This document shows, piece after piece, positions 1 to 64,000 of a stretch of 64,000 bases of DNA. Both the position numbers and the translations under genes were made by a program. The notes under the pieces were generated by a model. That model saw only the letters and a list, made by a program, of their open reading frames with translations, ran no database searches and had not been told where the DNA came from. The stretch's first letter is position 1; each line of letters starts with the position of its first letter. Origin of the DNA: Deltaproteobacteria bacterium HGW-Deltaproteobacteria-8. Its GTDB lineage: Bacteria; Desulfobacterota; Desulfovibrionia; Desulfovibrionales; Desulfovibrionaceae. Location: assembly GCA_002840405.1 (NCBI GenBank), contig PHAR01000001.1, forward strand, positions 392,320-456,319. Reading direction: 5' to 3'.

Positions 1-174
1 GGGGAGGTGAGCAAAAAAAGCGCAGCGAGCGCAAGAATGAGTCTGGTGGTGGTGCGCATACATAGCTCCCGAACTCGGCTTATTGCATCCCATGCTATCC
101 AACAACGCCCCTGCTGGCAACGACTGGTGCGGCAAATGCCCCGCGTCTGGACAACCACCGGGCGGTAGGTATAG

Positions 175-1494
175 ATGTGCGGACATGGCGTCCTGTGTCC
201 TTTCAGCAAAATCGAGGCCAACAGCGTGATCGCAAAACGCATCCAGGGCTGGTTCCGCGACCACCAGAGGCCACACTTCACGGGCCTGGAGATCCTCAAG
301 TACATCGGGCCGGGCATGCTGGTCACGGTCGGCTTCATTGACCCCGGCAACTGGGCCGCCAACGTGGCCGCCGGGGCCGGGTTCGGCTACTCGCTCTTGT
401 GGATGGTCACGCTGTCCACCCTCATGCTCATCGTGCTCCAGCACAACGCCGCGCACCTGGGAATAGCCACGGGCCTGTGCCTGTCCGAGGCCGCGGTGAA
501 GCACATGCGCCCGGCCACCTCGCGCACGCTGCTGGGCTCGGCCATGATCGCCGCCGTGGCCACGGCCCTGGCCGAGCTGCTCGGCGCGGCCATCGCGCTC
601 AACATGCTCTTCGGCCTGCCCATCTGGCTGGGCACGCTTTTGACCACAGCCTTCGTAGCCTGGATGCTTTACTCCAACGCCTACAGGCGCATTGAGAAAA
701 TCATCATCGCCTTTGTGTCGCTCATCGGCCTCTCCTTCATCTACGAGCTGACCCTGGTGAAGATACCCTGGGGCGAGGCCGCCGTGGCCTGGGTCACGCC
801 GAGCTTCCCGCACGGCTCCATCCCCATCATCATGAGCGTGCTCGGCGCGGTGGTCATGCCGCACAACCTGTTCCTGCACTCCGAGATCATCCAGAGCCGC
901 CAGTGGAACCTCCAGGACAAGGACGTCATCAAGCACCAGTTGCGCTTTGAGTTCGCCGACACCCTGTTCTCCATGCTCATCGGCTGGGGCATCAACAGCG
1001 CCATGATCCTGGTGGCGGCGGCGACCTTCTTCGTCCAGGGCACCAATGTGGACCAGCTGGAGCAGGCCCAGCTCATGCTGCGGCCCATCCTGGGCGATGC
1101 CGCGGCCGTGGTCTTCGCCCTGGCCCTGCTCATGGCCGGCCTGTCCTCCAGCGTCACGGCGGGCATGGCCGGGGGCAGCATCTTCGCGGGCATCTTCTCC
1201 GAGCCCTTTGACATCAAGGACCCGCACAGCCGCCTGGGCGTGGGCCTGACCCTCGTCCCGGCGGCCCTGTGCATCCTGCTCATCACCTCGCCGTTCCAAG
1301 GGCTGGTGGTCTCGCAGATCCTGCTCAGCATCCAGCTGCCGCTGACCATCTACCTGCAGTTCCGGCTCACGGCCTCGCGCGCGGTCATGGGCGAGTTCGT
1401 CAACAGCGCCTGGCACAACATCGTCCTGGGCGCGATCTCCGTGGTGGTGGTGGGCCTGAACATGCTGCTGCTCTGGGACACCCTTCTGGGCTGA
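175..1494 (+). CDS. Nramp-family divalent metal ion transporter
   Basis: Proton-coupled importer of divalent metals (Mn2+/Fe2+ type) in the inner membrane. The 439-residue protein has about eleven hydrophobic segments. The two unwound metal-binding helices are visible: DPGN at residues 56-59 (TM1) and AVVMPHN at 225-231 (TM6), the latter followed by LFLHS as in MntH-like proteins. The start is uncertain. The first ~20 residues (two Cys, then polar) are atypical, the ribosome site before the ATG is weak, and a GTG at 226 would give a more usual N-terminus. fdhD follows 107 bases later on the same strand with its own ribosome site. The 174 bases upstream show no metalloregulator box or riboswitch that I recognise. 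Family assignment is firm; the exact metal is not. Confidence 0.93.
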   Translation: MCGHGVLCPFSKIEANSVIAKRIQGWFRDHQRPHFTGLEILKYIGPGMLVTVGFIDPGNWAANVAAGAGFGYSLLWMVTLSTLMLIVLQHNAAHLGIATGLCLSEAAVKHMRPATSRTLLGSAMIAAVATALAELLGAAIALNMLFGLPIWLGTLLTTAFVAWMLYSNAYRRIEKIIIAFVSLIGLSFIYELTLVKIPWGEAAVAWVTPSFPHGSIPIIMSVLGAVVMPHNLFLHSEIIQSRQWNLQDKDVIKHQLRFEFADTLFSMLIGWGINSAMILVAAATFFVQGTNVDQLEQAQLMLRPILGDAAAVVFALALLMAGLSSSVTAGMAGGSIFAGIFSEPFDIKDPHSRLGVGLTLVPAALCILLITSPFQGLVVSQILLSIQLPLTIYLQFRLTASRAVMGEFVNSAWHNIVLGAISVVVVGLNMLLLWDTLLG

Positions 1495-1601
1495 TCCTTG
1501 AGGTTGGCCGGAACCATTTGGTGACAGAGCTTCACATTTCACGGCGTGGTTGATTTCCCCAGGCGGCGAGCATACCAATACGGGAGGAAAAGAGAGGTTC
1601 C

Positions 1602-2390
1602 ATGCCCGAGTCCTTCCCCTTCGAAATTACAGAATACGGTCCCAACGGCCCGGAACAGAAGCACATCGAGGCCATCCGCGAGGTGCCGCTGACCATCTAC
1701 CTCAACGACCACGAGGTGGTGACCCTGCTCTGCACCGGGAAATACCCCCGGCACCTGGCCGTGGGCTTCCTCAAGTCCGATGCACTCTTGACCGACCCGG
1801 ACCAGCTGCTCGATGTGGACGTGCGCGACGAGGACGGGCGCATCACCGCGCGCGTGCGCGTGAAGCACGATCCCTTTGCCGGGGGCCGGGAGATCCAGCG
1901 TTCCATCACCTCGGGCTGCGGCAAGGGCACCAACTTCGACCGCAACGTGGCCACCATCTCAAAACGCCGCGTGTCATCAAACCTCAAGGTGACCCCGGCG
2001 CAGATCCTGGCCCTGGCAGACGAGCTGAAGCGCCGCAGCACGCTCTATGGCCGCACGCGCGGCTGCCACAACTCGTCCTTGTGCACGCCGACGGAGATGC
2101 TCCTCTTCCGCGAGGACATCGGCCGACACAACGCCATCGACATGATCGTGGGGGAATGCTTCCTGGAAGGGGTGCCCACCGAGGACAAGATGATCGTGTC
2201 CACAGGCCGCGTGGCCTCGGAGATCCTGCTCAAGACCGTGCGCATCGGGGTTTCGGTCTTGGCTTCCACCGCCGTGGCCACCAGCTTCTCGGTGGAGCTG
2301 GCCCGCAAGATCGGGCTCACCCTCATCGGCAACATCAAGGCCGACAGCTTCTGGGTCTACAACGACCCAGGGCGCATCGTGCCGGAATAA
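1602..2390 (+). CDS. fdhD: FdhD, formate dehydrogenase accessory sulfurtransferase
   Basis: FdhD passes sulfur from a cysteine desulfurase to the bis-MGD molybdenum/tungsten cofactor of formate dehydrogenase; it is cytoplasmic. The 262-residue length is usual. Family blocks are present: SGCGKG (Cys106), TRGCHNSSL (Cys155), EDIGRHNAID (171-180) and STGRVASEIL. The sulfur-carrying loop here has one Cys (Cys106) instead of the CxxC of the E. coli protein, as in many family members. The ATG is preceded by GAGGTTCC with GGAGG-like bases further up (agg-agg-aaa-aga-gag). No formate dehydrogenase gene lies in the window, so its client enzyme must be elsewhere. Confidence 0.95.
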   Translation: MPESFPFEITEYGPNGPEQKHIEAIREVPLTIYLNDHEVVTLLCTGKYPRHLAVGFLKSDALLTDPDQLLDVDVRDEDGRITARVRVKHDPFAGGREIQRSITSGCGKGTNFDRNVATISKRRVSSNLKVTPAQILALADELKRRSTLYGRTRGCHNSSLCTPTEMLLFREDIGRHNAIDMIVGECFLEGVPTEDKMIVSTGRVASEILLKTVRIGVSVLASTAVATSFSVELARKIGLTLIGNIKADSFWVYNDPGRIVPE

Positions 2391-2405
2391 GGCCGCAAGA
2401 AGCCT

Positions 2406-2528
2406 TCAGCGCGGCAGGGCCTTCAACCACTCGAGCAAACGGGATGCCGCCGTGGGCACGAGCAGATTCTCGGCATCCATCTGCGCAGAGCGGCTCAAGG
2501 GGTTGGCCGGGTCGCGCGCAAAGGCTGC
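2406..2528 (-). other. In-frame continuation of the hydrolase ORF past its amber stop
   Basis: Beyond the TAG stop of the neighbouring hydrolase gene the same frame stays open for 40 codons before a TGA at 2406-2408. The codons are GC-biased like a real gene, and the end (LLEWLKALPR) resembles the hydrolase's own last helix (AVWLKDLLVNPARN). It is either the remains of a longer C-terminus cut by a nonsense mutation or chance. There is no start codon or ribosome site to make it a separate gene. Confidence 0.35.
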
Positions 2529-3383
2529 CTAATTGCGGGCGGGATTCACCAGCAGGTCCTTGAGCCAGACAGCCACCATGTGCGCGGACTCTGCTGGAAG
2601 GGTCGCGTGGGTGGCCAGGATTTCCTCGTAGCGGCTCCTCGGATGTTCGGGCGCCTTGGAAAAGACGTAGGAGCGGCCCAGGCGCGAGAGCGGGTCATTG
2701 GTGCCCGCCACCCACAGCAGCGGCACCGGCGGCTTGATGGCCTCCACGGTGCGCGGCATCACGGCCAGCCCGTCCGGGTCGCTGTAGCTCAGGTAGATCT
2801 CCGCCGTTGTGGACAGGTCGTAGTCCTTGCCGTGGCGCATGTCCATGAAGGCTGAACGCTCCGAACCGCGTCCGGTCAGCATCATCTGCTGCGCCTTGCG
2901 CAGGTCGGCCATAAACACGTCGCGATAGCGCTCCGGATCGTGGGACGGGGCCAGGCACACCAGGGCAAAGACGCCGGGCCGGGTCGCGGCATAGCCGATG
3001 GCGGCGTTGGCACCCAGGCCGTGGCCCACAATGGCCACCTGCGTCGCGCCGTTGGCGCGCAGCTCGCCAACAGAGATGCCGATCTCCACCAGGGCCTGCT
3101 GGTAGGAGGCATCAAAGCCGCGCCTGCGCGACCAGGGCATCTCCGGCACCTCCACCAGGAACCCGACATTGCGCAACAGACGCACGGTCTCGGCCAGATG
3201 CCGTTCCGGGCTGTCGTTCTTGTCGTGCAGCACCACCACGCCGAGCAGGTCAGCTGCCTTGGCGACCGGCAAGGGGAAAAGACCGCAGAGGGAGGCGAGA
3301 AAGAGACAGAGGGTGAGACAGAGGGCGTAACAGGGGCCGAGGACTGGCCGAGGGCCGAATCGTGTGGACGCAGTGCGCGGCAT
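2529..3383 (-). CDS. Exported alpha/beta-hydrolase-fold protein lacking the nucleophile serine
   Basis: A 284-residue protein with an N-terminal signal segment (hydrophobic 17-40, AKA cleavage near 43), so probably periplasmic. The fold is recognisable: a first strand GVVVLHD, a nucleophile elbow AIVGHGLGANAAI at 117-129, an acid in VAGTNDPL (Asp230) and a His in ESAHMV (His268). The elbow reads G-H-G-L-G (120-124) where GxSxG is expected, so the catalytic Ser is a Gly. The protein may be a binding or scaffold member, or may use other chemistry; the substrate is unknown. It is the last gene of the leftward run after rpe. The TAG stop is followed in frame by a 40-codon open stretch. Confidence 0.75.
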   Translation of the reverse strand: MPRTASTRFGPRPVLGPCYALCLTLCLFLASLCGLFPLPVAKAADLLGVVVLHDKNDSPERHLAETVRLLRNVGFLVEVPEMPWSRRRGFDASYQQALVEIGISVGELRANGATQVAIVGHGLGANAAIGYAATRPGVFALVCLAPSHDPERYRDVFMADLRKAQQMMLTGRGSERSAFMDMRHGKDYDLSTTAEIYLSYSDPDGLAVMPRTVEAIKPPVPLLWVAGTNDPLSRLGRSYVFSKAPEHPRSRYEEILATHATLPAESAHMVAVWLKDLLVNPARN

Positions 3384-3481
3384 GAAGGGCCTCCGGGGGA
3401 TGCGGACAGGATTCAGCCAATCTTCACCTGTCTATACCGGGACCTGCCAATGTTGACAACCCATGGCAAGGCCAGCGGAAA

Positions 3482-4135
3482 TCAGCCCCCGCAGCGCTCC
3501 TGGAACTGGCGGTGACGAACGTCATATGGCGGGAAGCCGAAGAAGGCTGAGCCCGACACCAGCACGTCCGCCCCGGCGCTGACCAGCTCGGCGCAGTTGT
3601 CCAGCGTCACCCCGCCGTCCAACTGGATGAGCGTCTTCGTCCCGGCCTCGCGGATCATGGCCTTCAACTCGCGCACCTTGTCCAGGCAGAAGGGGATGAA
3701 GCTCTGGCCGCCGAAGCCGGGGTTGACGCTCATGATGAGCACCATGTGAAGCTGCGGCAGCAGGTAGCGCACCACCTCAAGGGGCGTGGCCGGGTTGAGC
3801 GCCACGGCAGGCTTGCACCCGGCCTGGGCAATGGCCGCGCAGGCGCGCTCCAGGTGGTTGGTGGCCTCGGCGTGCACGCAGATGAGGTCTGCCCCGGCCT
3901 TGGCGAAGTCGTCAATAAAGCGGCCGGGCTCGTCTATCATCAGGTGGCAGTCGAAGAAGAGCTTGCTTGTCTTGCGCATGGCCTTGATGACCGGGGGACC
4001 GAAGGTGATGTTCGGCACGAACTGGCCGTCCATGACGTCCAGGTGCGCCCACGTGATCCCGGCGGCCTCAAGTGCGGCCAGTTCCTCGGCCAGGCGGGCG
4101 AAATCGCAGGAGAGCAGCGAGGGCGAGAGGATCAT
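3482..4135 (-). CDS. rpe: Ribulose-phosphate 3-epimerase
   Basis: Interconverts ribulose 5-phosphate and xylulose 5-phosphate in the pentose phosphate pathway; cytoplasmic TIM barrel. The length of 217 residues is typical. Metal and catalytic positions are visible: His31 and Asp33 in HLDVMDG, His64 in FDCHLMI, and Asp173 in LIQLDGG. The phosphate loop MSVNPGFGGQSF is at 135-146. It lies 45 bases downstream of ahbA on the same strand, probably as a passenger in the heme operon. Confidence 0.96.
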   Translation of the reverse strand: MILSPSLLSCDFARLAEELAALEAAGITWAHLDVMDGQFVPNITFGPPVIKAMRKTSKLFFDCHLMIDEPGRFIDDFAKAGADLICVHAEATNHLERACAAIAQAGCKPAVALNPATPLEVVRYLLPQLHMVLIMSVNPGFGGQSFIPFCLDKVRELKAMIREAGTKTLIQLDGGVTLDNCAELVSAGADVLVSGSAFFGFPPYDVRHRQFQERCGG

Positions 4136-4180
4136 GGGACGCTCCTTCGATACGGTGTCGAACGATATGACTAGGCGCGG

Positions 4181-4636
4181 CTACTCGCCGCCGCCCATGT
4201 TGAAGTCCACCTTGATCTTGAACAGCGTGGTGGCGGGCAGGTTCATTATCTCGACGCCGGTCTTGGCCGTGATGTCCGCCAGGGTGGCCTCCACAGCCTC
4301 GGTCGAGGGCGCGATGAGCGCGAACCAGACGTTGAACTTATGCGCGCGCAGGTAGTTGTGCGTCACGCCGGAATGCCTGTTGACCTCGGCCACGAAGAGC
4401 TCCAGCTTGTCCTCGGGCACCTCGGCCCCGCACAGGGTGGACTTCCAGCCCAGCTGCCGGGAGCCGAAGTTCGCGCCCTGGCGCCGGATCACGCCCTCGG
4501 CCTTGAGGCGGCGCACCCGCGCCAGGACCTCGCTCTCGGTCAAGCCAACCTGGGCGCCCACGGCCTCGTACGGCCTGGACGCGAGCGGAAAGCTCGACTG
4601 GATGATGTCCAGGATCTCTTTGTCGAAGGAGTCCAT
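4181..4636 (-). CDS. ahbA: Siroheme decarboxylase subunit AhbA
   Basis: AhbA and AhbB together decarboxylate siroheme to 12,18-didecarboxysiroheme, the first committed step of the alternative heme pathway. The 151-residue protein has the AsnC/Lrp layout: an HTH-like part (residues ~5-57) and an RAM-like ligand domain (60-145). Features such as the STLCGAEVP strand, HNYLRAHKFNVWF and the end TTLFKIKVDF match AhbA rather than AhbB, whose signature helix is absent. The start codon overlaps the ahbD stop (TGATG), implying translational coupling. The partner ahbB is not in this window. A plain transcription factor is unlikely given the context. Confidence 0.85.
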   Translation of the reverse strand: MDSFDKEILDIIQSSFPLASRPYEAVGAQVGLTESEVLARVRRLKAEGVIRRQGANFGSRQLGWKSTLCGAEVPEDKLELFVAEVNRHSGVTHNYLRAHKFNVWFALIAPSTEAVEATLADITAKTGVEIMNLPATTLFKIKVDFNMGGGE

Positions 4637-5847
4637 CAGGCCCCCTGCCCTTTCTTGGCGTGGGCGAGCTTGTCCATTTTAGACAGCTTCGCGGGCGTGT
4701 GCGAGCAGAGCGGCTCCTCGCGCAGGTAGCCCCCGCGCATGGTGGCGGCCCGCGCCCGGCAGCCGCCGCAGACCTTCTCATATTCGCAGACCCCGCACTT
4801 GCCCTCGTAGACGGACGGGTTGCGCAGGTTCAAAAACTGCTGGGAGCTCTTCCAGATCTCCGGGAAGGGCGTCTTGCGCACGTCGCCGCAGTTGAGGTCC
4901 AGGTAGCCGCAGGGCTGCACGATGCCCGAATGCGAGATGAAGCAGAAGCCCACCCCGCCCAGGCAGCCCCGGCTCACTGCGTCGAGCCCGAAGGTCTCGA
5001 AGTTCACCGGAACGCCCTCCTCCTTGGCCCGCTGGCGCAAGATGCGGTGGTAGTGCGGCGCGCAGGTGGCTTTCAGCTGCATGCTGGTGGTCTTGCGGAA
5101 GTCGTAGAACCAGTTGAGGACTTCCTCGTACTCCCCGGCAGTGATGACCTGGGCGCCCAGCTCGGCCGCGCGGCCCGTGGGCACCAGCAGGAAGATGTGC
5201 CAGGCGCTGGCGCCGAGGTCCTCGGCCAGGTGGAAGATCTCCTTGAACTGGTGAAGGTTGTCCTTGGTCACCGTGGTGTTGATCTGGAACTCCAGGCCTG
5301 CGGCCTTCAAGTGTTCGATGCCCTGCATGGAGGCCGCGAACGCGCCCTTGACGCCCCTAAACTCGTCGTGACCTGCCGCGTCCGGCGCATCGATGGAGAT
5401 GGAGCAGCGTTCGATGCCCGCCTCCTTGATGCGCCGCGCGTTCTCGGCCGTGAGCAGGGTGCCGTTGGGGGCCATGACGCAGCGCAGGCCCTTGCTTTTG
5501 GCGTAGGGGATGAGCTCGAAGATGTCGTGGCGCATGAGCGGCTCGCCGCCGGTGAAGATGATGATGGGGCTGCCCGCGTCCGGGAAGGTGTCGATGAGGG
5601 CCTTGGCCTCATCGGTGGACAGCTCGCCGGGATAGGGCTCCATGTGCGCCTCGGCCCGGCAGTGCTTGCAGGCCAGATTGCAGGAGCGCGTCACCTCCCA
5701 GGCGATGAGCCTGAGCTGCGGCACGCCGTCCTTGGGACCGCTGATGGGATGCTCGCCGGGATGCGTGCCGGGCTTTCCGCCCGGATGTCCGCCAGGATGA
5801 CCGCCGCCGGGGTGTCCCCCAGGATGTCCTTTGGAATGCTCGTGCAT
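4636..5847 (-). CDS. ahbD: AhbD, radical SAM heme b synthase (Fe-coproporphyrin III to heme)
   Basis: Last enzyme of the siroheme-dependent heme pathway: it oxidatively decarboxylates two propionates of Fe-coproporphyrin III to vinyls. The 403-residue protein has the radical SAM Cys motif CNLACKHC (Cys56, 60, 63), the GGEP loop, and a C-terminal auxiliary-cluster region with CGVCEYEKVCGGCRARA near 355-371, typical of AhbD. Residues 2-34 form an odd His-Gly-Pro extension (HPGG repeats) ahead of the core, which starts near QLRLIAWEVTRSC. It sits between hemB (31 bases upstream) and ahbA (overlapping). AhbC is the closest alternative, but that assignment fits the gene at 6988 better. Confidence 0.88.
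   Translation of the reverse strand: MHEHSKGHPGGHPGGGHPGGHPGGKPGTHPGEHPISGPKDGVPQLRLIAWEVTRSCNLACKHCRAEAHMEPYPGELSTDEAKALIDTFPDAGSPIIIFTGGEPLMRHDIFELIPYAKSKGLRCVMAPNGTLLTAENARRIKEAGIERCSISIDAPDAAGHDEFRGVKGAFAASMQGIEHLKAAGLEFQINTTVTKDNLHQFKEIFHLAEDLGASAWHIFLLVPTGRAAELGAQVITAGEYEEVLNWFYDFRKTTSMQLKATCAPHYHRILRQRAKEEGVPVNFETFGLDAVSRGCLGGVGFCFISHSGIVQPCGYLDLNCGDVRKTPFPEIWKSSQQFLNLRNPSVYEGKCGVCEYEKVCGGCRARAATMRGGYLREEPLCSHTPAKLSKMDKLAHAKKGQGA
5746..5844 (-). repeat. His-Gly-Pro repeat-coding tract in ahbD
   Basis: Codons 2-34 of ahbD encode repeated HPGG units (GHPGGHPGGGHPGGHPGG and a degenerate continuation), built from near-identical 12-15 base units. A histidine-rich tail of this sort could bind Ni, Co, Zn or Fe. 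It is not part of the known catalytic core. Confidence 0.8.
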
Positions 5848-5878
5848 AGCTCGCCTATTTGTTCAGCCGTGTTTCAGG

Positions 5879-6865
5879 CTATTTCTTAAGCCACTTGAGG
5901 ATATCCTCGGCAAAATAGGTCAGGATGATGTCCGCCCCGGCGCGCTTGAACGAGGTCATCATCTCCAGGACCATGCGCTCCTCGTCAATCCAGCCGTTGG
6001 CGGCAGCGGCCTTGACCATGCTGTACTCGCCGCTGACATTGTAAACCGCGATGGGCGTGTCGAAGTTGTCGCGCAGCTGGCGCACGATGTCCAGATACGG
6101 CAGGCCCGGCTTGACCATAAGGATGTCCGCGCCCTCGGCCAGGTCGGCCTCGGCTTCGCGCAGGGCCTCGCGGCTGTTGGCCGGGTCCATCTGGTGCGTC
6201 TTGCGGTCGCCGAACTTGGGGCTGCTGTCTGCGGCCTCGCGGAACGGGCCGTAAAAGGCCGAGGCGTACTTCACGGCGTAGCTCATGATGGGCACGTCCA
6301 GGAAGCCGTTCTCGTCCAGGGTGTCGCGGATGGCCAGCACGCGGCCGTCCATCATGTCCGAGGGGGCCACCATGTCCGCCCCGGCGCGCACGTGCGACAA
6401 CGCCGAGCGCGCCAGGAGATCGAGGGTGGGGTCGTTCAGGATCTCCCCGCCCTGCTGCACCAGTCCGCAGTGGCCGTGGGAGGTATACTCGCACAGGCAG
6501 ACGTCGGTGATGACGGTGAGCTCCGGGAAGGCCTGCTTCAGCCTACGCACGGCCTCCTGCACAATGCCTTCATCGGCGTAGGCCTGGGAGCCGACCTCGT
6601 CCTTCTCTTTGGGGATGCCGAAGAGCAGCACGCTGCCAAGGCCGTTCTTCACCGCCGCGCCAACGCTCTTCTCCAATTCCTGAAGCGAGAGCTGGAACTG
6701 GCCGGGCATGGAGCCGATGGGCTTCTTGAAGCCAGCGTCGTCGGTCTCCACCACAAAGTAGGGCATGACCAGATCAGCGGGCCTGATCTCGTTCTCGCGC
6801 ACCAGGGCGCGGATGCCGGGGCTGCGGCGCAGGCGGCGACCCCGATAGAAGTCCGAATCGAGCAT
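5879..6865 (-). CDS. hemB: Porphobilinogen synthase (delta-aminolevulinate dehydratase)
   Basis: Condenses two 5-aminolevulinate molecules to porphobilinogen at the head of tetrapyrrole synthesis; cytoplasmic TIM barrel, normally octameric. The 328-residue length is standard. The two Schiff-base lysines are Lys199 (SYAVKYASAFYGPFR) and Lys252 (LMVKPGLPY). The zinc-type triad is present in DVCLCEYTSHGHCG (Cys123, Cys125, Cys133), so this is the Zn-dependent rather than the Mg-only class. It is flanked by ahbC (122 bases upstream) and ahbD, coupling the first common step to the last heme-specific steps. Confidence 0.97.
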   Translation of the reverse strand: MLDSDFYRGRRLRRSPGIRALVRENEIRPADLVMPYFVVETDDAGFKKPIGSMPGQFQLSLQELEKSVGAAVKNGLGSVLLFGIPKEKDEVGSQAYADEGIVQEAVRRLKQAFPELTVITDVCLCEYTSHGHCGLVQQGGEILNDPTLDLLARSALSHVRAGADMVAPSDMMDGRVLAIRDTLDENGFLDVPIMSYAVKYASAFYGPFREAADSSPKFGDRKTHQMDPANSREALREAEADLAEGADILMVKPGLPYLDIVRQLRDNFDTPIAVYNVSGEYSMVKAAAANGWIDEERMVLEMMTSFKRAGADIILTYFAEDILKWLKK

Positions 6866-6987
6866 GCTGCCCTCCTTGTCCTGAATACCCGCTGCGTTCC
6901 CTTCCGGAATGCAGCTCTGGATCGCTTACGTCGACGACGCGGCGGGGCCTCTGGGAGAGGCCCAAGCGCCGCGCAGAAAACGCTGCA

Positions 6988-8172
6988 CTAGTCTTTCTTG
7001 ATCTCGTCGTCGGTCAAGTAACAGGCCGGGTCCTGGGCCCAGACGTCGCCGTAGAAGGCCTCGGCCCGGGCGCGGAAGTTGCCGCCGCAGATGTTCAGGA
7101 ACTTGCAGGTGGCGCAGCGGCCCTTCACGTGCGGCTTCTTGTCCTTGAGCTTGTGCAGAAGCTCGATCTCCGGATCGTCCCAGATCTGGGAGAACGGGCG
7201 ATCCAGGACATTGCCGAAGCTGTGCTGGCGCCAGAACTGGTCCGCGTGCACTTGGCCGTCCCAGGAGATGCAGCCGATGCCGCGCCCGGTGCTGTTGCCC
7301 TCGTTCATCTGGAGCAATTCCATGACTTCGGCCGCGCGCTTGGGATCTTCCTTGAGCAGGCGGTAGTAGACCAGCGGGCCGTCGGCGTGGTTGTCCACGG
7401 TGAGGACTTCCTTGGGCTTGCCAGCGTCAAAGAGGGCGCGGGTCTCGTCCATGATCAGGTTGACCACGTCGCGGGTCTCGGCGTGGTCCAGGTCCTCCTT
7501 GATGAGCTCGGAGCCACGGCCCGAGTACACCAGGTGGTAGAAGCAGATGCGCGGCACGTCGAGCTCGCGCACGATCTTGAACAGCGTGGGCACCTCGCCC
7601 TGGTTGCGCTTGTTGATGGTGAAGCGCAGGCCGACCTTGAGGCCCTCGGCCATGCAGTTCTCCACGCCCTGGAGCGCCTTCTTGAAGGAGCCCGGCACGG
7701 CGCGGAACTTGTCGTGGATCTCCTCGCCGCCGTCGAGCGAAATGCCCACATAGGACAGGCCCACGCTCTTCAGCTCCCGGGCCTTCTCCTTGGTGATGAG
7801 GGTGCCGTTGGTGGAGATGACCGCGCGCATGCCCTTGCTGGTGGCGAAGCTGGCCAGCTCGACCAGGTCCTTGCGCACCAGGGGCTCGCCGCCGGAGAAG
7901 AGCATGACAGGAGCGCCAAAGGCGGCCAGATCGGTGATGAGGGCCTTGGCCTGGTCGGTGTTGATCTGGTCCTCGCCGTCGACCTCAACGGCCTTGGCGT
8001 AGCAGTGCACGCACTTGAGATTGCAGCGCTTGGTCATGTTCCAGACCACAACGGGCTTCTTGTCCACGGAGAACTGGAGCAGGTGCGAGGGCAGCGTGCC
8101 GGACTGGCGGTTGTAACGCAGGGCGTCGGCAGCCTCGACGGCGCCGCAGTAGAGCTTGGATATGCCGATCAT
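6988..8172 (-). CDS. ahbC: AhbC, radical SAM 12,18-didecarboxysiroheme deacetylase
   Basis: AhbC removes two acetate side chains from 12,18-didecarboxysiroheme to give Fe-coproporphyrin III. The 394-residue protein opens with the characteristic MIGISKLYCG and LRYNRQSG, then the radical SAM motif CNLKCVHC (Cys50, 54, 57), FSGGEPL, and a C-terminal auxiliary-cluster region CATCKFLNICGGNFRARA near 352-369. It is the first gene of the leftward heme operon (ahbC, hemB, ahbD, ahbA, rpe); the promoter must lie in 8173-8247. It is a paralogue of AhbD and lacks the His-rich head. Confidence 0.9.
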   Translation of the reverse strand: MIGISKLYCGAVEAADALRYNRQSGTLPSHLLQFSVDKKPVVVWNMTKRCNLKCVHCYAKAVEVDGEDQINTDQAKALITDLAAFGAPVMLFSGGEPLVRKDLVELASFATSKGMRAVISTNGTLITKEKARELKSVGLSYVGISLDGGEEIHDKFRAVPGSFKKALQGVENCMAEGLKVGLRFTINKRNQGEVPTLFKIVRELDVPRICFYHLVYSGRGSELIKEDLDHAETRDVVNLIMDETRALFDAGKPKEVLTVDNHADGPLVYYRLLKEDPKRAAEVMELLQMNEGNSTGRGIGCISWDGQVHADQFWRQHSFGNVLDRPFSQIWDDPEIELLHKLKDKKPHVKGRCATCKFLNICGGNFRARAEAFYGDVWAQDPACYLTDDEIKKD

Positions 8173-8247
8173 GAAAACCTCGTTGGTGGCAGAGCGTTAT
8201 TGATGCGAGGCCCTCCCCTACCATATTCGCGCCCGGTGGCAAAGCCG

Positions 8248-8275
8248 AAAAAAAGGGGCGGTGTCGGCCGCCCCT
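8248..8275 (-). terminator. Rho-independent terminator of the OmpA-type lipoprotein gene
   Basis: On the minus strand an AGGGGCGG/CCGCCCCT stem with a six-base loop is followed by seven T. It starts about 28 bases past the lipoprotein stop. The reverse orientation has a looser T tract, so weak bidirectional function is possible. Confidence 0.8.
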
Positions 8276-8302
8276 GTGATATTTTTTCGTCTGCTTTTGC
8301 GC

Positions 8303-9454
8303 CTAGTTGTCCAGGCGAACCTCCACCCGGCGGTTGCGCTGCCTGTTGGCCTCCGTGGTGTTTGGCACCAGCGGGCGCCTCTTGCCGTAGCCGTTGGTGC
8401 GCAGGGTCGCGGCATCGACGCCGCCGCGCTCCACAAGATACGCCTTCACCGAGGCCGAGCGGCGCTCGCTGAGCTTCTGGTTGTACTCGGCCGTGCCGAC
8501 GTAGTCGCAGTGGCCAGAGAGCAGGACCTTGCGGCCCTTGAGAGCGTCGGACTTAAGCGCCTTGGCCAGCTCGTTCAGCATGGGGTGGGACTCTTCGCGG
8601 ATGCGTGCGGAGTCGAAGTCGAACTCGATCTTGAGCTTCAGGCTGCCCGGTGCGCGCTTGCCATTCTTGCCCGCCGAGTTCAGCAGCCCGGCAGCCATGC
8701 CACGCGAGGCGTCGCTGTCGTCGTCCCCGGCCAGGGGCGAGCCGCTGGCCAGGATGTTGCGGGTCATGGCCTGGGAGTTGTCGGCAAAACCCAGTTCCTC
8801 ATCCGTGGCCGGCATCCAGGACTTGAGCGGCACGGCCATGTCGCGGGCCATGGAAACCATGGCCTCGGTCAAGGGCGAGTCGGACAGGCGCGTGTGCAGG
8901 TCGAACAGGATCCAGTCCTTGACGAGCTTGGCATTGACGCGCGCGGACTGGTCCATGGACAGGAGCAGGGCGCCGCCCTTGGTCTCGTAGATGCGGATCT
9001 GCAGGGTCACTGCGGTGCTGTCGACAGAGCCGCCGGTGTACAAATAGGGCACGATGCCCACCACCACGAGGTCGGCCCCGGCGCGGCGAGCCACGCTCAC
9101 GGCCTGCTCCGGCCCCCGGTACACCAGTTGCGGGTCGAACATCAGGGTCTCGAACACGGCCTCCTCGGTCCAGGTCTGGTGGACCAGGCGAGCCAGTTCA
9201 CGACCGATGAGCAGGTGGTTCTCCATCTTCTGGGCGATCCAGAAGGGATACATGAGCACCCGGGGCGCGTCGCTGAGCTGGCTCTTGGGCTTCACGGAGA
9301 TGGCCAGCTTGCTCTTCTCCACCGGCGCATCGCGGTAGACCCTGGTGGGGTTGACGATGCTCGGGTCGACATTGGCGCAAGCGGCAAGGGCCAGGGCGGC
9401 AAAGGCCAAGAGCGCCAGGGCGCAAAAAATCCGGATGTGGAAGATTGGTTTCAT
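8303..9454 (-). CDS. OmpA-family lipoprotein
   Basis: Outer-membrane lipoprotein that should anchor to peptidoglycan. I place the start at the ATG giving MKPIFHIRIF (383 residues), because a signal peptide follows directly and ends in a lipobox (LAAC, Cys26); the open frame upstream lacks a good ribosome site. Residues ~35-230 hold a globular domain (ARRAGADLVVVGIVPYLYTGG) resembling CsgG/LpoB-like periplasmic modules. The last ~115 residues are an OmpA_C domain (KIEFDFDSA, LSGHCDYVGTAEYNQKLSERRA-like block, NRRVEVRL). It is monocistronic and ends at a strong terminator. Confidence 0.88.
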   Translation of the reverse strand: MKPIFHIRIFCALALLAFAALALAACANVDPSIVNPTRVYRDAPVEKSKLAISVKPKSQLSDAPRVLMYPFWIAQKMENHLLIGRELARLVHQTWTEEAVFETLMFDPQLVYRGPEQAVSVARRAGADLVVVGIVPYLYTGGSVDSTAVTLQIRIYETKGGALLLSMDQSARVNAKLVKDWILFDLHTRLSDSPLTEAMVSMARDMAVPLKSWMPATDEELGFADNSQAMTRNILASGSPLAGDDDSDASRGMAAGLLNSAGKNGKRAPGSLKLKIEFDFDSARIREESHPMLNELAKALKSDALKGRKVLLSGHCDYVGTAEYNQKLSERRSASVKAYLVERGGVDAATLRTNGYGKRRPLVPNTTEANRQRNRRVEVRLDN

Positions 9455-9591
9455 GGGCGTACTCTCGAGGGTAAGCATGTTGCCCACGCGCGACGGAATT
9501 CCGACGCGGACGCGGTCCTGTGCAGGGATGTTAGCAAGATGCGTACCGCCCCCCGAGAAAAACCGCCGGAAACAGGCAGATTCGGCGAGGG

Positions 9592-9927
9592 CTATTGCAG
9601 AAGCCGGGTGGGGGCCGGGGCTTGTCCCATGACGCGCAGGAGCTGCGCACGCGAGTTCACCAGCCCCCGGCGCAGAAGCTGGCGCTTCTCCGGGGCCAGG
9701 CGGCGAAAGCCGGGGTTTGCGGCGAGGTCGGTCAGGCGGTGCATTTCCTCGTGGATGCCCCAGATGCGCGACTGCAGGCGGCGCTCCGGCGGACAGACGC
9801 GCCGGGCGGCCTCGGCCAGGGTGCGCACCTCCTCGGCCAGGCGCAGCAGGCCGCCGGGATTGGCCAGGGCCGTGCTCCTGCGCACCGCGCAGTAGGCCCG
9901 CCACTTGCGGCGGACCCAGTTCAGCAC
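9592..9927 (-). CDS. Hypothetical basic helical protein
   Basis: I do not recognise the family. The 111-residue product is rich in Arg, Leu and Ala and is predicted mostly helical, without signal peptide or membrane segment. A GTG at 9927 is preferred because AGGAG lies six bases before it; an earlier GTG at 9945 would add six residues. It begins 24 bases after the stop of the zinc-ribbon/Yip1 gene and is probably co-transcribed with it. GC-rich third positions support it as a real gene. Confidence 0.6.
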   Translation of the reverse strand: MLNWVRRKWRAYCAVRRSTALANPGGLLRLAEEVRTLAEAARRVCPPERRLQSRIWGIHEEMHRLTDLAANPGFRRLAPEKRQLLRRGLVNSRAQLLRVMGQAPAPTRLLQ

Positions 9928-9950
9928 TGGTTTCTCCTGGCCCACGGCCC

Positions 9951-11012
9951 CTACCCCTTCACCCCGGCCTGCATGAGGCCCAGCGCAGCGGCCAGGAGCA
10001 GCAGGATGGGCAGGAACACCGCGAACATGGCTGCGGAGACGCTGGTCCGGTGCGCCTCCTTAAGTCCGATGACGGTCAGAACCAGGCTCCAGACCCCGCC
10101 CATCAGCGGGCCGAAGAAGGGCACCACGCCCATTAGCAGCGGCGCTGCGGAGTAGCAGAGCACGCGGAAGGTGGCCTCGGCCCCGCTGCCCGGCCCGCCC
10201 GTGAAACGGAAGATGGCGCGCAACAGCAGATGGATGATGCCGGTCATGAGCATGAGCCGCAGGATGAGCAGCAAGGGATAGAACACCAGGAGGAGGATGG
10301 GGCCGGTTCCGGCCATGCCCATGCCCAGGTCCATGAGCTCCTGGCTGCCGGTGTACTGCGACAGGGAGGCCAGGCTGGACAAACCCCAAAAGTACTGGCT
10401 GACCATCATGAACTCGGCCAGGAGCAGGTGGAAGATGAGCGGTTTGGCCATGCCGCCGCTGACGGGCATGGAGCGGAAGAAGGCCGAGGGCGTCTTGAGC
10501 ACCGCCGTGATGGTTCTCCACAGGCCGGGGAAGAAGCCGTGCCTGGGCAGGTCCTCGAAAGGCACGGGCGAGCCTGCGGAAACCAGCCCGGACTCCGGGG
10601 TGGGCTCCGGCCGAAACGGAGCGGACGTCGGTTCCGGGCTTGGTTGGGAGGGTTCCTGGGCAGTCGCCTGGGGCGCGGGATCGGGCTTGGGGCCTTCGGG
10701 CTTCACTCCCTGGAGGTGCTTCCAGGCCTGCTCTGCGGCGGCGCGCTGGGCGGCCAGGGGATCACGGCCGCTGGCCGGGCCGGGCCGGGCCGAAAGGTCC
10801 TGGCCGCCCAGCAGCGGGGAGGACGGCGCAGGGCGAGGGGCCGCTGGCGACCGATCAGCAGCGCGCGGGTCGGCAGGCGGCAGGTCGTCCACCACGCGGA
10901 AGCGGAACTTGTGTTGGCAGCGCGGGCAGGTGGCCATCTGGGCGCGCGGGGGGATCTTCGCCAGGTCGATTTCCCGGCCGAAGCCGCACATGGGGCAGAG
11001 AATCCGCATCAT
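9951..11012 (-). CDS. Zinc-ribbon and Yip1-domain membrane protein
   Basis: A 353-residue protein with three parts: an N-terminal zinc ribbon of the MJ0042 kind (Cys6, Cys9, Cys29, Cys32), a Pro/Ser/Ala-rich linker (~45-150), and a C-terminal Yip1 domain with about five hydrophobic helices (FHLLLAEFMMVSQYF, ILLLVFYPLLLILRLML, LIGLKEAHRTS). Yip1 proteins act in membrane organisation; the bacterial role is not known. Two adjacent ATG codons compete for the start. It is upstream of, and probably in one transcript with, the small basic protein. Confidence 0.82.
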   Translation of the reverse strand: MMRILCPMCGFGREIDLAKIPPRAQMATCPRCQHKFRFRVVDDLPPADPRAADRSPAAPRPAPSSPLLGGQDLSARPGPASGRDPLAAQRAAAEQAWKHLQGVKPEGPKPDPAPQATAQEPSQPSPEPTSAPFRPEPTPESGLVSAGSPVPFEDLPRHGFFPGLWRTITAVLKTPSAFFRSMPVSGGMAKPLIFHLLLAEFMMVSQYFWGLSSLASLSQYTGSQELMDLGMGMAGTGPILLLVFYPLLLILRLMLMTGIIHLLLRAIFRFTGGPGSGAEATFRVLCYSAAPLLMGVVPFFGPLMGGVWSLVLTVIGLKEAHRTSVSAAMFAVFLPILLLLAAALGLMQAGVKG

Positions 11013-11101
11013 AATCCTTGGGAAAAGGTTGGTTCAGGAGTGCAACCCTAGCTGTTTTGCAGACGGGAATCAATACGCGCGAGGGCAGAGGAATGCCGGG
11101 C

Positions 11102-12322
11102 TCAGGCGAATTCCGGCGGGAGCAGCAGGCAGCGCGGCGGGCCGTCTTGTCCGTGGCCTGGTTCGCGTGCGGCCAGAAGTTCGCGCGCCACGCTGGGATA
11201 TTCAACGCTCAAGGCATGGCGCACGCGCCCGGCCCCGGCCTCGTCGAAGCGGTCCAGCTTCCGGCGCAGGGCCTCCTCGCCCTTGCGCAGACGGCTCAGG
11301 TGCTCGATCTCCACATCCAGGGCCAGGGCCTGCGCCCCCTGGATGCCGATCAGCCGCTCGTGCACTGGGTTGACGAAAGACAGGCCCGGCGCGTTGCGGA
11401 AGAGCCGCAGCTGCACGTCGGGCCAAAGCCCGAAGCCCGTGAGGACATGCTCCGCGTCCGGATAGGGAGTGAGGCGCGGGAAGTGCCAGGCCCCGACCTT
11501 GTGGACCTCGGGAACCGCGCACAGGGCCGGGAGAGTCCCCCAGGACGCAGGGGAAAGGCGTTCGTCGGCGTCGAGATACAGCACCCATTCGCCCGAACAG
11601 GCGGCGAGCATGGCGCTGCGCTGGGCCGAGAAGTCCGCGCCCAGGGGCCGGGCAATCTGCCGCACCGGAAAACGGTCCGGCACCGGAATCCCCGGCAAGG
11701 TTTCGGCGTCCCAGACCAGCGCCAGTTCGTCCAGCCAGTCCGGAAGTTGGGCAAAAAACTCGGCCAGGTCCGGCTCCGAAGGCGAAAGGATGGCCGCAAC
11801 CGACAGCCGGTGCCGGGGCGGCGAGACAGGCATGTCCAGCGGGCGCGAGCGCGTGAGCAAAAGCTCCAGCGGCCTGTGCGCGGCCTTGGCCTGGGGCGCA
11901 AGCTCCGGATTGGGCAGGATGAGCGCGTCCTGGAAGCTTACGCCCGCGCGGTCGAGCAGGAAGAACAGCGCCCAGGGCGAGGAGTCCGCAGCCAAGCCCG
12001 CCTTGCTCCCTTCCCGCCACCAGCCGAGCCGCCCGGTCACCCGCAGGGCGCGCACCAGGGCCAGGTCCTGCTCGCAGACGCAGAGCGCTCCAGCAGGCAA
12101 AACATCAACCAGGGCCGCAGCCAACGCCCCGGTGCCCAGGCCCACCAGCACCAGATGCCTGCGGCCCGAGCGCTCGAAGGCCGCCAACGCGCGCGCGGTC
12201 AGGCGCTCCAGGTCTGCAGGCGCAGGCGCAGCCGGGGGCATGGCCGGGGTGTCCGCGCCCTTGAAGCCGAAGCCCAGCACCTCGGCGCTGCAGGCGTTCA
12301 AGATATCCTGGGGCAGCATCAT
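11102..12322 (-). CDS. Family 2-like glycosyltransferase with an N-terminal Rossmann-like domain
   Basis: Probably adds a sugar to a surface glycan or LPS core at the inner face of the membrane. Residues ~50-110 contain a nucleotide-fold strand and glycine loop (LVLVGLGTGALAAAL). The transferase part begins near residue 165 (RLSVAAILS) and shows the metal-binding DxD-type motif in WVLYLDADERLSP, and a WaaE-like block (PVHERL). It overlaps the upstream family 4 transferase by four bases, so the two are coupled. The substrate is not predictable. The downstream end is free, with 89 bases before the next gene. Confidence 0.8.
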   Translation of the reverse strand: MMLPQDILNACSAEVLGFGFKGADTPAMPPAAPAPADLERLTARALAAFERSGRRHLVLVGLGTGALAAALVDVLPAGALCVCEQDLALVRALRVTGRLGWWREGSKAGLAADSSPWALFFLLDRAGVSFQDALILPNPELAPQAKAAHRPLELLLTRSRPLDMPVSPPRHRLSVAAILSPSEPDLAEFFAQLPDWLDELALVWDAETLPGIPVPDRFPVRQIARPLGADFSAQRSAMLAACSGEWVLYLDADERLSPASWGTLPALCAVPEVHKVGAWHFPRLTPYPDAEHVLTGFGLWPDVQLRLFRNAPGLSFVNPVHERLIGIQGAQALALDVEIEHLSRLRKGEEALRRKLDRFDEAGAGRVRHALSVEYPSVARELLAAREPGHGQDGPPRCLLLPPEFA

Positions 12323-13440
12323 GCGGCCCCCCTGCCCTTGCGGGCCAGCAGGTCCAGGTACATGCCGCCAAGCCTTGCGCCGATGTCCTGGGCGCGGAAC
12401 AACTGCTGAGCCTTTTCGCGCCCGGCCTGTCCCATGCGCCGCGCCTCGGCGGGGTTGGCGAAGAGCCAGGCCACGGCCTGGGCATACTGTTCGGCGTTCT
12501 CGGCCACCAGTCCGGTGACGCCGTGGTCCACCAGCTCCAGCTGGGCGTTGTCGCGCTCGCCCACGGCCGGGTGGGTGACCACGGGCAGGCCGCAGGCCAT
12601 GGCCTCGGCGATGACCAGCCCGAAGCTCTCACCCGTGTCGTTGGCGTGGGCCAAAACCGAAAGCCCGCCATAGAACGCCGCCAGCTCCGCATCCGACGAC
12701 ACAGGCGGCAGGAACTCCACCACAGCCTCCAGCCCGTGCTGGCGCACGTAGGCCTCGGCCTCGGCGATGCCGCCGATGACGCGGCAGCTGAAGTCCGGCA
12801 CGCTCCTGGCCAACAAGGGCAGGATGGCAAGCGCCAGGGCCGACCACTTGCCGGGATCAGGCCGCGAGATGCGGCCCGCCACTGGCGCGTCAAAGGACGG
12901 ACCGTTTGGCAGCGCGCTGGCGAAGAAGTCTGTGTCCACGGGGTTGTACAGCACGCCATGCTCCGGCCAGCGGACCGGGATGCCGGTCTGCCGCGTGAAG
13001 CGCTGGGCGCAGAAGTTGGAGACAAAGAGGTGGCAGTCGATGACCCGGCCCGAGGGCGAGGGGTCGTGGCGGCCGAAGACGTTGGTCTCCACCACCACCG
13101 TGGCCGGATGTGCGGCCACGTAGTCGCGCACGGGCCGCAGGAGCTCCGGCTCGGGCCAGCCCGCGCGATGCACATGGACGACCTCCGGCGAAAAAGCGCC
13201 GAGGGCGCGGTCCAGCTCCATGCCGACGTAGGTTTTGGCCCCGACTTGGCGCACCTGTTCCGCGCGCGGGCCGTCTTCCGGGCTGTGCACGGCGGTCTCG
13301 AAGCGCTGCGGGTCCAGGTGTTGCACCAACAGCTGCATGACCTTCTCCGTGCCGCCCAGGCCCAGGGTCTTCACCGCGTGCAGCACCCGAATGCGGTTGT
13401 CAGCGCGGTTGTCAACGCGGTTGTCAGCGCGATCACTCAT
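12319..13440 (-). CDS. Family 4 (GT-B) glycosyltransferase
   Basis: Retaining GT-B transferase of 373 residues. The N-terminal Rossmann domain starts at IRVLHAVKTLGLGGTEKV (residues ~17-34); the donor domain carries the family signature ESFGLVIAEAMACGLPVV. The very N-terminus is a repeat (RADNR, VDNR, ADNR) encoded by 12-base units, so the true start could instead be at a later codon. It overlaps the upstream PEP/pyruvate-binding gene (ATGA) and the downstream family 2 gene, forming a three-gene unit. Confidence 0.88.
   Translation of the reverse strand: MSDRADNRVDNRADNRIRVLHAVKTLGLGGTEKVMQLLVQHLDPQRFETAVHSPEDGPRAEQVRQVGAKTYVGMELDRALGAFSPEVVHVHRAGWPEPELLRPVRDYVAAHPATVVVETNVFGRHDPSPSGRVIDCHLFVSNFCAQRFTRQTGIPVRWPEHGVLYNPVDTDFFASALPNGPSFDAPVAGRISRPDPGKWSALALAILPLLARSVPDFSCRVIGGIAEAEAYVRQHGLEAVVEFLPPVSSDAELAAFYGGLSVLAHANDTGESFGLVIAEAMACGLPVVTHPAVGERDNAQLELVDHGVTGLVAENAEQYAQAVAWLFANPAEARRMGQAGREKAQQLFRAQDIGARLGGMYLDLLARKGRGAA
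13393..13440 (-). repeat. 12-bp tandem repeat at the start of the family 4 glycosyltransferase
   Basis: Three perfect or one-mismatch copies of GCGGTTGTCAGC (plus-strand reading; 13393-13404, 13405-13416, 13417-13428) and a degenerate fourth that contains the start codon. It encodes a DNRA/DNRV repeat and could change copy number by slippage without breaking the frame. Confidence 0.85.
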
Positions 13441-16118
13441 GCCCCGGCCTCCGGGCAGAGCGGACCTGCGGCCGGTGTCGCAAGCGAGCCCGCGAGCATG
13501 GCGCGGATGTCGTCCAGCATCTTCTGGCGATGCGCGTCCGCCGCGCCCCGAGTGGCCATGGCCATGTCGATCTGCCGGGTGTGCACCAGCAGGTAGCCCA
13601 GGATGCGCAGGCGCTCCAGGATGAAGTCGTGGCGGCGGCTCTCGGCCTTGGCGAAAAGGTTGTCGCCGCGCAGCTTGACCTGGAAGTCAAACTGCTCCAG
13701 CACCTCGCCGATGAGCTCCGCCCGCAGCACGCGGCGACGTTCGTCGGCCGCGCCGCCGCTGAACTTGAAGCCCGCGTAGGAGTCGAAGTCGCCCTCGGAG
13801 AGCAGGGACTCGATGGTGGTGAAGTGGAAGCCGAAGCGCGAGCTCAGGCAGGCGTAGCGCCTGGAGATCATGAACACGTTGCGCTCGCAGAAGCTCCCGC
13901 CCCCGCCCTCGCCCAGCTCCGGGTTCATGGTGGCTTGCAAAAACACGCTCATCATGCTCCCGGCGCTGGCCGCCGGCGGCCCGGCCCAGGGCACGGCCAC
14001 AATGCCCTGCCAGATGGCCAGCATGGGCGGGCTGGCGATGTCGTCCAGGCGCACGAAGCGCTCCGGGATCTCGCGGGTGAAGCCGTCGTCCAGGTTGATG
14101 ACCCACCACTGCATGGGCACGTCGCAGACCAGCTGCTTGCTGGCCTGGCTGGCCAGGCCGTGGCGCGTGCCGAACTCGAACATGTCGCGCACGCTCATCT
14201 CATGCGCGTAGCGGGTGATGTCGTGGTAGGTCTTGCAGTTGGCAATGCGAAAATCCGGCGACTCCGGGTCGGTCAGGTTCAGCGGCAGAATGAGCCGGGT
14301 GGCCTCGCGCAGGGTCTCGAACACCGGGCTGCCCGCCATGACGCTGGCCGGCGGCGCGGCCTGGGCCAAAAGCTCGTCCACTTTGCCCTCGTAGATGCGC
14401 CGCCCCAGCGCGTCCACCGTGACCTCCTGGCCCTCGGCGAAGCGGGTGGAGGCCTCGGCCACGTCGAACAGCGCGGGCACGCCGAACTCACGGGCCACGT
14501 TGGCCAGGTGCCCAGTGATGCCGCCCTGCTCCGTCACCAGGGCCGAGGCTCGGGAGAGCAGCGCGGCCCAGCGCGGCAGGGCCATGGACGCCACCAGCAC
14601 CGCGCCCTCGGGAAAGCGCAGGGCGTCGACCTCGCGCCGGGCCACGAACACCGGGCCAAAGCCCACGCCCGGGCTGGCCGTGACGCCGCCGGAGAACAGC
14701 TCCCTCGCGCCCGGAACAACGGCCCGTGCAGGCGCGGCCGCATCCGTGGCGGTCATCTGCTGGAGCGGGCGGCATTGCAGCAGAAACACCCGGCCCGCCT
14801 TGTCCACGGCCCACTCGATGTCCTGGGGGCCGCCGTAGGCCTCCTCCAGCACCCCGGCCAGGCGCGCCAGCTCGCAGGCCTCGGCGTCGGAGATGGACGG
14901 CAGCGCGGCCTGGCCCTCGTCCACGGCCTCGCGGCGCAGGCCCTCGCCCTGGTCCGGCACGGTGCGGGAATCCTTGTGCTTGATGACGCGCTCGCGGACA
15001 CTCCCTCCCCCCGGCTCGATCACGAACAGGTCGGTCGGCGTGGTGCCGTCCACCACGGCCGTGGGCAAGCCCCACACGGAATTGATGACCACCGAGGCGT
15101 CGCGCACGTTGAGCGGGTTGCGCGAGTACATGACCCCACCCGCGCGGGCGTCGACCAGGGTCATGCAGCCCACGCACATGGCCACGTCCTCGTCGCGGAT
15201 GCCCCGGTTCAGGCGGTAGGTCATGGCGTGCAGGGTGTACTTGCTGGCGATGATTTCCTTGTAGGAAGAAAGCAGGTTCTCGCGCGGGACGCCCAGCAGG
15301 CTCTTGAACTGCCCGGCAAAGGTGGTGCCTGCGGCGTCCTCGCCCAGCGCGCTTGAGCGCAGGGACACGCGGATGACGCCCGAAGGCCCGCCGGAGTCGG
15401 CGCAGAGCCGGTCGTAGGCGGCCAGGATGGCCTGGGCCAGGGGTTCGGGCACCGGGGCGCCTATGATGCGCTGCTGGATCTCCGAGGCCAGACGGAAGCG
15501 CGAGTCGAGCCCTTCGCAGTCGCCTCCGCCGGAGCCGTCCTCGGGCAGGGCCTGCAGGCGCGCGTTGATCTCCGCCTGGAGGTCGCCCGCAGCCATGAAG
15601 GCCTCGAAGCCGCTGGCGGTGATGACGAAGCCGTCGGGAACGGGCAGGCCGATGCGCGAGCGCATGTCCCCCAGGTTGGCCATCTTGCCGCCGGTATGGT
15701 CCGAGGAGTGGCGGTCGATCTCGCCCAGGCGCAGGACAAAAGGCACGTCATGGGCCGGGACGCGCCGGGCGAGGGCCTCGTCGATGCCCGCCTGGATGGC
15801 GGCCAGCCGGGCGAACAGGGCGTCGTAGCGGCCGGGCTCCAGCTCGGTCAGGGCGCGCACCAGCTTGAAGACGTTGACGCCCACGGCCGTCGCGCTTGCG
15901 CGCACGAAGCTCATGCCGAAGATGCTCCGGCCGCGCAGGGCCTCCTCCAGATCGCTCATGATCTCAAGGGCCTTGTTGTTGGCCTCGAGCACCCGGGCAA
16001 AGGCCTGGGAGCGGCTGGCGAACAGCGTGCGCAGTTCATCCTGACTGGGGGCCGGGCCGGACCGGCCGCCGCTTAAGGCCTGCCTGATCCTGCCAAAGAA
16101 GCCTGCACGCTGTTCCAT
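13437..16118 (-). CDS. PEP/pyruvate-binding domain protein, PEP synthase-like without the usual C-terminal barrel
   Basis: An 893-residue protein. I take the ATG giving MEQRAGFFGRI, since the long open frame before it is antisense to kinase genes. Residues ~1-115 are helical. An ATP-grasp PPDK_N domain follows (DHTGGKMANLGDMRSRIGLP near 137-156, then SVWGLPTAVVDG). The phospho-histidine domain has GGITGHLANVAREFGVP, keeping the catalytic His. The last ~280 residues are not the PEP-binding TIM barrel of PpsA or PpdK but a distinct domain (WWVINLDDGFT, MSVFLQATMNPELGEGGGG). It is therefore probably not a gluconeogenic PpsA; a dikinase-like phosphotransfer to another acceptor is possible. It leads the unit with two glycosyltransferases. 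Confidence 0.8.
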   Translation of the reverse strand: MEQRAGFFGRIRQALSGGRSGPAPSQDELRTLFASRSQAFARVLEANNKALEIMSDLEEALRGRSIFGMSFVRASATAVGVNVFKLVRALTELEPGRYDALFARLAAIQAGIDEALARRVPAHDVPFVLRLGEIDRHSSDHTGGKMANLGDMRSRIGLPVPDGFVITASGFEAFMAAGDLQAEINARLQALPEDGSGGGDCEGLDSRFRLASEIQQRIIGAPVPEPLAQAILAAYDRLCADSGGPSGVIRVSLRSSALGEDAAGTTFAGQFKSLLGVPRENLLSSYKEIIASKYTLHAMTYRLNRGIRDEDVAMCVGCMTLVDARAGGVMYSRNPLNVRDASVVINSVWGLPTAVVDGTTPTDLFVIEPGGGSVRERVIKHKDSRTVPDQGEGLRREAVDEGQAALPSISDAEACELARLAGVLEEAYGGPQDIEWAVDKAGRVFLLQCRPLQQMTATDAAAPARAVVPGARELFSGGVTASPGVGFGPVFVARREVDALRFPEGAVLVASMALPRWAALLSRASALVTEQGGITGHLANVAREFGVPALFDVAEASTRFAEGQEVTVDALGRRIYEGKVDELLAQAAPPASVMAGSPVFETLREATRLILPLNLTDPESPDFRIANCKTYHDITRYAHEMSVRDMFEFGTRHGLASQASKQLVCDVPMQWWVINLDDGFTREIPERFVRLDDIASPPMLAIWQGIVAVPWAGPPAASAGSMMSVFLQATMNPELGEGGGGSFCERNVFMISRRYACLSSRFGFHFTTIESLLSEGDFDSYAGFKFSGGAADERRRVLRAELIGEVLEQFDFQVKLRGDNLFAKAESRRHDFILERLRILGYLLVHTRQIDMAMATRGAADAHRQKMLDDIRAMLAGSLATPAAGPLCPEAGA

Positions 16119-16221
16119 ACCCACCCAATCGCAGAAAATCCCGCCGGATACAAGCTGCCCGAAGCAGAAGCGGCCTGGCCGAAGCACAAACATGCACAAG
16201 GGCATACCCACCCCAAATCCC

Positions 16222-16250
16222 TTGCATATCATCTGCTCACGGGGTAAATA
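16222..16250 (+). promoter_or_regulatory. Sigma70-type promoter for the kinase-regulator operon
   Basis: TTGCAT (16222-16227) and TAAATA (16245-16250) are separated by 17 bases. This lies in the divergent gap between the PEP-binding gene and the first kinase, which starts about 75 bases downstream. Confidence 0.5.
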
Positions 16251-16328
16251 AAAAGTTGGTGCGACCTTTCTCCGGCTTGTCGGACGAAACCGGCGCACGC
16301 ACTTCACCCCCAAGACAAGGCGGCGGGC

Positions 16329-17990
16329 ATGCTCGAAAGCTCCGGATACACGAAGCTCCGCGTCAAGATGATCCTGACGACGCTTGCGTTCTCGCTCATC
16401 CCGCTGCTCATCCTGGGCTACACCATCTATCGCCAGTTCGAGATCTCGCACACCAACAAGATCCTGCAGAACCTGAACCACATCACCGAGAACAAGCGCC
16501 GCACGCTGGACCTGTTCCTGAACGAGCGCCTCTCGCAGCTCACGGCCATCGCCTACACCCACCGCCTGCAGTACTTCATGGAGCCGGAGACCTTCGAGCG
16601 CGTGTTCACCCTGCTCCAGGCCCGCTCCAAGTACTACATCGACCTCGGCATCATCGACCAGGACGGCAACCACGTGCTCTACACCGGCCCGTACCAGTCC
16701 ATCCGCACGGCCAACTACAAGGACCAGGAGTGGTTCCACCAGGTCCAGGCCAAGGGCATCTACATCAGCGACGTGTTCCTTGGCCTGCGCAACTATCCCC
16801 ACTTCATCATCGCCATCCTGCGCCGCGAGGGCAACAAGAGCTGGATCCTGCGCGCCACCATCGACTCGGACATCTTCGACTCCCTGGTGCAGAGCGACCA
16901 GTTGGGCGCCAACGGTGACGCCTTCCTGCTCAACGCCGAGAACATCCTGCAATCCAAGCCGCGCTTCGGGTCCAAGCTCCTGGGCAAGATGAACCTGGGC
17001 AATTTTTCGCGCTTCCCAGGCGTGCGCTCGGAGATGATCGAGGTGAACGGCAAGCAGTACCTCTTCGGCCTGGCCTGGCTGGAGAACAAGAACTGGCTTG
17101 TGGCCATCCGCGACGACCCCACCGAAGAGCTCATGCCGCTCAAGCATACGCGCTACCTGGTCTGGGCCATCCTGGCCGGGGGCCTTCTGCTCATTGCCGG
17201 GGGCACGGTGCTCACCAGCACCACCATCATCAGCCAGCTCATCCGCTCCGAGCGCGAGAAGGCCACCTTGAACGCCTCGCTGACCCAGTCGAGCAAGATG
17301 GCGTCGCTGGGAAAAATGGCCGCAGGCGTGGCCCACGAGGTCAACAATCCGCTGGCCATCATCAAGGAGAAGGCCGGCTGGATGCGCGACCTCTTGACTG
17401 AAGAGGACATCAAGGCCAGCCCGAACTTCAAGGAGTTCGAGGACGCCATCACCAAGATCGAGCACCATGTCAACCGGGCCAAGGACGTGACCCACCGGCT
17501 GCTGGGCTTCGCCCGGCGCATGGACCCCATCCAGGAGGACATCAACATCAACGAGGTCCTGGCCCAGACCGTCACCTTCCTGGAGAACGAAGCCAGGTAC
17601 CGGGCCATCGAGATCAACACCAGCTTCCAGAAGGACCTGCCCTTCATCGCCAGCGACTCGGCCCAGCTCCAGCAGGTCTTCCTGAACATCATCGACAACG
17701 CCATCGACGCCATCGGCAAGGATGGCAGCATCACCATCCGCACCCAGGCCGCGCACTCCCCGGACGAGATCCTCATCTCCATTTCCGACACCGGGCCAGG
17801 CATCTCCAAGGAGAAGCTGGACAAGATCTTCGACCCCTTCTTCACCACCAAGAAGGTGGGCGAGGGCACGGGCCTGGGCCTGACCATCAGCTTCAGCATC
17901 ATCCAGAAGCTCGGCGGCCGCATCACGGTGGAGAGCCGGGAAGGCCAGGGCGCGACGTTCCTCATCAACCTGCCGCTGCGCAAGGCCTAG
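16329..17990 (+). CDS. Membrane sensor histidine kinase with Cache-type periplasmic domain
   Basis: A 553-residue sensor: TM1 at ~15-34, an extracytoplasmic double-Cache-like domain (~38-272), TM2 at 276-297, then HisKA with the phospho-acceptor His336 (GVAHEVNNPLAII) and a HATPase domain with NxxxNA (NIIDNAIDAI), DTGPGIS and GTGLGLTIS. No HAMP domain is evident. The ligand is unknown, but Cache domains usually bind small organic molecules. The response regulator gene starts 30 bases downstream and a second kinase overlaps that, so the three form one operon. Confidence 0.93.
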   Translation: MLESSGYTKLRVKMILTTLAFSLIPLLILGYTIYRQFEISHTNKILQNLNHITENKRRTLDLFLNERLSQLTAIAYTHRLQYFMEPETFERVFTLLQARSKYYIDLGIIDQDGNHVLYTGPYQSIRTANYKDQEWFHQVQAKGIYISDVFLGLRNYPHFIIAILRREGNKSWILRATIDSDIFDSLVQSDQLGANGDAFLLNAENILQSKPRFGSKLLGKMNLGNFSRFPGVRSEMIEVNGKQYLFGLAWLENKNWLVAIRDDPTEELMPLKHTRYLVWAILAGGLLLIAGGTVLTSTTIISQLIRSEREKATLNASLTQSSKMASLGKMAAGVAHEVNNPLAIIKEKAGWMRDLLTEEDIKASPNFKEFEDAITKIEHHVNRAKDVTHRLLGFARRMDPIQEDININEVLAQTVTFLENEARYRAIEINTSFQKDLPFIASDSAQLQQVFLNIIDNAIDAIGKDGSITIRTQAAHSPDEILISISDTGPGISKEKLDKIFDPFFTTKKVGEGTGLGLTISFSIIQKLGGRITVESREGQGATFLINLPLRKA

Positions 17991-18020
17991 GGCCTGGACC
18001 GACCCGCAAAAGGAGCGCCA

Positions 18021-18419
18021 ATGGACATCAATATCCTGCTCGTGGATGACGAGAACGACTTCGTGGAGACCATGGTCAAGCGCTTCGGCATCCGCAAGAT
18101 GGCCATCGACAGCGCCAAGAGCGGCCAGGAGGCCCTGGCGGCCCTGGCCACAAAGGATTACGACGTCATCATCCTGGACGTGCGCATGCCCGGCATGGAC
18201 GGCCTGGAGACCCTCAAGCTGATCCGCGAACGCGCGCCCTTGACCGAGGTCATCATGCTCACCGGCCACGCCTCGCTGGAGGCTGGGATGCAGGGCATGA
18301 ACCTGGGCGCCTACGACTACGTCCTCAAACCAGCGGATTTCGACGACCTTCTGGACAAGGTGCGCAAGGCCTTTGAGAGGAAAGAGCTCAATGCCAAGGC
18401 CCGCAAGCAAGGAGCCTGA
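18021..18419 (+). CDS. Single-domain response regulator
   Basis: A 132-residue CheY-like receiver with no output domain. The acidic pocket is Asp9/Asp10, the phosphorylation site Asp53 (IILDVRMPG), the Thr in MLTGHAS and the Lys in VLKPAD complete the site. The C-terminal helix ends in a basic tail (ERKELNAKARKQGA) that the downstream kinase gene overlaps. Acting between two kinases, it probably works as a phosphate shuttle, sink or protein-binding switch. Confidence 0.93.
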   Translation: MDINILLVDDENDFVETMVKRFGIRKMAIDSAKSGQEALAALATKDYDVIILDVRMPGMDGLETLKLIRERAPLTEVIMLTGHASLEAGMQGMNLGAYDYVLKPADFDDLLDKVRKAFERKELNAKARKQGA

Positions 18420-19395
18420 GTCCGGGAGCGACCGCCAGGGCATTGGCCAGGGCAGCGACCAGGGCATGTTGGCCAGGGCCACCGGAGCCAGGCTCTGGAA
18501 GGACCATGGGCTGCTTCTGTGGGCGCACTTCCTGGTGCCGCCGGTGCTGGCCGCCCTGGTGGTGGCCGCCACCTTTGCCACGCCCGTGCTGGCCGGAATC
18601 CTGGCCGCCATCGTGCTCGGCATCGCCGCAGTGAGCGCGCGCGCCCTCATGATCCGCCTGAGCCAGACCGAGGAGGCCAGGCTGGCCCTGACCAACCAGC
18701 TCATCCAGTCCCAGAAGCTGGCGGCCATCGGCGAGCTCTCGGCCGGCATCGCGCACGAGATCAACAACCCCATCGCCATCATCGCCCAGGAGGGCGAGTG
18801 GGCGACGCACCTGATCGGCGAGGCCGAGAAGCAGTGCAGCGCAGACTTCGCCGAGGTCAAGGACTCCCTGCGGGAGGTGCGCGCCCAGGTGGACCGCTGC
18901 AAGAACATCACGCACAAGCTGCTGGACTTCGCCCGCAAGCGCGAGCCCGTGATTCAGGACGTGGACGTGAGCCGCATCATCGAGGACATGGCGCGGCTGG
19001 TGGACAAGGAGGCCGCGTACAAGAACGTGACCCTGGTGCGCAGCCTGCCCCAGGACCTGCCCAAGCTGCGCACCGACGCGCCGCTCCTGCGCCAGGTGGT
19101 CCTGAACCTCATGACCAACGCCCTGCACGCCGTGAGCGAGGGCGGCCGCATCGAGGCCTCGGCCCGGGCCGACAACGGTTTTTTGGAGATCAGCATCACG
19201 GACAACGGCTGCGGCATTGCGCCGGAGAACATCGACAAGATCTTCAACCCCTTCTTCACCACCAAGCCGCCCGGCCAGGGCACCGGCCTTGGCCTGTCCA
19301 TGTGCCACACCCTGGTCACCGGCATGAAGGGCGAGATCTGCGTGGACAGCAAGCCAGGCCAGGGCACGACCTTCATCGTGCGCCTGCCGCGTTGA
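18391..19395 (+). CDS. Second histidine kinase of the operon, with a two-helix membrane hairpin
   Basis: 334 residues from the ATG at 18391, preceded by GAGGAAAG; a TTG at 18373 is a weaker choice. Residues ~40-83 form a hydrophobic hairpin with no periplasmic domain, followed by HisKA (His122 in GIAHEINNPIAII) and HATPase (NLMTNALHAV, DNGCGIAPENIDKIFNPFF, GTGLGLSMC). The dimerisation/catalytic part resembles the kinase at 16329, suggesting an old duplication. It overlaps the end of the response regulator gene by 29 bases. Confidence 0.9.
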   Translation: MPRPASKEPESGSDRQGIGQGSDQGMLARATGARLWKDHGLLLWAHFLVPPVLAALVVAATFATPVLAGILAAIVLGIAAVSARALMIRLSQTEEARLALTNQLIQSQKLAAIGELSAGIAHEINNPIAIIAQEGEWATHLIGEAEKQCSADFAEVKDSLREVRAQVDRCKNITHKLLDFARKREPVIQDVDVSRIIEDMARLVDKEAAYKNVTLVRSLPQDLPKLRTDAPLLRQVVLNLMTNALHAVSEGGRIEASARADNGFLEISITDNGCGIAPENIDKIFNPFFTTKPPGQGTGLGLSMCHTLVTGMKGEICVDSKPGQGTTFIVRLPR

Positions 19396-19426
19396 CCCAA
19401 GCCCCGCGCCACCACAGGAACACAGA

Positions 19427-21004
19427 ATGATCCGCATCCAGACCCACGACGCACGAGCCCTTGAACTCGCCCCGGCACAGGGCCAGACCCTGGCCCAGGC
19501 CATCTTTTTGGCTGATCTGTGGGACGGGGTGCCCCTGTGCGCGGGCCTGGGCAAGTGCGGCCTGTGCCGCGTGCGCTACCTCTCCGCCCTGCCCGCCCCC
19601 GCCGCCGAGGAACTGAAACGCCTTGGGGCCGAGGCCGTGGCCCAGGGCTGGAGGCTGTCCTGCCTGCATCCGGCGGATGCCTGCCACATCGAGCTGCCCG
19701 AGCCCAAGCGCTCGGCCCGGCCGCAGGCAAAGTCTTTCGCCACAACCGCAAGCGGCCCTGCGACCTCGGCCGCATCCCTGGCAGTCGACCTGGGCACCAC
19801 GAGCATCCACTGGGCCGCGCAGAGCGCCAGGGGCGAAATCCTGTCCTCTGGCCAGGGCCTGAACCCGCAGATGGGCCTGGGCAGCGAGGTCATGTCGCGC
19901 CTGGCCTACGCGGCAAAGCCCGGCGGGCTCACGGTGCTCTCCCGGCTGGTTTTGCAGCGCCTGCAAACCCTGGTGCGCGAGGCCGAGGCAGCGCACGGCG
20001 GCACCATCACACGGCTGTGCGTGGCGGGCAACAGCGCCATGACGTACCTTTTGCTCGGCCTGCCCGTGGACGGCCTGGCTCGCGCTCCCTACCGCCTGGA
20101 CTATGCGGGCGGCGACGAACGCCAACCGGCCCCTGACCTTCCGGCCACGCTGATCCCGCCGCTGCTCGCGCCCTTTGTTGGCGCGGACCTGAGCGCCGGG
20201 CTGGCGGCACTGCGATTTTCGCCGCAAGGCCCGCCCATGTATCCTTATCTTTTGGCCGACCTGGGCACCAACGGCGAGTTCGTGCTGGCGCTCTCGGACA
20301 ACGAATACCTGCTGGCCAGCGTGCCCATGGGCCCGGCCCTGGAGGGCGTGGGCCTGCGCCACGGCCGAGTTGCCGCCCCCGGAGCCGTGCGCGCCTTTGC
20401 CCTGACCCCGGTGGGCCTGCGGCCGGAGTACATCGGGCGTTCGCCATTGCCAGATGAGGACCCAGGCATCTCGGGCGTGGGCTACCTGTCGCTCGCGGCC
20501 ACGCTCCTGCGGGCCGGGGTGCTGGACGAGTCGGGGCGCTTCGTGGTACCCGCCACGCCCCTGGGCAAACGACTGGCCAAGGGGCTTGCCACGCTTGACG
20601 GCGAACAGGCGCTGGACCTGGGCCACGGCCTGCTGCTCCCGGCCTCGGACGTGGAGGAGCTGGTGAAGGTCAAGGCGGCCTTCAACCTGGCCCTGTCGCG
20701 CCTGCTCTTCGAAGCGGGCCTTGCCCCCGGAGCACTTTCAAGCGTGCATCTGGCCGGGGCCATGGGCGAGCATGCGGACATGTCGGACCTGGCCACCCTT
20801 GGATTTTTGCCGGACACGCTCACAGGGCGCGTGCGCCGCGCGGGCAACACCTCGCTTTCCGGGGCGCGCCTGCTGTTGAACAACCCCAAGAGCTGGGATT
20901 GGGTCCTCGATCTCTCCGGCAAGTGCCGGGTGCTTGATCTTGCTTCCGAACCGGATTTCGGCTCCCTCTACGTTGAAAGGATGGTCCTGCGCCATGTCGC
21001 CTGA
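19427..21004 (+). CDS. RACo-like protein: 2Fe-2S domain fused to an ASKHA-type ATPase domain
   Basis: 525 residues. The N-terminal ferredoxin-like domain has the cluster ligands Cys38, Cys44, Cys47 and Cys79 (CAGLGKCGLC and LSCLHP). The rest is an ASKHA (actin-like) fold with two phosphate loops, AVDLGTTSIHWA and LADLGTNGEFVLA, and LAGAMGEHADM near the end. Reductive activators of corrinoid proteins use this design to reduce inactive Co(II) corrinoids with ATP hydrolysis. No corrinoid methyltransferase gene is nearby, so the partner is unknown. It overlaps the Rsm22-like gene by 11 bases. Confidence 0.85.
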   Translation: MIRIQTHDARALELAPAQGQTLAQAIFLADLWDGVPLCAGLGKCGLCRVRYLSALPAPAAEELKRLGAEAVAQGWRLSCLHPADACHIELPEPKRSARPQAKSFATTASGPATSAASLAVDLGTTSIHWAAQSARGEILSSGQGLNPQMGLGSEVMSRLAYAAKPGGLTVLSRLVLQRLQTLVREAEAAHGGTITRLCVAGNSAMTYLLLGLPVDGLARAPYRLDYAGGDERQPAPDLPATLIPPLLAPFVGADLSAGLAALRFSPQGPPMYPYLLADLGTNGEFVLALSDNEYLLASVPMGPALEGVGLRHGRVAAPGAVRAFALTPVGLRPEYIGRSPLPDEDPGISGVGYLSLAATLLRAGVLDESGRFVVPATPLGKRLAKGLATLDGEQALDLGHGLLLPASDVEELVKVKAAFNLALSRLLFEAGLAPGALSSVHLAGAMGEHADMSDLATLGFLPDTLTGRVRRAGNTSLSGARLLLNNPKSWDWVLDLSGKCRVLDLASEPDFGSLYVERMVLRHVA

Positions 21005-22760
21005 ACAAATCTTCCCACGCCCCGGCGGCGATTTCCTGGGCCAGTTGGCCGGCCTTTCCAAGCACCTGGACGCCATCATGCCCATGCGCCGCCAGCACCG
21101 ACATGAGCTGCCCGGCCAGATCCGCCAGCTTTCGCACCTGTTGACCGACGAGCGCGAAGACCTCAAGCGCGACTACCTGTCCGACCCGGCGGCGCTCTCG
21201 GCCTACATGCGCTACTTCCTGCCCTGGAACATCTATCGCCTCGGCGTGCTCTTCGCCGGGCTGGCGCTGGACCCCGGCGGCGACACCCCCGAGGCCGAGG
21301 CCACCATCATCGACCTGGGCGCAGGCCCCCTCACGGCGGCCATGGCCTTGTGGATGGCCCGGCCGCACCTGCGCCGCCGCAAGCTGCACTTCATCTGCGT
21401 GGACCGCTCGCCCAAGCCCATGCGCCTGGGCCTGGACACGCTGAAGAGCCTGGCCGCCAAGCACGGCCTGGAGCCCTGGCGCGTCACCCTGGTCAAGGGC
21501 TCCCTGGACGAGCGCCTGCGCGACAAGGCCGACCTGGTCATCATGGCCAACACCCTGAACGAGGTGCTGCACCGGGGGGAGAACGACCTCATGCAGGACG
21601 CCGAGACCCTGGCCACACACCTCGCCAACATGCTCACCCCCACAGGCCAGCTCATGGTGGTGGAGCCCGGCATCCGGCCCTCGGCGCACCTGCTCTCCGC
21701 CTTCCGGCGCGGGCTCATGCATCGCGGCCTGAAGCCACTGGCCCCCTGCCCGCACACAGAGCCCTGCCCCATGAGCGGGCGCGGCTACACGGCCTGGTGC
21801 CATTTCAATTTCGACGCCGAGGCCGCCCCGGTCTGGCTGAAGAAGATCTCCGAGGACGCCAGGCTGACCAAGGACAACGTCTCCTTGAGCTTCCTGCACT
21901 TCTCGGCCAGGGGCCGCAAGCTGGAGGCCGCGCCGGGCAAAAGCCTGGTGCGCGCCGTTTCCGGCCCCTTTGAGCTGCCCGCCAGCGGCAAGGACGGCGA
22001 GAGCCAGCACCGCCGCTACGGCCAGTATGCCTGCTCCGAACGCGGCCTGACCCTGCTCTCCCTGCCGCACAAGCACCTGGTTCCCGTGCCCGGCACCCTG
22101 CTGGAGGCCCCCTGGCCGGAGAACCCGGACAAGGACGCCAAGTCCGGAGCGCTGCTGCTGCCCTTGAACCAGGTTCCCGGCAGCGGCTCCCCTGCGCCCG
22201 TCCGGGCCGTCAGCACGCCTGCGCCCGTCATTGCGGACAAGTCCAAGCGCAAGCCCCCGCGCCTGCCCTCGGAGCGTCCGCTGGTCAGGGCGCCCAAACC
22301 CAAGCCCAAGTTCAAGGCCGCTCCCAAGGCCAGTCCGGCGGAAAGCCCCGCCAGCGGGACCGCGCCCAGGCCCCAAACCAACCCCGAAGGCAAGGCCCCA
22401 CGCCTGCCCTCAGAACAGCCGCAGGAACATGGCACCAAGGCCGCGCGCCTGCCCTCGGAGCGTCCGCAAAAGCGCGGCCCCAAGCCCAAGGCGCACTCCG
22501 AAGCCGGGAACGGGGCCAGGCCGGACCCCAAAACTCCGGGCAAGCAGGCGGTTTCGCCCGCCAGCTATGCCGAGGATCTGTACTCCGGTGACTCGGCCCA
22601 GGCCGGAGAGCGCAACCCTGAGCGCAGGGCAGCCAAGAAGAAGCCGGGCAAGCCTGCCGTCAAAAAGGTCAGCAAGCCCGAGGGCAAGAAAGGCGGCAAG
22701 TCCGCGCCCAAGACCGACTCCAGGGCGGCCCGCAAGGCCAAGAAGGCCCAGAAGAAATAG
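20994..22760 (+). CDS. Rsm22-like methyltransferase with a basic repeat tail
   Basis: 588 residues from the ATG at 20994, inside the end of the upstream gene. Residues ~85-290 form a SAM-dependent methyltransferase domain (TIIDLGAGPLTAAMAL, FICVDRSPKPMRLG, LVIMANTLNEVLH) and then the Rsm22 Cys region (CPHTEPCPMSGRGYTAWCHF), linked to small ribosomal subunit assembly. From ~400 on the protein is a disordered Pro/Lys/Arg/Ala tail with PRLPSERP repeats, unusual for the family and suited to RNA binding. The stop codon is directly followed by the lipB start. Confidence 0.82.
   Translation: MSPEQIFPRPGGDFLGQLAGLSKHLDAIMPMRRQHRHELPGQIRQLSHLLTDEREDLKRDYLSDPAALSAYMRYFLPWNIYRLGVLFAGLALDPGGDTPEAEATIIDLGAGPLTAAMALWMARPHLRRRKLHFICVDRSPKPMRLGLDTLKSLAAKHGLEPWRVTLVKGSLDERLRDKADLVIMANTLNEVLHRGENDLMQDAETLATHLANMLTPTGQLMVVEPGIRPSAHLLSAFRRGLMHRGLKPLAPCPHTEPCPMSGRGYTAWCHFNFDAEAAPVWLKKISEDARLTKDNVSLSFLHFSARGRKLEAAPGKSLVRAVSGPFELPASGKDGESQHRRYGQYACSERGLTLLSLPHKHLVPVPGTLLEAPWPENPDKDAKSGALLLPLNQVPGSGSPAPVRAVSTPAPVIADKSKRKPPRLPSERPLVRAPKPKPKFKAAPKASPAESPASGTAPRPQTNPEGKAPRLPSEQPQEHGTKAARLPSERPQKRGPKPKAHSEAGNGARPDPKTPGKQAVSPASYAEDLYSGDSAQAGERNPERRAAKKKPGKPAVKKVSKPEGKKGGKSAPKTDSRAARKAKKAQKK
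22257..22466 (+). repeat. PRLPSERP-coding repeats in the Rsm22-like tail
   Basis: Three near-identical ~24-base units (about 22257, 22398 and 22443) encode PRLPSERP, PRLPSEQP and ARLPSERP. They are embedded in Lys/Pro-rich low-complexity sequence. Confidence 0.75.
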
Positions 22761-23408
22761 ATGCGCGTCGTGGACCTGGGGCTGACGCCCCACTCCCAGG
22801 CAGAGGCGCTGCAACTGGCGGCCGTGGCCGAGGTGCAGGCCGGCGGCGAGGACATCCTGTTCCTGGTGGAGCACCCCCGGGTCATCACCCTGGGCCTCCA
22901 GGGCGGCGGCGAGAATCTGCACGTCAGCGCCGCGCAGCTCGCCAGCCAGGGCATTGAGCTGGCCCGGACCAGGCGCGGCGGCAACATCACCTGCCATTTC
23001 CCCGGCCAGCTGGTGGCCTACCCCATCTTCCGGGTGGACAAGCGCCGGGGCGGCATCCGCACCTTCTTCGCGGACATGGAGGAGGCGGTGATCCGCTGCT
23101 GCGCGCGCTTCGGCGTGGCCGTGGAACGCCGCCAGGGCTTCCCCGGCGTGTGGATCAGCTGTCAGGCGATGCACAGGAAGATCTGCTCCATGGGCATCGG
23201 GGTCAAGCGCGGGGTCACGTATCACGGCCTGGCGCTCAACGTCGGCCCGGATGTCAGCCTGTTTCAGCTCATCACCCTCTGCGGCATCGCCGGGGCCGAG
23301 GCCACCTCGCTTGCCCGCGAATCCGGGAGAGCAATAGACATGAAGGAAGTGAAGGATGTCCTCGCCGATGAATTCCGAGCCCTGTTTGCGCATCCCCCCC
23401 TGGCTTAG
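22761..23408 (+). CDS. lipB: LipB, octanoyl-(acyl carrier protein):protein N-octanoyltransferase
   Basis: Moves octanoate from acyl carrier protein to lipoyl-domain lysines, the first step of lipoate synthesis; cytoplasmic. 215 residues. Family blocks: HPRVITLGLQ, RRGGNITCHFPGQLVAYP, and IGVKRGVTYHGLALNV carrying the conserved Lys. The acyl-thioester Cys is in LITLCGI. The start follows the upstream stop without a gap, and the 3' end overlaps lipA by 53 bases. Confidence 0.95.
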   Translation: MRVVDLGLTPHSQAEALQLAAVAEVQAGGEDILFLVEHPRVITLGLQGGGENLHVSAAQLASQGIELARTRRGGNITCHFPGQLVAYPIFRVDKRRGGIRTFFADMEEAVIRCCARFGVAVERRQGFPGVWISCQAMHRKICSMGIGVKRGVTYHGLALNVGPDVSLFQLITLCGIAGAEATSLARESGRAIDMKEVKDVLADEFRALFAHPPLA

Positions 23409-24240
23409 GGTCAAGCTGCCCAGCAACAGAACCTTCGCCAGCACGCGCGGCCTGCTGGACGACCTGGCGCTGAACACCGTGTGCCAGAGCGCGCGCTGCC
23501 CCAACACCTGGGAGTGCTTCTCCAACTCCGTGGCCACCTTTCTCATCCTGGGCCGGGAGTGCACGCGCAACTGCGCCTTCTGCAACATCAATCCCGGCGC
23601 GCCGGAGCCGCTAGATGCCGACGAGCCCAGGCGCGTGGCCGAGGGAGCGGTTCGCCTCGGCCTCAAGCACGCGGTCGTGACCTCCGTCACCCGCGACGAC
23701 CTGCCCGACGGCGGGGCCGCGCACTTCGCCGAGACCATCCGCCAGATCCGCTCGCGCCTGCCCGGATGCACCATCGAGGTGCTCATCCCGGACTTCCGGG
23801 GCGACGCGGCTGCCCTTGAGACCGTGTTGGCCGCAGGGCCGGACGTGCTGAACCACAACGTGGAGACCGCCGCGCGCCTGTACCCGGACATCCGGCCCCA
23901 GGCCGACTATGCCCAGAGCCTGGAGCTGCTGCGCCGGGTGGCAAAAGATTCAAGGGGCATCCCGGCCAAGAGCGGGCTCATGGTGGGCCTGGGCGAGACC
24001 GACGAGGAACTGAGGCAGACCATCCGCGACCTGGCCGACGTCGGCTGCACCATGATCACCGTGGGCCAGTACATGCGGCCCTCGCGCAGCCACCCGCCCG
24101 TGGTGCGCTACATGCCTCCCGAGGAGTTCGACGCCCTGGCCGAATTCGGGCGCTCGCTTGGCGTAGCCAAAATGTTTTGCGCACCACTGGTGCGCAGCAG
24201 CTACCACGCGGCGGAGCTGGCACAGAAGACTGACAGCTAG
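23356..24240 (+). CDS. lipA: LipA, lipoyl synthase
   Basis: Radical SAM enzyme that inserts two sulfurs into protein-bound octanoate. 294 residues. The auxiliary cluster Cys43, Cys48, Cys54 (CQSARCPNTWEC) and the SAM cluster Cys69, Cys73, Cys76 (CTRNCAFC) are complete, and the C-terminal RSSYHA supplies the serine ligand. The ATG at 23356 has AAGGA eight bases upstream; an ATG four codons later is possible. It overlaps lipB in another frame, so the two are coupled. Clients would be the glycine cleavage system or 2-oxoacid dehydrogenases, not seen here. Confidence 0.96.
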   Translation: MSSPMNSEPCLRIPPWLRVKLPSNRTFASTRGLLDDLALNTVCQSARCPNTWECFSNSVATFLILGRECTRNCAFCNINPGAPEPLDADEPRRVAEGAVRLGLKHAVVTSVTRDDLPDGGAAHFAETIRQIRSRLPGCTIEVLIPDFRGDAAALETVLAAGPDVLNHNVETAARLYPDIRPQADYAQSLELLRRVAKDSRGIPAKSGLMVGLGETDEELRQTIRDLADVGCTMITVGQYMRPSRSHPPVVRYMPPEEFDALAEFGRSLGVAKMFCAPLVRSSYHAAELAQKTDS

Positions 24241-24361
24241 GACGAGGATTTCCTCCAGCAAACTCTGGAAAACACCCTTGTGCGGATGTAAATTCTGAAG
24301 TATCGTACAAGTGAACAGAATGACTGTCCAAGACTCTTCCCTCAACACCCCGGAGGTCCAT

Positions 24362-26044
24362 GTGAGCAAGCTTTGGAAAGGACTCCTCCCCATCCTCGTG
24401 GCCATTGCGATCTGGCTCATCCCCACCCCGCAGGGGCTTGAACCCTTTGCCTGGCAATACTTCGCCATCTTCTTCGGCGTTGTGGTGGCGCTCATCCTGG
24501 AGCCCATTCCGGCCGCAGCCGTGGGCCTGGTGGGCGTGGTGCTCTGCGCCTCGCTGCTGCTCGTTCCTGCGCCCCCGCCACCCAAAGCTCCCGCGCCGCC
24601 CAAGGCCGACGCGGCCAAGCCCGCTGACGCCCCAAAGCCGCCTGACGGCGTAAAGGCGCCTGACGCCGCCAAGCCTGATGCCGCCAAACCCGCCGCCGCT
24701 CCGGCCGCAGCCGTCAAGGCCGATGCCGTCAAGGCCGATGCCGCAAAGCCCGCTGACGCGGCCAAGGTCGCAGCCGCCCCAGCAGCTGCTGCTGATGCCG
24801 CAAAGCCTGCCGCAGCCAAGCCCGCCGTGAAGAAGCCCACGCCCTCCGATGAGATCAAATGGGCGCTAAGCGGCTTCTCCAACGGCACCGTGTGGCTGAT
24901 CTTCATCGCCTTCATGTTCGCCCTGGGCTACGAGAAAACCGGCCTGGGCAAGCGCATCTCGCTGGTGCTCATCAAGACCCTGGGCAAGCGCACCCTTGGC
25001 CTGGGCTATGCCGTGGCGCTCAGCGACCTGGCCCTGGCCCCGTTCATGCCGTCCAACACCGCGCGCAGCGGCGGCACCATCTTCCCCATCATCAAGAACA
25101 TCCCGGAGCTTTACGGCTCCACCCCGGACCACGAGCCGCGCAAGATCGGCGGCTACCTCATGTGGACGGCGCTGGCCACCACCTGCATCACCAGCTCCAT
25201 GTTCCTCACGGCCCTGGCCCCGAACCTGCTGGCCCTGTCCATCGTAGAGAAGTCCGTCGGCATCAAGATCGCCTGGGGCGAGTGGTTCATGGCCTTCGCC
25301 CCTGTTGGCATCACCCTGTTCCTGGCCACGCCCTGGCTGGTCTACGTCCTCTACCCGCCCACCCAGAAAGTCTCTGAGGACGCCCCGATCTGGGCCGCCA
25401 AGGAGCTGACCAAGCTTGGCCCCATCACCTCCAAGGAATTGACCATGGCCGGTCTGGCGCTCTTCGCCCTGCTGGGCTGGATCTTCGGAGACGCCTACCT
25501 CAACGCCACCCTGGTGGCGCTCATCGCGCTGTCGCTCATGGTCCTCACCAACGTCATCACCTGGGACGACCTGCTGGGCCACAAGCAGGCCTGGAACGTG
25601 CTGTTCTGGTTCGCCACCCTGGTCACCCTGGCCGACGGCCTGGCCAAGGTCGGCTTCCTGAAGTGGTTCGCCACCACCGCCGCCGGGGCCATGGCCGGAT
25701 ACACGCCCATGACCATTGTGGTCATGCTCCTGGTGCTGTTCTTCGTGGTGCACTACCTGTTCGCCAGCATCACGGCCCACGTGACGGCGCTTCTGCCCGT
25801 GTTCCTGACCACCGCGGCGGTCATCCCCGGCGTGAACATCAAGCTCCTGGCCATGCTGCTCTGCTTCAGCCTCGGCCTCATAGGCATCATCACCCCGTAC
25901 GCCACCGGCCCGAGCCCCATCTACTACGGCAGCGGGTTCATCTCCCGGAAGGACTTCTGGGTCCAAGGCTTCATCTTCGGAGTCATCTTCCTGGCCGCGC
26001 TGGTCGCCATCGGCGTCCCGTACGTCGCGGGCCTGACCAGCTAG
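24362..26044 (+). CDS. DASS-family (SLC13-type) anion/dicarboxylate transporter with a long Ala/Lys/Pro loop
   Basis: 560 residues from a GTG with a perfect GGAGG five bases before it; further starts at 24311 and 24320 lack such a site. It is an inner-membrane carrier for dicarboxylates or similar anions. About twelve membrane segments are visible. The first substrate/Na motif is SNT (MPSNTARSGG) and the second region is ATGPSPIYYGSGF. Between TM2 and TM3 (residues ~69-160) lies a charged low-complexity insert of DAAKPA-like units not found in ordinary DASS proteins. It is followed by a strong terminator. Confidence 0.88.
   Translation: MSKLWKGLLPILVAIAIWLIPTPQGLEPFAWQYFAIFFGVVVALILEPIPAAAVGLVGVVLCASLLLVPAPPPPKAPAPPKADAAKPADAPKPPDGVKAPDAAKPDAAKPAAAPAAAVKADAVKADAAKPADAAKVAAAPAAAADAAKPAAAKPAVKKPTPSDEIKWALSGFSNGTVWLIFIAFMFALGYEKTGLGKRISLVLIKTLGKRTLGLGYAVALSDLALAPFMPSNTARSGGTIFPIIKNIPELYGSTPDHEPRKIGGYLMWTALATTCITSSMFLTALAPNLLALSIVEKSVGIKIAWGEWFMAFAPVGITLFLATPWLVYVLYPPTQKVSEDAPIWAAKELTKLGPITSKELTMAGLALFALLGWIFGDAYLNATLVALIALSLMVLTNVITWDDLLGHKQAWNVLFWFATLVTLADGLAKVGFLKWFATTAAGAMAGYTPMTIVVMLLVLFFVVHYLFASITAHVTALLPVFLTTAAVIPGVNIKLLAMLLCFSLGLIGIITPYATGPSPIYYGSGFISRKDFWVQGFIFGVIFLAALVAIGVPYVAGLTS
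24567..24842 (+). repeat. DAAKPA low-complexity repeat tract in the DASS gene
   Basis: About 92 codons of degenerate repeats (DAAKPA, VKADAVKADAAKPADAA, PAPPPPKAP) made of GCC/AAG/GAC/CCC codons. The frame is kept throughout, and the tract divides two membrane segments. Confidence 0.85.
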
Positions 26045-26067
26045 GACGGACCACACACCTCAAGCAA

Positions 26068-26099
26068 AGACCCCGGGGCGCAGGCTCCGGGGTCTTTTT
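26068..26099 (+). terminator. Rho-independent terminator after the DASS transporter
   Basis: A perfect 9-bp stem AGACCCCGG/CCGGGGTCT with a ten-base loop and a T tract, 24 bases past the stop codon. It probably ends the long rightward unit that includes lipB and lipA. Confidence 0.92.
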
Positions 26100-26236
26100 G
26101 TTTGTGGCTCCCCGTCATTGCCGGAGGACGGCTCACACGAATTGTCGGCGCCCGGCTCTTGGTTGTTTGTCGGCTGGGGACTCTCGGCTGGGTGTGGGCA
26201 AATTAATCTCAACGAAACAGCGCCAGGGGCAGGAGA

Positions 26237-27259
26237 TCAGCGCAGCAACGCCCAGGTGAGCTCGTGCTTGTTGTGCGCCAGGTGTATGAGCCTTGATCCG
26301 GGGATGGCAGCAAAAGCCCGCGCCGTCTCGTGGTCCGTCTCGGCCTGGAACTTCAGGGTGCACACGAAGTTGCGGCAGGCCCCGACCTCCAGCCAGCGCT
26401 GGATGAGACCAAGCAGCCGCTCCGGGTAGCAGGCCATGTCCGAGAACAGCCAGTCCACGGGCTTGTCCGGCGTTCCGGCCATGGCCGGGTCGAGCCCGAA
26501 GCCGCTGCCAAGGCAGTGGTCCACGTTCCCCATGGCCGAAATGCGCGGGTCAAGCAGGGCCTTGTCCACGCTGAACACCCGCGCGCCAAGCGTCGCCAGC
26601 ACCCAGGACCAGCCGCCAGGGCTGGAGCCCAGGTCCAGGCACAGCTCGCCGGGTTTCGGTGCCACGCCGAGCAGCGTGAAGGTCTCCCAAAGCTTGAGGT
26701 AGGCCCGGCTGGGCGCGCTCTCGCGGTCCTCCACGAACTGCGGCTGTCCGTCCGGGTACGGGCTTGAGCAGTTGGGCGCGGCGATGAGCCAGCCCTCGTC
26801 CCACAGGGTCCACGAGCCCAGGGGGGCCGTGGGCGCGGGCACGCCGAAGACCTGCGGCCTGGCCGAAACCTTGGGCAGCTTGTCGGTGACGAGCGCGCTG
26901 CGCCGGGCCAGGCGCACCGGGTGCGGCCACCAGTTGCGCTGGATGTCACGCAGGGCCTTGGCCGTCTGGCCGATGCTCGGGGCCGGGATGAGCCGCGCGT
27001 CCAGCCAAGTGTTCTGCGCCCAGGCAGGCTTCGCCTGGTTCAAGACGGGCTCCGCCCGATTCACGGTGAAGACGAGGTCGCCATAGACAACATGTTCCGG
27101 TCCAGCAGCGCCAGCAAGGCCCAGCTCGTCCAGCAGCTCGGCCAGAAAGCCGGGCGCGGCCAGATAGCCCGTGAACGTGCCGGAATCCATCCAGCCGGGC
27201 AGGGCATCCGGCAAGGGGAATAGGAATTCGTCGGCAGCGCTGTTCGTGTCGGCGCGCAT
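26237..27259 (-). CDS. RlmM-like 23S rRNA 2'-O-methyltransferase
   Basis: 340 residues from the ATG at 27259, which lies just past the stop of the FAD gene. The C-terminal RrmJ/FtsJ-type domain has CLDLGSSPGGWSWVLATLG (motif I), FSVDKALLD, and DWLFSDMACYPERLL. A lysine in FVCTLKFQ near the end fits the K-D-K-E catalytic set. The N-terminal half contains a THUMP-like region (LVFTVNRAEPV). RlmM methylates C2498 in 23S rRNA; the exact target here is inferred only. Confidence 0.85.
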   Translation of the reverse strand: MRADTNSAADEFLFPLPDALPGWMDSGTFTGYLAAPGFLAELLDELGLAGAAGPEHVVYGDLVFTVNRAEPVLNQAKPAWAQNTWLDARLIPAPSIGQTAKALRDIQRNWWPHPVRLARRSALVTDKLPKVSARPQVFGVPAPTAPLGSWTLWDEGWLIAAPNCSSPYPDGQPQFVEDRESAPSRAYLKLWETFTLLGVAPKPGELCLDLGSSPGGWSWVLATLGARVFSVDKALLDPRISAMGNVDHCLGSGFGLDPAMAGTPDKPVDWLFSDMACYPERLLGLIQRWLEVGACRNFVCTLKFQAETDHETARAFAAIPGSRLIHLAHNKHELTWALLR

Positions 27260-27260
27260 G

Positions 27261-28922
27261 TCAGGACTCCAGGTCGCCCACGGATTGGCCACAAAGCGTG
27301 AGGGCAGCGGCCTCGGCCACGCGCAGGCCGTCCACCGCACTGGACACGATGCCGCCAGCGTAGCCAGCGCCCTCGCCCGCCGGGAACAGGCCGGGCAGGC
27401 CCACGCTCTGCATGTCGGCCCCGCGCAGGATGCGCAGCGGCGAGGACGAGCGCGTCTCCACGCCGGTAAGCACGGCGTGCGCGTCGGCAAAGCCGCGCAG
27501 CTTGCGGTCAAAGACCGGGATGGCGTCGCGCAGGGCGGCCACGGCAAAGTCCGGCAGGCAGCGCGAGAGGTCCGCCGGGCGCACCCCCGGCTCGTAGCTC
27601 GGGTGGATCAGGCCGAAGCCCTGGGACGCGCGGCCCTCCATGAAATCACCCACGCTCTGGGCCGGGGCCGTGTAGTCGCTCCCGCCCAACTCAAAGGCCA
27701 GGCGCTCCCAGCGGCGCTGGAACTCCACGCCTGCCAGCGGGTTGTCGTTGCCCAGGTCGCCGGGGCCGATGTTCACCAGAAGCGCGCTGTTGCCGTTGGT
27801 GGCCGCGCGCGCGTGCAGGCTCATGCCGTTGGTCACCAGCCCGCCCTCCTCGCTGGCCGCAGCAATGACCGAGCCGCCGGGGCACATGCAGAAGGAGTAG
27901 ACCGAGCGCCCGTTGGCCGCCTGATGGGAAAGCCTGTAGTCCGCCGGGCCCAGGGCCGGGTGCCCGGCCAGGTCGCGCAGCTGGGCCCGGTCGATGTCCC
28001 ACTGGTGATGCTCCACGCGGCAGCCCATGGCGAAAGGCTTCTGCTCCAGGCGAACGCCGCCTGCATGCAGCATGGCGAAGGTATCACGCGCGCTGTGCCC
28101 CACAGCCAGGATCACCGCCGGGGCCGAAATCTCCGTGCCGTCGGCCAGCGTGACTCCTGCCACGCGGCCCTCGCGCACCAGCAGGCCGTCCACCCGAGCG
28201 CCAAAGCGCACCGCGCCGCCCAGGGCCAGGATGCTCTGGCGCAGGCCCAGCACCACGCCGCGCAGCAGGTCCGTGCCCACGTGGGGCTTGTGCTGCCAGA
28301 GGATGTCCTCGGGCGCTCCATGCGCCACCAGCTCGGCCAGCACCTTCCGGCTGCGGCCCCGGCGCTCCTTGATCTGGGTGGTCAGCTTGCCGTCGGAGAA
28401 CGCGCCCGCCCCACCCTCGCCAAACTGCACGTTGCTCTCCGGTCCAAGCGGCCCGCCACGCCAAAAGGCGTCCACGCTGGCCGCACGCTCCTCGATGGCC
28501 TGGCCGCGCTCCAGCACCAAGGGCGCGAACCCGGCCTGAGCCAGGGCCAGGGCCGCGAACAACCCGCACGGTCCTGCGCCGATGACCACGGGCCGCGCCG
28601 GCAGCGTTGCCGGGGCCTGCACCGGGAAGCGGTAGCTCTGCTCCGCAGGCTGGGACACACCACAGCCCTCGCCACCGCCACTCCCGCCTGTTGCCGGGCA
28701 GTTTGCCAGCGCCCGCGCCTCATCCGGCACTTCCACGTCCAGGCTGTACAAAAACACGGCGGCGTTCTTCTTGCGCGCGTCCAGGCTGCGGCGCACCACG
28801 CGCAGGGAGGCGAGGTCGCCCACGGGAACGCCAAGGCGCTCTGCGGCAGCAATGCGGAGCTCGGCCTCGGCATGGGCCGGGCCGTCGGGCAGGGGCAAAC
28901 GGATGTCAGTAAGACGGAGCAT
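27261..28922 (-). CDS. NAD(P)/FAD-dependent oxidoreductase of the large YhiN-like/'FAD-dependent protein' class
   Basis: 553 residues. An N-terminal ~85-residue domain precedes a Rossmann FAD-binding loop (VIGAGPCGLFAALALAQAG), the class motif FGEGGAGAFSDGKLTT, ILAVGHSARDTF, and a C-terminal GEGAGYAGGIVSSAVDGL FAD contact. Proteins of this kind are common in bacteria and their substrate is unknown. A Gly-rich stretch near residue 75 (GGSGGGEG) is a linker. The RlmM-like gene follows with a one-base gap. Confidence 0.85.
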   Translation of the reverse strand: MLRLTDIRLPLPDGPAHAEAELRIAAAERLGVPVGDLASLRVVRRSLDARKKNAAVFLYSLDVEVPDEARALANCPATGGSGGGEGCGVSQPAEQSYRFPVQAPATLPARPVVIGAGPCGLFAALALAQAGFAPLVLERGQAIEERAASVDAFWRGGPLGPESNVQFGEGGAGAFSDGKLTTQIKERRGRSRKVLAELVAHGAPEDILWQHKPHVGTDLLRGVVLGLRQSILALGGAVRFGARVDGLLVREGRVAGVTLADGTEISAPAVILAVGHSARDTFAMLHAGGVRLEQKPFAMGCRVEHHQWDIDRAQLRDLAGHPALGPADYRLSHQAANGRSVYSFCMCPGGSVIAAASEEGGLVTNGMSLHARAATNGNSALLVNIGPGDLGNDNPLAGVEFQRRWERLAFELGGSDYTAPAQSVGDFMEGRASQGFGLIHPSYEPGVRPADLSRCLPDFAVAALRDAIPVFDRKLRGFADAHAVLTGVETRSSSPLRILRGADMQSVGLPGLFPAGEGAGYAGGIVSSAVDGLRVAEAAALTLCGQSVGDLES

Positions 28923-28994
28923 GATGGTCCTTGCGTAAGATGATATGCCGCTGGAGACCCGTTTCCTGGTCTGGGCGCAGGGGCTGGCCCCGCT

Positions 28995-29378
28995 CTACTC
29001 GCTCTTGTCCTTGAACGACACGGCGCCGCTCAGGATCTTCTTCACAGGGCAGCCGTTGGCGGCGTGCCTCAGGGTGGTGCGCTGGTCGTCGGTCAGCTCG
29101 CCCTCAAGGGCCATGCTGTACTCGAACACGGCCTCGTCCTTGTTCGCGGTGTTCAGGCTCACCTGAACCGTGATCCCGGCAAGGGGAATGCCGTGGTTCT
29201 CCGCCGCAACGCGCACAATGAGGTTGATGCAGGTGGCCAGGGAGGCTTCCAGCAGGGACGGCGGCGTGAACCCGGCGAACTTGCTGCCGTAGCTCACGGG
29301 GGTGTCGACCAGGGCCTCGTGCGTGCCATCGGTGAACGTGGCCATGAAATTCTCAGGAAGATTCGTGCTGGTGATCAT
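28995..29378 (-). CDS. OsmC/Ohr-family peroxiredoxin-like protein
   Basis: 127 residues. The two redox cysteines are in LATCINLIVR and NGCPVKKIL. The family reduces organic hydroperoxides with lipoylated or other thiol partners. It is cytoplasmic. It lies between the rRNA methyltransferase (72 bases upstream) and the FAD gene, all on the minus strand. Confidence 0.92.
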   Translation of the reverse strand: MITSTNLPENFMATFTDGTHEALVDTPVSYGSKFAGFTPPSLLEASLATCINLIVRVAAENHGIPLAGITVQVSLNTANKDEAVFEYSMALEGELTDDQRTTLRHAANGCPVKKILSGAVSFKDKSE

Positions 29379-29450
29379 TATATCTTTCCTAGATGGGGGG
29401 GAATCAATGCATCCAACGGGAGAGCAGGGGCGGCGCCCCTGGTCTTATCT

Positions 29451-30347
29451 TCAAGCCTGCCAGCGGGCGTAGATGGAGCGTGGCAACAGGCGCGCCTCGG
29501 CCCCGGGGGCCGTGTGCGGCACGGCCAGCTCGCCCACCTGGATGGTGCCGGACATGCCGCGCAGCACGTCCTGCAAAAGGTTGCCGAGCATGAGCGCCGA
29601 GGCCTCGATGTTGTACATGGTGAGCAGCAAGAGGCGCGCGTCGTCGGCCAGCAGGGTGCGGCAGTCCACCAGCAGGTCGCGCACCATGCCCTCCACCTTC
29701 CAGACCTCGCGGTTGGGGCCACGGCCAAAGGACGGCGGGTCGAGCAGGATGGCCTGGTAGCGGTTGCCGCGCCGCACCTCGCGCTGCACGAACTTGACCA
29801 CGTCGTCGAGCAGGAAGCGCACCGGGCGGTCGCTTAAGCCCGACAGCTCCTGGTTGCGCTTGGCCCAGGCGATGGCCGGGCGCGAGGCGTCCACGTGGGT
29901 GGCGGCGAAGCCAGCGGTCTGGGCGGCCAGGCTGGCGGCCCCGGTGTAGCCGAAAAGATTGAGCAGCTTGGGGGCCTCGCCCTTTTTGGGGTACTGGGCC
30001 GCGACCTCGGCCAACAGCCGCCAGTGCGGGGCCTGCTCCGGGAACAGGCCGATGTGCCTGGAGGTCTCGGACACGCGCGCCTCAAGGGTAATCTGCTTGC
30101 CACCGGGCAAATCCAGGCGCAGGGGCCAGGCCTTGGGGACTTTCCCGTTGACCGTGAGCCGCCCCTCCTCGTCCTGGCTGGCGTTGGCCTTGGCCCACTC
30201 GGCTTCGCCCAGCGCGGGCCGCCACCAGGCCTTGGGCTCGTGGCGCACGATGAGAATCTTCCCGAAGCGTTCGAGCTTGCGGGAATCGCCGGAATCGATG
30301 AGTTCGTATTCCGGCCAGCCGGGGGTCACAACGGGGATCTGGGTCAC
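29451..30347 (-). CDS. Class I SAM-dependent rRNA methyltransferase, RlmI/RlmK-like
   Basis: 298 residues from a GTG that overlaps the stop of the upstream frame (GTGA). It has the SAM loop LLNLFGYTGAASLAAQTAG, the acidic strand THVDASRPAI and the catalytic block AILLDPPSFGRG. These are typical of RlmI (m5C) and RlmK (m7G) enzymes, but the PUA domain of RlmI is absent and the N-terminal ~90 residues differ. Translation is coupled to the sialidase reading frame upstream. Confidence 0.85.
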   Translation of the reverse strand: MTQIPVVTPGWPEYELIDSGDSRKLERFGKILIVRHEPKAWWRPALGEAEWAKANASQDEEGRLTVNGKVPKAWPLRLDLPGGKQITLEARVSETSRHIGLFPEQAPHWRLLAEVAAQYPKKGEAPKLLNLFGYTGAASLAAQTAGFAATHVDASRPAIAWAKRNQELSGLSDRPVRFLLDDVVKFVQREVRRGNRYQAILLDPPSFGRGPNREVWKVEGMVRDLLVDCRTLLADDARLLLLTMYNIEASALMLGNLLQDVLRGMSGTIQVGELAVPHTAPGAEARLLPRSIYARWQA

Positions 30348-31860
30348 TCGGTCACTCCAAAGTCGCTTTCATAAAAGATTGTGCCCAGCACGTGCGCGCT
30401 CTCGCCCGGCGTATAGCCCGGCTCAATGCCGCCGCCGTGGTGATAGGCGCAGATAAAGCGCGGGCCGTCCGCATCGGCGGGCAGTTCGGTCCAGCCGGAA
30501 TAGCCGAAGTCCGCCGGGCTGGCCTGGCGGTCGTTCTTCAGCTCCAGCACGCCTCCTCCGTGGCCAGGGACATGTGCCGCCACACGGCATCGCAGGCGTT
30601 GTCGGCCTGGCGCACCACGGCTCCCACCAGGATGGGCCGCGTTTCGCCGGACATGCGGTCCACCGGGTACTCCCCACGGGCGTGGCCGTCAATGAACAAG
30701 CGGCACAGCCCGGGCTCGTACTCGATGCGCACGGTGTGGAAGCGCCCCGGCTTCCAGGGGATGGGCAGGGCGTCGTCCAGGTCCGGGGCCAGGCAGTCCG
30801 GGTACAGCTTCCACCACAGGCCCAGGCGGATGCCGCAGCCGTTCACGTCCGCCGAGACCACCTTGACCTCGGCCTCGAACACCGCGCGCGCCGAGGCCGG
30901 ATCGGTGAGCGGCCGCAGGGAGTAGCGCACGGGCGAGCTTGTGGCCGTGGGCGGCCCGGACTCGTTCTTGATCACCAGCCCGCGTTTTGTCAGGCGCGGA
31001 TTGCCCGGCACGGGGTGCAGGCCGTGGACCTCGAAGTCCGAGCAGAGGTCGTCGAGGCTGCCCAACCAGGCCTTGGTGCCGGGGTCCGGGCCGACATCGC
31101 GGTAGGTGACGAGCAGCCGCCCGCCGCTGGTCCAGCCAAGCGTGGGCCGGTGCCCGATGAGCGGGGTTGGTTGGGGCTGGCCCCAGGTGGATCCGCCGTC
31201 CTCGCTGAGGCAATAATACATGGGTTCGCCCACGAAGGAGTTCTCGCGCATGAGGGCGAGCAGGCGCGGCGGCCCGCCCACAAGCTCCTGGGGCAGGCGA
31301 ATGACCGAGGCCTCGCAGAGCACCAGGCACTTTTCGTTGGCGATGACCGAGAACTGCTCCCAGCTGCGGCCCAGGTTGCGCGAGAGGTACGCCATCTGCT
31401 CCGAGGGGGCCTGGCGTATCCTGGGCTGGGCCTGGCTGCCCCGGTGCTGGTGCCCGGTGGTGAGGAGGAACTGGCCGTCCAACTCCACCATGCGGTCCTG
31501 CAGGCCGTGCCCCAGGCCGGAGCCCGGCTGCTGCGCCCAGGTGCGGCCCTGGTCGGCGCTGAAGTACAGAAGCGGCCCGGCGTCGTCGACGATGATCAGC
31601 GTGCCGTCCGCCAGACGGGTGATGCGCGGGCAGTGGGACTCCGTGGCGCAGAGGATGCGCGCGGCGGACCAGGTGCGGCCCAGGTCCGCGCTCTCGCGCA
31701 GGAGCAGCCTGCGCCGGGTGCCCACGTGGCGGTCGAACTCATTGTAGACGCAGAGCAAGCGGCCGTCATCCGTCAGGCACAGGTCCGGAAAACACAGGTA
31801 GTGGCCCTGGCGGCGGTCGATGACCACGTGCCGGTCGGCTACGGTGTCCAGGCTCGGCAT
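30344..31860 (-). pseudogene. Frameshifted exo-sialidase-like BNR-repeat protein
   Basis: The main frame (31860 to 30538) starts at an ATG with GGAGGG upstream and encodes a six-bladed propeller with at least four Asp boxes (SADLGRTW, SADQGRTW, SRNLGRSW, SEDGGSTW), then a lectin/laminin-G-like insert (FHTVRIEYEPG). It ends abruptly after MSLATEEACWS. The missing last blade continues in the -1 frame to 30344 (GVLELKNDRQ, DFGYSGWTELP, ending ESDFGVTE). Loss of one G in a GGG run at about 30552-30553 explains the break. It could be a true mutation or an assembly error. The remaining propeller would lack its closing blade. There is no signal peptide. Confidence 0.8.
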
Positions 31861-31875
31861 GGTGCCCTCCGGTAT

Positions 31876-31903
31876 GTTAGACAAACTCTAGATATTTTCT
31901 AAC
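31876..31903 (-). promoter_or_regulatory. AT-rich inverted repeat before the sialidase gene, possible operator
   Basis: GTTAGA and TCTAAC flank a partly symmetrical 16-base centre with CTAGA. The site overlaps a possible promoter (TTGATA, then AAAATA 17 bases later on the minus strand) and lies 16 bases before the start codon. A repressor site is likely; the protein is unknown. Confidence 0.35.
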
Positions 31904-31949
31904 TCTTCCTATTCTTATCAAAACTTCTTCCGTGTCGCCTCTGCCCTGA

Positions 31950-33245
31950 TCAGTCCTTCTCCCGTTCGTCGATGACGCGCTTGGTCTTGGCGAAGCTGCG
32001 CGGCAGGCTGCCGGGAGGCAGAATCTCCACCTTGGCGCTGACCAGGATCTGGTGCTTGATGTCCTCGGAAACGGCCTTGGCCAGGGCGGTGGCCTCGGCC
32101 TCAGGGGTCTCGGCGCGGCGCTCGGCGCGCACCACCATGTGGTCCAGGCCGTCGGCCCGGGTAAGGCTGATCTGGTACTCGCTCTGCATCTGCGGGTGCC
32201 TTTCCAGCACGGCTGCCACCTGGCCAGGGTAGATGTTCACGCCGCGGAAGATGATCATGTCGTCGCTGCGGCCCTGGATGCGCTCGTGGCGAGGCATGCA
32301 GCAGCCGCAGGGGCAGGCGCCGGGGATGAGCCGGGTCATGTCGCGGGTGCGGTAGCGGATGAGCGGGCTGGCCTCTTTTTTCAGGCTGGTGATGACCATC
32401 TCGCCCAGCTCGCCCGGGGCCACAGGCAGCAGCGTGTCCGGGTCGATGATCTCCAGGATGTACATGTCGCCCCAGTAGTGAATGCCTTGGTGCGCCTCGC
32501 ACTCGATGCCCGCGCCCGGGCCGTAGATCTCGGTCATGCCGGAGATGTCGAAGCCGTGCTCCACGCCCAGCGCCTCCTCGAAGCGCTGACGCATGCGCCT
32601 GGTGTGCGCCTCGGCCCCGAAGATGGAGCGCTTGAGCTTGATCTTGCCGCGCAGGTTCTGCTTCTCCACTTCCTCGCCCAAGAGCAGCGCCATGCTGGCG
32701 GTGGAGCACAGGCAGGTGGAGCCCAGGTCTGTCAGCATCTGCAGCTGTATGTCGAGCATGCCCGGCCCCACAGGCAGGGCCATGGCCCCGAAGCGCTCGC
32801 AGCCGAGCTGGAAGCCCGCCCCGGCGGTCCACAGGCCATACCCGACGCAAATCTGCACGCGGTCAAGGGTGGTCAGCCCGGCCATCTCGTAGCAGCGGGC
32901 GAACATGTTGGCCCAGTCGTCAATGTCCTTCTGCGTGTAGGAAAGGATCTTCCGCTTGCCCGTGGTCCCGCTGGAGCCGTGGATGCGCACCACCCTCTCC
33001 TCGGGCACGCTGAGCAGCGGCAGGGGATACTCGGCCTGCAGGTCGTAGGCCGTGGTGAAGGGCAGCCTGGTCAGGTCGGACAGGTGCTTGATGTCGCCGG
33101 GGTGCAGTCCAGCCTCTTCCAGGCGGCGCCTGTAGAAGGGGCTGCCCTGGAAGGCGTGGTGCAGGGTCCATTTGAGGCCCTCCTGCTGCACGGCGGCGAG
33201 CTCGTCGGCGCTCATGTCCGGGATGAAACGGGCGGATTCGGTCAT
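31950..33245 (-). CDS. Phenylacetate-CoA ligase (PaaK)-type adenylate-forming enzyme
   Basis: 431 residues from the ATG at 33245, with AGGAG nine bases upstream. Motifs: the AMP-binding loop HGSSGTTGKRK, GFDISGMTEIYGPG, and the hinge region GRSDDMIIFRGVNIYP. It activates an aryl or related carboxylate to the CoA thioester. In sulfate reducers such genes often accompany indolepyruvate oxidoreductase (ior), but none is present here. The prepilin peptidase is divergent across 183 bases. Confidence 0.9.
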   Translation of the reverse strand: MTESARFIPDMSADELAAVQQEGLKWTLHHAFQGSPFYRRRLEEAGLHPGDIKHLSDLTRLPFTTAYDLQAEYPLPLLSVPEERVVRIHGSSGTTGKRKILSYTQKDIDDWANMFARCYEMAGLTTLDRVQICVGYGLWTAGAGFQLGCERFGAMALPVGPGMLDIQLQMLTDLGSTCLCSTASMALLLGEEVEKQNLRGKIKLKRSIFGAEAHTRRMRQRFEEALGVEHGFDISGMTEIYGPGAGIECEAHQGIHYWGDMYILEIIDPDTLLPVAPGELGEMVITSLKKEASPLIRYRTRDMTRLIPGACPCGCCMPRHERIQGRSDDMIIFRGVNIYPGQVAAVLERHPQMQSEYQISLTRADGLDHMVVRAERRAETPEAEATALAKAVSEDIKHQILVSAKVEILPPGSLPRSFAKTKRVIDEREKD

Positions 33246-33428
33246 TGGGCGGTTCTCCTCACGTGGGGCGCTTGTGGGGCCGGACGAAATACGATAGCTC
33301 CGCACTTGGGCAGCGGGAGCAGCGCGGTTCGCTCGGCTCCCGGCATCATGCAGGAGATTGGCCCGATCTTCAAGCCCAGACACCCGATATTCAGGCCGAG
33401 ACCGTTGTCGCGAGGGAGATCAACACCT

Positions 33429-34238
33429 GTGGAATTGCCCCTGTTCTCGATTCTGGCAGCCCTGCTCGGCCTGATCCTCGGCAGCTTCGCCACCTGCGCG
33501 GGCTACCGCCTGGCCTCGGGCGGCAGCGTGACCAGCCCGGCGCGCTCCTTCTGCCCGGCCTGCGGCCACACCCTCACCTTTCGCGAAAACATCCCGCTTT
33601 TGGGCTTTCTGCTCCAGGCCGGGCGCTGCCGCTTCTGCCAGGCCAAGATCCCCCTGCGCTACCCCCTTGCCGAATGCGCCAACGCGGGCTTCGCCATTGC
33701 CGCAGCCTCGGTGTTCGGACCGTCCTGGCACTTTCTCGTGGCCGTGGGCTTCGGCACGCTGTTCGTGGTGCTCTCGCTCATTGACCTGGAGACCTGTCTT
33801 TTGCCCGATGTGCTGACCCTGCCGGGCGCGGTTCTGGCCTTTCTGGCCTCCGCGCTGCTGCCCCGGCTGCACACCCTGGGCATCGGCTGGCGGGCGGCGC
33901 TTGTGGGCGCGCTGGTCGGCGGCGGCGGGCTGTGGCTCATCGCCTGGCTCTACCGCCGCATCCGGGGCGAGGACGGCCTTGGCCTGGGCGACGCCAAGCT
34001 CATGCTGCTGGCGGGGGCGCTTTTGGGACCCGTGGCCGTGCCCCTGACCCTGTTCGCCGGAGCGGTGCTGGCCCTGCCCGTGGGGCTTGTCGTTGCTCGG
34101 CGGGCCGCCAGGCAGGGGGAAGGCGACGGCCTGCGCACGGCCCTGCCCTTCGGCCCCTTCCTCTGCGCCGGAGCCGCAACCTACCTGCTCGCCGGGCCGC
34201 AGTTCCTGCGCTGGTGGCTGGGCCCGGCCCTGTTCTAG
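33429..34238 (+). CDS. Type IV prepilin leader peptidase (PilD/GspO type)
   Basis: Inner-membrane aspartyl protease that cleaves and N-methylates type IV pilin-like proteins. 269 residues from a GTG with a GGGAG site. Zinc pairs are Cys42/Cys45 and Cys67/Cys70; the two catalytic Asp are Asp119 (SLIDLETCLLPD) and Asp188 in GLGLGDAKL. About seven hydrophobic segments are visible. No pilin or secretion genes are nearby. Confidence 0.92.
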   Translation: MELPLFSILAALLGLILGSFATCAGYRLASGGSVTSPARSFCPACGHTLTFRENIPLLGFLLQAGRCRFCQAKIPLRYPLAECANAGFAIAAASVFGPSWHFLVAVGFGTLFVVLSLIDLETCLLPDVLTLPGAVLAFLASALLPRLHTLGIGWRAALVGALVGGGGLWLIAWLYRRIRGEDGLGLGDAKLMLLAGALLGPVAVPLTLFAGAVLALPVGLVVARRAARQGEGDGLRTALPFGPFLCAGAATYLLAGPQFLRWWLGPALF

Positions 34239-34314
34239 TGCAGCCCAGACCTTTCTCTCCCGCATTGACAGGACCCCAACGATTCCGTAGCTCCTGAAAC
34301 ATGGAGGAACGCCC

Positions 34315-34812
34315 ATGCTCCGACAGCCCCTGCCCTTCATCCTAGGCGGCCTGATCCTGACGGCCTTTCTGATCCTTTCCGCAGCCCCGGCCCTGGCGTC
34401 GGATTCGGCAGATCCCGCCGGAAGCGTCAAATCCTTCACCGGCGTGGCCCAGGTGACTCGCCAGGGCACGGCCCCCGCGGCCCTCAAGCCCGGTGACCGC
34501 ATCTTCGAGAAAGACGTGCTGACCACGGACGCCGTGGGCAGCCTGGGGCTCATCATGCGCGACAACTCCCTGGTCTCGCTGGGGCCTGGCAGCAGGCTCG
34601 TGGTGGAACGCTTCCTGTTCGCCCCGGAAAAGGGCGCCCTGGCCTCGCTGCTGCGCGTGGCCAAAGGCTCCGCCGCCTGCGTCACCGGGGAGATCGCCAA
34701 GCTCTCGCCGGACTCCGTGAAGGTCATGACCCCCACCGCCAGCATCGGCATCCGCGGCACGCACTTCCTGGTGAACGTGGACGAGGCGTCCGCAGAAAAG
34801 GAGGGACGCTGA
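34315..34812 (+). CDS. Exported FecR-domain protein
   Basis: 165 residues with a signal peptide (hydrophobic 8-22, ALA cleavage near 29). The FecR domain follows (VKSFTGVAQVTRQG, LKPGDRIFEKDVLTTDAVGSLGLIMRDNS, VMTPTASIGIRGT). It is the short periplasmic form without a membrane anchor. It is coupled to the OmpA lipoprotein that starts one base after its stop. A GGAGG site precedes the start. Confidence 0.88.
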   Translation: MLRQPLPFILGGLILTAFLILSAAPALASDSADPAGSVKSFTGVAQVTRQGTAPAALKPGDRIFEKDVLTTDAVGSLGLIMRDNSLVSLGPGSRLVVERFLFAPEKGALASLLRVAKGSAACVTGEIAKLSPDSVKVMTPTASIGIRGTHFLVNVDEASAEKEGR

Positions 34813-34813
34813 G

Positions 34814-35410
34814 ATGCGCGCCGCCCGCCTGCTCCCGCTGTTGCTGTTCGTCCTTGTTCTTTCGGCCTGCGGCAAGAGCAAAAACGTGGTGCTCCTGCTG
34901 CCCGACCCGGACGGGCACGTGGGCAGCGTTGTCGTCACAAACGCCCAGGGCAGCCAGGTCCTGACCCAGGCGGGCACAGCCACGCGCACCGCGCCCAAGG
35001 CCGCGCCCACCCCGCCCGAGGTCCTCTCCGCCCAGGAGCAGGAAGAGCTCTTCGGCCCGGCCCTGCGCGCCCTGCCCACCAGGCCGGTGCGCTACATTTT
35101 GTACTTCATGAGCGATGGCGTGCAGCTTACGTCAGAGTCCAAGGCCCAGCTGCCGCAGGTCCTGGACACCGCCAGGGAGCGCCAGTCACGCGACATCGCC
35201 GTGGTCGGCCACGCCAGCAAGGCCGGGGACGAGGGCTACAACATCGAGCTCTCGCGCAGGCGGGCCGAAACCGTGCGCAAGCTCCTGGTCAAGGACGGGC
35301 TGCCGCAGGAGGCCTTTGAGGTCACCTCCCACGGCTCGGCCAACCCGCTGGTGCAAAGCTCCAACCCGCACGAGCCGAAGAATCGCCGCGTGGAGATCAC
35401 CATCCGCTGA
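34814..35410 (+). CDS. Small OmpA-family lipoprotein
   Basis: 198 residues. The lipobox is LSAC with Cys19, so it is a lipoprotein. The C-terminal ~110 residues are an OmpA_C peptidoglycan-binding domain (YILYFMSDGVQLTSESKAQ, VVGHASKAGDEGYNIELSRRR-like block, NRRVEITI). It forms a pair with the FecR protein, possibly a surface signalling or scaffold pair. Confidence 0.9.
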   Translation: MRAARLLPLLLFVLVLSACGKSKNVVLLLPDPDGHVGSVVVTNAQGSQVLTQAGTATRTAPKAAPTPPEVLSAQEQEELFGPALRALPTRPVRYILYFMSDGVQLTSESKAQLPQVLDTARERQSRDIAVVGHASKAGDEGYNIELSRRRAETVRKLLVKDGLPQEAFEVTSHGSANPLVQSSNPHEPKNRRVEITIR

Positions 35411-35544
35411 GGCTACGGTCTGCTGTTATTCTAAAAAAACGGCCTTCCGGGCTCCTCGACAACGGCCTCGGTTTGGCCTAGATTGCCGCCTCGCGAACGC
35501 TTGCGTCCGCCCGCCACTTTCCTCATGCATCCCAAGGAGGCCCC

Positions 35545-36405
35545 ATGATCCTGCTCGACGGCAAAAAGACGGCCCAGTCCATCCGCACGGAACTCAAGGT
35601 CGAGGTGGCGGAAATGACCGCCGCGCATGGCCGCGCGCCAGGTCTGGCGGTCATCCTCGTTGGCCAGGACCCGGCCTCCCAGGTCTACGTGCGCAACAAG
35701 GAGCGCGCCTGCGCCGAGGTCGGCATCGCCTCGTTCCCGCACGTGCTCCCCGCCAGCACCACCCAGGCCGAACTCGAAGCCCTCATCGCCCGGCTCAACG
35801 CCGACGTGCTGGTGGACGGCATCCTGCTGCAACTGCCGGTTCCGGGCGGGCTGGACAGCCGCGCCCTGCTGGAGCGCATCGCCCCGGACAAGGACGTGGA
35901 CGGCTTCCACCCGCAGAACATGGGCAGACTCGCCCTGGGCCTGCCTGGCTTCGCGCCGTGCACCCCGGCCGGGGTCATCGAGCTTCTGCGCCGCTATGAT
36001 CTGCCCACTCAGGGCAAGCACGCCGTGGTGGTGGGCCGCAGCAACATCGTGGGCCGCCCGCTGTCCATCATGCTTTCCCAGCCGGGCCGCTTCGGCGACG
36101 CCACGGTGACGATCTGCCACTCGCGCACCCCGGACCTTGCCGAGCAGTGCCGCCGCGCGGACTTCGTGTTCGCGGCCATCGGCAAGCCCAAGTTCGTCAC
36201 CTGCGACATGGTCAAGCCCGGCGCGGTGGTGGTGGACGTGGGCATCAACCGCGTGGACGAAGGCCTTGTGGGCGACTGCGACTTCGAGATCCTGTGCGCC
36301 ACTGCCAGCGCCATGACGCCCGTGCCCGGCGGCATCGGCCCCATGACCATCGCCATGCTGCTCAAGAACACGGTCCAGGCCTGCAGGGAACACACCGCCG
36401 CGTAA
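35545..36405 (+). CDS. folD: FolD, methylene-THF dehydrogenase/cyclohydrolase
   Basis: Interconverts 5,10-methylene-, methenyl- and 10-formyl-tetrahydrofolate with NADP+. 286 residues, with DGILLQLPVPGGLD, VVGRSNIVGRPLSIML and PVPGGIGPMTIAMLL. The catalytic Lys is in VYVRNKERAC. The AAGGAGG ribosome site is seven bases from the ATG. It is convergent with the hybrid kinase, with 84 bases between them and no clear terminator. Confidence 0.97.
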   Translation: MILLDGKKTAQSIRTELKVEVAEMTAAHGRAPGLAVILVGQDPASQVYVRNKERACAEVGIASFPHVLPASTTQAELEALIARLNADVLVDGILLQLPVPGGLDSRALLERIAPDKDVDGFHPQNMGRLALGLPGFAPCTPAGVIELLRRYDLPTQGKHAVVVGRSNIVGRPLSIMLSQPGRFGDATVTICHSRTPDLAEQCRRADFVFAAIGKPKFVTCDMVKPGAVVVDVGINRVDEGLVGDCDFEILCATASAMTPVPGGIGPMTIAMLLKNTVQACREHTAA

Positions 36406-36488
36406 CATCCGCAAGCAGACGACGCGGGGCACCTCCGGGAGCGGTTCACCCCGGCCCAATATGCCCGGGCGCACAGGGATAGGAAGGG

Positions 36489-39400
36489 TTAGGCCTTTCG
36501 GTCCCGCAGGCCGAGCACCTGCCGCAGGGTCCGCTCAAGCTCCACCATCTGCACGGGCTTGGACACGTGGCCGTCCAGGCCCGCTGCCAAAAACTTCTCG
36601 CGGTCGCCGCTCATGGCGTAGGCAGTGAGCGCAATAATCGGGATGCGCGCCTTGGGCGCCAGCTCCGGCAAGGTGCGGATGCGCTTCGTGGCCTCGACCC
36701 CGTCCATCTCCGGCATCTGGATATCCATGAGGATGCAGTCGAAGTCGTCGGCTTTCAAGGCCTCCACCGCAGCCTTGCCGTTGCCCACGGCGGTGACGGC
36801 GTGGCCCAGCCGCGTGAGCATCACCTTCATGGCCAGCTGTCCGATGGGTTCGTCTTCGGCCAGCAGGATCCTGAGCGGCCGCAGGCCCACCAAAGCCCCC
36901 TCCACAATCTCGTCCGACCGCGTCTCCCCAAGGTTGCTGGCCGTTGGCAGGGCCAGGGTCAGGTGCATGGAGGTGCCCCGCCCGACCTCGCTCTCCACCG
37001 TCAGGTCGCCGTGCATCATGCCCACGATGCGTTTGATGATGGTAAGCCCCAGGCCCGCGCCCTCATATTGCCGGGTGTAGGCCCCATCCACCTGGGAAAA
37101 GCGCTCGAAGATCTGGCCCAGCTTGTCGTCCGGGATGCCGATGCCCGTGTCGGCAACGCTGAGGTGCAGCCAGACGCGCCCATCCCGCCGGGCAAAGGAG
37201 TTCGCCCAAGCCGAGATGGTCACCCCGCCCAGGCTCGTGAACTTCACGGCATTGCCCACAAGGTTGAACAGAATCTGCCGGATGCGCGCCTCGTCGCCCA
37301 CGAGAAACGCAGGCACGGAGTCGTCGATCTCCACGGCGTAGGCCAGGCCCTTGCGCTGGCTGTTCAGCTCGAAGACCTGGGTCACGGAGTCGAACAAGCC
37401 GGCCACGGCAAAGGGCTTCACCTCCAGGGTCACGGCCCCGGCCTCGATGCGCGAGAAGTCCAGGATGTCGTTGAGGAGCAGGAGCAGGCGCGATGAGGCG
37501 TCATAGGCCTTGGACGCATAGTCGCCCAATTCTCCGCCGAGGTCAGCCGAGATGAGCAGGAGCAGCATGCCCAGCACGCCATTGAGCGGCGTGCGTATCT
37601 CGTGGCTCATGTTGGCCAAGAACTCGCTCTTGGCGCGGTTGGCTGCCTCCGCAGCGTCCTTGGACTGGATGAGCTGGGCCTGGGCGTCCAGGCGCTCCAG
37701 CTCGGCCGCCGCGCGCACGCCCACCAGCCGCAACAGGGACTCCACATGCGACTGGTCGGACATGGGGCGGCGTCCGATGACCGCGATGAGCCCGATGGCC
37801 CTGCCCCGGTGGTCCCAGAGGATGGTCCCGGCGTAGCTCTCGGCCTGCATGTCCTGCAGGGCCTGATCCTTGGGGAACTTCCGGCGCACGCCGTCGGGAT
37901 GGAAGCAGACCTTGTTGGCAGCCAGTTCGCCGCAGGGAGTGTCGGCCAGGGCGTAACGCTCGTTGTCCCGGAAGGCGTGGTCGAAGTACACGGCCACGGT
38001 CTGGGCATGGAGCCCGTCCGTCTCCAGCCGGTCGATGCAGATGAAGTCCATGCCCAGGGTCTGGCCCAGGTAGCGAGCCAGGGAGCGAAAGAACTCCTCG
38101 CCGCCGGTGCTGCCAAGGCCGCCGAAGGAATCGGTGCCGCAGTTCACCAGGAAGTTCAGGGTCTCCTCAGTGCGCTTGCGCTCGGTGATGTCGATGCCCA
38201 CGCCCGTGAAATACGTCCGCCCGTCGATCTCCAGCTTCACCGCAGTGAAGTAGAACGCAATCCTCTCGCCGCTCTTGGTCTGCAGCTCAGCCTCGGCAAA
38301 GGCGTGGCCGTCGCGCATGACCCGCTCAATGCTCTGGGTGATCTTCTCCTGGGCCTGCGCGTCGCCCTTGTACCAGTCGAGCAGGTGCATCCCGGAGAGC
38401 TCCTCGGCAGTGTAGCCGGTGATCTCCTCATGCTTCTTGTTCCAGCGCACCAGCCGTCCGTCGGCGTCATAGAGGTAGAGCAGGCCCGGCACGCTGTCGA
38501 GCACGGCATCGGAGAACCTGCGTTCGCGGGCCACGGCCTCCTCGGCGTCCTTGCGCTCGGTGATGTCGTCGAAGATGCCCAGGACGCCAACAACCTGCCC
38601 CGCCTCGTCGGTCATGGGCAGCTTGCTCGTCTCGATCCACAGGTGGCTGCCGTCGCTGTTGAGCAGCCGCTCTGCATACCGGTGCTTGCCGCTGCTGCTC
38701 TGCATCACGAACCGGTCGTCGGCGCGATAGGCTTCGGACTCCTCAGGCAGCCAGGGCAGGTCGAAGTCCGTCTTGCCCACAATCAGGGCGGGGCTGTCCA
38801 GCCCTGCGGTGCGGGCGAAGGCCTGGTTGCAGCCCTGGTATACGCTCTGTGTGTCCTTCCAGAAGATGGACTGTGGCACGGTGTTCAAGATGGTCTCCAG
38901 CACGCGGCGGTTCTCGCGCAGGGCCTTGGCCGCGTCTTCGCGCTCACGCAGGAGCTGGGCCAGCCGCATGTTCTGGTAGGCCTTCTCGGAGAGTTCATTT
39001 GCCAGGACGAACAGCGCATCGGCCACATGCCGGAACTGCTCCACGGACATGAAGGGCACCTCGGAGAGGGCCTGCATGAACGTCTCCGGGTCCGCGCCGA
39101 TGGTCTCGGCGTATGCCAGCATGTGCGCGTCGTCCTGGTGTTCGTTGCGCACCTGGCCGATGAGCCAGTTGGCGACATGACGGCCGCCCACGGTGATGCT
39201 GGCCCCGGCGTCCCAGAGCCCGCCGGACAGGCAAGGCTGGATGGTCGGGCCGTCCGGGTTGTAGCGGCCAAGCACGGCGTCGGACTTGTAGCAGCATTGG
39301 CGGCCCAGCTTCGTGCCCCGGATCACCTTCATGCACAGGCGGCAGAAGTTGCTCGGCCGGGTGATGGGCGTGCCGTCCAGGCCCGTGATGATGGACGCGA

Positions 39401-39509
39401 CACCAGTGGCCTTGGAAAAGGCGTCCTGAATCTTCTGGAGGTCCTTCAGGTCGAAGATATCCGTGAAGGCGACAGGGGGAAATTCTGGTTTCGCCGCTCG
39501 CTTGGACAT
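36489..39509 (-). CDS. Hybrid histidine kinase with N-terminal PocR domain
   Basis: 1,006 residues from the ATG preceded by GAGGAG. Approximate order: PocR sensory domain (14-185; [20 protein letters not shown], with several Cys in FCRLCMKVI and QCCYKSD), two PAS domains (195-455), a GAF domain (460-625), HisKA with [15 protein letters not shown] (~640), HATPase (~750-880) and a C-terminal receiver ([13 protein letters not shown]). PocR domains sense hydrocarbon derivatives such as propanediol. No membrane segment is seen, so it is cytoplasmic. The downstream partner is unknown. It stands next to a related hybrid kinase. Confidence 0.92.
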
Positions 39510-39566
39510 GTTGCTCCTCGTCTGCATGGATTCATAGCCTGAGGATTGTATAGTCGGCGTGCGAAC

Positions 39567-42308
39567 TCAAGTAAAATTCTGACGTGGAACGCAAGCGACC
39601 TCGCGCAAGGCCTGCCGGAGAAGATCCATCTCTACCGGCTTGGGCACGTGCCCGTCCAGGCCGACGGCCAGGAACCTCTCGCGGTCTCCGCTCATGACGT
39701 AGGCCGTCAGCGCGATGATGGGGATGTGCGCCTTGTGCGCCAGTTCCGGCATGGTGCGGATGAGCCTTGTGGCCTCGACCCCGTCCATGTCCGGCATCTG
39801 GATGTCCATGAGGATGCAGTCGAAATCACCAGCCTTGAGCGCCTCAACGGCCATGCGCCCCGTCTCCACAGAGACCACCTCATGCCCCATGCGCCCGAGC
39901 AGGACCCGCATTGCCAGCTGGCTGGTGGCGTCGTCCTCGGCCAAGAGGATGCGCAGGGGCCGCTCCGCCTCGGCTGACAAGTCCATGCCCTCGGCATGCT
40001 GCGCCAGGACCACGGCCTGCTGGGTGCCCAGGACGACGTACAGGTTTATGCTGGTTCCCTGGTCCACCGTGCTCTCCACGGAGATGCCACCCTGCATGAG
40101 GCCCACGATGCGCTTCACGATGGCCAAGCCCAGGCCCGCGCCCTCGTACTGGCGCGTGAACGTGCCGTCGTTCTGGGTGAACCGGTGGAATACATAGTCG
40201 ATCTTGTCGTCCGGGATGCCGATGCCGCTGTCTGCCACGGACAGGTACAACCGGATACGGCCCGGCCCGAACGTCTCGCCGGATCCGGCCCAGGCCTCGA
40301 CGCGCACGCTGCCGGAGCTTGTGAACTTCACCGCGTTGCCCACGAGGTTGAACAAGATCTGCCGCAGTCGCGCCTCGTCACCCAAAAGGGTCTCGGGCAC
40401 GCCCGGATGCACGAGGAAGGACAGCTCCAGCTTCTTGGCCGCACAGGGCACCTGGAAGATTGAGGCCACGGAGTCGAAGAGTCGGGACATGCTGAGAGGA
40501 TCACTGCGAAGTTTGAGCCGTCCGGCGTTCATCCTGGAGAAATCGAGCACATCGGTGAGCAGGGAGAGCAGCCTGTGGCCGGCACCCACGGCCAAGTCGA
40601 TGTAGCTGCGCTGCTCCGCATCGGCGTTGCCGGCCTGCATGAGCTGGAGCATGCCAAGCATGCCGTTCAGGGGCGTCCTGATCTCGTGGCTCATGTTGGC
40701 CAGGAATTCACTCTTGGCCTTGTCCGCAGCCTCGGCACGGATGCAGGCCTGCACCAGCTCCACCTCCATCTGCTTGCGCCCGGAGATGTCCGTGAACAGA
40801 CCGACCGCGCCGATGCAGGCGCCATCGTCCTCAAACAGCGGCGTGTCGTTCATGATGACCCAGCAGCACGTTCCATCCGCCCGGTTCAGGCACACGTCGA
40901 GAGCCGAACGATGCACGGCTTCGGGCAGGGTGCACACGGAGTCCAGGGTCGACGGGATGCCGAAATCAGCAGGAGCGCGGCCCATGACCTGCTCCTGCGG
41001 CAGTCCCAAAAGTTCGCACATGCGCGCGTTGACAAAGGAGACCAGTCCGTCCGCACCCAGGATCCAAACGCCTTCCGCAGCGGTCTCCACCAGCATCCGC
41101 AGGCGGTTCTCCCCGTCCCGGCGCGCTTGTTCCGCATGGCGCAGCTCAGTGATGTCCTTGGTGGAGGAATAGATAAGCTCGCGCCCGCCAATAACCATCC
41201 GCCGCCCGGAGAGCAGGCAGTGCCGCAGCGCGCCGTCCTTGCGCCGCACGGTCAAGGCATAGTTGTGGATGGCCCCGTGACTGGCCATCAGTTCGCGCAT
41301 CTCATCGCGCTGGCTCAGATCGGTCCACAGGTGCAGCTGCGTGGCGTTTTTGCCGAGAATCTCCTCTCGGGAATAGCCGATGAGCTCCACAAAGGCGTCA
41401 TTGACCTCCACGAAGGTGCCGCTCAGCTCGGCCAGGCCCACGGGGTCCACGCCGTCGTGCATCAGGGTGCGAAAGAACTCCTCGCTCTTGCGCAGGGCGC
41501 CCTCGATCTCCATGATCTTGGTGATGTCCTTGGTCACCGTGAGCACCATGGGCACCCCGCCAAGGAGGGTGATGCGGGCCGAGAGCAGGCAGCGGCGAAC
41601 CCGTCCCGACCGGTCGATCAGGTCGGCCTCAAAGGCCCGCACCGAGCCCTGCGCCGCCAGGGCCGCGAAGAAGGCGGCGCGCTGGTCCAGGTTCCGCCAC
41701 AGGTTGATGTCCTTGACCGTGCGTCCCAGGACCTCCTCTCGATCATAGCCGCTCTGCTCGCAGAAGGCGTCGTTCACCTCCACGAACTCGCCATCAGTCC
41801 TGGACAAGGTGATCGGGTCGAGGCTGGCCTGGAAGGCCCCGCGCAGAAGTTCCTCGCTCTTGCGCAGGGCCTCCTGGGTGGCCGACATCTCGCTGACGTT
41901 GCGGATGGAGCTCATGACCAGGGTTTCCCCGTCCAGCACGATGAGCGAGGCCGAAACAAGGGAGGCGAACTCGCCCAGGTTTTTCGTGCGCAAGCGCACC
42001 TCGAACTCGCGGACTCGGCCCTGCGACTTGAGCAATGCAAAGAACTGATCGCGCTGCTGAGAATCAACATAAAATCCAAAATCCTGGACGTTCCGGCCCA
42101 GGAGTTCTTCACGGGCGTAGCCCGCCACCTCGCAATAACAGCGGTTCACAGCGAGGATAAGACCGCTCGTGCCTGTAATCTGCATGGGCTCCGGGCAGTC
42201 CTCAAGGAAGGCTTGGTAGGTCTCAAGGGTCATGTGCTGAGGCGGCGCGGCAGGCACTGGCGCAGCGGGCGGTTGCGTTTCGCTGGGTTCGCTCTGTCTG
42301 GGTGGCAT
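39567..42308 (-). CDS. Hybrid histidine kinase with four PAS domains
   Basis: 913 residues from the ATG (MPPRQSEPS) with GGAGG seven bases upstream; a GTG 33 bases earlier is less likely. After a Pro-rich head there are four PAS domains (~25-145, 150-270, 275-395, 400-520), HisKA with [15 protein letters not shown] (~545), HATPase ([22 protein letters not shown]) and a receiver ([13 protein letters not shown]). It lacks membrane helices. Its core and receiver are closely similar to the neighbouring PocR kinase, 57 bases downstream, indicating tandem duplication with exchange of the sensory part. Confidence 0.92.
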   Translation of the reverse strand: MPPRQSEPSETQPPAAPVPAAPPQHMTLETYQAFLEDCPEPMQITGTSGLILAVNRCYCEVAGYAREELLGRNVQDFGFYVDSQQRDQFFALLKSQGRVREFEVRLRTKNLGEFASLVSASLIVLDGETLVMSSIRNVSEMSATQEALRKSEELLRGAFQASLDPITLSRTDGEFVEVNDAFCEQSGYDREEVLGRTVKDINLWRNLDQRAAFFAALAAQGSVRAFEADLIDRSGRVRRCLLSARITLLGGVPMVLTVTKDITKIMEIEGALRKSEEFFRTLMHDGVDPVGLAELSGTFVEVNDAFVELIGYSREEILGKNATQLHLWTDLSQRDEMRELMASHGAIHNYALTVRRKDGALRHCLLSGRRMVIGGRELIYSSTKDITELRHAEQARRDGENRLRMLVETAAEGVWILGADGLVSFVNARMCELLGLPQEQVMGRAPADFGIPSTLDSVCTLPEAVHRSALDVCLNRADGTCCWVIMNDTPLFEDDGACIGAVGLFTDISGRKQMEVELVQACIRAEAADKAKSEFLANMSHEIRTPLNGMLGMLQLMQAGNADAEQRSYIDLAVGAGHRLLSLLTDVLDFSRMNAGRLKLRSDPLSMSRLFDSVASIFQVPCAAKKLELSFLVHPGVPETLLGDEARLRQILFNLVGNAVKFTSSGSVRVEAWAGSGETFGPGRIRLYLSVADSGIGIPDDKIDYVFHRFTQNDGTFTRQYEGAGLGLAIVKRIVGLMQGGISVESTVDQGTSINLYVVLGTQQAVVLAQHAEGMDLSAEAERPLRILLAEDDATSQLAMRVLLGRMGHEVVSVETGRMAVEALKAGDFDCILMDIQMPDMDGVEATRLIRTMPELAHKAHIPIIALTAYVMSGDRERFLAVGLDGHVPKPVEMDLLRQALREVACVPRQNFT

Positions 42309-42841
42309 CCAGAACCTCCGAGATTCAGGACTCTTCGTCACGGAAACACCTTTTCCGAGTCTTATTCAATTACACCATCTCAACTGTACATGTCCAGCCG
42401 TAAGCCGTTTTTTTCACTTCGCGCAGCGACCAGACGCCGTTCGAATGGAAAAGCCGGATCCCAAAACAGCAAAGACAGGGCTGTACAAGGCATCTGCAAA
42501 ACGCTGAGACGAAGCATTCACCGGGCAGACTCGAAGAAGCATCAAGCAACAGACCTGCGCCAACCCCTGGACTGAATACAGGAGCGCCGAAAGAGGCGGC
42601 GCAAAAGGCGGTGAGGAACCGGAGGCGGTTGACACCAGCGGCGCAAGACCCGGCGCAATCCCGAAACTCGACACCACATCCTGGCGCAGGACCTCGATTT
42701 TTGGGCGCCTGGACGATCCGGAGCGCGGCGCGGCGGTGCTGCTGTGCGTAGCACATCCCGTACCGCGGGAGCCTTGACAGACCCGGTGCGGCGTGACTAC
42801 ACGGCACGCGACCTAGAAATCTGTACCGGAGTCAACCCTAC
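42309..42841. other. Gap without a convincing gene
   Basis: Between two divergent genes. Some small open frames cross it on the minus strand (e.g. 42414-42677), but none has a ribosome site, typical GC-rich third positions or a recognisable product. The right end holds a possible promoter for the exported protein. The first ~60 bases are the AT-rich leader of the four-PAS kinase. Confidence 0.5.
42774..42803 (+). promoter_or_regulatory. Possible sigma70 promoter of the exported protein gene
   Basis: TTGACA (42774-42779) and TACACG (42798-42803) are 18 bases apart, and a start codon lies 39 bases further. The -10 box is weak. Confidence 0.35.
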
Positions 42842-43318
42842 ATGCGCATCCCCGCCAGCCTGCTCGCCGTTTCCATGCTGCTCCTTCTTGCCCTGCCCGC
42901 GCTGGCGGCGGAGTCCGCACCCGGCCCCCAGCTCAAGGCTCCCACGGAAGAAGCAGCCAAGCCCATGGACAGCGAACTGGCCCGCGAGCACCAGCGCTTC
43001 TCGCAGTTCGCCCGCCAGCAGGTGGAGCGCATGAACGCCAACATCCTCGGCGGCAAAAACAGCATGCACGTGCGCAAGGGCTCCGACGGCCTGTACCACG
43101 CCAGCTACAAGACCATCGACCTGGGCGAAGTGGTCTTCCGGGTGCACCGGGCGCAGCACGATCCCCGCTATTTCGTCGGCGACATGGTCTACAAGGAACT
43201 CGTCCTGGAGAGCGTGGGGCAGACGGCCGAGGCCTGCCGCAGGGGCTCCTTTGCAACCGTGGCCGAGAAACCCAACCGCATCATCTACTCCTCCAAGTGC
43301 GGCGGCGGCTGGAACTAG
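42842..43318 (+). CDS. Small exported protein of unknown function
   Basis: 158 residues with a clear signal peptide (MRIPASLLAVS core, cleavage after ALA near 22). The mature part has a helical charged stretch (~45-75) and a C-terminal beta-rich half with two Cys (ACRRG and SKCGGGWN) that may pair. I do not recognise the family. It is periplasmic or secreted. The ribosome site is weak, but GC-rich codon use and the signal support the gene. Confidence 0.7.
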   Translation: MRIPASLLAVSMLLLLALPALAAESAPGPQLKAPTEEAAKPMDSELAREHQRFSQFARQQVERMNANILGGKNSMHVRKGSDGLYHASYKTIDLGEVVFRVHRAQHDPRYFVGDMVYKELVLESVGQTAEACRRGSFATVAEKPNRIIYSSKCGGGWN

Positions 43319-43662
43319 CACCAGGCCAATGCGCCCATGAGCGCGCCCATGCGCGCGCTGGATTGTTTATCCGCCTCACGCCTTGTCCCTCCCCTTTCCC
43401 CTCCTACGCCTCAGGATCCTTGCGTCCTGGCCTCGCCCCTTTGGCAGCCCCGCCAGCGCTCTGTTGACGGCCAGAGGCGGTGACATCCCTGCCCAGTCCC
43501 CCCGTCCCTCCTCAGGCTGATCCAAAGACGGCAGCAGGCCATTTTCCTGGGCAAACCGGCTGATCCCTGGCGCGAAAAAAAGGCTGCGACAAACACCGCA
43601 ACCCTTTCTCAACATCAAATGGCAAGGGGTCGCTTCAGAACCCCGGCCCAATTCCGGCTACT
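43319..43662. other. Intergenic gap between convergent genes
   Basis: I see no gene here. It contains the terminator for glcB (43575-43603) and C/T-rich sequence near 43385-43440. An open frame on the minus strand (43376-43651) lacks a ribosome site and typical composition. Confidence 0.5.
43575..43603 (-). terminator. Rho-independent terminator of glcB
   Basis: On the minus strand GGTTGCG and CGCAGCC form a 7-bp stem (one G-T pair) with an eight-base loop and are followed by seven T, about 60 bases past the glcB stop. Confidence 0.75.
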
Positions 43663-45897
43663 TCATGGGCGGGAAGGCTGCGGGGTTGCTAACGTACCAG
43701 ACAACGCCGCCTCCCTGGCCTTGGCCTTGCGCCTGTAGGCGTGCAGAATGGGCTCGGTGTAGCCGCTCGGCTGGACGCGGCCCAGGAAGATGAGGTCGCG
43801 GGCCGCAGCAAAGGCCAGGCTATCGACGAAGGCCGGAGCCATGGGCCGGTAGTCCTGGCTGCCCGCGTTCTGGCGGTCCACCACGGCGGCCATGCGCTGG
43901 AGCGTCTCCAGCACCTGCTCCCGGCTGACAAGCCCGTGGTGTAGCCAGTTGGCGATGTGCTGGCTGGAGATGCGCAGGGTGGCCCGGTCCTCCATGAGCC
44001 CCACGTCGGTGATGTCCGGGACCTTGGAGCAGCCGATGCCCGCATCCACCCAGCGCACCACGTAGCCCAGGATGCTCTGGATGTTGTTGTCCAGTTCCTG
44101 TTGGATGTCCGCTTCGCTTGGCCGGGCCGTGAGCAGGCCCACGGTCAGCAGGTCCGAAAGCTTGGCCTTGCGCACGCCTGCGAGTTCCCGCTGCCGGGCG
44201 AACACGTCCACCTGATGGTAGTGCATGGCGTGCAGCGTGGCCGCCGTGGGCGAGGGCACCCAGGCGCAGTTGGCCCCGGCCCTGGGGTGCTCGGCCTTGA
44301 CCGCCACCATCTCGGCGAGACGGTCGGGCTTGGCCCACATGCCCTTGCCTATCTGCGCCTTGCCGGAGAGGCCGCAGGCCAGGCCCACCTCAACGTTCCA
44401 GTCCTCGTAGGCCGCGATCCAGGGCTCGGCCTTCATGGCGTTCTTGCGCACCATGGGACCGGCCTCCATGTTGGTGTGGATCTCGTCGCCCGTGCGGTCC
44501 AGGAAGCCGGTGTTGATGAACACCACCCGACCGCAGGCCGCGCGGATGCATTCCTTGAGGTTCACCGTGGTCCGGCGCTCCTCGTCCATGATGCCGATCT
44601 TGAGGGTGTTCCTGTCCAGGCCCAGGGCGTCCTCGACCAGATCGAAAAGCTTGCAGTTCAGGGCCACTTCGTCCGGACCGTGCATCTTGGGCTTGACGAT
44701 GTAGATGCTGCCCGAGCGGCTGTTCCGGCCCTTGGCCGCGCCCTGAAGGTCATGCTGGCCAATGAAGCCCGTGGCCAATGCGTCGAGCATGCCTTCGGGA
44801 ATCTCCTTGCCCGCCGCGTCGAGCACCGCGCCCGTGGTCATGAGCATGCCCACGTTGCGGATGAAGAGCAGGCTGCGGCCCGGCAGGGTCAGAGCCTGGC
44901 CGTTCGGGCCGATATAGGTCCGGTCCTGGGCCAGGCTGCGGGTGAGCTGCCTGCCGCCCTTGTCGAAGGTGTCGGTCAGGTCACCCTTCATGAGCCCCAG
45001 CCAGTTGCGGTAGGCCGAGACCTTGTCCGCGGCGTCCACTGTGGCCACGGAGTCCTCGCAATCCTGGATGGTGGTCAGCGCCGCCTCCAGGATCAGGTCC
45101 TTGACCCCGGCCGGGTGGGCCTGGCCCACGAGGTGGCTGCGGTCGATGGCGATCTCCAAGTGCAGGCCGTGGTTGCGCAAAAGGACGGCGGAGAGCTCGG
45201 GGCCGCCCAGGTACCCCACGAACTGGTCAGGCCGGGCCAGTCTGGTGACGCTGCCGTCTGCCAGCTCGACGGCCAGTTCGGCGGCCAAGTCCCTGCCGCC
45301 GGACCGGTCCTTGAGGAAATACCGCCGCACCTGGCTATGCTGCCCAAGGGCGAGCGGCGCGGCCTGGTCCAGAAAGGCGGCGGCATAGACCATCACCTTG
45401 GCCCCGCGCACGGGATTGTAGCCCCGGCCGCGCTCGGCCCCGTCGGTCTCAGGCAGCACGTCGCTGCCGTAGAGCGCGTCGTAGAGGCTGCCCCAGCGGG
45501 CGTTGGCCGCGTTCAGGGCGTAGCGGGCGTTGGTCAGGGGCACCACCAGCTGCGGACCGGCGACAAGGGCGATCTCCGGGTCCACATTCTTCGTGGTGAT
45601 GGAGAAGTCCGGCCCCTCGGGCAGGAGATAGCCGATGCTGGAAAGAAATTCACGCGAGGCGGCAGGATCCTGGGGTTTCCCGGCACGCTCGAGCCACCAG
45701 GCGTCAATGGCGATCTGGAGGGCGTCGCGCCGGGCCAGCAGGGACGCGTTTTTCGGGCCGAGCTCGTCCAGGATGGACTCCAGCGCGGACCAGAATATCC
45801 CCGGGGCCAGGCCCGTTCCCGGAGCCGCCTCGTGTTCGATGAAGTCGTGCAGCGCCTTGGCCACGGACAGCTCGCCAATCTGGATGCGTTCGCTCAT
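43663..45897 (-). CDS. glcB: Malate synthase G
   Basis: Condenses glyoxylate and acetyl-CoA to malate; monomeric cytoplasmic enzyme. 744 residues from the ATG with AAGGA eight bases upstream; the frame upstream of it is not coding. Motifs: [67 protein letters not shown] and [15 protein letters not shown], all typical of the long G isoform. It has its own promoter and terminator, so it is a single-gene unit. No isocitrate lyase or glycolate oxidase is in the window. Confidence 0.96.
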
Positions 45898-45986
45898 GGG
45901 GGATTCCTTTTTGATTTTGCTCGGTTCCAATGGCGCGATGGACGTCGAGGGGGGGTGCTTCGCCCGCAGGCCCCATTCTGCAGGCA

Positions 45987-46015
45987 ATTCTATTCCCAGG
46001 CGCAGCCCGTGGCAA
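45987..46015 (-). promoter_or_regulatory. Sigma70-type promoter of glcB
   Basis: On the minus strand TTGCCA (46015-46010) and TAGAAT (45992-45987) are separated by exactly 17 bases, with the glcB start about 90 bases downstream. Confidence 0.5.
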
Positions 46016-46117
46016 GCGGCAGTCCAGGGAAACCCCGGCCTGCCTCTGGGATCAATCCCATGGCAAGCGCCTTTCCGGGCCTGAACGGGGCCGGGCCGGG
46101 CGGAATCCTTGGAACAG

Positions 46118-46147
46118 AAAAAGCCCGGCCCCCTTGCAGGGACCGGG
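46118..46147 (-). terminator. Terminator, probably of the original tRNA-Ser gene
   Basis: On the minus strand CCCGGTCCC/GGGGCCGGG (one G-T pair) is followed by CTTTTT. It lies 11 bases 3' of the tRNA end fragment, as expected for the terminator of a tRNA gene read leftwards. Confidence 0.75.
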
Positions 46148-46157
46148 ACATGATTTC

Positions 46158-46177
46158 TGGCGGAGAGGGAGGGATTC
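46158..46177 (-). tRNA. 3' end fragment of a tRNA-Ser gene: attachment site of the element
   Basis: The plus strand reads TGGCGGAGAGGGAGGGATTC, the complement of a T-arm end, acceptor strand CCTCTCC, G discriminator and CCA. These are typical of tRNA-Ser (5' acceptor GGAGAGG). The rest of the tRNA is absent: after GGGATTC the expected T-loop sequence stops. Such a 3' fragment is the usual trace of a tyrosine-recombinase element that integrated into the tRNA gene and rebuilt it at the other end. Confidence 0.8.
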
Positions 46178-46222
46178 TCGTCTGTGAACAAGAAATCCCT
46201 TTCCTTTCAGCTAGATATATTC

Positions 46223-46261
46223 ACTGTTCCTGAGCCAAATGTAACGCCTCACTGGAACAGT
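46223..46261. repeat. Inverted repeat next to the attachment site
   Basis: ACTGTTCC (46223-46230) and GGAACAGT (46254-46261) form an 8-bp inverted repeat with a 23-base spacer, 45 bases inside the element. It could be a recombinase or excisionase arm site, or the terminator-like end of the gene that stops at 46263. Confidence 0.4.
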
Positions 46262-46262
46262 T

Positions 46263-47081
46263 TCAAGTCTTTTCGTCATCCTTCTGCCTGGGCCTGGATA
46301 CCCAAGCCCTCGGGTAGGGGCGAGCGCCGGAGACCGCTGCCGCATCATGCTCACGCTTGAAGGCCTGGACGTCCGAGAGATGATGCTCCACCAGCAGCTC
46401 CACAGCCGACTCCAGCGACTCGCCTAGGTGCCGGAGGACGCGGCCACGGCTGCGCGGGTACACGTGCAGTTCTTGAACCTGAGCCTGCTTCTGGCCCGGC
46501 CAGACGGGCGAAAGCACTTCCCGCACCCAGCGCCGGTGCGACCCCGAGGCCATGCGATGGACCACCTTGGCTGCCTGGACGCGCTTGAACTCCGCTCCCT
46601 GGACGGGCTGAGGATCGTCCTGGATCAGCATCTCCACGGCCAGCCATGCCGCCAAGACAAGCCGAGGGTCGATGCCGTGCTTCCTGAGCCGCGCCAGGGC
46701 CGCCTTGGCCCGCTGCTGAGGAGGCAGGCCACGCAGGCGGAAGGCCTCCACGTATGGCCCGGCCTGCTGGTAGAGTCCCTTCACCCGCTGAATGGCGTTC
46801 TGCACCCACCGGCTGTCCTCGTGGGACACGATCCAGGCCAGGGCCGCCCGGCGGTAGGGGTTCAGCTCCTTGGCCGTGTATGACCCCTTGAGCGGGCTGC
46901 CATGCCGCTGATTGTGATCGGCATGGGCGCGGCAGTATCGCTCGTCCAGGCCGTCCGGAGTACCTGCCCTGGCGGGCTTGCCGCAGTGAATCACCCGGCA
47001 GTAGCCGTACATATGGTTGGGGAGGGCCGCACGGGCGGTCACGTCCTGCTTGCGCTTCTGGCGCTGGTTCCAGTCGGTCAT
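46263..47081 (-). CDS. Element protein with a Cys/His cluster, function unknown
   Basis: 272 residues. Near the N-terminus is a possible metal site, YGYCRVIHCGKPA followed by RYCRAHADHNQRHGS, which recalls HNH or zinc-ribbon proteins without matching one. The middle is helical (LAWIVSHEDSRWVQNAIQRV, ALARLRKHGIDPRLV). The C-terminal part is basic and predicted disordered. It is 67 bases downstream of the polymerase-like gene on the same strand, so they probably share a transcript that runs to the element's left end. The start ATG has only a weak ribosome site. A DNA-binding partner of the polymerase is a guess. Confidence 0.6.
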   Translation of the reverse strand: MTDWNQRQKRKQDVTARAALPNHMYGYCRVIHCGKPARAGTPDGLDERYCRAHADHNQRHGSPLKGSYTAKELNPYRRAALAWIVSHEDSRWVQNAIQRVKGLYQQAGPYVEAFRLRGLPPQQRAKAALARLRKHGIDPRLVLAAWLAVEMLIQDDPQPVQGAEFKRVQAAKVVHRMASGSHRRWVREVLSPVWPGQKQAQVQELHVYPRSRGRVLRHLGESLESAVELLVEHHLSDVQAFKREHDAAAVSGARPYPRAWVSRPRQKDDEKT

Positions 47082-47148
47082 GGCTTACGGGTCCCACTAA
47101 AGGAGATTGGTAGCCCCTCTAGGTACTGGTAGTTGTAGGTGATCATGG

Positions 47149-48534
47149 TCATCCTCCCACCACCTCCACTATCCCAGGTACTCCAGTTCCTTTGAGGAAG
47201 CAGGAGAGCATGACCTCCCTGACCTTGTCCTGGTTCGACTTCCCCACGATCACGGAGTCATGGACTGGAAGAGCAGGGATGCCCAGGTCTCGAAGGGTGA
47301 GAAGGACATCCACCAGCACCTGGCTCTCGGTGAACTGGGCCTCATGGCCGATCCCGGTGAAGAAGCAGCTCGTGATGGCCGGGTGGGTAGCCTCAATGGC
47401 GACCATGACCTCCTCCACCCGGTGCCGTTCCTCGAAGGCCTTGCGGACGCCCTTGGGCATCCTGACCAGCCGTTTGGTGGCGAACAGCATGGCGTTCATG
47501 ATCTTCTTCACCCCACTGCGGTGGTGCTGAAAGCCGGGAATGGCGTAGGCATCGCCCTCAGGCGGCTCCACACCGCAGAGGCCGTAGAGGATGCGGGGGT
47601 TCATCTGGCCGTAGTCCAACTCCACCACGTCCTCGCCGTTGATCATCAGGCCCTTCCGGCGTGCTTCCTTGCCCAGGGGCTGCCAGAACCCGCCGAACAG
47701 CCGTCCTCCGCTATCGAAACGTCCCTGTGTGAAGACGCGCCGCAGCCTCCGGTCCCGTGAATCAACGGGCCTGCCTCCTGGCCAGTAGTACTCGTCGAAG
47801 TCGATCTCCACGGACTCCAACCAGCCGTTGATGGTATTGACCTGCTCCCGGAACAGGATGGTCTCCGGGGTATCCTCGTACTCCTCAAGACCGCCGTCAT
47901 CCCAGCCGCCCTTCTTCACGCGCTTGAGCTGGATCACCTCCTGGCCTTTGGAGATGCCGAAGTCCCCAAGCTCAATCCCGGATTCCACGACTCGCGTGAT
48001 GAGCCGCTTGCCAGCGCGAATGGTCGTCTCCATTGCCGGGCCGAAAGGGTCGCCATGACCAAGTTCCATGTTCAGGAAAGCCATCTCCGGGGTCGCCAAG
48101 TGGTCCAGGATGGTCGGGAGGGTCTTGCCGTAGGCGTGGGGTCGGTAGCGGCTCTTGCAACCCAAGTAGCGGTTGGAGCGGGTGATGTAGACCCCGTGCC
48201 CATGCCCAAGGAGGTGGTGGTACATAAGGTCGGTGACGATGGCCGTAACAGTGGTCTCAAAGACCTCCTGGTCAGCCTTCCGACGCTTGCGCTTGCGGAG
48301 CTTGTAGAGCCGCTCGTAGCTCTGGAGTTGCTGGAGCACGTCGAGAATGACCCCCTGGACCTGTTCAGTGACAGGGATGCGCCAGGGGTTAAAACGCCTG
48401 TCCTGAAGCTTTTCGACTTCCTCGGCCCCCTCGACCAGATCCTCGAGCTGTTCTTTCAACCTCACCTCCCCGCACACAAAATGACCACCCCGCCACCGGT
48501 CAGCCGGGTGAGTCCGATAGATGAAAGAAGGCAC
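47149..48534 (-). CDS. Minimal family A-like (Pol I/T7 RNAP superfamily) polymerase
   Basis: 461 residues from a GTG start with a weak ribosome site. The N-terminal ~290 residues lack any exonuclease domain. The palm/fingers motifs follow: motif A VVELDYGQMNPR (Asp307), a motif B-like helix SGVKKIMNAMLFATKR (Lys343/344), and motif C ALPVHDSVIVG (Asp426). In Pol I motif A (DYSQIELR) the sixth position is the Glu that excludes ribonucleotides; here it is Asn312. Motif C is HDS as in T7 RNA polymerase rather than HDE. It might be a primer, repair or transcription enzyme of the element. It is divergent from the HTH gene across 158 bases. Confidence 0.75.
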   Translation of the reverse strand: MPSFIYRTHPADRWRGGHFVCGEVRLKEQLEDLVEGAEEVEKLQDRRFNPWRIPVTEQVQGVILDVLQQLQSYERLYKLRKRKRRKADQEVFETTVTAIVTDLMYHHLLGHGHGVYITRSNRYLGCKSRYRPHAYGKTLPTILDHLATPEMAFLNMELGHGDPFGPAMETTIRAGKRLITRVVESGIELGDFGISKGQEVIQLKRVKKGGWDDGGLEEYEDTPETILFREQVNTINGWLESVEIDFDEYYWPGGRPVDSRDRRLRRVFTQGRFDSGGRLFGGFWQPLGKEARRKGLMINGEDVVELDYGQMNPRILYGLCGVEPPEGDAYAIPGFQHHRSGVKKIMNAMLFATKRLVRMPKGVRKAFEERHRVEEVMVAIEATHPAITSCFFTGIGHEAQFTESQVLVDVLLTLRDLGIPALPVHDSVIVGKSNQDKVREVMLSCFLKGTGVPGIVEVVGG

Positions 48535-48587
48535 CTATGTCCAGAAGAACCACTTCGGTAGGCATTAAGCATAAACGCCAAAGGCAC

Positions 48588-48616
48588 TTGCAGCTCGTGC
48601 GCTCATAACCTATACC
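48588..48616 (+). promoter_or_regulatory. Sigma70-type promoter of the HTH gene
   Basis: TTGCAG (48588-48593) and TATACC (48611-48616) with a 17-base spacer, 77 bases before the start. It lies in the divergent region with the polymerase gene. Confidence 0.45.
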
Positions 48617-48692
48617 CCCCACTCCGGGCTGGATCGAACAGAGTAGCCCAAACCAGCATCTACATAAGCTGCAACACATTTCTGGAGATTCC

Positions 48693-49679
48693 ATGGAGCC
48701 GGAGAAGCTAGACACAAAGAAGTTCGCCAAAATCTACAGCCTGATGAACTCGACTACCTACGACGGCGAACGAGAAGCCGCGAGGGACAGGGCTGAGGCT
48801 GTCGCCTGTGCTGCGGGTATGACCTTCGATGAGGCGGTTGAGGTCATTTCTACACCTGACAAAGCAATGGCCGACGTTACACCTGCATGGAAGAATCCCT
48901 TCGAAGGCTTTGCCGACTATATGGAAGAACAAGAGCCGGGTTACAAGGCGCGAGCTGCTGAAGAGGCTCGGGTGAGAGAACTGGAACTGATGAAACAACG
49001 CGCTGATCTTGTCGAGCGTTACGGCTCTGAGGAAGCTGTCTTCACGGAATGTGACAAGGAAGCAATGCTTCTCAAGGCGTGTCAGCATCTGTCCGAGGTA
49101 GATGAAGGGTATGGATATGTGTCCAAATTGGACGGATGGGATATACTCTCAAGTGATGCGGACTTGCCGGATTCAGTCCGTCAGGCTGTTTCCCATGCCT
49201 ATGCCTTACCAACCTCTGTCATAGATGCCCTGGCAGAACGACGCTATTGGGGACAACGTGGAATGGAACGACAAACCTTCGATCGTGACTACGATTTCGT
49301 GCTGCCAGTTAGAGCGCGGCTAGTAGTCCTTGAAGAGTTAATTATGTCGCTGCCCGCTCAAAGCATTGAAGACGTCTTGGCTCGGCTAGATAATTACGAA
49401 GAGCTTTGCCATCAAGGTTTTGACTTGGAGATTACAGTCCAGGACAACTTCATCAAACAGTTCCGCAACGACATTGGCTTCCTGTCCAACGGCGTCCAAG
49501 TTGGACGTCAAGCTCCATTCACCAACGCGAAGAAAAGGGACGCTGTTCTGGAGTACCTCAAGTGTCCCGAGCGGTCCCTGCTCTCAGACCGCGAGATTGC
49601 CCGTATTGTTGGTGTTTCGCCGCAGACCGTGAACAACTGGCGCAAGCGGCTCAACGTCCAATTTGGACACCGCCAATAG
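48693..49679 (+). CDS. Element protein with C-terminal helix-turn-helix
   Basis: 328 residues; TGGAGATTCC precedes the ATG. Residues ~25-50 (AARDRAEAVACAAGMTFDEAV) resemble the head of DUF2786-like proteins, the middle is acidic and helical, and the last ~35 residues form a HTH (LLSDREIARIVGVSPQTVNNWRKRL), likely DNA-binding. I cannot name the family. The coding sequence carries three of the five GTCCAANTTGGAC palindromes of the element, the last overlapping the codons just before the stop. An autoregulator or partition-like role is possible. It is followed by a 77-codon gene after 28 bases. Confidence 0.65.
   Translation: MEPEKLDTKKFAKIYSLMNSTTYDGEREAARDRAEAVACAAGMTFDEAVEVISTPDKAMADVTPAWKNPFEGFADYMEEQEPGYKARAAEEARVRELELMKQRADLVERYGSEEAVFTECDKEAMLLKACQHLSEVDEGYGYVSKLDGWDILSSDADLPDSVRQAVSHAYALPTSVIDALAERRYWGQRGMERQTFDRDYDFVLPVRARLVVLEELIMSLPAQSIEDVLARLDNYEELCHQGFDLEITVQDNFIKQFRNDIGFLSNGVQVGRQAPFTNAKKRDAVLEYLKCPERSLLSDREIARIVGVSPQTVNNWRKRLNVQFGHRQ
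49121..49133. promoter_or_regulatory. GTCCAANTTGGAC palindrome, copy 1
   Basis: GTCCAAATTGGAC inside the HTH gene, encoding SKLD there. Confidence 0.6.
49494..49506. promoter_or_regulatory. GTCCAANTTGGAC palindrome, copy 2
   Basis: GTCCAAGTTGGAC inside the HTH gene, read in a different codon phase from copy 1 (VQVG). Confidence 0.6.
49656..49668. promoter_or_regulatory. GTCCAANTTGGAC palindrome, copy 3
   Basis: GTCCAATTTGGAC at the 3' end of the HTH gene (VQFG), nine bases before its stop codon. Confidence 0.6.
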
Positions 49680-49707
49680 CCCTCCGACCTAGACGCAGGA
49701 GATTCAC

Positions 49708-49941
49708 ATGTACGAGATCGGTTTCTGGGGCCGCCCAGGTCACCCGGATGGAGCAAGGCACATAATCGTCACCCTGAATGGTGAGCGCCTGACATACTGC
49801 GGGGCGCATAAAATGCTCGAGCCAGACGTAGAATTCACCCAGGTTGCCAATGGGCTGATCGAAGAAGAGGTGACCTGCGGACACTGCAAGAGGATTCTGA
49901 ACACACCCACACTACGCTTGAAGCACTTGGGCGAGAAATAA
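49708..49941 (+). CDS. Small zinc-ribbon-like protein
   Basis: 77 residues with a GGAG ribosome site. Cys/His pairs YCGAHK and TCGHCK could hold a zinc ion (Cys31, His34, Cys57, Cys60). No known family. It is co-oriented with the HTH gene, 28 bases after it, and probably in the same transcript. Confidence 0.6.
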   Translation: MYEIGFWGRPGHPDGARHIIVTLNGERLTYCGAHKMLEPDVEFTQVANGLIEEEVTCGHCKRILNTPTLRLKHLGEK

Positions 49942-50027
49942 GATGTCGTAATTGATGACGTGTCACAACGAGAGCAGTCGAAGAGCAAGCTAAATGTCCA
50001 GCCACCGTCATGGCGGCGAGGTGAAGA

Positions 50028-50582
50028 CTACTGTTTCTGCGTATCTCGAGTGAGGATTTTGGCGGCAATCACTGTTGGATCATTCTCATAACCCTCGTCC
50101 GCAAAAGCCATCACACATAACTTTATTTCCTCTGGGGAAATATACCGCCACCCACTATTCCTCATAACCATTTCGACATCTTTACTTTTCCCTTGGTATA
50201 CTTTCCCGGCAGCAAGTCCAAGTGTGAAAATGGTCTTAGAATTCGCCATGCCACGAAGCATAAGCTCTTGGCGCAAACGTCCGAAGACTACTTCACGATA
50301 CCTTTCAGATGTAAACAACTTGTATCTGCCTTTTGGAACATCATGCTTTTCCGATATATCCTTGAGCTTGACGCCGGGAGAGTCCAGATACGACTTTACT
50401 TCAAACACTATAATCTCATTTTTTGCAGCACAATATGCGAGAAGATCCAACTCAACGCGAGGCATGCAAGGCAAGCCGATACTTCTCTTATCCTCTATCG
50501 TCAGCTCAACCTTAAATGATCTATTTACCCAATAGCCTTCAAATTCCAGCAACGTTGCCACAACGCCTTCAAAATAATCCAT
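50028..50582 (-). CDS. PD-(D/E)XK nuclease-like protein, AT-rich
   Basis: 184 residues; GGAGAGGATA precedes the ATG. The core RVELDLLAYCAAKNEIIVFEVKSY has the D...EVK spacing of PD-(D/E)XK nucleases (Asp near 45, Glu-Val-Lys near 61-63), with a helix before it. The rest matches no restriction family that I know. Base composition is clearly more AT-rich than its neighbours, suggesting separate acquisition. It is the last gene of the leftward defence operon, 70 bases after the DUF262 gene. Confidence 0.65.
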   Translation of the reverse strand: MDYFEGVVATLLEFEGYWVNRSFKVELTIEDKRSIGLPCMPRVELDLLAYCAAKNEIIVFEVKSYLDSPGVKLKDISEKHDVPKGRYKLFTSERYREVVFGRLRQELMLRGMANSKTIFTLGLAAGKVYQGKSKDVEMVMRNSGWRYISPEEIKLCVMAFADEGYENDPTVIAAKILTRDTQKQ

Positions 50583-50652
50583 TATCCTCTCCCAGAATCC
50601 ATTTTCTAAACCGTACGCGACCTCTACACTCGCAATCTACACCCCAAACCCG

Positions 50653-52446
50653 TCACAACACATTGTAGTACGCCTTGATCTTCTGCGCCATCAGCTCCCG
50701 CCGCGTCTTGAGGAACTCCGCGTAATCCCCCTGCTCGAGATCGAGCGATGCGCCGGGGATACAATTCTGGATCAGGTTATTCTCCAGCTCAGCTCGGTCA
50801 TCAATGCCTCCCAGCTTGAGCGGCCCATCCGCGCACTGCGCCAATGCCTCGGCGAAGTAGGCCTTGGGGGCCTTGTTGCCGATCCGGATGTTGATCTCCG
50901 ACTGGGTGAACACGAAGTTGGCGATCTGGTTGTACGCTCCCTGCTTCATGCCAAACTTCTTGAGGTAGTCACGCGGGAAGATGTGGTGGATGTCGCCCTG
51001 GTGAGCGATGAGCTGCCCCACTGTGATGTCCCTCGACAGGAACCCACGGTCCTCCAGCTTCACCTGAGCGGCCCAGAACAGGTTCAGGTACGGACTGTTC
51101 GTGCTAGCCTTCTCCAACTCCTGCACCAAGCCAAAGCTCCAGAACGACTCAGACAGCACGGCCTGCTCCGTCTGGGCCAGAAACTCGCTGAAGTCCCCTT
51201 CCTTGGCGCGTTTGATGTCCGAGTCGAACTGACTTTCGAAGGAACCGGAATAGCGGGCGGTGAGCAGCGAGAGGACGAACCAGCGTCTCACCGTGCGTTC
51301 GATGACTGCCGGGTCATACTTGTCTCGGCGGAGCTTCAGATACAACGCATACGCGAAGTTCAGGGCGTTCTGAGACCGGATGAGGCCAGGGGCTATGAAC
51401 CCGGCGGAGCGGATGATCATGAGGAAGCGCTGGAAATGCGTTTCCTTGATGAAGTCCATGATGCCCTCGCCCAGGCGCACGAACGACTCAGCGGCGATCT
51501 CGTCCTCATACTGGCGAGTCTCGAAGTTCCTGCCCGAGAGTAGGCTCACAAGGTCCGACAGTTTGCCACGCTCGAAGGCCGCGATGCAGGCCACGCGGAG
51601 CATATCCGTGTAGGACGGGTCATAGAGATCGTCATTCTCGTCCTTGAGCCAAGCCATCTTCTTGAACCAGTCCGTGGCCGCGAACTCAGGATCGCGCTCA
51701 GCGATCTGTCCATAGAACTCTGGCGCCACAGCCATGTGGCAGAAGTAGTCGATGGCCTTGCGCAGCATCGGCCCGCCGTGGCTCTCGCTGGCGGCGATCT
51801 TTGACATGGCGAAGTCCGACTGGTTCAGCACCACGCCCTTGGAGTTGATGCGGATGAAGATGTCCGTAACCGTCTCAATGTCCAGGTCGTGCGCCAGCTC
51901 CACAAAGCCGATCAGGTTGTTCCGGATGGCCAGCAGGTCCGTGATGGACTGCATGACCTGCTCCTGGTCCACCGTTGGATTCTGGGCGCAGTAAGCCTTG
52001 AACACGGTGAACGGGTTGGCCGCGTTCTTCATGGCCTCGGAGATGTCCGGAATCCACGTCACGTCCTTCTCGATGGCCGGGTTCAAGACCTCAAACTTTC
52101 GGCTCAGCGGGTTGAAGGCGATGCGGATGCGGGTGAGCCTGTAGTCCTTGGTGAGGACCTGATAGCCCAGCACTGCGGCCATCAGGGCAGTGACGCGCTG
52201 CTGTCCGTCGATGAGAACCTTCTTGCCCTCGCTCAGGGAGCCGTCCCGCAGCCGCACGCTGGGGTTGCGCCATGCGATGAGGTAGCCCACGGGGTAGCCC
52301 TGGAACAGGGAGTCCAACAGATCACGGACGTTGGTGGCGTCCCAGACGAAGGGGCGCTGAATCTCGGGGATGGCTATTTCCCCGGCCTTGACCCAGGACA
52401 GGATGGTCTCAACGGGGTGGCTGTTGACTGAATAGCAGGGGGGCAT
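50653..52446 (-). CDS. DUF262-DUF1524 (GmrSD-type) nuclease
   Basis: 597 residues. The N-terminal DUF262 (ParB/Srx-like) domain has [11 protein letters not shown] and the nucleotide-site motif [15 protein letters not shown]. The C-terminal DUF1524 domain is an HNH nuclease ([12 protein letters not shown], with [14 protein letters not shown]). In GmrSD enzymes this pair cuts phage DNA bearing modified cytosines in an NTP-dependent way. Here both domains are in one chain. It lies nine bases after the zinc-finger gene, so they are co-transcribed. Confidence 0.88.
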
Positions 52447-52455
52447 TGGCGATCC

Positions 52456-53481
52456 TCAATTGGTTTTGAGTTGTACTTTTGCTGACGAAGGACGTTTGGG
52501 GCAGCGCTCGGCCTGATGCACAGCAAATCGAGAATATTTGACCTTTGAACCACACCACGGGCAAATCACCTTCCCCTGCCAAACAGGCAGATCCACCTGC
52601 TGTGGGCCTGAGGTGGCGGCCTCATTTGGATCAGGTTGTTTTTGAGCTGTTGGTGTTGGACGGTTCGGACAGATGCCTGCCTTGTGTTCTTTCAAGTGCG
52701 CGGCCTTAACCGCCCCTTTGCACTGCGGGCAGATCTCCAGCCCTGGCCCAAGCTGCAATGACGGTATGGGCTTGGCCATCATCTCAGCCAGTTGCTGGGC
52801 CTTCACTGCAAGAGCTTTCACCTCGGCTCTCCTCGAGCAGCGTTTCCGTATGTGGCTGTCCAATTTGGACGCCGAGACCTCGCAGTGGCAGAACGGACAG
52901 ACAGTCAATCCCTCTATAAGCGGAGCCTTTGTTTTCCCTATGGCCCGTGTGGCTGGAAGTGTCGGTGTCGGCCCGCGCTTCTGAAATGTGTGCAGGGCCG
53001 GTGTCTTCAGGTACCCGGCTATGCCACCCACGAAGTCATTCACGTAGATCGCTTGCGCCCCGAAAATCAGCTTGCCCTGTGTGCCATGGCCATAACCAGA
53101 GTAGGTGTCCCCGCGATAATTGGCCACCGAGCCACGCACAATGGAGGTCAGCTCCCCGGCCAGCCTCTCCCATGACTGTACAGGCACGGGCAAGGCCTGC
53201 TGGTGCTGAATCCACTGCCGGATGCACTGGCAGCAACCGTGGACCGCCGCTGAGACCAGAAACGAGTTTGCCCCGAACTCGACCGACCAGTTCCTCTCGC
53301 TCCCCTCGATCCGGTCAGAATGCTTTGGCGCACGGACAGGCCCAGAGGGATGGGACTCCCACCATGCACTGCCCGCGACAAGATTGTCGGCAACATGGCG
53401 CGGGACCCTGCCATCGCGGCTGCAAACCTCATCAAGACGTTTGAGCAACTCGTCACGCCAAGGTTTCAGTTTATCAGCCAT
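52456..53481 (-). CDS. Protein with three zinc-finger-like units
   Basis: 341 residues from the ATG preceded by GGAGG (the frame extends 12 codons further upstream). Residues ~1-185 form a globular unit with no match (VSAAVHGCCQCIRQWIQ, FGAQAIYVNDFVGGIAGYL). Three CxxC-x(10-12)-H-x(3-5)-C units follow: CPFCHCEVSASKLDSHIRKRC, CPQCKGAVKAAHLKEHKAGIC and CPWCGSKVKYSRFAVHQAERC, separated by linkers. They look like tandem C2HC fingers, so DNA or protein binding is likely. It sits between the methylase (56 bases upstream) and the DUF262 gene. Confidence 0.7.
   Translation of the reverse strand: MADKLKPWRDELLKRLDEVCSRDGRVPRHVADNLVAGSAWWESHPSGPVRAPKHSDRIEGSERNWSVEFGANSFLVSAAVHGCCQCIRQWIQHQQALPVPVQSWERLAGELTSIVRGSVANYRGDTYSGYGHGTQGKLIFGAQAIYVNDFVGGIAGYLKTPALHTFQKRGPTPTLPATRAIGKTKAPLIEGLTVCPFCHCEVSASKLDSHIRKRCSRRAEVKALAVKAQQLAEMMAKPIPSLQLGPGLEICPQCKGAVKAAHLKEHKAGICPNRPTPTAQKQPDPNEAATSGPQQVDLPVWQGKVICPWCGSKVKYSRFAVHQAERCPKRPSSAKVQLKTN
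52858..52870. promoter_or_regulatory. GTCCAANTTGGAC palindrome, copy 4
   Basis: GTCCAATTTGGAC inside the zinc-finger gene (SKLD on the minus strand). Confidence 0.6.
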
Positions 53482-53537
53482 ATCCCCTCCAACAGGCAGC
53501 AAGACCACCCAGAGCACTGAACCGAAGCCAATGCCCT

Positions 53538-56500
53538 CTAAGCGCTCCCAGGCATGGCCTCAGCCATCTCGTCATACTTCTCCAGAATCATCTCCTTGGT
53601 CCGGTAGCAGCCGAAGGCCGCTTCGTCCTTGCGCTTCACGATGGGGAAGGTGTCCATGATGTAGTCCACGTCCTCGCGGGTAATGCCGTAGAGGTGGAAA
53701 AACGCTGCGTCGAGTTCACAGCGGATGGCGAAACGCTCTTCAGGGCTACGCGGCTGATACGTGACCGTCAGCAACTCCGACATTTGGTGATCAGATGCAT
53801 AGAGCGCCCTTGCCCTGGTCTGAATCCAGTCCTGAAGCGACTCATGGACCTCCCACGGGGTCGGGGTCTGGAACTGACCTGGAGCGGGGACGGGAAGCTG
53901 GTTGGCGATGAAGAAATTAACGTGTGTGCCGCCGACTTTGAAACGAGCACTGAAGTCCAAGGCAAATGAAGACAATGTAGCAGCGAGAACATCCAGCGAC
54001 TCTTGGTTGCTGGAGATCATGATCGGGAGGTTATTACCCACGCCAGCCTTAGGCAGCAAAGAGGTGATGACCGTCCGTTCGTCCGTGCTGCGGCAGATGT
54101 CCCGCCAGCCGAGAAAACACGCCGGCGTCCGCTTGAGGACCAGTTCTCGACCCTCGGCGAAAACGTCGCCAGTAAGGGCGCGTTTGATCTGATCGGCCTC
54201 CTCGAGTGACAACGGTGTGGCCTCCTCCATATTCTTTGCCGCCATCCATTCCGTTGTGGAGGCGAGCAAGCTGGCCATGCGGTTTTGCGTTGCGGCTAGG
54301 AGTTTATTACCCAGTTCTTCGTTGCCGTGGTTCAAGTAGTAGCCCGCCAGCCACTGGACTAAGGCACTGGCCACACGTTTGCGGTCTTCCTCAGTGTAAT
54401 GTGGTTCAGCATCGGCCAGGGCTTTAATGACCACCTCAGGGCAGCGGCTGGCACGCTTGGCCACCTCCCATTCATGCACCCAGTACCGGGGAATAATCAC
54501 GAAGTCAGGATCTTGCTTCTCCGCCAGGGTCACGTCCCGTATACATCCGTCTGGCTCGTAGGTGGCCCAGCGATGGTCGTAGTGGTGTATCATCTTGGCC
54601 TCATACAAAGGCAGACACCTCTCCCCGTCCTTCACCAAGCGGTTGCCATACAGCGACCAACCTTTAGTCTCTAGGTTCTGACGGTATTTAAACAGGCCAG
54701 AGTCATTGGACATGTGGAACATTGCCGAGAATCGAAGCCCCCACGGGTTCTCTTCCGGATTCTTCTCCGTAGCCTCGCGGATGAGGACCGGCATGCGACG
54801 GTAGATACCCTTGGTGATCTCGGCATCGCGTTTGGAACGGAAGGTGGGACAGGTGCGCGTGTTCGGATTAATGAGAGCAATGTCCTCCGCAGTGAGTTTG
54901 AACCTACGATCTTCCTCACGAATCTCAGCCACATCATGCAGGAAGAAGGCGAAATCCGCTCCGCCCTTGGCTGGCCGGTCCGCCCCAGTCAGGGTGAGCA
55001 GGCAAAACTTCATCCGGCTATCCACAGCGGGAAACAGGTTCTTGTTCTCGAAGTCATACAGAGAAACCAAGCTCCGACACTCAGAAATATCCTGGAAAAA
55101 GAACTTCGTCGTGTCATCGGAGGCAATGCCGGAAGGCACAATGCAACCAAGGCGGCCAACGGAGGACAAGACGGCCCGGCCCAACTCGGTAAATATGGTG
55201 TAGGTGTTGATGTCACCACGCCCGCAGAGTGGATACCGGCTCGAGTTGCGCAGCAGGTGGCTTTCACCTTCCGCCTTGCGCTTGTCCTCATTGAAAGCGT
55301 TGAGCAGGTCTGGATCGCTCTGAGCTAAGTCATGGATGAGTCTCTGCCGCTCAGAGGCATTGCGAGCGTTGGCGATGTCTGGCCTCTTGTCCGCGAACCA
55401 CTCCTTTTCTTGCATCTTGATACGTTCCCAAGGCGGATTGCCGAGAATCACATCAAAACCGCCGCTCCAACCAGCCTGCTGGTTCTCCGGAGCCTTGCCC
55501 TTGCTGGGAATCCTGAACACCTCCGGGAAGGCCAAGTGCCAGTGGAAGAGCTGGTACTGACCGGACAGCCGCTCGATCTCTTTCTGCATCCAGTCCGGGA
55601 TGTTGAACGGATTCTTCTCGATGCGCCGGAACACGTCCTCGGTGATTGGATAGAACGCCTCGCCAGCCGGGGCCTTGATCTTCTTCCACACAAAGGCCGC
55701 GCACCAGGCATCCGCCCACATGCGGCCAAAACGGTAGCCGCTGCCGCTGGCAAGGCTCTCCCACATGCGCTGGCGTTCGCGGACGCCCTCGATGGTGGAG
55801 TCGTCAACACGCATGAACGCCTGCACAGACTCGGCAAGATTGCCAAGCTGGATGAACGGCTCCTCGGCGTAGGGCATCAGGCCAGAGCGTTTCAGTCGGG
55901 CCGCATGGTCCTTGCGCTGTTCCTTGTTGCTCTTCTTGGCGGCTTGGCAGCGCTCCTTCTCATCGCCTTCGATGGGGCTGAATGCCTCATCCGGGATGCC
56001 AGCTCGCAGCAAGGCGGGCGTCGTCCCCAGCAGGCTGTTGCCGCACTGGACGTGGCTGTCCAAAAAGGACAGCGGCTTGCCGGGGTCCATGGACTCCAGC
56101 CAGAGGTTCACCTTGCACAGTTCCACGGCCATGGGGTTCAGGTCCACCCCGTAGATGCAGCGGCTGATGATGGCCCGCTTGGCCTCGCGCACGGCCTCCG
56201 GGGCAGGCTCGTCCTCGCCCGTGCGGGCGGCGGCCAAGGCCTTGGCCATGCGGTTGGCTGCGGCCAGCAGGAAGTGACCGCTGCCGCAGGCCGGGTCGCA
56301 CACCTTGAGGTCCAGAATGGCCTGCTCGGGGTTCGCGGCCTTGCGGGCCTCGGCCAGCACCGGGTCGAGCGCCGTGTCCAGCAGACTCTGGATAAGGCTC
56401 TCCGGGGTGTAGTAGCTGCCCGTGGTCTTGCGCTCATGGCCTGCGGCGGTCTCCAGCTTGAAGCCGTCGTCCATGTTGGGGTGCAGTTCCAGCAAGGACT

Positions 56501-57776
56501 CGTAAATGCTGCCTAGCTCCTCTGCGCCGAGGTTTTTGAAGTCTACCGGGCGCAGGCCCTCTGGCCCGCTAATGGTGGCCAGATGACGAACTGCGGAGAG
56601 CAACGCCTCGTTGCTGATGCGGCAGGCTTCAATGTCGGGCATGGCAGCGTTGGAAAAGAGCATGCTGCCAAGCGGGGCCAGTCCAAGCTCCTGGCAGCCC
56701 TCATCGCTGCCCAGGCGCTGCATGACGAGGCGCAGGCTCTCGTAGATGTCATCGTGACGACTGCCACGCAGGGTGGCGGCCAGACGGCGCAGACGGGCCG
56801 TGGAATAGAACTTGAGGAACACCTCCGCCTGTTCGGACGACGGGTCCTTGTGCAGCAAGCCCCGGTCCTCGGAGACGAAGAGGAACAGCAGGCGGTAGAT
56901 CAAGCGGAGCAACTGGCGGAAGTAATCTTGCTTGTCCAAGCCCCCGGAACGGAGCTTTTCCCGCATGTCCAAGTTGGACTGGTGTGCCAGGAAGCCAGCA
57001 CCGAGTTCGTTGATAGCGGCCTCCACACCATTGCGGAGATGCTCCAGCACGCGGGAGCCGATGTCTCGAGCGGCCTTGGACCACTGCTCAAGGAAACAAT
57101 CCTCTGGCCTATCTGCTTCCACACGAGACTGGTGGCACACTAGCCACAGGAGGCGGAAGTCCGGATAGACCTGGCCTTCCATCATGGCCTCGAGGTCGAA
57201 CTCAACATAGGCCTGACGGGTGAAGCTGATGTTGTCGCGCAGGATGCGCAGCTTGAGGCCATTGGTCACAAAGGCCCAGAGGTGGTCGTCTGAGCGGTTC
57301 AGAAGTTCCTGAACCAACCCATGAGGCGCGGCGACAGTAGCGCCCTGAATGCCTTTGGTCTTCTTGTCCAGCGGGACGTTGCAGCCGAGCAGATGGATGG
57401 GCGTGCTGCCCCAGCCATGAGAGATGGAATAAGGTTTCCCGCCCAGCTCAAGGGCCTTGGCTCCCAGCAAGCGGCCATAGCCCAGTTCGTTGAAGAGGGG
57501 CAGGAGCCACTTCTCGCGGGTCTCGGAGGTGCCGGGCTTGTCTCCGGGGATCGCATCGCGGGCGGCCTTGAAGCTGCCCCAGGCGGCCAGCAGCCTGTTC
57601 CAGGCGCGGTTGGTGGCCTCGGAGGGCTTCTCCCCGCCTGTGAGGTGGTAGGCTTCAGGTGTGAGGCCGGGAAGTGCCTGATCCAGGTCCGCAACCCGCT
57701 GGAGGATGTCCGGGGGCAGGGCCGAGCCTTCGGTGGTGACGGTGGCGAAGATGTCGCGGGACTTCTTGATGATCAT
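53538..57776 (-). CDS. Large Eco57I-type adenine-specific DNA methylase, DrmMI-like
   Basis: 1,412 residues; GGAGG lies six bases before the ATG, which overlaps the stop of the helicase gene (ATGA). The methyltransferase domain has motif I VCDPACGSGHFLLAAANRMA (~490) and motif IV DVILGNPPWERIK (~780), with the Eco57I spacer (RCIYGVDLNPMAVELCKVNLWLE) between. The N-terminal ~480 residues and C-terminal ~350 probably read DNA and contact partners. This size and architecture match DISARM class 1 DrmMI (N6-adenine). There is no nuclease motif, so cutting would be done by another subunit. Confidence 0.85.
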   Translation of the reverse strand: MIIKKSRDIFATVTTEGSALPPDILQRVADLDQALPGLTPEAYHLTGGEKPSEATNRAWNRLLAAWGSFKAARDAIPGDKPGTSETREKWLLPLFNELGYGRLLGAKALELGGKPYSISHGWGSTPIHLLGCNVPLDKKTKGIQGATVAAPHGLVQELLNRSDDHLWAFVTNGLKLRILRDNISFTRQAYVEFDLEAMMEGQVYPDFRLLWLVCHQSRVEADRPEDCFLEQWSKAARDIGSRVLEHLRNGVEAAINELGAGFLAHQSNLDMREKLRSGGLDKQDYFRQLLRLIYRLLFLFVSEDRGLLHKDPSSEQAEVFLKFYSTARLRRLAATLRGSRHDDIYESLRLVMQRLGSDEGCQELGLAPLGSMLFSNAAMPDIEACRISNEALLSAVRHLATISGPEGLRPVDFKNLGAEELGSIYESLLELHPNMDDGFKLETAAGHERKTTGSYYTPESLIQSLLDTALDPVLAEARKAANPEQAILDLKVCDPACGSGHFLLAAANRMAKALAAARTGEDEPAPEAVREAKRAIISRCIYGVDLNPMAVELCKVNLWLESMDPGKPLSFLDSHVQCGNSLLGTTPALLRAGIPDEAFSPIEGDEKERCQAAKKSNKEQRKDHAARLKRSGLMPYAEEPFIQLGNLAESVQAFMRVDDSTIEGVRERQRMWESLASGSGYRFGRMWADAWCAAFVWKKIKAPAGEAFYPITEDVFRRIEKNPFNIPDWMQKEIERLSGQYQLFHWHLAFPEVFRIPSKGKAPENQQAGWSGGFDVILGNPPWERIKMQEKEWFADKRPDIANARNASERQRLIHDLAQSDPDLLNAFNEDKRKAEGESHLLRNSSRYPLCGRGDINTYTIFTELGRAVLSSVGRLGCIVPSGIASDDTTKFFFQDISECRSLVSLYDFENKNLFPAVDSRMKFCLLTLTGADRPAKGGADFAFFLHDVAEIREEDRRFKLTAEDIALINPNTRTCPTFRSKRDAEITKGIYRRMPVLIREATEKNPEENPWGLRFSAMFHMSNDSGLFKYRQNLETKGWSLYGNRLVKDGERCLPLYEAKMIHHYDHRWATYEPDGCIRDVTLAEKQDPDFVIIPRYWVHEWEVAKRASRCPEVVIKALADAEPHYTEEDRKRVASALVQWLAGYYLNHGNEELGNKLLAATQNRMASLLASTTEWMAAKNMEEATPLSLEEADQIKRALTGDVFAEGRELVLKRTPACFLGWRDICRSTDERTVITSLLPKAGVGNNLPIMISSNQESLDVLAATLSSFALDFSARFKVGGTHVNFFIANQLPVPAPGQFQTPTPWEVHESLQDWIQTRARALYASDHQMSELLTVTYQPRSPEERFAIRCELDAAFFHLYGITREDVDYIMDTFPIVKRKDEAAFGCYRTKEMILEKYDEMAEAMPGSA
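56967..56979. promoter_or_regulatory. GTCCAANTTGGAC palindrome, copy 5
   Basis: GTCCAAGTTGGAC inside the methylase gene (SNLD on the minus strand). A half site GTCCAAG is 30 bases away. Confidence 0.6.
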
Positions 57777-60622
57777 GCGGCACCTCCCGCCTGCCGGGGA
57801 ACTGGCATGAAGACGTAGAGGCCCAGCACGTCAGGTGGAAGCTGCGGCTCGATGCTGTAGGAAACGCCTTTGTGGCGGCTCTCTGTGCGGACGCGCCTGT
57901 GGGCGGCCAGCAGCTCGTCCCCCCGGCTCATGGCGATCTTCTCCAACTCGGGCCAGACGGCACCGAAGCCTTCGAGGATGGGCGTGAGAAAGCCCCTGGC
58001 AGTGTCGGGCGGCACGCTGGCATCAGGTATCGTCAGCAGCAGCTTCTCGGCCTCCGCCTCAGGAATCCAAGTCATTGCATCAGGAGACCCTTCAAAACCC
58101 AGCAGGCGGCAGTCCTCAGCCAAGAGCGGCGTCTCGACCCCATCCTTGCGCGTGATGATGTGGTAGCGGAACCGCACCATCAGGATTGTGGTGCGAGTCG
58201 TCACCGCCCTGGTGCGGATGGCTCCACAGCGTTTGGCCACGCCTTCCTGGATGGGATCAAGCGCCGTGTCCATGATGAAAGCAGCCAAACTCTCCACGAA
58301 GTTGTGTGTGCGATGTAGGTAGGTCTCATCGTCCTGCACAGGCATGGCGAACCGGGCCTTGAGGGTATTGCCAGTGGGAAGCGTATCCTTGAGCGCCTGC
58401 GGCGTGCCTCGCAAGTCAACGCTCAGGCTGGGGCCTGCCATGGAGACGATAGCTCCCAAGGCCTGGAGGGCCTCACGAGTGAAGCGCTCCACTTCCACGC
58501 CAGAGCCGATGGCTGAACGCATGGCATCCAGCTCCTTGGCCACCTCTTCGGTCTTGATGGCCTCCTGAGCAAACATGGTGCGGGTTCTCTTTTCCCGCTG
58601 GGAGGCATTCTCCCACTCGGCATACAGGGCATCGGCTTTGGGTTTGATGAGTTCCTCAATGCCCGGCAGGAAGAGGCTACGCTGCCCTTGAGATTGGGCC
58701 GCACCGCCACGGAGCAGCAAGCCCTCAAAGATGGCCTGGACCACAGCGTCACTCTCGACTGGAACCGGAACGGAAATGCCAAGGTCGTTCTTGATGTTCT
58801 TGTGCTTCTTGATGAGGACGTCGATGATGAAGCCGTCGATTTGATTATCGACGCCGAAATACGTCAGGATGCGAACGACAGGCTTGGGCTGGCCAAAGCG
58901 GTCCACACGGCCTTCCCGCTGCTCATGGCGAGTCGGGTTCCACGACAAGTCATAGTGGATGACAGCATCGAAATGTTCTTGGAGGTTGATGCCTTCACTG
59001 AGGCAGTCGGTGCAGACGAGGACCCGCTTGGGAGCCTTGGACAGGGCGAGAACACGCTCCTCGCGTTCCGCCGGTGGCAGCATGCCCGTGACCGAGTCAA
59101 CCTCGACGCCATTGAGCTTCCGTCCAAACTCATCTGCCACGTAGTCCGCCGTTGGGATGAAGCGACAGAACACGATGGGATGGAACCCCTCGTCCAGCAG
59201 CTTCTTCACCTCGGACAGAATCGTCTTCAGCTTCTGGTCCTCAGCTCCCAAAAGGGCATCAGCCTCGCGGGCCATCTGCAAGAGCCGCCTGCGCACCTGA
59301 ACGTTCTCATCATCCACATAGACATCGCTGCCTGGGGCCACGTCCAGGGCATCACCACCCTCTTCGTCCATCAGGTCCAGCACCGTCTGCCGCCCAAGCT
59401 GGTCAGCTTCTTCAGCGCTCTCTGTGTCCGCAACGCTGGCACGACTGCGAAGCGTGGCAGCAGCAGCGGCAGGGCTGGAGGCCAAGGACCTCAGCAGGCC
59501 CAACACAGACCACCAGCGGACCCGCTGTCTGTGCCTGCCTTCCTCCGCCCCAGCCTGGACAGTCTCGCGGGCATATTCCAGCACCTTGTCGAAAAGCTTC
59601 TTGTAGTTCGGCGACAAGCGGTACTGGAGTTCTCGTTCTTCCCTGTCTGGGAAGGGGGTATCTGTTGAGAGAAAGTGTTTGATATCAGCGCGTTTCCGCT
59701 GAATGAAGTGGGCCGCCAACTTGCGCCGGTTCTGTTCTTGCGCAGGGCCAGCAAGGTCTTCTGGCAAGTCTTTGAAATCCGGATTGAGCAGTGACAAGAG
59801 CGAACGGAACGCGACATCCTTGCCGCTATGTGGCGTGGCCGTCACCAAAACCATGTGTTGATCGGGCTTGTCTGCTAGGTCCTTAATGAGCCGGTGGCGC
59901 TGATGGCGGACACCTCGCCCTTCTCCGCTCCATGCGCAGGTGTGGGCCTCATCGATGATGACCAGTTCCGGGCAGGTCCGGAGGAACTCATCCCGGCGGT
60001 GGTCGGTTTTAATGTAGTCCAGGGAGACCACAGAATAGGGATACCGCTCAAACAAGGACTCGCCGGGCCTGCAATGCCTTTCCAGACTCCTCGCGGTGGA
60101 GGGCAGAATCAGCACGACTTCAATGTTGAATTTATCCCTCAGCTCACCCTGCCACTGCTCAGCAAGGTGCGGAGGACAAAGGACTGCGAGCCGTTGGACC
60201 TCTCCACGATCCAGAAGTTCCCTGGCGATGAGGGAAGCCTCAATGGTTTTCCCGATGCCTACGTCGTCTGACACCAGGATGCGGACCGGATCGAGCTTGA
60301 GGGCCATGAGCAGCGGCACAAGCTGGTATGGGCGCGGCTCCACGGCAATCTTGCCAAAAGAACGGAACGGACCTGCACTGGAACGGAACCCCAGGCGCAC
60401 CGCGTCTCGCAGCAATCTGGACGTGATGAAATCACCGGGCTTGCTGGGATCTGGTGGATCAAACTGGGCTGGCCCAACAGGTTCCAGGCCAGGGTGAACT
60501 CCAGCGATCTCCTTGTCCGTTCCTCCAAGAGGCCTCAGGACCAACAATTCGTCCGAGGACTCGGGGAGCACCACCCACTCCCGATTCCTGGCCTTAACGA
60601 GTGAACCTACGGCGTAGCTCAT
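57773..60622 (-). CDS. SNF2-type helicase, DrmD-like
   Basis: 949 residues from the ATG that overlaps the upstream stop (ATGA). It has Walker A SDDVGIGKTIEA (~120), IDEAH (~224), a helicase C domain ending in HYDLSWNPTRHEQREGRVDRFGQ (~560-580) and the SNF2 spacing between. DrmD of DISARM class 1 is the same size and also neighbours the adenine methylase. The C-terminal ~300 residues are helical and without a known fold. ATP-driven translocation along phage DNA is the expected activity. Confidence 0.85.
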   Translation of the reverse strand: MSYAVGSLVKARNREWVVLPESSDELLVLRPLGGTDKEIAGVHPGLEPVGPAQFDPPDPSKPGDFITSRLLRDAVRLGFRSSAGPFRSFGKIAVEPRPYQLVPLLMALKLDPVRILVSDDVGIGKTIEASLIARELLDRGEVQRLAVLCPPHLAEQWQGELRDKFNIEVVLILPSTARSLERHCRPGESLFERYPYSVVSLDYIKTDHRRDEFLRTCPELVIIDEAHTCAWSGEGRGVRHQRHRLIKDLADKPDQHMVLVTATPHSGKDVAFRSLLSLLNPDFKDLPEDLAGPAQEQNRRKLAAHFIQRKRADIKHFLSTDTPFPDREERELQYRLSPNYKKLFDKVLEYARETVQAGAEEGRHRQRVRWWSVLGLLRSLASSPAAAAATLRSRASVADTESAEEADQLGRQTVLDLMDEEGGDALDVAPGSDVYVDDENVQVRRRLLQMAREADALLGAEDQKLKTILSEVKKLLDEGFHPIVFCRFIPTADYVADEFGRKLNGVEVDSVTGMLPPAEREERVLALSKAPKRVLVCTDCLSEGINLQEHFDAVIHYDLSWNPTRHEQREGRVDRFGQPKPVVRILTYFGVDNQIDGFIIDVLIKKHKNIKNDLGISVPVPVESDAVVQAIFEGLLLRGGAAQSQGQRSLFLPGIEELIKPKADALYAEWENASQREKRTRTMFAQEAIKTEEVAKELDAMRSAIGSGVEVERFTREALQALGAIVSMAGPSLSVDLRGTPQALKDTLPTGNTLKARFAMPVQDDETYLHRTHNFVESLAAFIMDTALDPIQEGVAKRCGAIRTRAVTTRTTILMVRFRYHIITRKDGVETPLLAEDCRLLGFEGSPDAMTWIPEAEAEKLLLTIPDASVPPDTARGFLTPILEGFGAVWPELEKIAMSRGDELLAAHRRVRTESRHKGVSYSIEPQLPPDVLGLYVFMPVPRQAGGAA

Positions 60623-63600
60623 TTGATCTTCCCAAAGATGGATTGGTGGTTCGAGATGATGCCTGCCCACTTGGAAACATCGCTAGAGAAACGGATGACC
60701 AGATAACCGGCGTTGGCAAGACAAGCCTCTTGCGTGGCGTCTTTGGCCTGAACATCGGAATGGGTGTGTACATGACCATCAATGTAGATGAGCGCACCAT
60801 GATTCTCATAGAAGAAATCAGGCTGGGTGTGGCATTCCGGGATGCTGTGCTGGGCATGGCTGGGCAGCTTGAGGCCTCTCGCCTCCAGGAACTCGAGCCA
60901 ATCCCGTTCAAGCTTATCCCCTGCCAGCTTGAGAAGATCATCCAGGTGCTTCTCCCTCGGCTTGGGGCCAGGAGATGAGGACACAGTCGCCTGGGCCAAA
61001 TCCATGAGGAAGTCCTTTACCAACTGCCGGTCAAGCAGCCCATGGTCCCTCTGGTTGGCATAATTCAGCAGGCAGTCATAGCAGGCCGCCTCGCAGTCCT
61101 CCGAGGCTCCAGGAGGCCGTCTCCTGTCTTCGCCAGTGTCCGGATCGAAGTGACAAATCTCCAATGCCAGCCGAGCCACTTCAGCAAGATCCTGAGGCCC
61201 GTCAAGAAGTCTGCGGAGCACTCCTGCCCCACCTTCTGCTGATTCGTAGAAGAGGATGGTCCGCCTGTCGGTGGGTTTTGGCAGCGGTTCTGCGGCCAAC
61301 TCCATGCTTTCAAGCTGGAACTTGATCTCTATGGCTCTCTTGAGGGCCGCCTGGAGCGCCGCCATGAACTCAATGTTCAAAGCTCTTTTCGGCTCCAGGA
61401 TCAGGCTGTTGCGCCTATCCGCCACGTAGGGGATGACCCGTTGGGTATTGCTGGTCATCGGATCGGTGTCGTCATCGTCTTGATCGGCGTTATTCTTGGA
61501 CCACAGCCCCTTATCCATATCCAGTACAAAGCCGTGCTCGTCCTTGTTCTTGCGCCTGCTCCATCCCATGTTGATGCGCCACAGGGTTGCTCCATGGCCG
61601 TAGGTCAAGCTGGCGACCTCTCCCTTGTCGCCACTGACGCTCCCGTGCCTGAACGTCGGTGTACCGTCCTGTTCATCAAATCGAACCGTGGTAACCAAGT
61701 CGAACCCGTAGCGCATCCGCTCTTCTTCATCGGAGTTGATCTTGTCCCGCCTCCGTGTGGCCACGTTCTGCATACGGAAGAGCGGGCCAAGGGGGAGGTT
61801 CAAAGGATTCTCGCACTGCTCGCACAAGTCTGGGCCACCCGTGTCCGGACAGTTGTGGAGGTAACCGCAAATGGGGCAAATCTTCGCCTTGGTCAGCAAC
61901 GGCTCCTCTTCGCTCACCGGCATGATGACCTTGTGGATCACGTATCTGGCCCCTTCATGGTAGAGCACAGCCCTCGGCCCAAACTCCGAAATGGCAAGGA
62001 ACCTGGGGCGTGAGAGGTACTCGTCCCGCTGCTTGGTCTTACGAGCGGGGATGAAGGCCGAGAGTGGCAACCTGGGGAAGTTGTACCCCGGCAGGAAACC
62101 CTCGCTGGCGAAATAGCGATAGCAGTAGAAATCAGACTGCTGGATGCTGTCCACGTCCGTCAACAGGGCAAGCTGTGATTCAGCCTCTTGCCGCTGACGC
62201 TTGGCCCGCGCCTTTTCATCGTGCGACCTCGTGGCGTCGCGAATGACTGCGTCCTGCTCGTGCGCCTGAGCCAGTGCTGAACGATAGAGGCCACGCCAAC
62301 GATCACAGGCCTGGTTGAACCTCTTCCCGACATGGGCAAAAACTCCGTCCAGCCACTTGTCATCGTACCAGTCCACCAAACTCAGATCGCCCTTGATGGT
62401 CGCCAGCACCTCTTTCGCTCGAGTCAAAGCTCGCTTCTTCGGATCAGTGGCAGTGAGCTTCTCCAAAACAGAGGGCAGAAAAGGATACTGCTGCTGGTCA
62501 CTACCAAGGTCCAGGATGTCCCTGAGTGATTTCTTGAGGTCGAGGTCCGACTCCGCAAGCCAAATGGCCTGCATGTGAGCGCGGACAAGGTCTTCATTCG
62601 TCAAGTCCAGCCGGGGCGGAGTGACGCTTCCCGCCACCATTTTCGTCGGGCGCTTGAAGAAATACTGATCGTGGGGACTACCCGTGGTGCAGTAGGTGAA
62701 CACCAGCGCGGGCTGTCCACCTCTGCCAGCACGGCCACTCCGCTGAGCATAGTTCGCGGGTGTAGGCGGCACATTCCTGAGGTTCACCACGTTCAAGTCC
62801 GAGATGTCGATACCAAGTTCCATTGTCGGGGAGCAGAAGAGGATGGGGAGCCGTGCCTTGCGGAATGCCTCCTCTCGCTCCTCGCGGAGAGAGTATGGCA
62901 CCTGGGCCGTATGCTCTCTGGCGGTATACCCCTTCAGGCCGAACGCCACGAACTTGTAGAAATCAACAAAGAAAGGGTTGGTACGGAGACCAGTATCCGA
63001 GATGTGCGGCACCCTGATTGGATCGTGGTATGCCTGAGAGCCATCACCAGCTTTCCAGACGATGGCAGCAGCACGGAGCTGGAACCCAGGAACTTCATCC
63101 GGCTTCCTGGGAGGCCTGACAACTTCAAGCAGACCACCCTCTGTCAGGATGGTCAGGAGGTTGGCAAAAATCCCCGACAGCTCACCCATCTTGATCCGTT
63201 CAGAATACGCTGGGAACGTATTCTTGCGCCCCAGGAATTGGCCGAAGCCGCCACGTGGAGAAAGGTAAACGTAGCCCTGGTATTCTTTTGGGCGAATCCC
63301 TCTGGGGTACAAGACGGCGGCATGCTCCATCTTCTTCTTCTCGGCCTCATCCAATCCCCAAGGCTCGATCAGGTACTGGTAGCTCTGCTGCTGGATGGCT
63401 TCTTGGTGGGCGCTGTCGAGATAGTCCACCTTCACGGCCAGATTCCGTCTGAAGTAGTCCAGCAGGACCTTGCAGACATGTATCCTGGTAGCGACATCCG
63501 CCGAAGAAAGCGCCGCATGGCAGCCTCCCCAGGCCGTGGCATTACCGCAGATGGACGACAAGGCGGGGTAATCGATCCCGAGAAGCCCGCATTGCTCCAG

Positions 63601-64000
63601 GTTCGGGGATGTCACGCGCCAACCACGCTTGAGGTCGTTGTACAAGCGATACCCGAGGACATTGCGTAAGGCCTTCCCCGCATTGATCAACTGGATTTCC
63701 GATGCTTCCCCAGTCAGGGTCGAATACTCCTCAGGATCAAGCCCCAAAGCGTTGAAGACTCGAGGGGCCAATTCATCATGGGAGATGCCATCTGGCCCAG
63801 CGTCCAAAGCAGCGCGATAGAGCGCAGAACGGAGCATGCTGACTTCGATAAAATCGTTGAAGTGGCCAGCCTGAAGGGAAGCGTCCTGCCGGTTGTCGGT
63901 GAAACTGAGGAGCTTTTTGGCTTCATCCTCCAGGTCAGCTTCCGCTCGCAGGAGCTTGACGGTGGACAACCCGAGGACTGTTGTCGCAGTACTGCGACCA
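60619..64000 (-). CDS. YprA-type helicase fused to DUF1998 and a C-terminal nuclease (5' end outside the window)
   Basis: About 1,126 codons are visible and the frame is open to the window edge, so the N-terminal part with Walker A and B is missing. In order: helicase domain 2 (KLLSFTDNRQDASLQAGHF, LFCSPTMELGIDISDLNVV, YAQRSGRAGRGG), a long insert with a zinc pair (CPICG ... CEQC), the DUF1998/MZB domain (YESAEGGAGVLRRLL, CEAACYDCLLNY), and a C-terminal Vsr/DUF559-like nuclease (PDFFYENHGALIYIDGH and a later Lys, GYLVIRFSSD). DISARM splits the helicase (DrmA) and DUF1998 (DrmB) and carries a PLD nuclease (DrmC). Here one chain may do all three. It heads the operon. Confidence 0.85.
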   Translation of the reverse strand, partial: GRSTATTVLGLSTVKLLRAEADLEDEAKKLLSFTDNRQDASLQAGHFNDFIEVSMLRSALYRAALDAGPDGISHDELAPRVFNALGLDPEEYSTLTGEASEIQLINAGKALRNVLGYRLYNDLKRGWRVTSPNLEQCGLLGIDYPALSSICGNATAWGGCHAALSSADVATRIHVCKVLLDYFRRNLAVKVDYLDSAHQEAIQQQSYQYLIEPWGLDEAEKKKMEHAAVLYPRGIRPKEYQGYVYLSPRGGFGQFLGRKNTFPAYSERIKMGELSGIFANLLTILTEGGLLEVVRPPRKPDEVPGFQLRAAAIVWKAGDGSQAYHDPIRVPHISDTGLRTNPFFVDFYKFVAFGLKGYTAREHTAQVPYSLREEREEAFRKARLPILFCSPTMELGIDISDLNVVNLRNVPPTPANYAQRSGRAGRGGQPALVFTYCTTGSPHDQYFFKRPTKMVAGSVTPPRLDLTNEDLVRAHMQAIWLAESDLDLKKSLRDILDLGSDQQQYPFLPSVLEKLTATDPKKRALTRAKEVLATIKGDLSLVDWYDDKWLDGVFAHVGKRFNQACDRWRGLYRSALAQAHEQDAVIRDATRSHDEKARAKRQRQEAESQLALLTDVDSIQQSDFYCYRYFASEGFLPGYNFPRLPLSAFIPARKTKQRDEYLSRPRFLAISEFGPRAVLYHEGARYVIHKVIMPVSEEEPLLTKAKICPICGYLHNCPDTGGPDLCEQCENPLNLPLGPLFRMQNVATRRRDKINSDEEERMRYGFDLVTTVRFDEQDGTPTFRHGSVSGDKGEVASLTYGHGATLWRINMGWSRRKNKDEHGFVLDMDKGLWSKNNADQDDDDTDPMTSNTQRVIPYVADRRNSLILEPKRALNIEFMAALQAALKRAIEIKFQLESMELAAEPLPKPTDRRTILFYESAEGGAGVLRRLLDGPQDLAEVARLALEICHFDPDTGEDRRRPPGASEDCEAACYDCLLNYANQRDHGLLDRQLVKDFLMDLAQATVSSSPGPKPREKHLDDLLKLAGDKLERDWLEFLEARGLKLPSHAQHSIPECHTQPDFFYENHGALIYIDGHVHTHSDVQAKDATQEACLANAGYLVIRFSSDVSKWAGIISNHQSIFGKIK

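Follow-up and report, generated by a model that had tools for sequence, protein, structure and literature searches.

A TV-Pol-like minimal polymerase with an asparagine at the steric-gate position in a tRNA-bounded mobile element of a Desulfovibrionaceae bacterium

The stretch of 64,000 nucleotides analysed here (the window) belongs to contig PHAR01000001.1 of Deltaproteobacteria bacterium HGW-Deltaproteobacteria-8, and contains part of an element of 23,106 bp located between 22-bp att repeats in tRNA-Ser(GCT). The features of this element are listed below in window numbering, which is continued outside the window for positions above 64,000.

46156..46177: left att repeat (22 bp), same sequence as the tRNA-Ser(GCT) 3′ end
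46263..47081, minus strand: c12, a conserved neighbour of 272 aa, directly downstream of the polymerase gene
47149..48534, minus strand: TV-Pol-type minimal polymerase, 461 codons, GTG start
Polymerase residues about 44-190: separate N-terminal region, possibly winged-helix
Polymerase residues about 199-461: predicted palm and fingers, with R278, E305, D307, N312 (gate), D328, R339, K343, F351 and H425-D426-S427
48693..49679, plus strand: protein of 328 aa with a C-terminal helix-turn-helix, divergent from the polymerase gene
50028..50582, minus strand: cargo protein of 184 aa, no confident family
50653..52446, minus strand: cargo, GmrSD/DUF262-type protein
52456..53517, minus strand: cargo, zinc-finger-like protein of 353 aa
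53538..57776, minus strand: cargo, DrmMI / Eco57I-like DNA methyltransferase
57773..60670, minus strand: cargo, SNF2-type helicase, DpdE/DrmD-like
60619..64000 and on to 65802 outside the window, minus strand: cargo, large helicase, DruE-like in the scanned part (60619-63999)
65912-66628: serine recombinase (Resolvase, E 1.4e-24)
66693-67442: protein of 249 aa
67387-69174: tyrosine integrase (DUF6538, E 8e-17; Phage_integrase, E 9e-6, just under the cut-off)
69264-69357: tRNA-Ser(GCT)
69262-69283 (L266:5582-5603), outside the window: right att repeat

From the tRNA inward, the genes thus follow one another as tyrosine integrase, 249-aa protein, serine recombinase, two large helicases, methyltransferase, the zinc-finger-like, DUF262, 184-aa and helix-turn-helix proteins, polymerase and c12. 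The G+C content is 57-61% in 4-kb blocks of the element and 61-68% outside. Two genomes of the same genus display the empty site, on which the joined flanks of the element align in one stretch (268 nt at 84% in G053, 249 nt at 78% in G273), and each occupied end matches these empty sites up to the repeat only; G053 gave no polymerase match in the profile search of the class genomes. The boundary that the initial annotation had described as the edge of an island is therefore real, but it corresponds exactly to the distal end of a tRNA-bounded mobile element rather than to a mere edge.

Divergent from the polymerase gene, the 328-aa helix-turn-helix protein is a probable regulator of the element, and the same protein cluster adjoins the polymerase in three close relatives. 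The defence-like cluster at 50653-65802 draws its best PADLOC matches from several different systems, and the elements of G185 and G150 encode proteins that match it in length and order. Among the genes of the window element, none was recognised as dedicated to replication, and a Pfam search of eight window proteins, a set that excludes the two large helicases, found no match to a D5/COG3378 or DUF927 replicative helicase. Iteron-like repeats were absent from positions 48400-48800. A 16-bp perfect inverted repeat (49119-49134 and 49655-49670, 520 nt apart) is present inside the helix-turn-helix gene, with each arm being itself near-palindromic (GTCCAAATTGGAC) and operator-like.

The polymerase ORF is intact over the interval first annotated. 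Its motif A is ELDYGQMNPRILY, with the core ELDYGQMNPR, and is preceded by a hairpin, GGRLFG; its motif C is PVHDS, and between the two lies RSGVKK, an RxxxK motif (R339 and K343), with D328 as the fingers Asp. The hairpin, D328 and RxxxK come in addition to the motifs listed in the initial annotation. The protein matches a single family significantly, PHROG 4756 (E 2.5e-28), whose function is listed as unknown. Neither DNA_pol_A (PF00476) nor RNA_pol was matched in Pfam (to E 1 for PF00476), no exonuclease or other domain was found in Pfam (to E 1) or NCBIfam (to E 0.01), and PADLOC returned zero matches. Compared with Pol I, the protein has N312 instead of the Glu gate and no exonuclease domain by Pfam, the latter as the initial annotation had proposed. 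Residues 1-43 are modelled with low confidence by AlphaFold2, so that the true start codon may lie downstream of the annotated GTG.

Relatives of the polymerase were found at E 0.001 or better in 34 of 297 genomes of the host's class, the window's genome included. A phylum sample gave 5 of 247 genomes, two of them from the window's family; phage records gave 9 of 50,697, among which two phages are each represented by a pair of records, and plasmid records 3 of 72,556. One motif-based scan of IMG/VR yielded 74 viral loci, and a pattern scan of genome contigs gave three matches, two of which are labelled Humidesulfovibrio. Two alignments were used: A1, with 31 sequences including the window's, was selected independently of motifs A and C; A2, with 57 sequences, contains 53 viral members retrieved by the motif C pattern, i.e. 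53 of the 74 IMG/VR loci after short or duplicate loci were left out. The bacterial set consists of 43 ORFs at 41 loci, the short matches G133:C114 and G185:C19 being left out. All 57 members of A2 match PHROG 4756 (best E 5e-99), which is a phage-protein family whose description does not extend to the setting of bacterial elements. A literature search returned no paper naming PHROG 4756, and the parts seen of a 2026 survey of bacterial polymerases (PMC12926913), which distinguishes three major and one minor family A groups, do not include this one.

All 31 sequences of A1 have R278, R339 and K343, and conservation reaches at least 90% at D307, H425, D426 and S427. Each catalytic Asp (D307 and D426) is kept in 41/43 bacterial ORFs and both are present throughout A2 (n = 57), hence in nearly all homologues. 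The hairpin R278 is found in 42/43 bacterial ORFs and 57/57 A2 members, R339 and K343 in 42/43 bacterial ORFs each, and D328 in 56/57 A2 members and 37/43 bacterial ORFs. Judging from these alignments, the conservation of the polymerase motifs is far beyond chance. Note that the conservation of HDS in A2 is circular, as its viral members were retrieved by the motif C pattern. In G161 the polymerase gene is split into two ORFs, each missing one catalytic motif, and in G193 (L131:7850-10800) two copies lie in tandem, the second intact and the first with Gly and Glu in place of both catalytic Asp; this Asp-less copy is possibly a dead partner. The HDS motif noted at first as a T7 RNA polymerase-like trait is indeed present, but being general in the family it is not a sign of an RNA polymerase.

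Neither single-sequence nor profile searches found a polymerase among the sequences of solved structures; the relationship was detected by fold comparison only. An AlphaFold2 model built with a 57-sequence alignment (pLDDT 86.5, pTM 0.84) has both a predicted palm and predicted fingers, with a helix at residues 223-240 ahead of the hairpin. The 50 best solved matches in Foldseek are all family A DNA polymerases. With VIA-align, the apicoplast polymerase (Z 14.2, rmsd 3.5, 235 aligned), the yeast mitochondrial RNA polymerase (Z 14.0, rmsd 3.3, 244 aligned) and T7 RNA polymerase (Z 13.7, rmsd 3.3, 239 aligned) score level, so the fold does not discriminate between a DNA and an RNA polymerase; the structurally matched part is mostly residues 195-461. 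Motifs and predicted fold agree in placing the protein, as a minimal polymerase, in the superfamily of family A and T7 RNA polymerases, in support of the first reading of this gene. That reading would have been contradicted by losses of the catalytic Asp among homologues or by a fold lacking palm and fingers; nearly all homologues keep the Asp, and the model has both subdomains. For the N-terminal region, MarR/PadR-type regulators were matched weakly (best E 0.23) in profile searches against solved-structure sequences, and weak helix-turn-helix or MarR Pfam matches occur in one or two members of A1 and A2; we tentatively consider it a winged-helix domain.

Profile-profile alignments with Pol I were weak (E 0.013 and 0.0015, HH probability 3.5% and 17%) but in register: in both of them motif A falls on ADYSQIELRIL of Pol I, which puts N312 at the Glu710 position and agrees with the initial proposal that the Asn of DYGQMNPR replaces the gate Glu. 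With a T7-type RNA polymerase profile, the alignment (E 0.014) was out of register, and the known relationship between Pol I and T7 RNA polymerase scored worse in the same comparison (E 0.29). Since the alignments are weak and this control is worse, we draw from them a residue register and no branching order. PF00476 is absent among the Pfam families listed for the relatives (25 of 38 for the 57 sequences, 23 for the 31); RNA_pol (PF00940) is the only polymerase family among those listed (25 of 38 for A2), with weak matches in 3/57 A2 members (best E 0.011) and 1/31 A1 members (E 0.1).

The steric gate was considered together with position 351, which corresponds to Pol I Tyr766 and T7 RNA polymerase Tyr639; in the T7 enzyme, Gly542 and Tyr639 occupy the gate and aromatic positions. 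In Klenow, replacing the steric-gate Glu admits ribonucleotides. The gate is His in 45 of the 57 A2 members. At 312/351, 30 of the 43 bacterial ORFs carry the pair His/Asn, always without c12, and nine carry a small residue with Phe (gate N in six, G, T and A in one each), with c12 present at 9/9; the single pairs Cys/Cys, His/Phe and Asn/Asn all come without c12, and one split-gene ORF is unreadable at these positions. A tree of this family only (97 of 128 rows, gappy and identical rows being left out, columns 312 and 351 excluded) groups the window clade in 10 rows with an SH-aLRT of 100. The window, L007 and L010, all small/Phe, are within this fork, as is the Cys/Cys row; outside it, the odd pairs are Gln/Asn, Phe/Asn, Trp/Asn, Ser/Asn, His/Phe, His/Ser and Asn/Asn. 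On these pair counts and this tree, the gate Asn is clade-specific, being one of the residues found at a position that is relaxed in a derived clade, and is not a signature of the family. The Asn first noted at the gate is thus present in the window, but His is usual in the family and N, G, T or A marks one derived clade.

The c12 protein that accompanies the small gate has a Cys/His-rich start (C28, C33, C50 and H53), and its structural model is unusable (pLDDT 37). Its only library matches are sub-threshold (UBA_7 in Pfam, E 0.19; HNH endonuclease, E 0.052), no match was found in PADLOC or NCBIfam, and one pattern-based scan gave no viral relatives. Conservation is higher for c12 than for the polymerase, with 69% versus 53% in G220 and 61% versus 50% in G089, which fits a functional partner without proving one. 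As a lead, its Cys/His pattern may resemble a Zn-binding domain mentioned by Iyer et al. (PMC2579912).

Could the protein be a T7-type, element-specific RNA polymerase with promoters of its own, from which it transcribes genes of the element or of phages? Such an enzyme would account for the small gate (N/G/T/A) with an aromatic residue at the Tyr639/Tyr766 position, as in T7 RNA polymerase, for the structural tie with the mitochondrial and T7 enzymes and for PF00940 being the sole polymerase family among the Pfam families listed, though weak. However, the gate in most of the family is His, not small, in the profile alignments Pol I scores better (E 0.0015) and is in register, T7-type RNA polymerase scores less well (E 0.014) and is out of register, and no motif above three copies was found in 46156-52460, a partial test for promoters. 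We consider this reading improbable.

We compared 41 stretches of 3.5 to 57 kb around family members, the window included. Some dependence between these loci has to be allowed for, and the profiles used to find integrases and serine recombinases were derived from those same clusters of neighbours. A tyrosine integrase is present at 34/41 loci, within 5 kb at 27/41, and a serine recombinase at 28/41; several of the seven loci without an integrase are on short contigs. With 505 Phage_integrase matches in 130.7 Mb of 36 genomes, about 4% of the loci are expected to have an integrase within 5 kb, and the observed 27/41 corresponds to a binomial P of about 3e-27, to be read with the incomplete independence of the loci. 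This background may be somewhat undercounted, as the window's own integrase falls just under the Pfam cut-off. For thirteen elements of 8.0-23.3 kb, the limits are given by repeats of a tRNA 3′ end, 18-49 bp long (tRNA-Ser, Leu, Ala, Arg and SeC), a repeat between two tRNA-Met copies in G102 not being counted as an element end. An integrase is found between the repeats of 13/13 and a serine recombinase in 12/13. In 20 proteins from ten bounded elements, a subset of their proteins, Pfam detected no replicative helicase. Pol I is present in 12 of 13 own or related genomes, and the host genome has a single Pol I match.

Between elements the polymerase is constant and the cargo variable. A 12.1-kb tRNA-Leu element in G195 (L130:1834-14042) holds Cas9 and Cas1 with the polymerase, the integrase and the serine recombinase; an 18.8-kb element in G220 holds Cas3 and the Cas7-type CT1975 (L273:15993-18665, L122:1915-3084) with the polymerase between tRNA-Ser repeats, and a Bro-N/KilAC neighbour (L122). 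Elsewhere, the cargo comprises BrxC/D with a DEAD helicase and TerB (G071), type I restriction R, M and S (G147b), a FokI-like protein (G273) or AbiEii (G017). The location of the window polymerase next to methyltransferase, helicase and DUF262 genes might suggest that it is itself defence cargo, making DNA upon infection as some defence reverse transcriptases do. This is very improbable given that the polymerase persists while the cargo around it changes (Cas9, Cas3/Cas7, BrxC-like, type I restriction, AbiEii), that the 8-kb G075 element has it with no defence gene recognised by eye, two of its proteins being outside the scan, and that it also occurs in phages and has no PADLOC match.

Of the 25 phage records with the family, which may be fragments, 14 also match a family A DNA polymerase (13 over the cut-off) and one has a T7-type RNA polymerase. 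In many phages the protein therefore comes on top of another polymerase: it is not their main replicase, it does not replace a T7 RNA polymerase, and it must do something additional there. Three phage contigs of ~89-93 kb have two polymerase copies each (L070/L096, L087/L103 and L090/L105), and a family A DNA polymerase is matched in every one of them as well. One record, L176 (behind L079), combines a family A DNA polymerase, a T7-type RNA polymerase and the TV-Pol-type polymerase.

The TV-Pols described by Iyer, Abhiman and Aravind (2008, PMC2579912) have a minimal core with a hairpin Arg, two Asp, a fingers Asp and RxxxK, lack nuclease links, and show a two-helix coiled-coil thumb and, in a subset, an extra N-terminal domain. 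Their neighbours are gamma-delta resolvase, lambda-type integrase, Bro-N/KilA and restriction-modification genes, in mobile elements and phages, and they were predicted to have primase and polymerase activity in mobile elements (PMC2579912). The window family likewise has two palm Asp, the hairpin Arg, the fingers Asp with RxxxK and no nuclease domain, and lies next to an integrase (34/41), a serine recombinase (28/41) and, in L122, Bro-N/KilAC. By motifs, neighbours and mobile setting, the window polymerase fits the TV-Pols. It differs by the small (N/G/T/A) plus Phe pair of its clade and by the 272-aa neighbour, neither of which is mentioned in the main text of PMC2579912. The initial annotation knew of no described function for such a protein; both the family and a predicted function had in fact been published (PMC2579912). 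Its idea of an intermediate between DNA and RNA polymerases comes close to what that paper had itself proposed, and its suggestion of primase activity holds as a candidate, TV-Pols being predicted primase-polymerases.

Direct sequence comparison with a named TV-Pol covered Microcystis phage Ma-LMM01. There, a whole-record profile search found no relative; when most ORFs of the record were compared, gp030, located beside transposases, gave marginal E values with two profiles (0.07 and 0.56). It beat 549/549 reported shuffles with A2, 533/534 with a combined profile and 466/517 with A1, and it shares D....H, K...L...N and an HD but is without the Arg of RxxxK. We took gp030 as the putative TV-Pol of this phage.

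CCPol, counted among the TV-Pols by Iyer et al. (PMC2579912), is according to Bebel et al. (2020) the only TV-Pol biochemically characterised to their knowledge (PMC7581432). With its partner MP, the SCCmec enzyme is a demonstrated DNA primase-polymerase that makes DNA primers de novo (PMC7581432, PMC10061031); without MP it only extends primers (PMC10061031). In CCPol-MP as in the window system, a family A polymerase encoded by a mobile element is accompanied by another small protein, by site-specific recombinases and by cargo of the defence type. Unlike the window polymerase, CCPol keeps the equivalents of Glu710 and Phe762 and, in its model, part of the 3′-5′ exonuclease; its partner is an OB-fold protein followed by a helicase, whereas in the window element c12 adjoins the polymerase and no replicative helicase was recognised. 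As CCPol keeps Glu and Phe, its biochemistry may not carry over to the window family. The PolA-SSB primase examples given in the parts seen of these papers are all from Bacillota, mostly with serine recombinases (PMC7581432, PMC10061031). At the level of the whole element, pipolins (PMC7385651) are the nearest parallel, sharing with the window element tRNA att repeats, a tyrosine recombinase, a self-encoded hallmark polymerase and variable cargo with restriction-modification; their piPolB is however of family B, and no serine recombinase is named in the part of PMC7385651 seen. The window polymerase is not of family B, its structural matches being of the family A / T7 type.

Overall, the motifs, the predicted fold, the element ends, the empty sites and the recurrent association with integrase and serine recombinase are directly established, and from there we infer excision, priming, copying and a partner role for c12. 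The polymerase would probably be a TV-Pol-type enzyme of a tRNA-integrated element that starts and copies the element's own DNA. The integrase would excise the 23-kb element in circular form; the N-terminal region of the polymerase, or c12, would recruit the enzyme to the element's single-stranded or origin DNA; the family A palm would start a primer and then extend it, the element being copied before re-integration; and the serine recombinase may resolve the copies. Against this reading, no iteron-like repeats were found at 48400-48800, and none of the window element's genes was recognised as a replicative helicase, whereas CCPol-MP and D5-linked TV-Pols have one. The helicase point also serves the competing view that the protein is a primer-dependent DNA polymerase filling gaps or extending ends at excision or integration, with no priming or replication, as does the mere primer extension by CCPol alone (PMC10061031). 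Such a gap filler is rather unlikely, considering the presence of c12 at 9/9 loci with a small gate and Phe. Moreover, tyrosine recombinases leave no gaps to be filled.

Within the favoured reading of an enzyme that starts and copies the element's DNA, the open gate of the window clade may admit ribonucleotides, in which case primers could be RNA or mixed. A bolder possibility, which we regard as doubtful though worth stating, is that this clade represents a new primase design, an open-gate TV-Pol laying RNA or mixed primers, with chain starts enabled by a zinc-binding c12. If true, it would be a second, independently built, NTP-using family A primase in tRNA-hopping defence islands, its zinc-binding c12 being unrelated to the OB-fold partner of CCPol, and it would offer a natural test of a DNA polymerase active site turning toward RNA synthesis.

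This kind of polymerase is already described, having been predicted in 2008, and the window branch of it has an unusual active site. Added here are the exact element ends in the host's relatives, the cargo pattern, the covariation of the gate and position 351 with c12, and the clade-specificity of the Asn. One polymerase-recombinase module carries changing anti-phage systems, including Cas9 and Cas3-type CRISPR genes, as pipolins do with another polymerase family. The group combines compact elements, whose ends are exact and whose empty sites have been observed, with natural His/Asn versus small/Phe variation at the residues choosing between DNA and RNA building blocks, and with these the long-standing proposal of a TV-Pol-like primase/polymerase as predecessor of Pol I and T7 RNA polymerase becomes testable.
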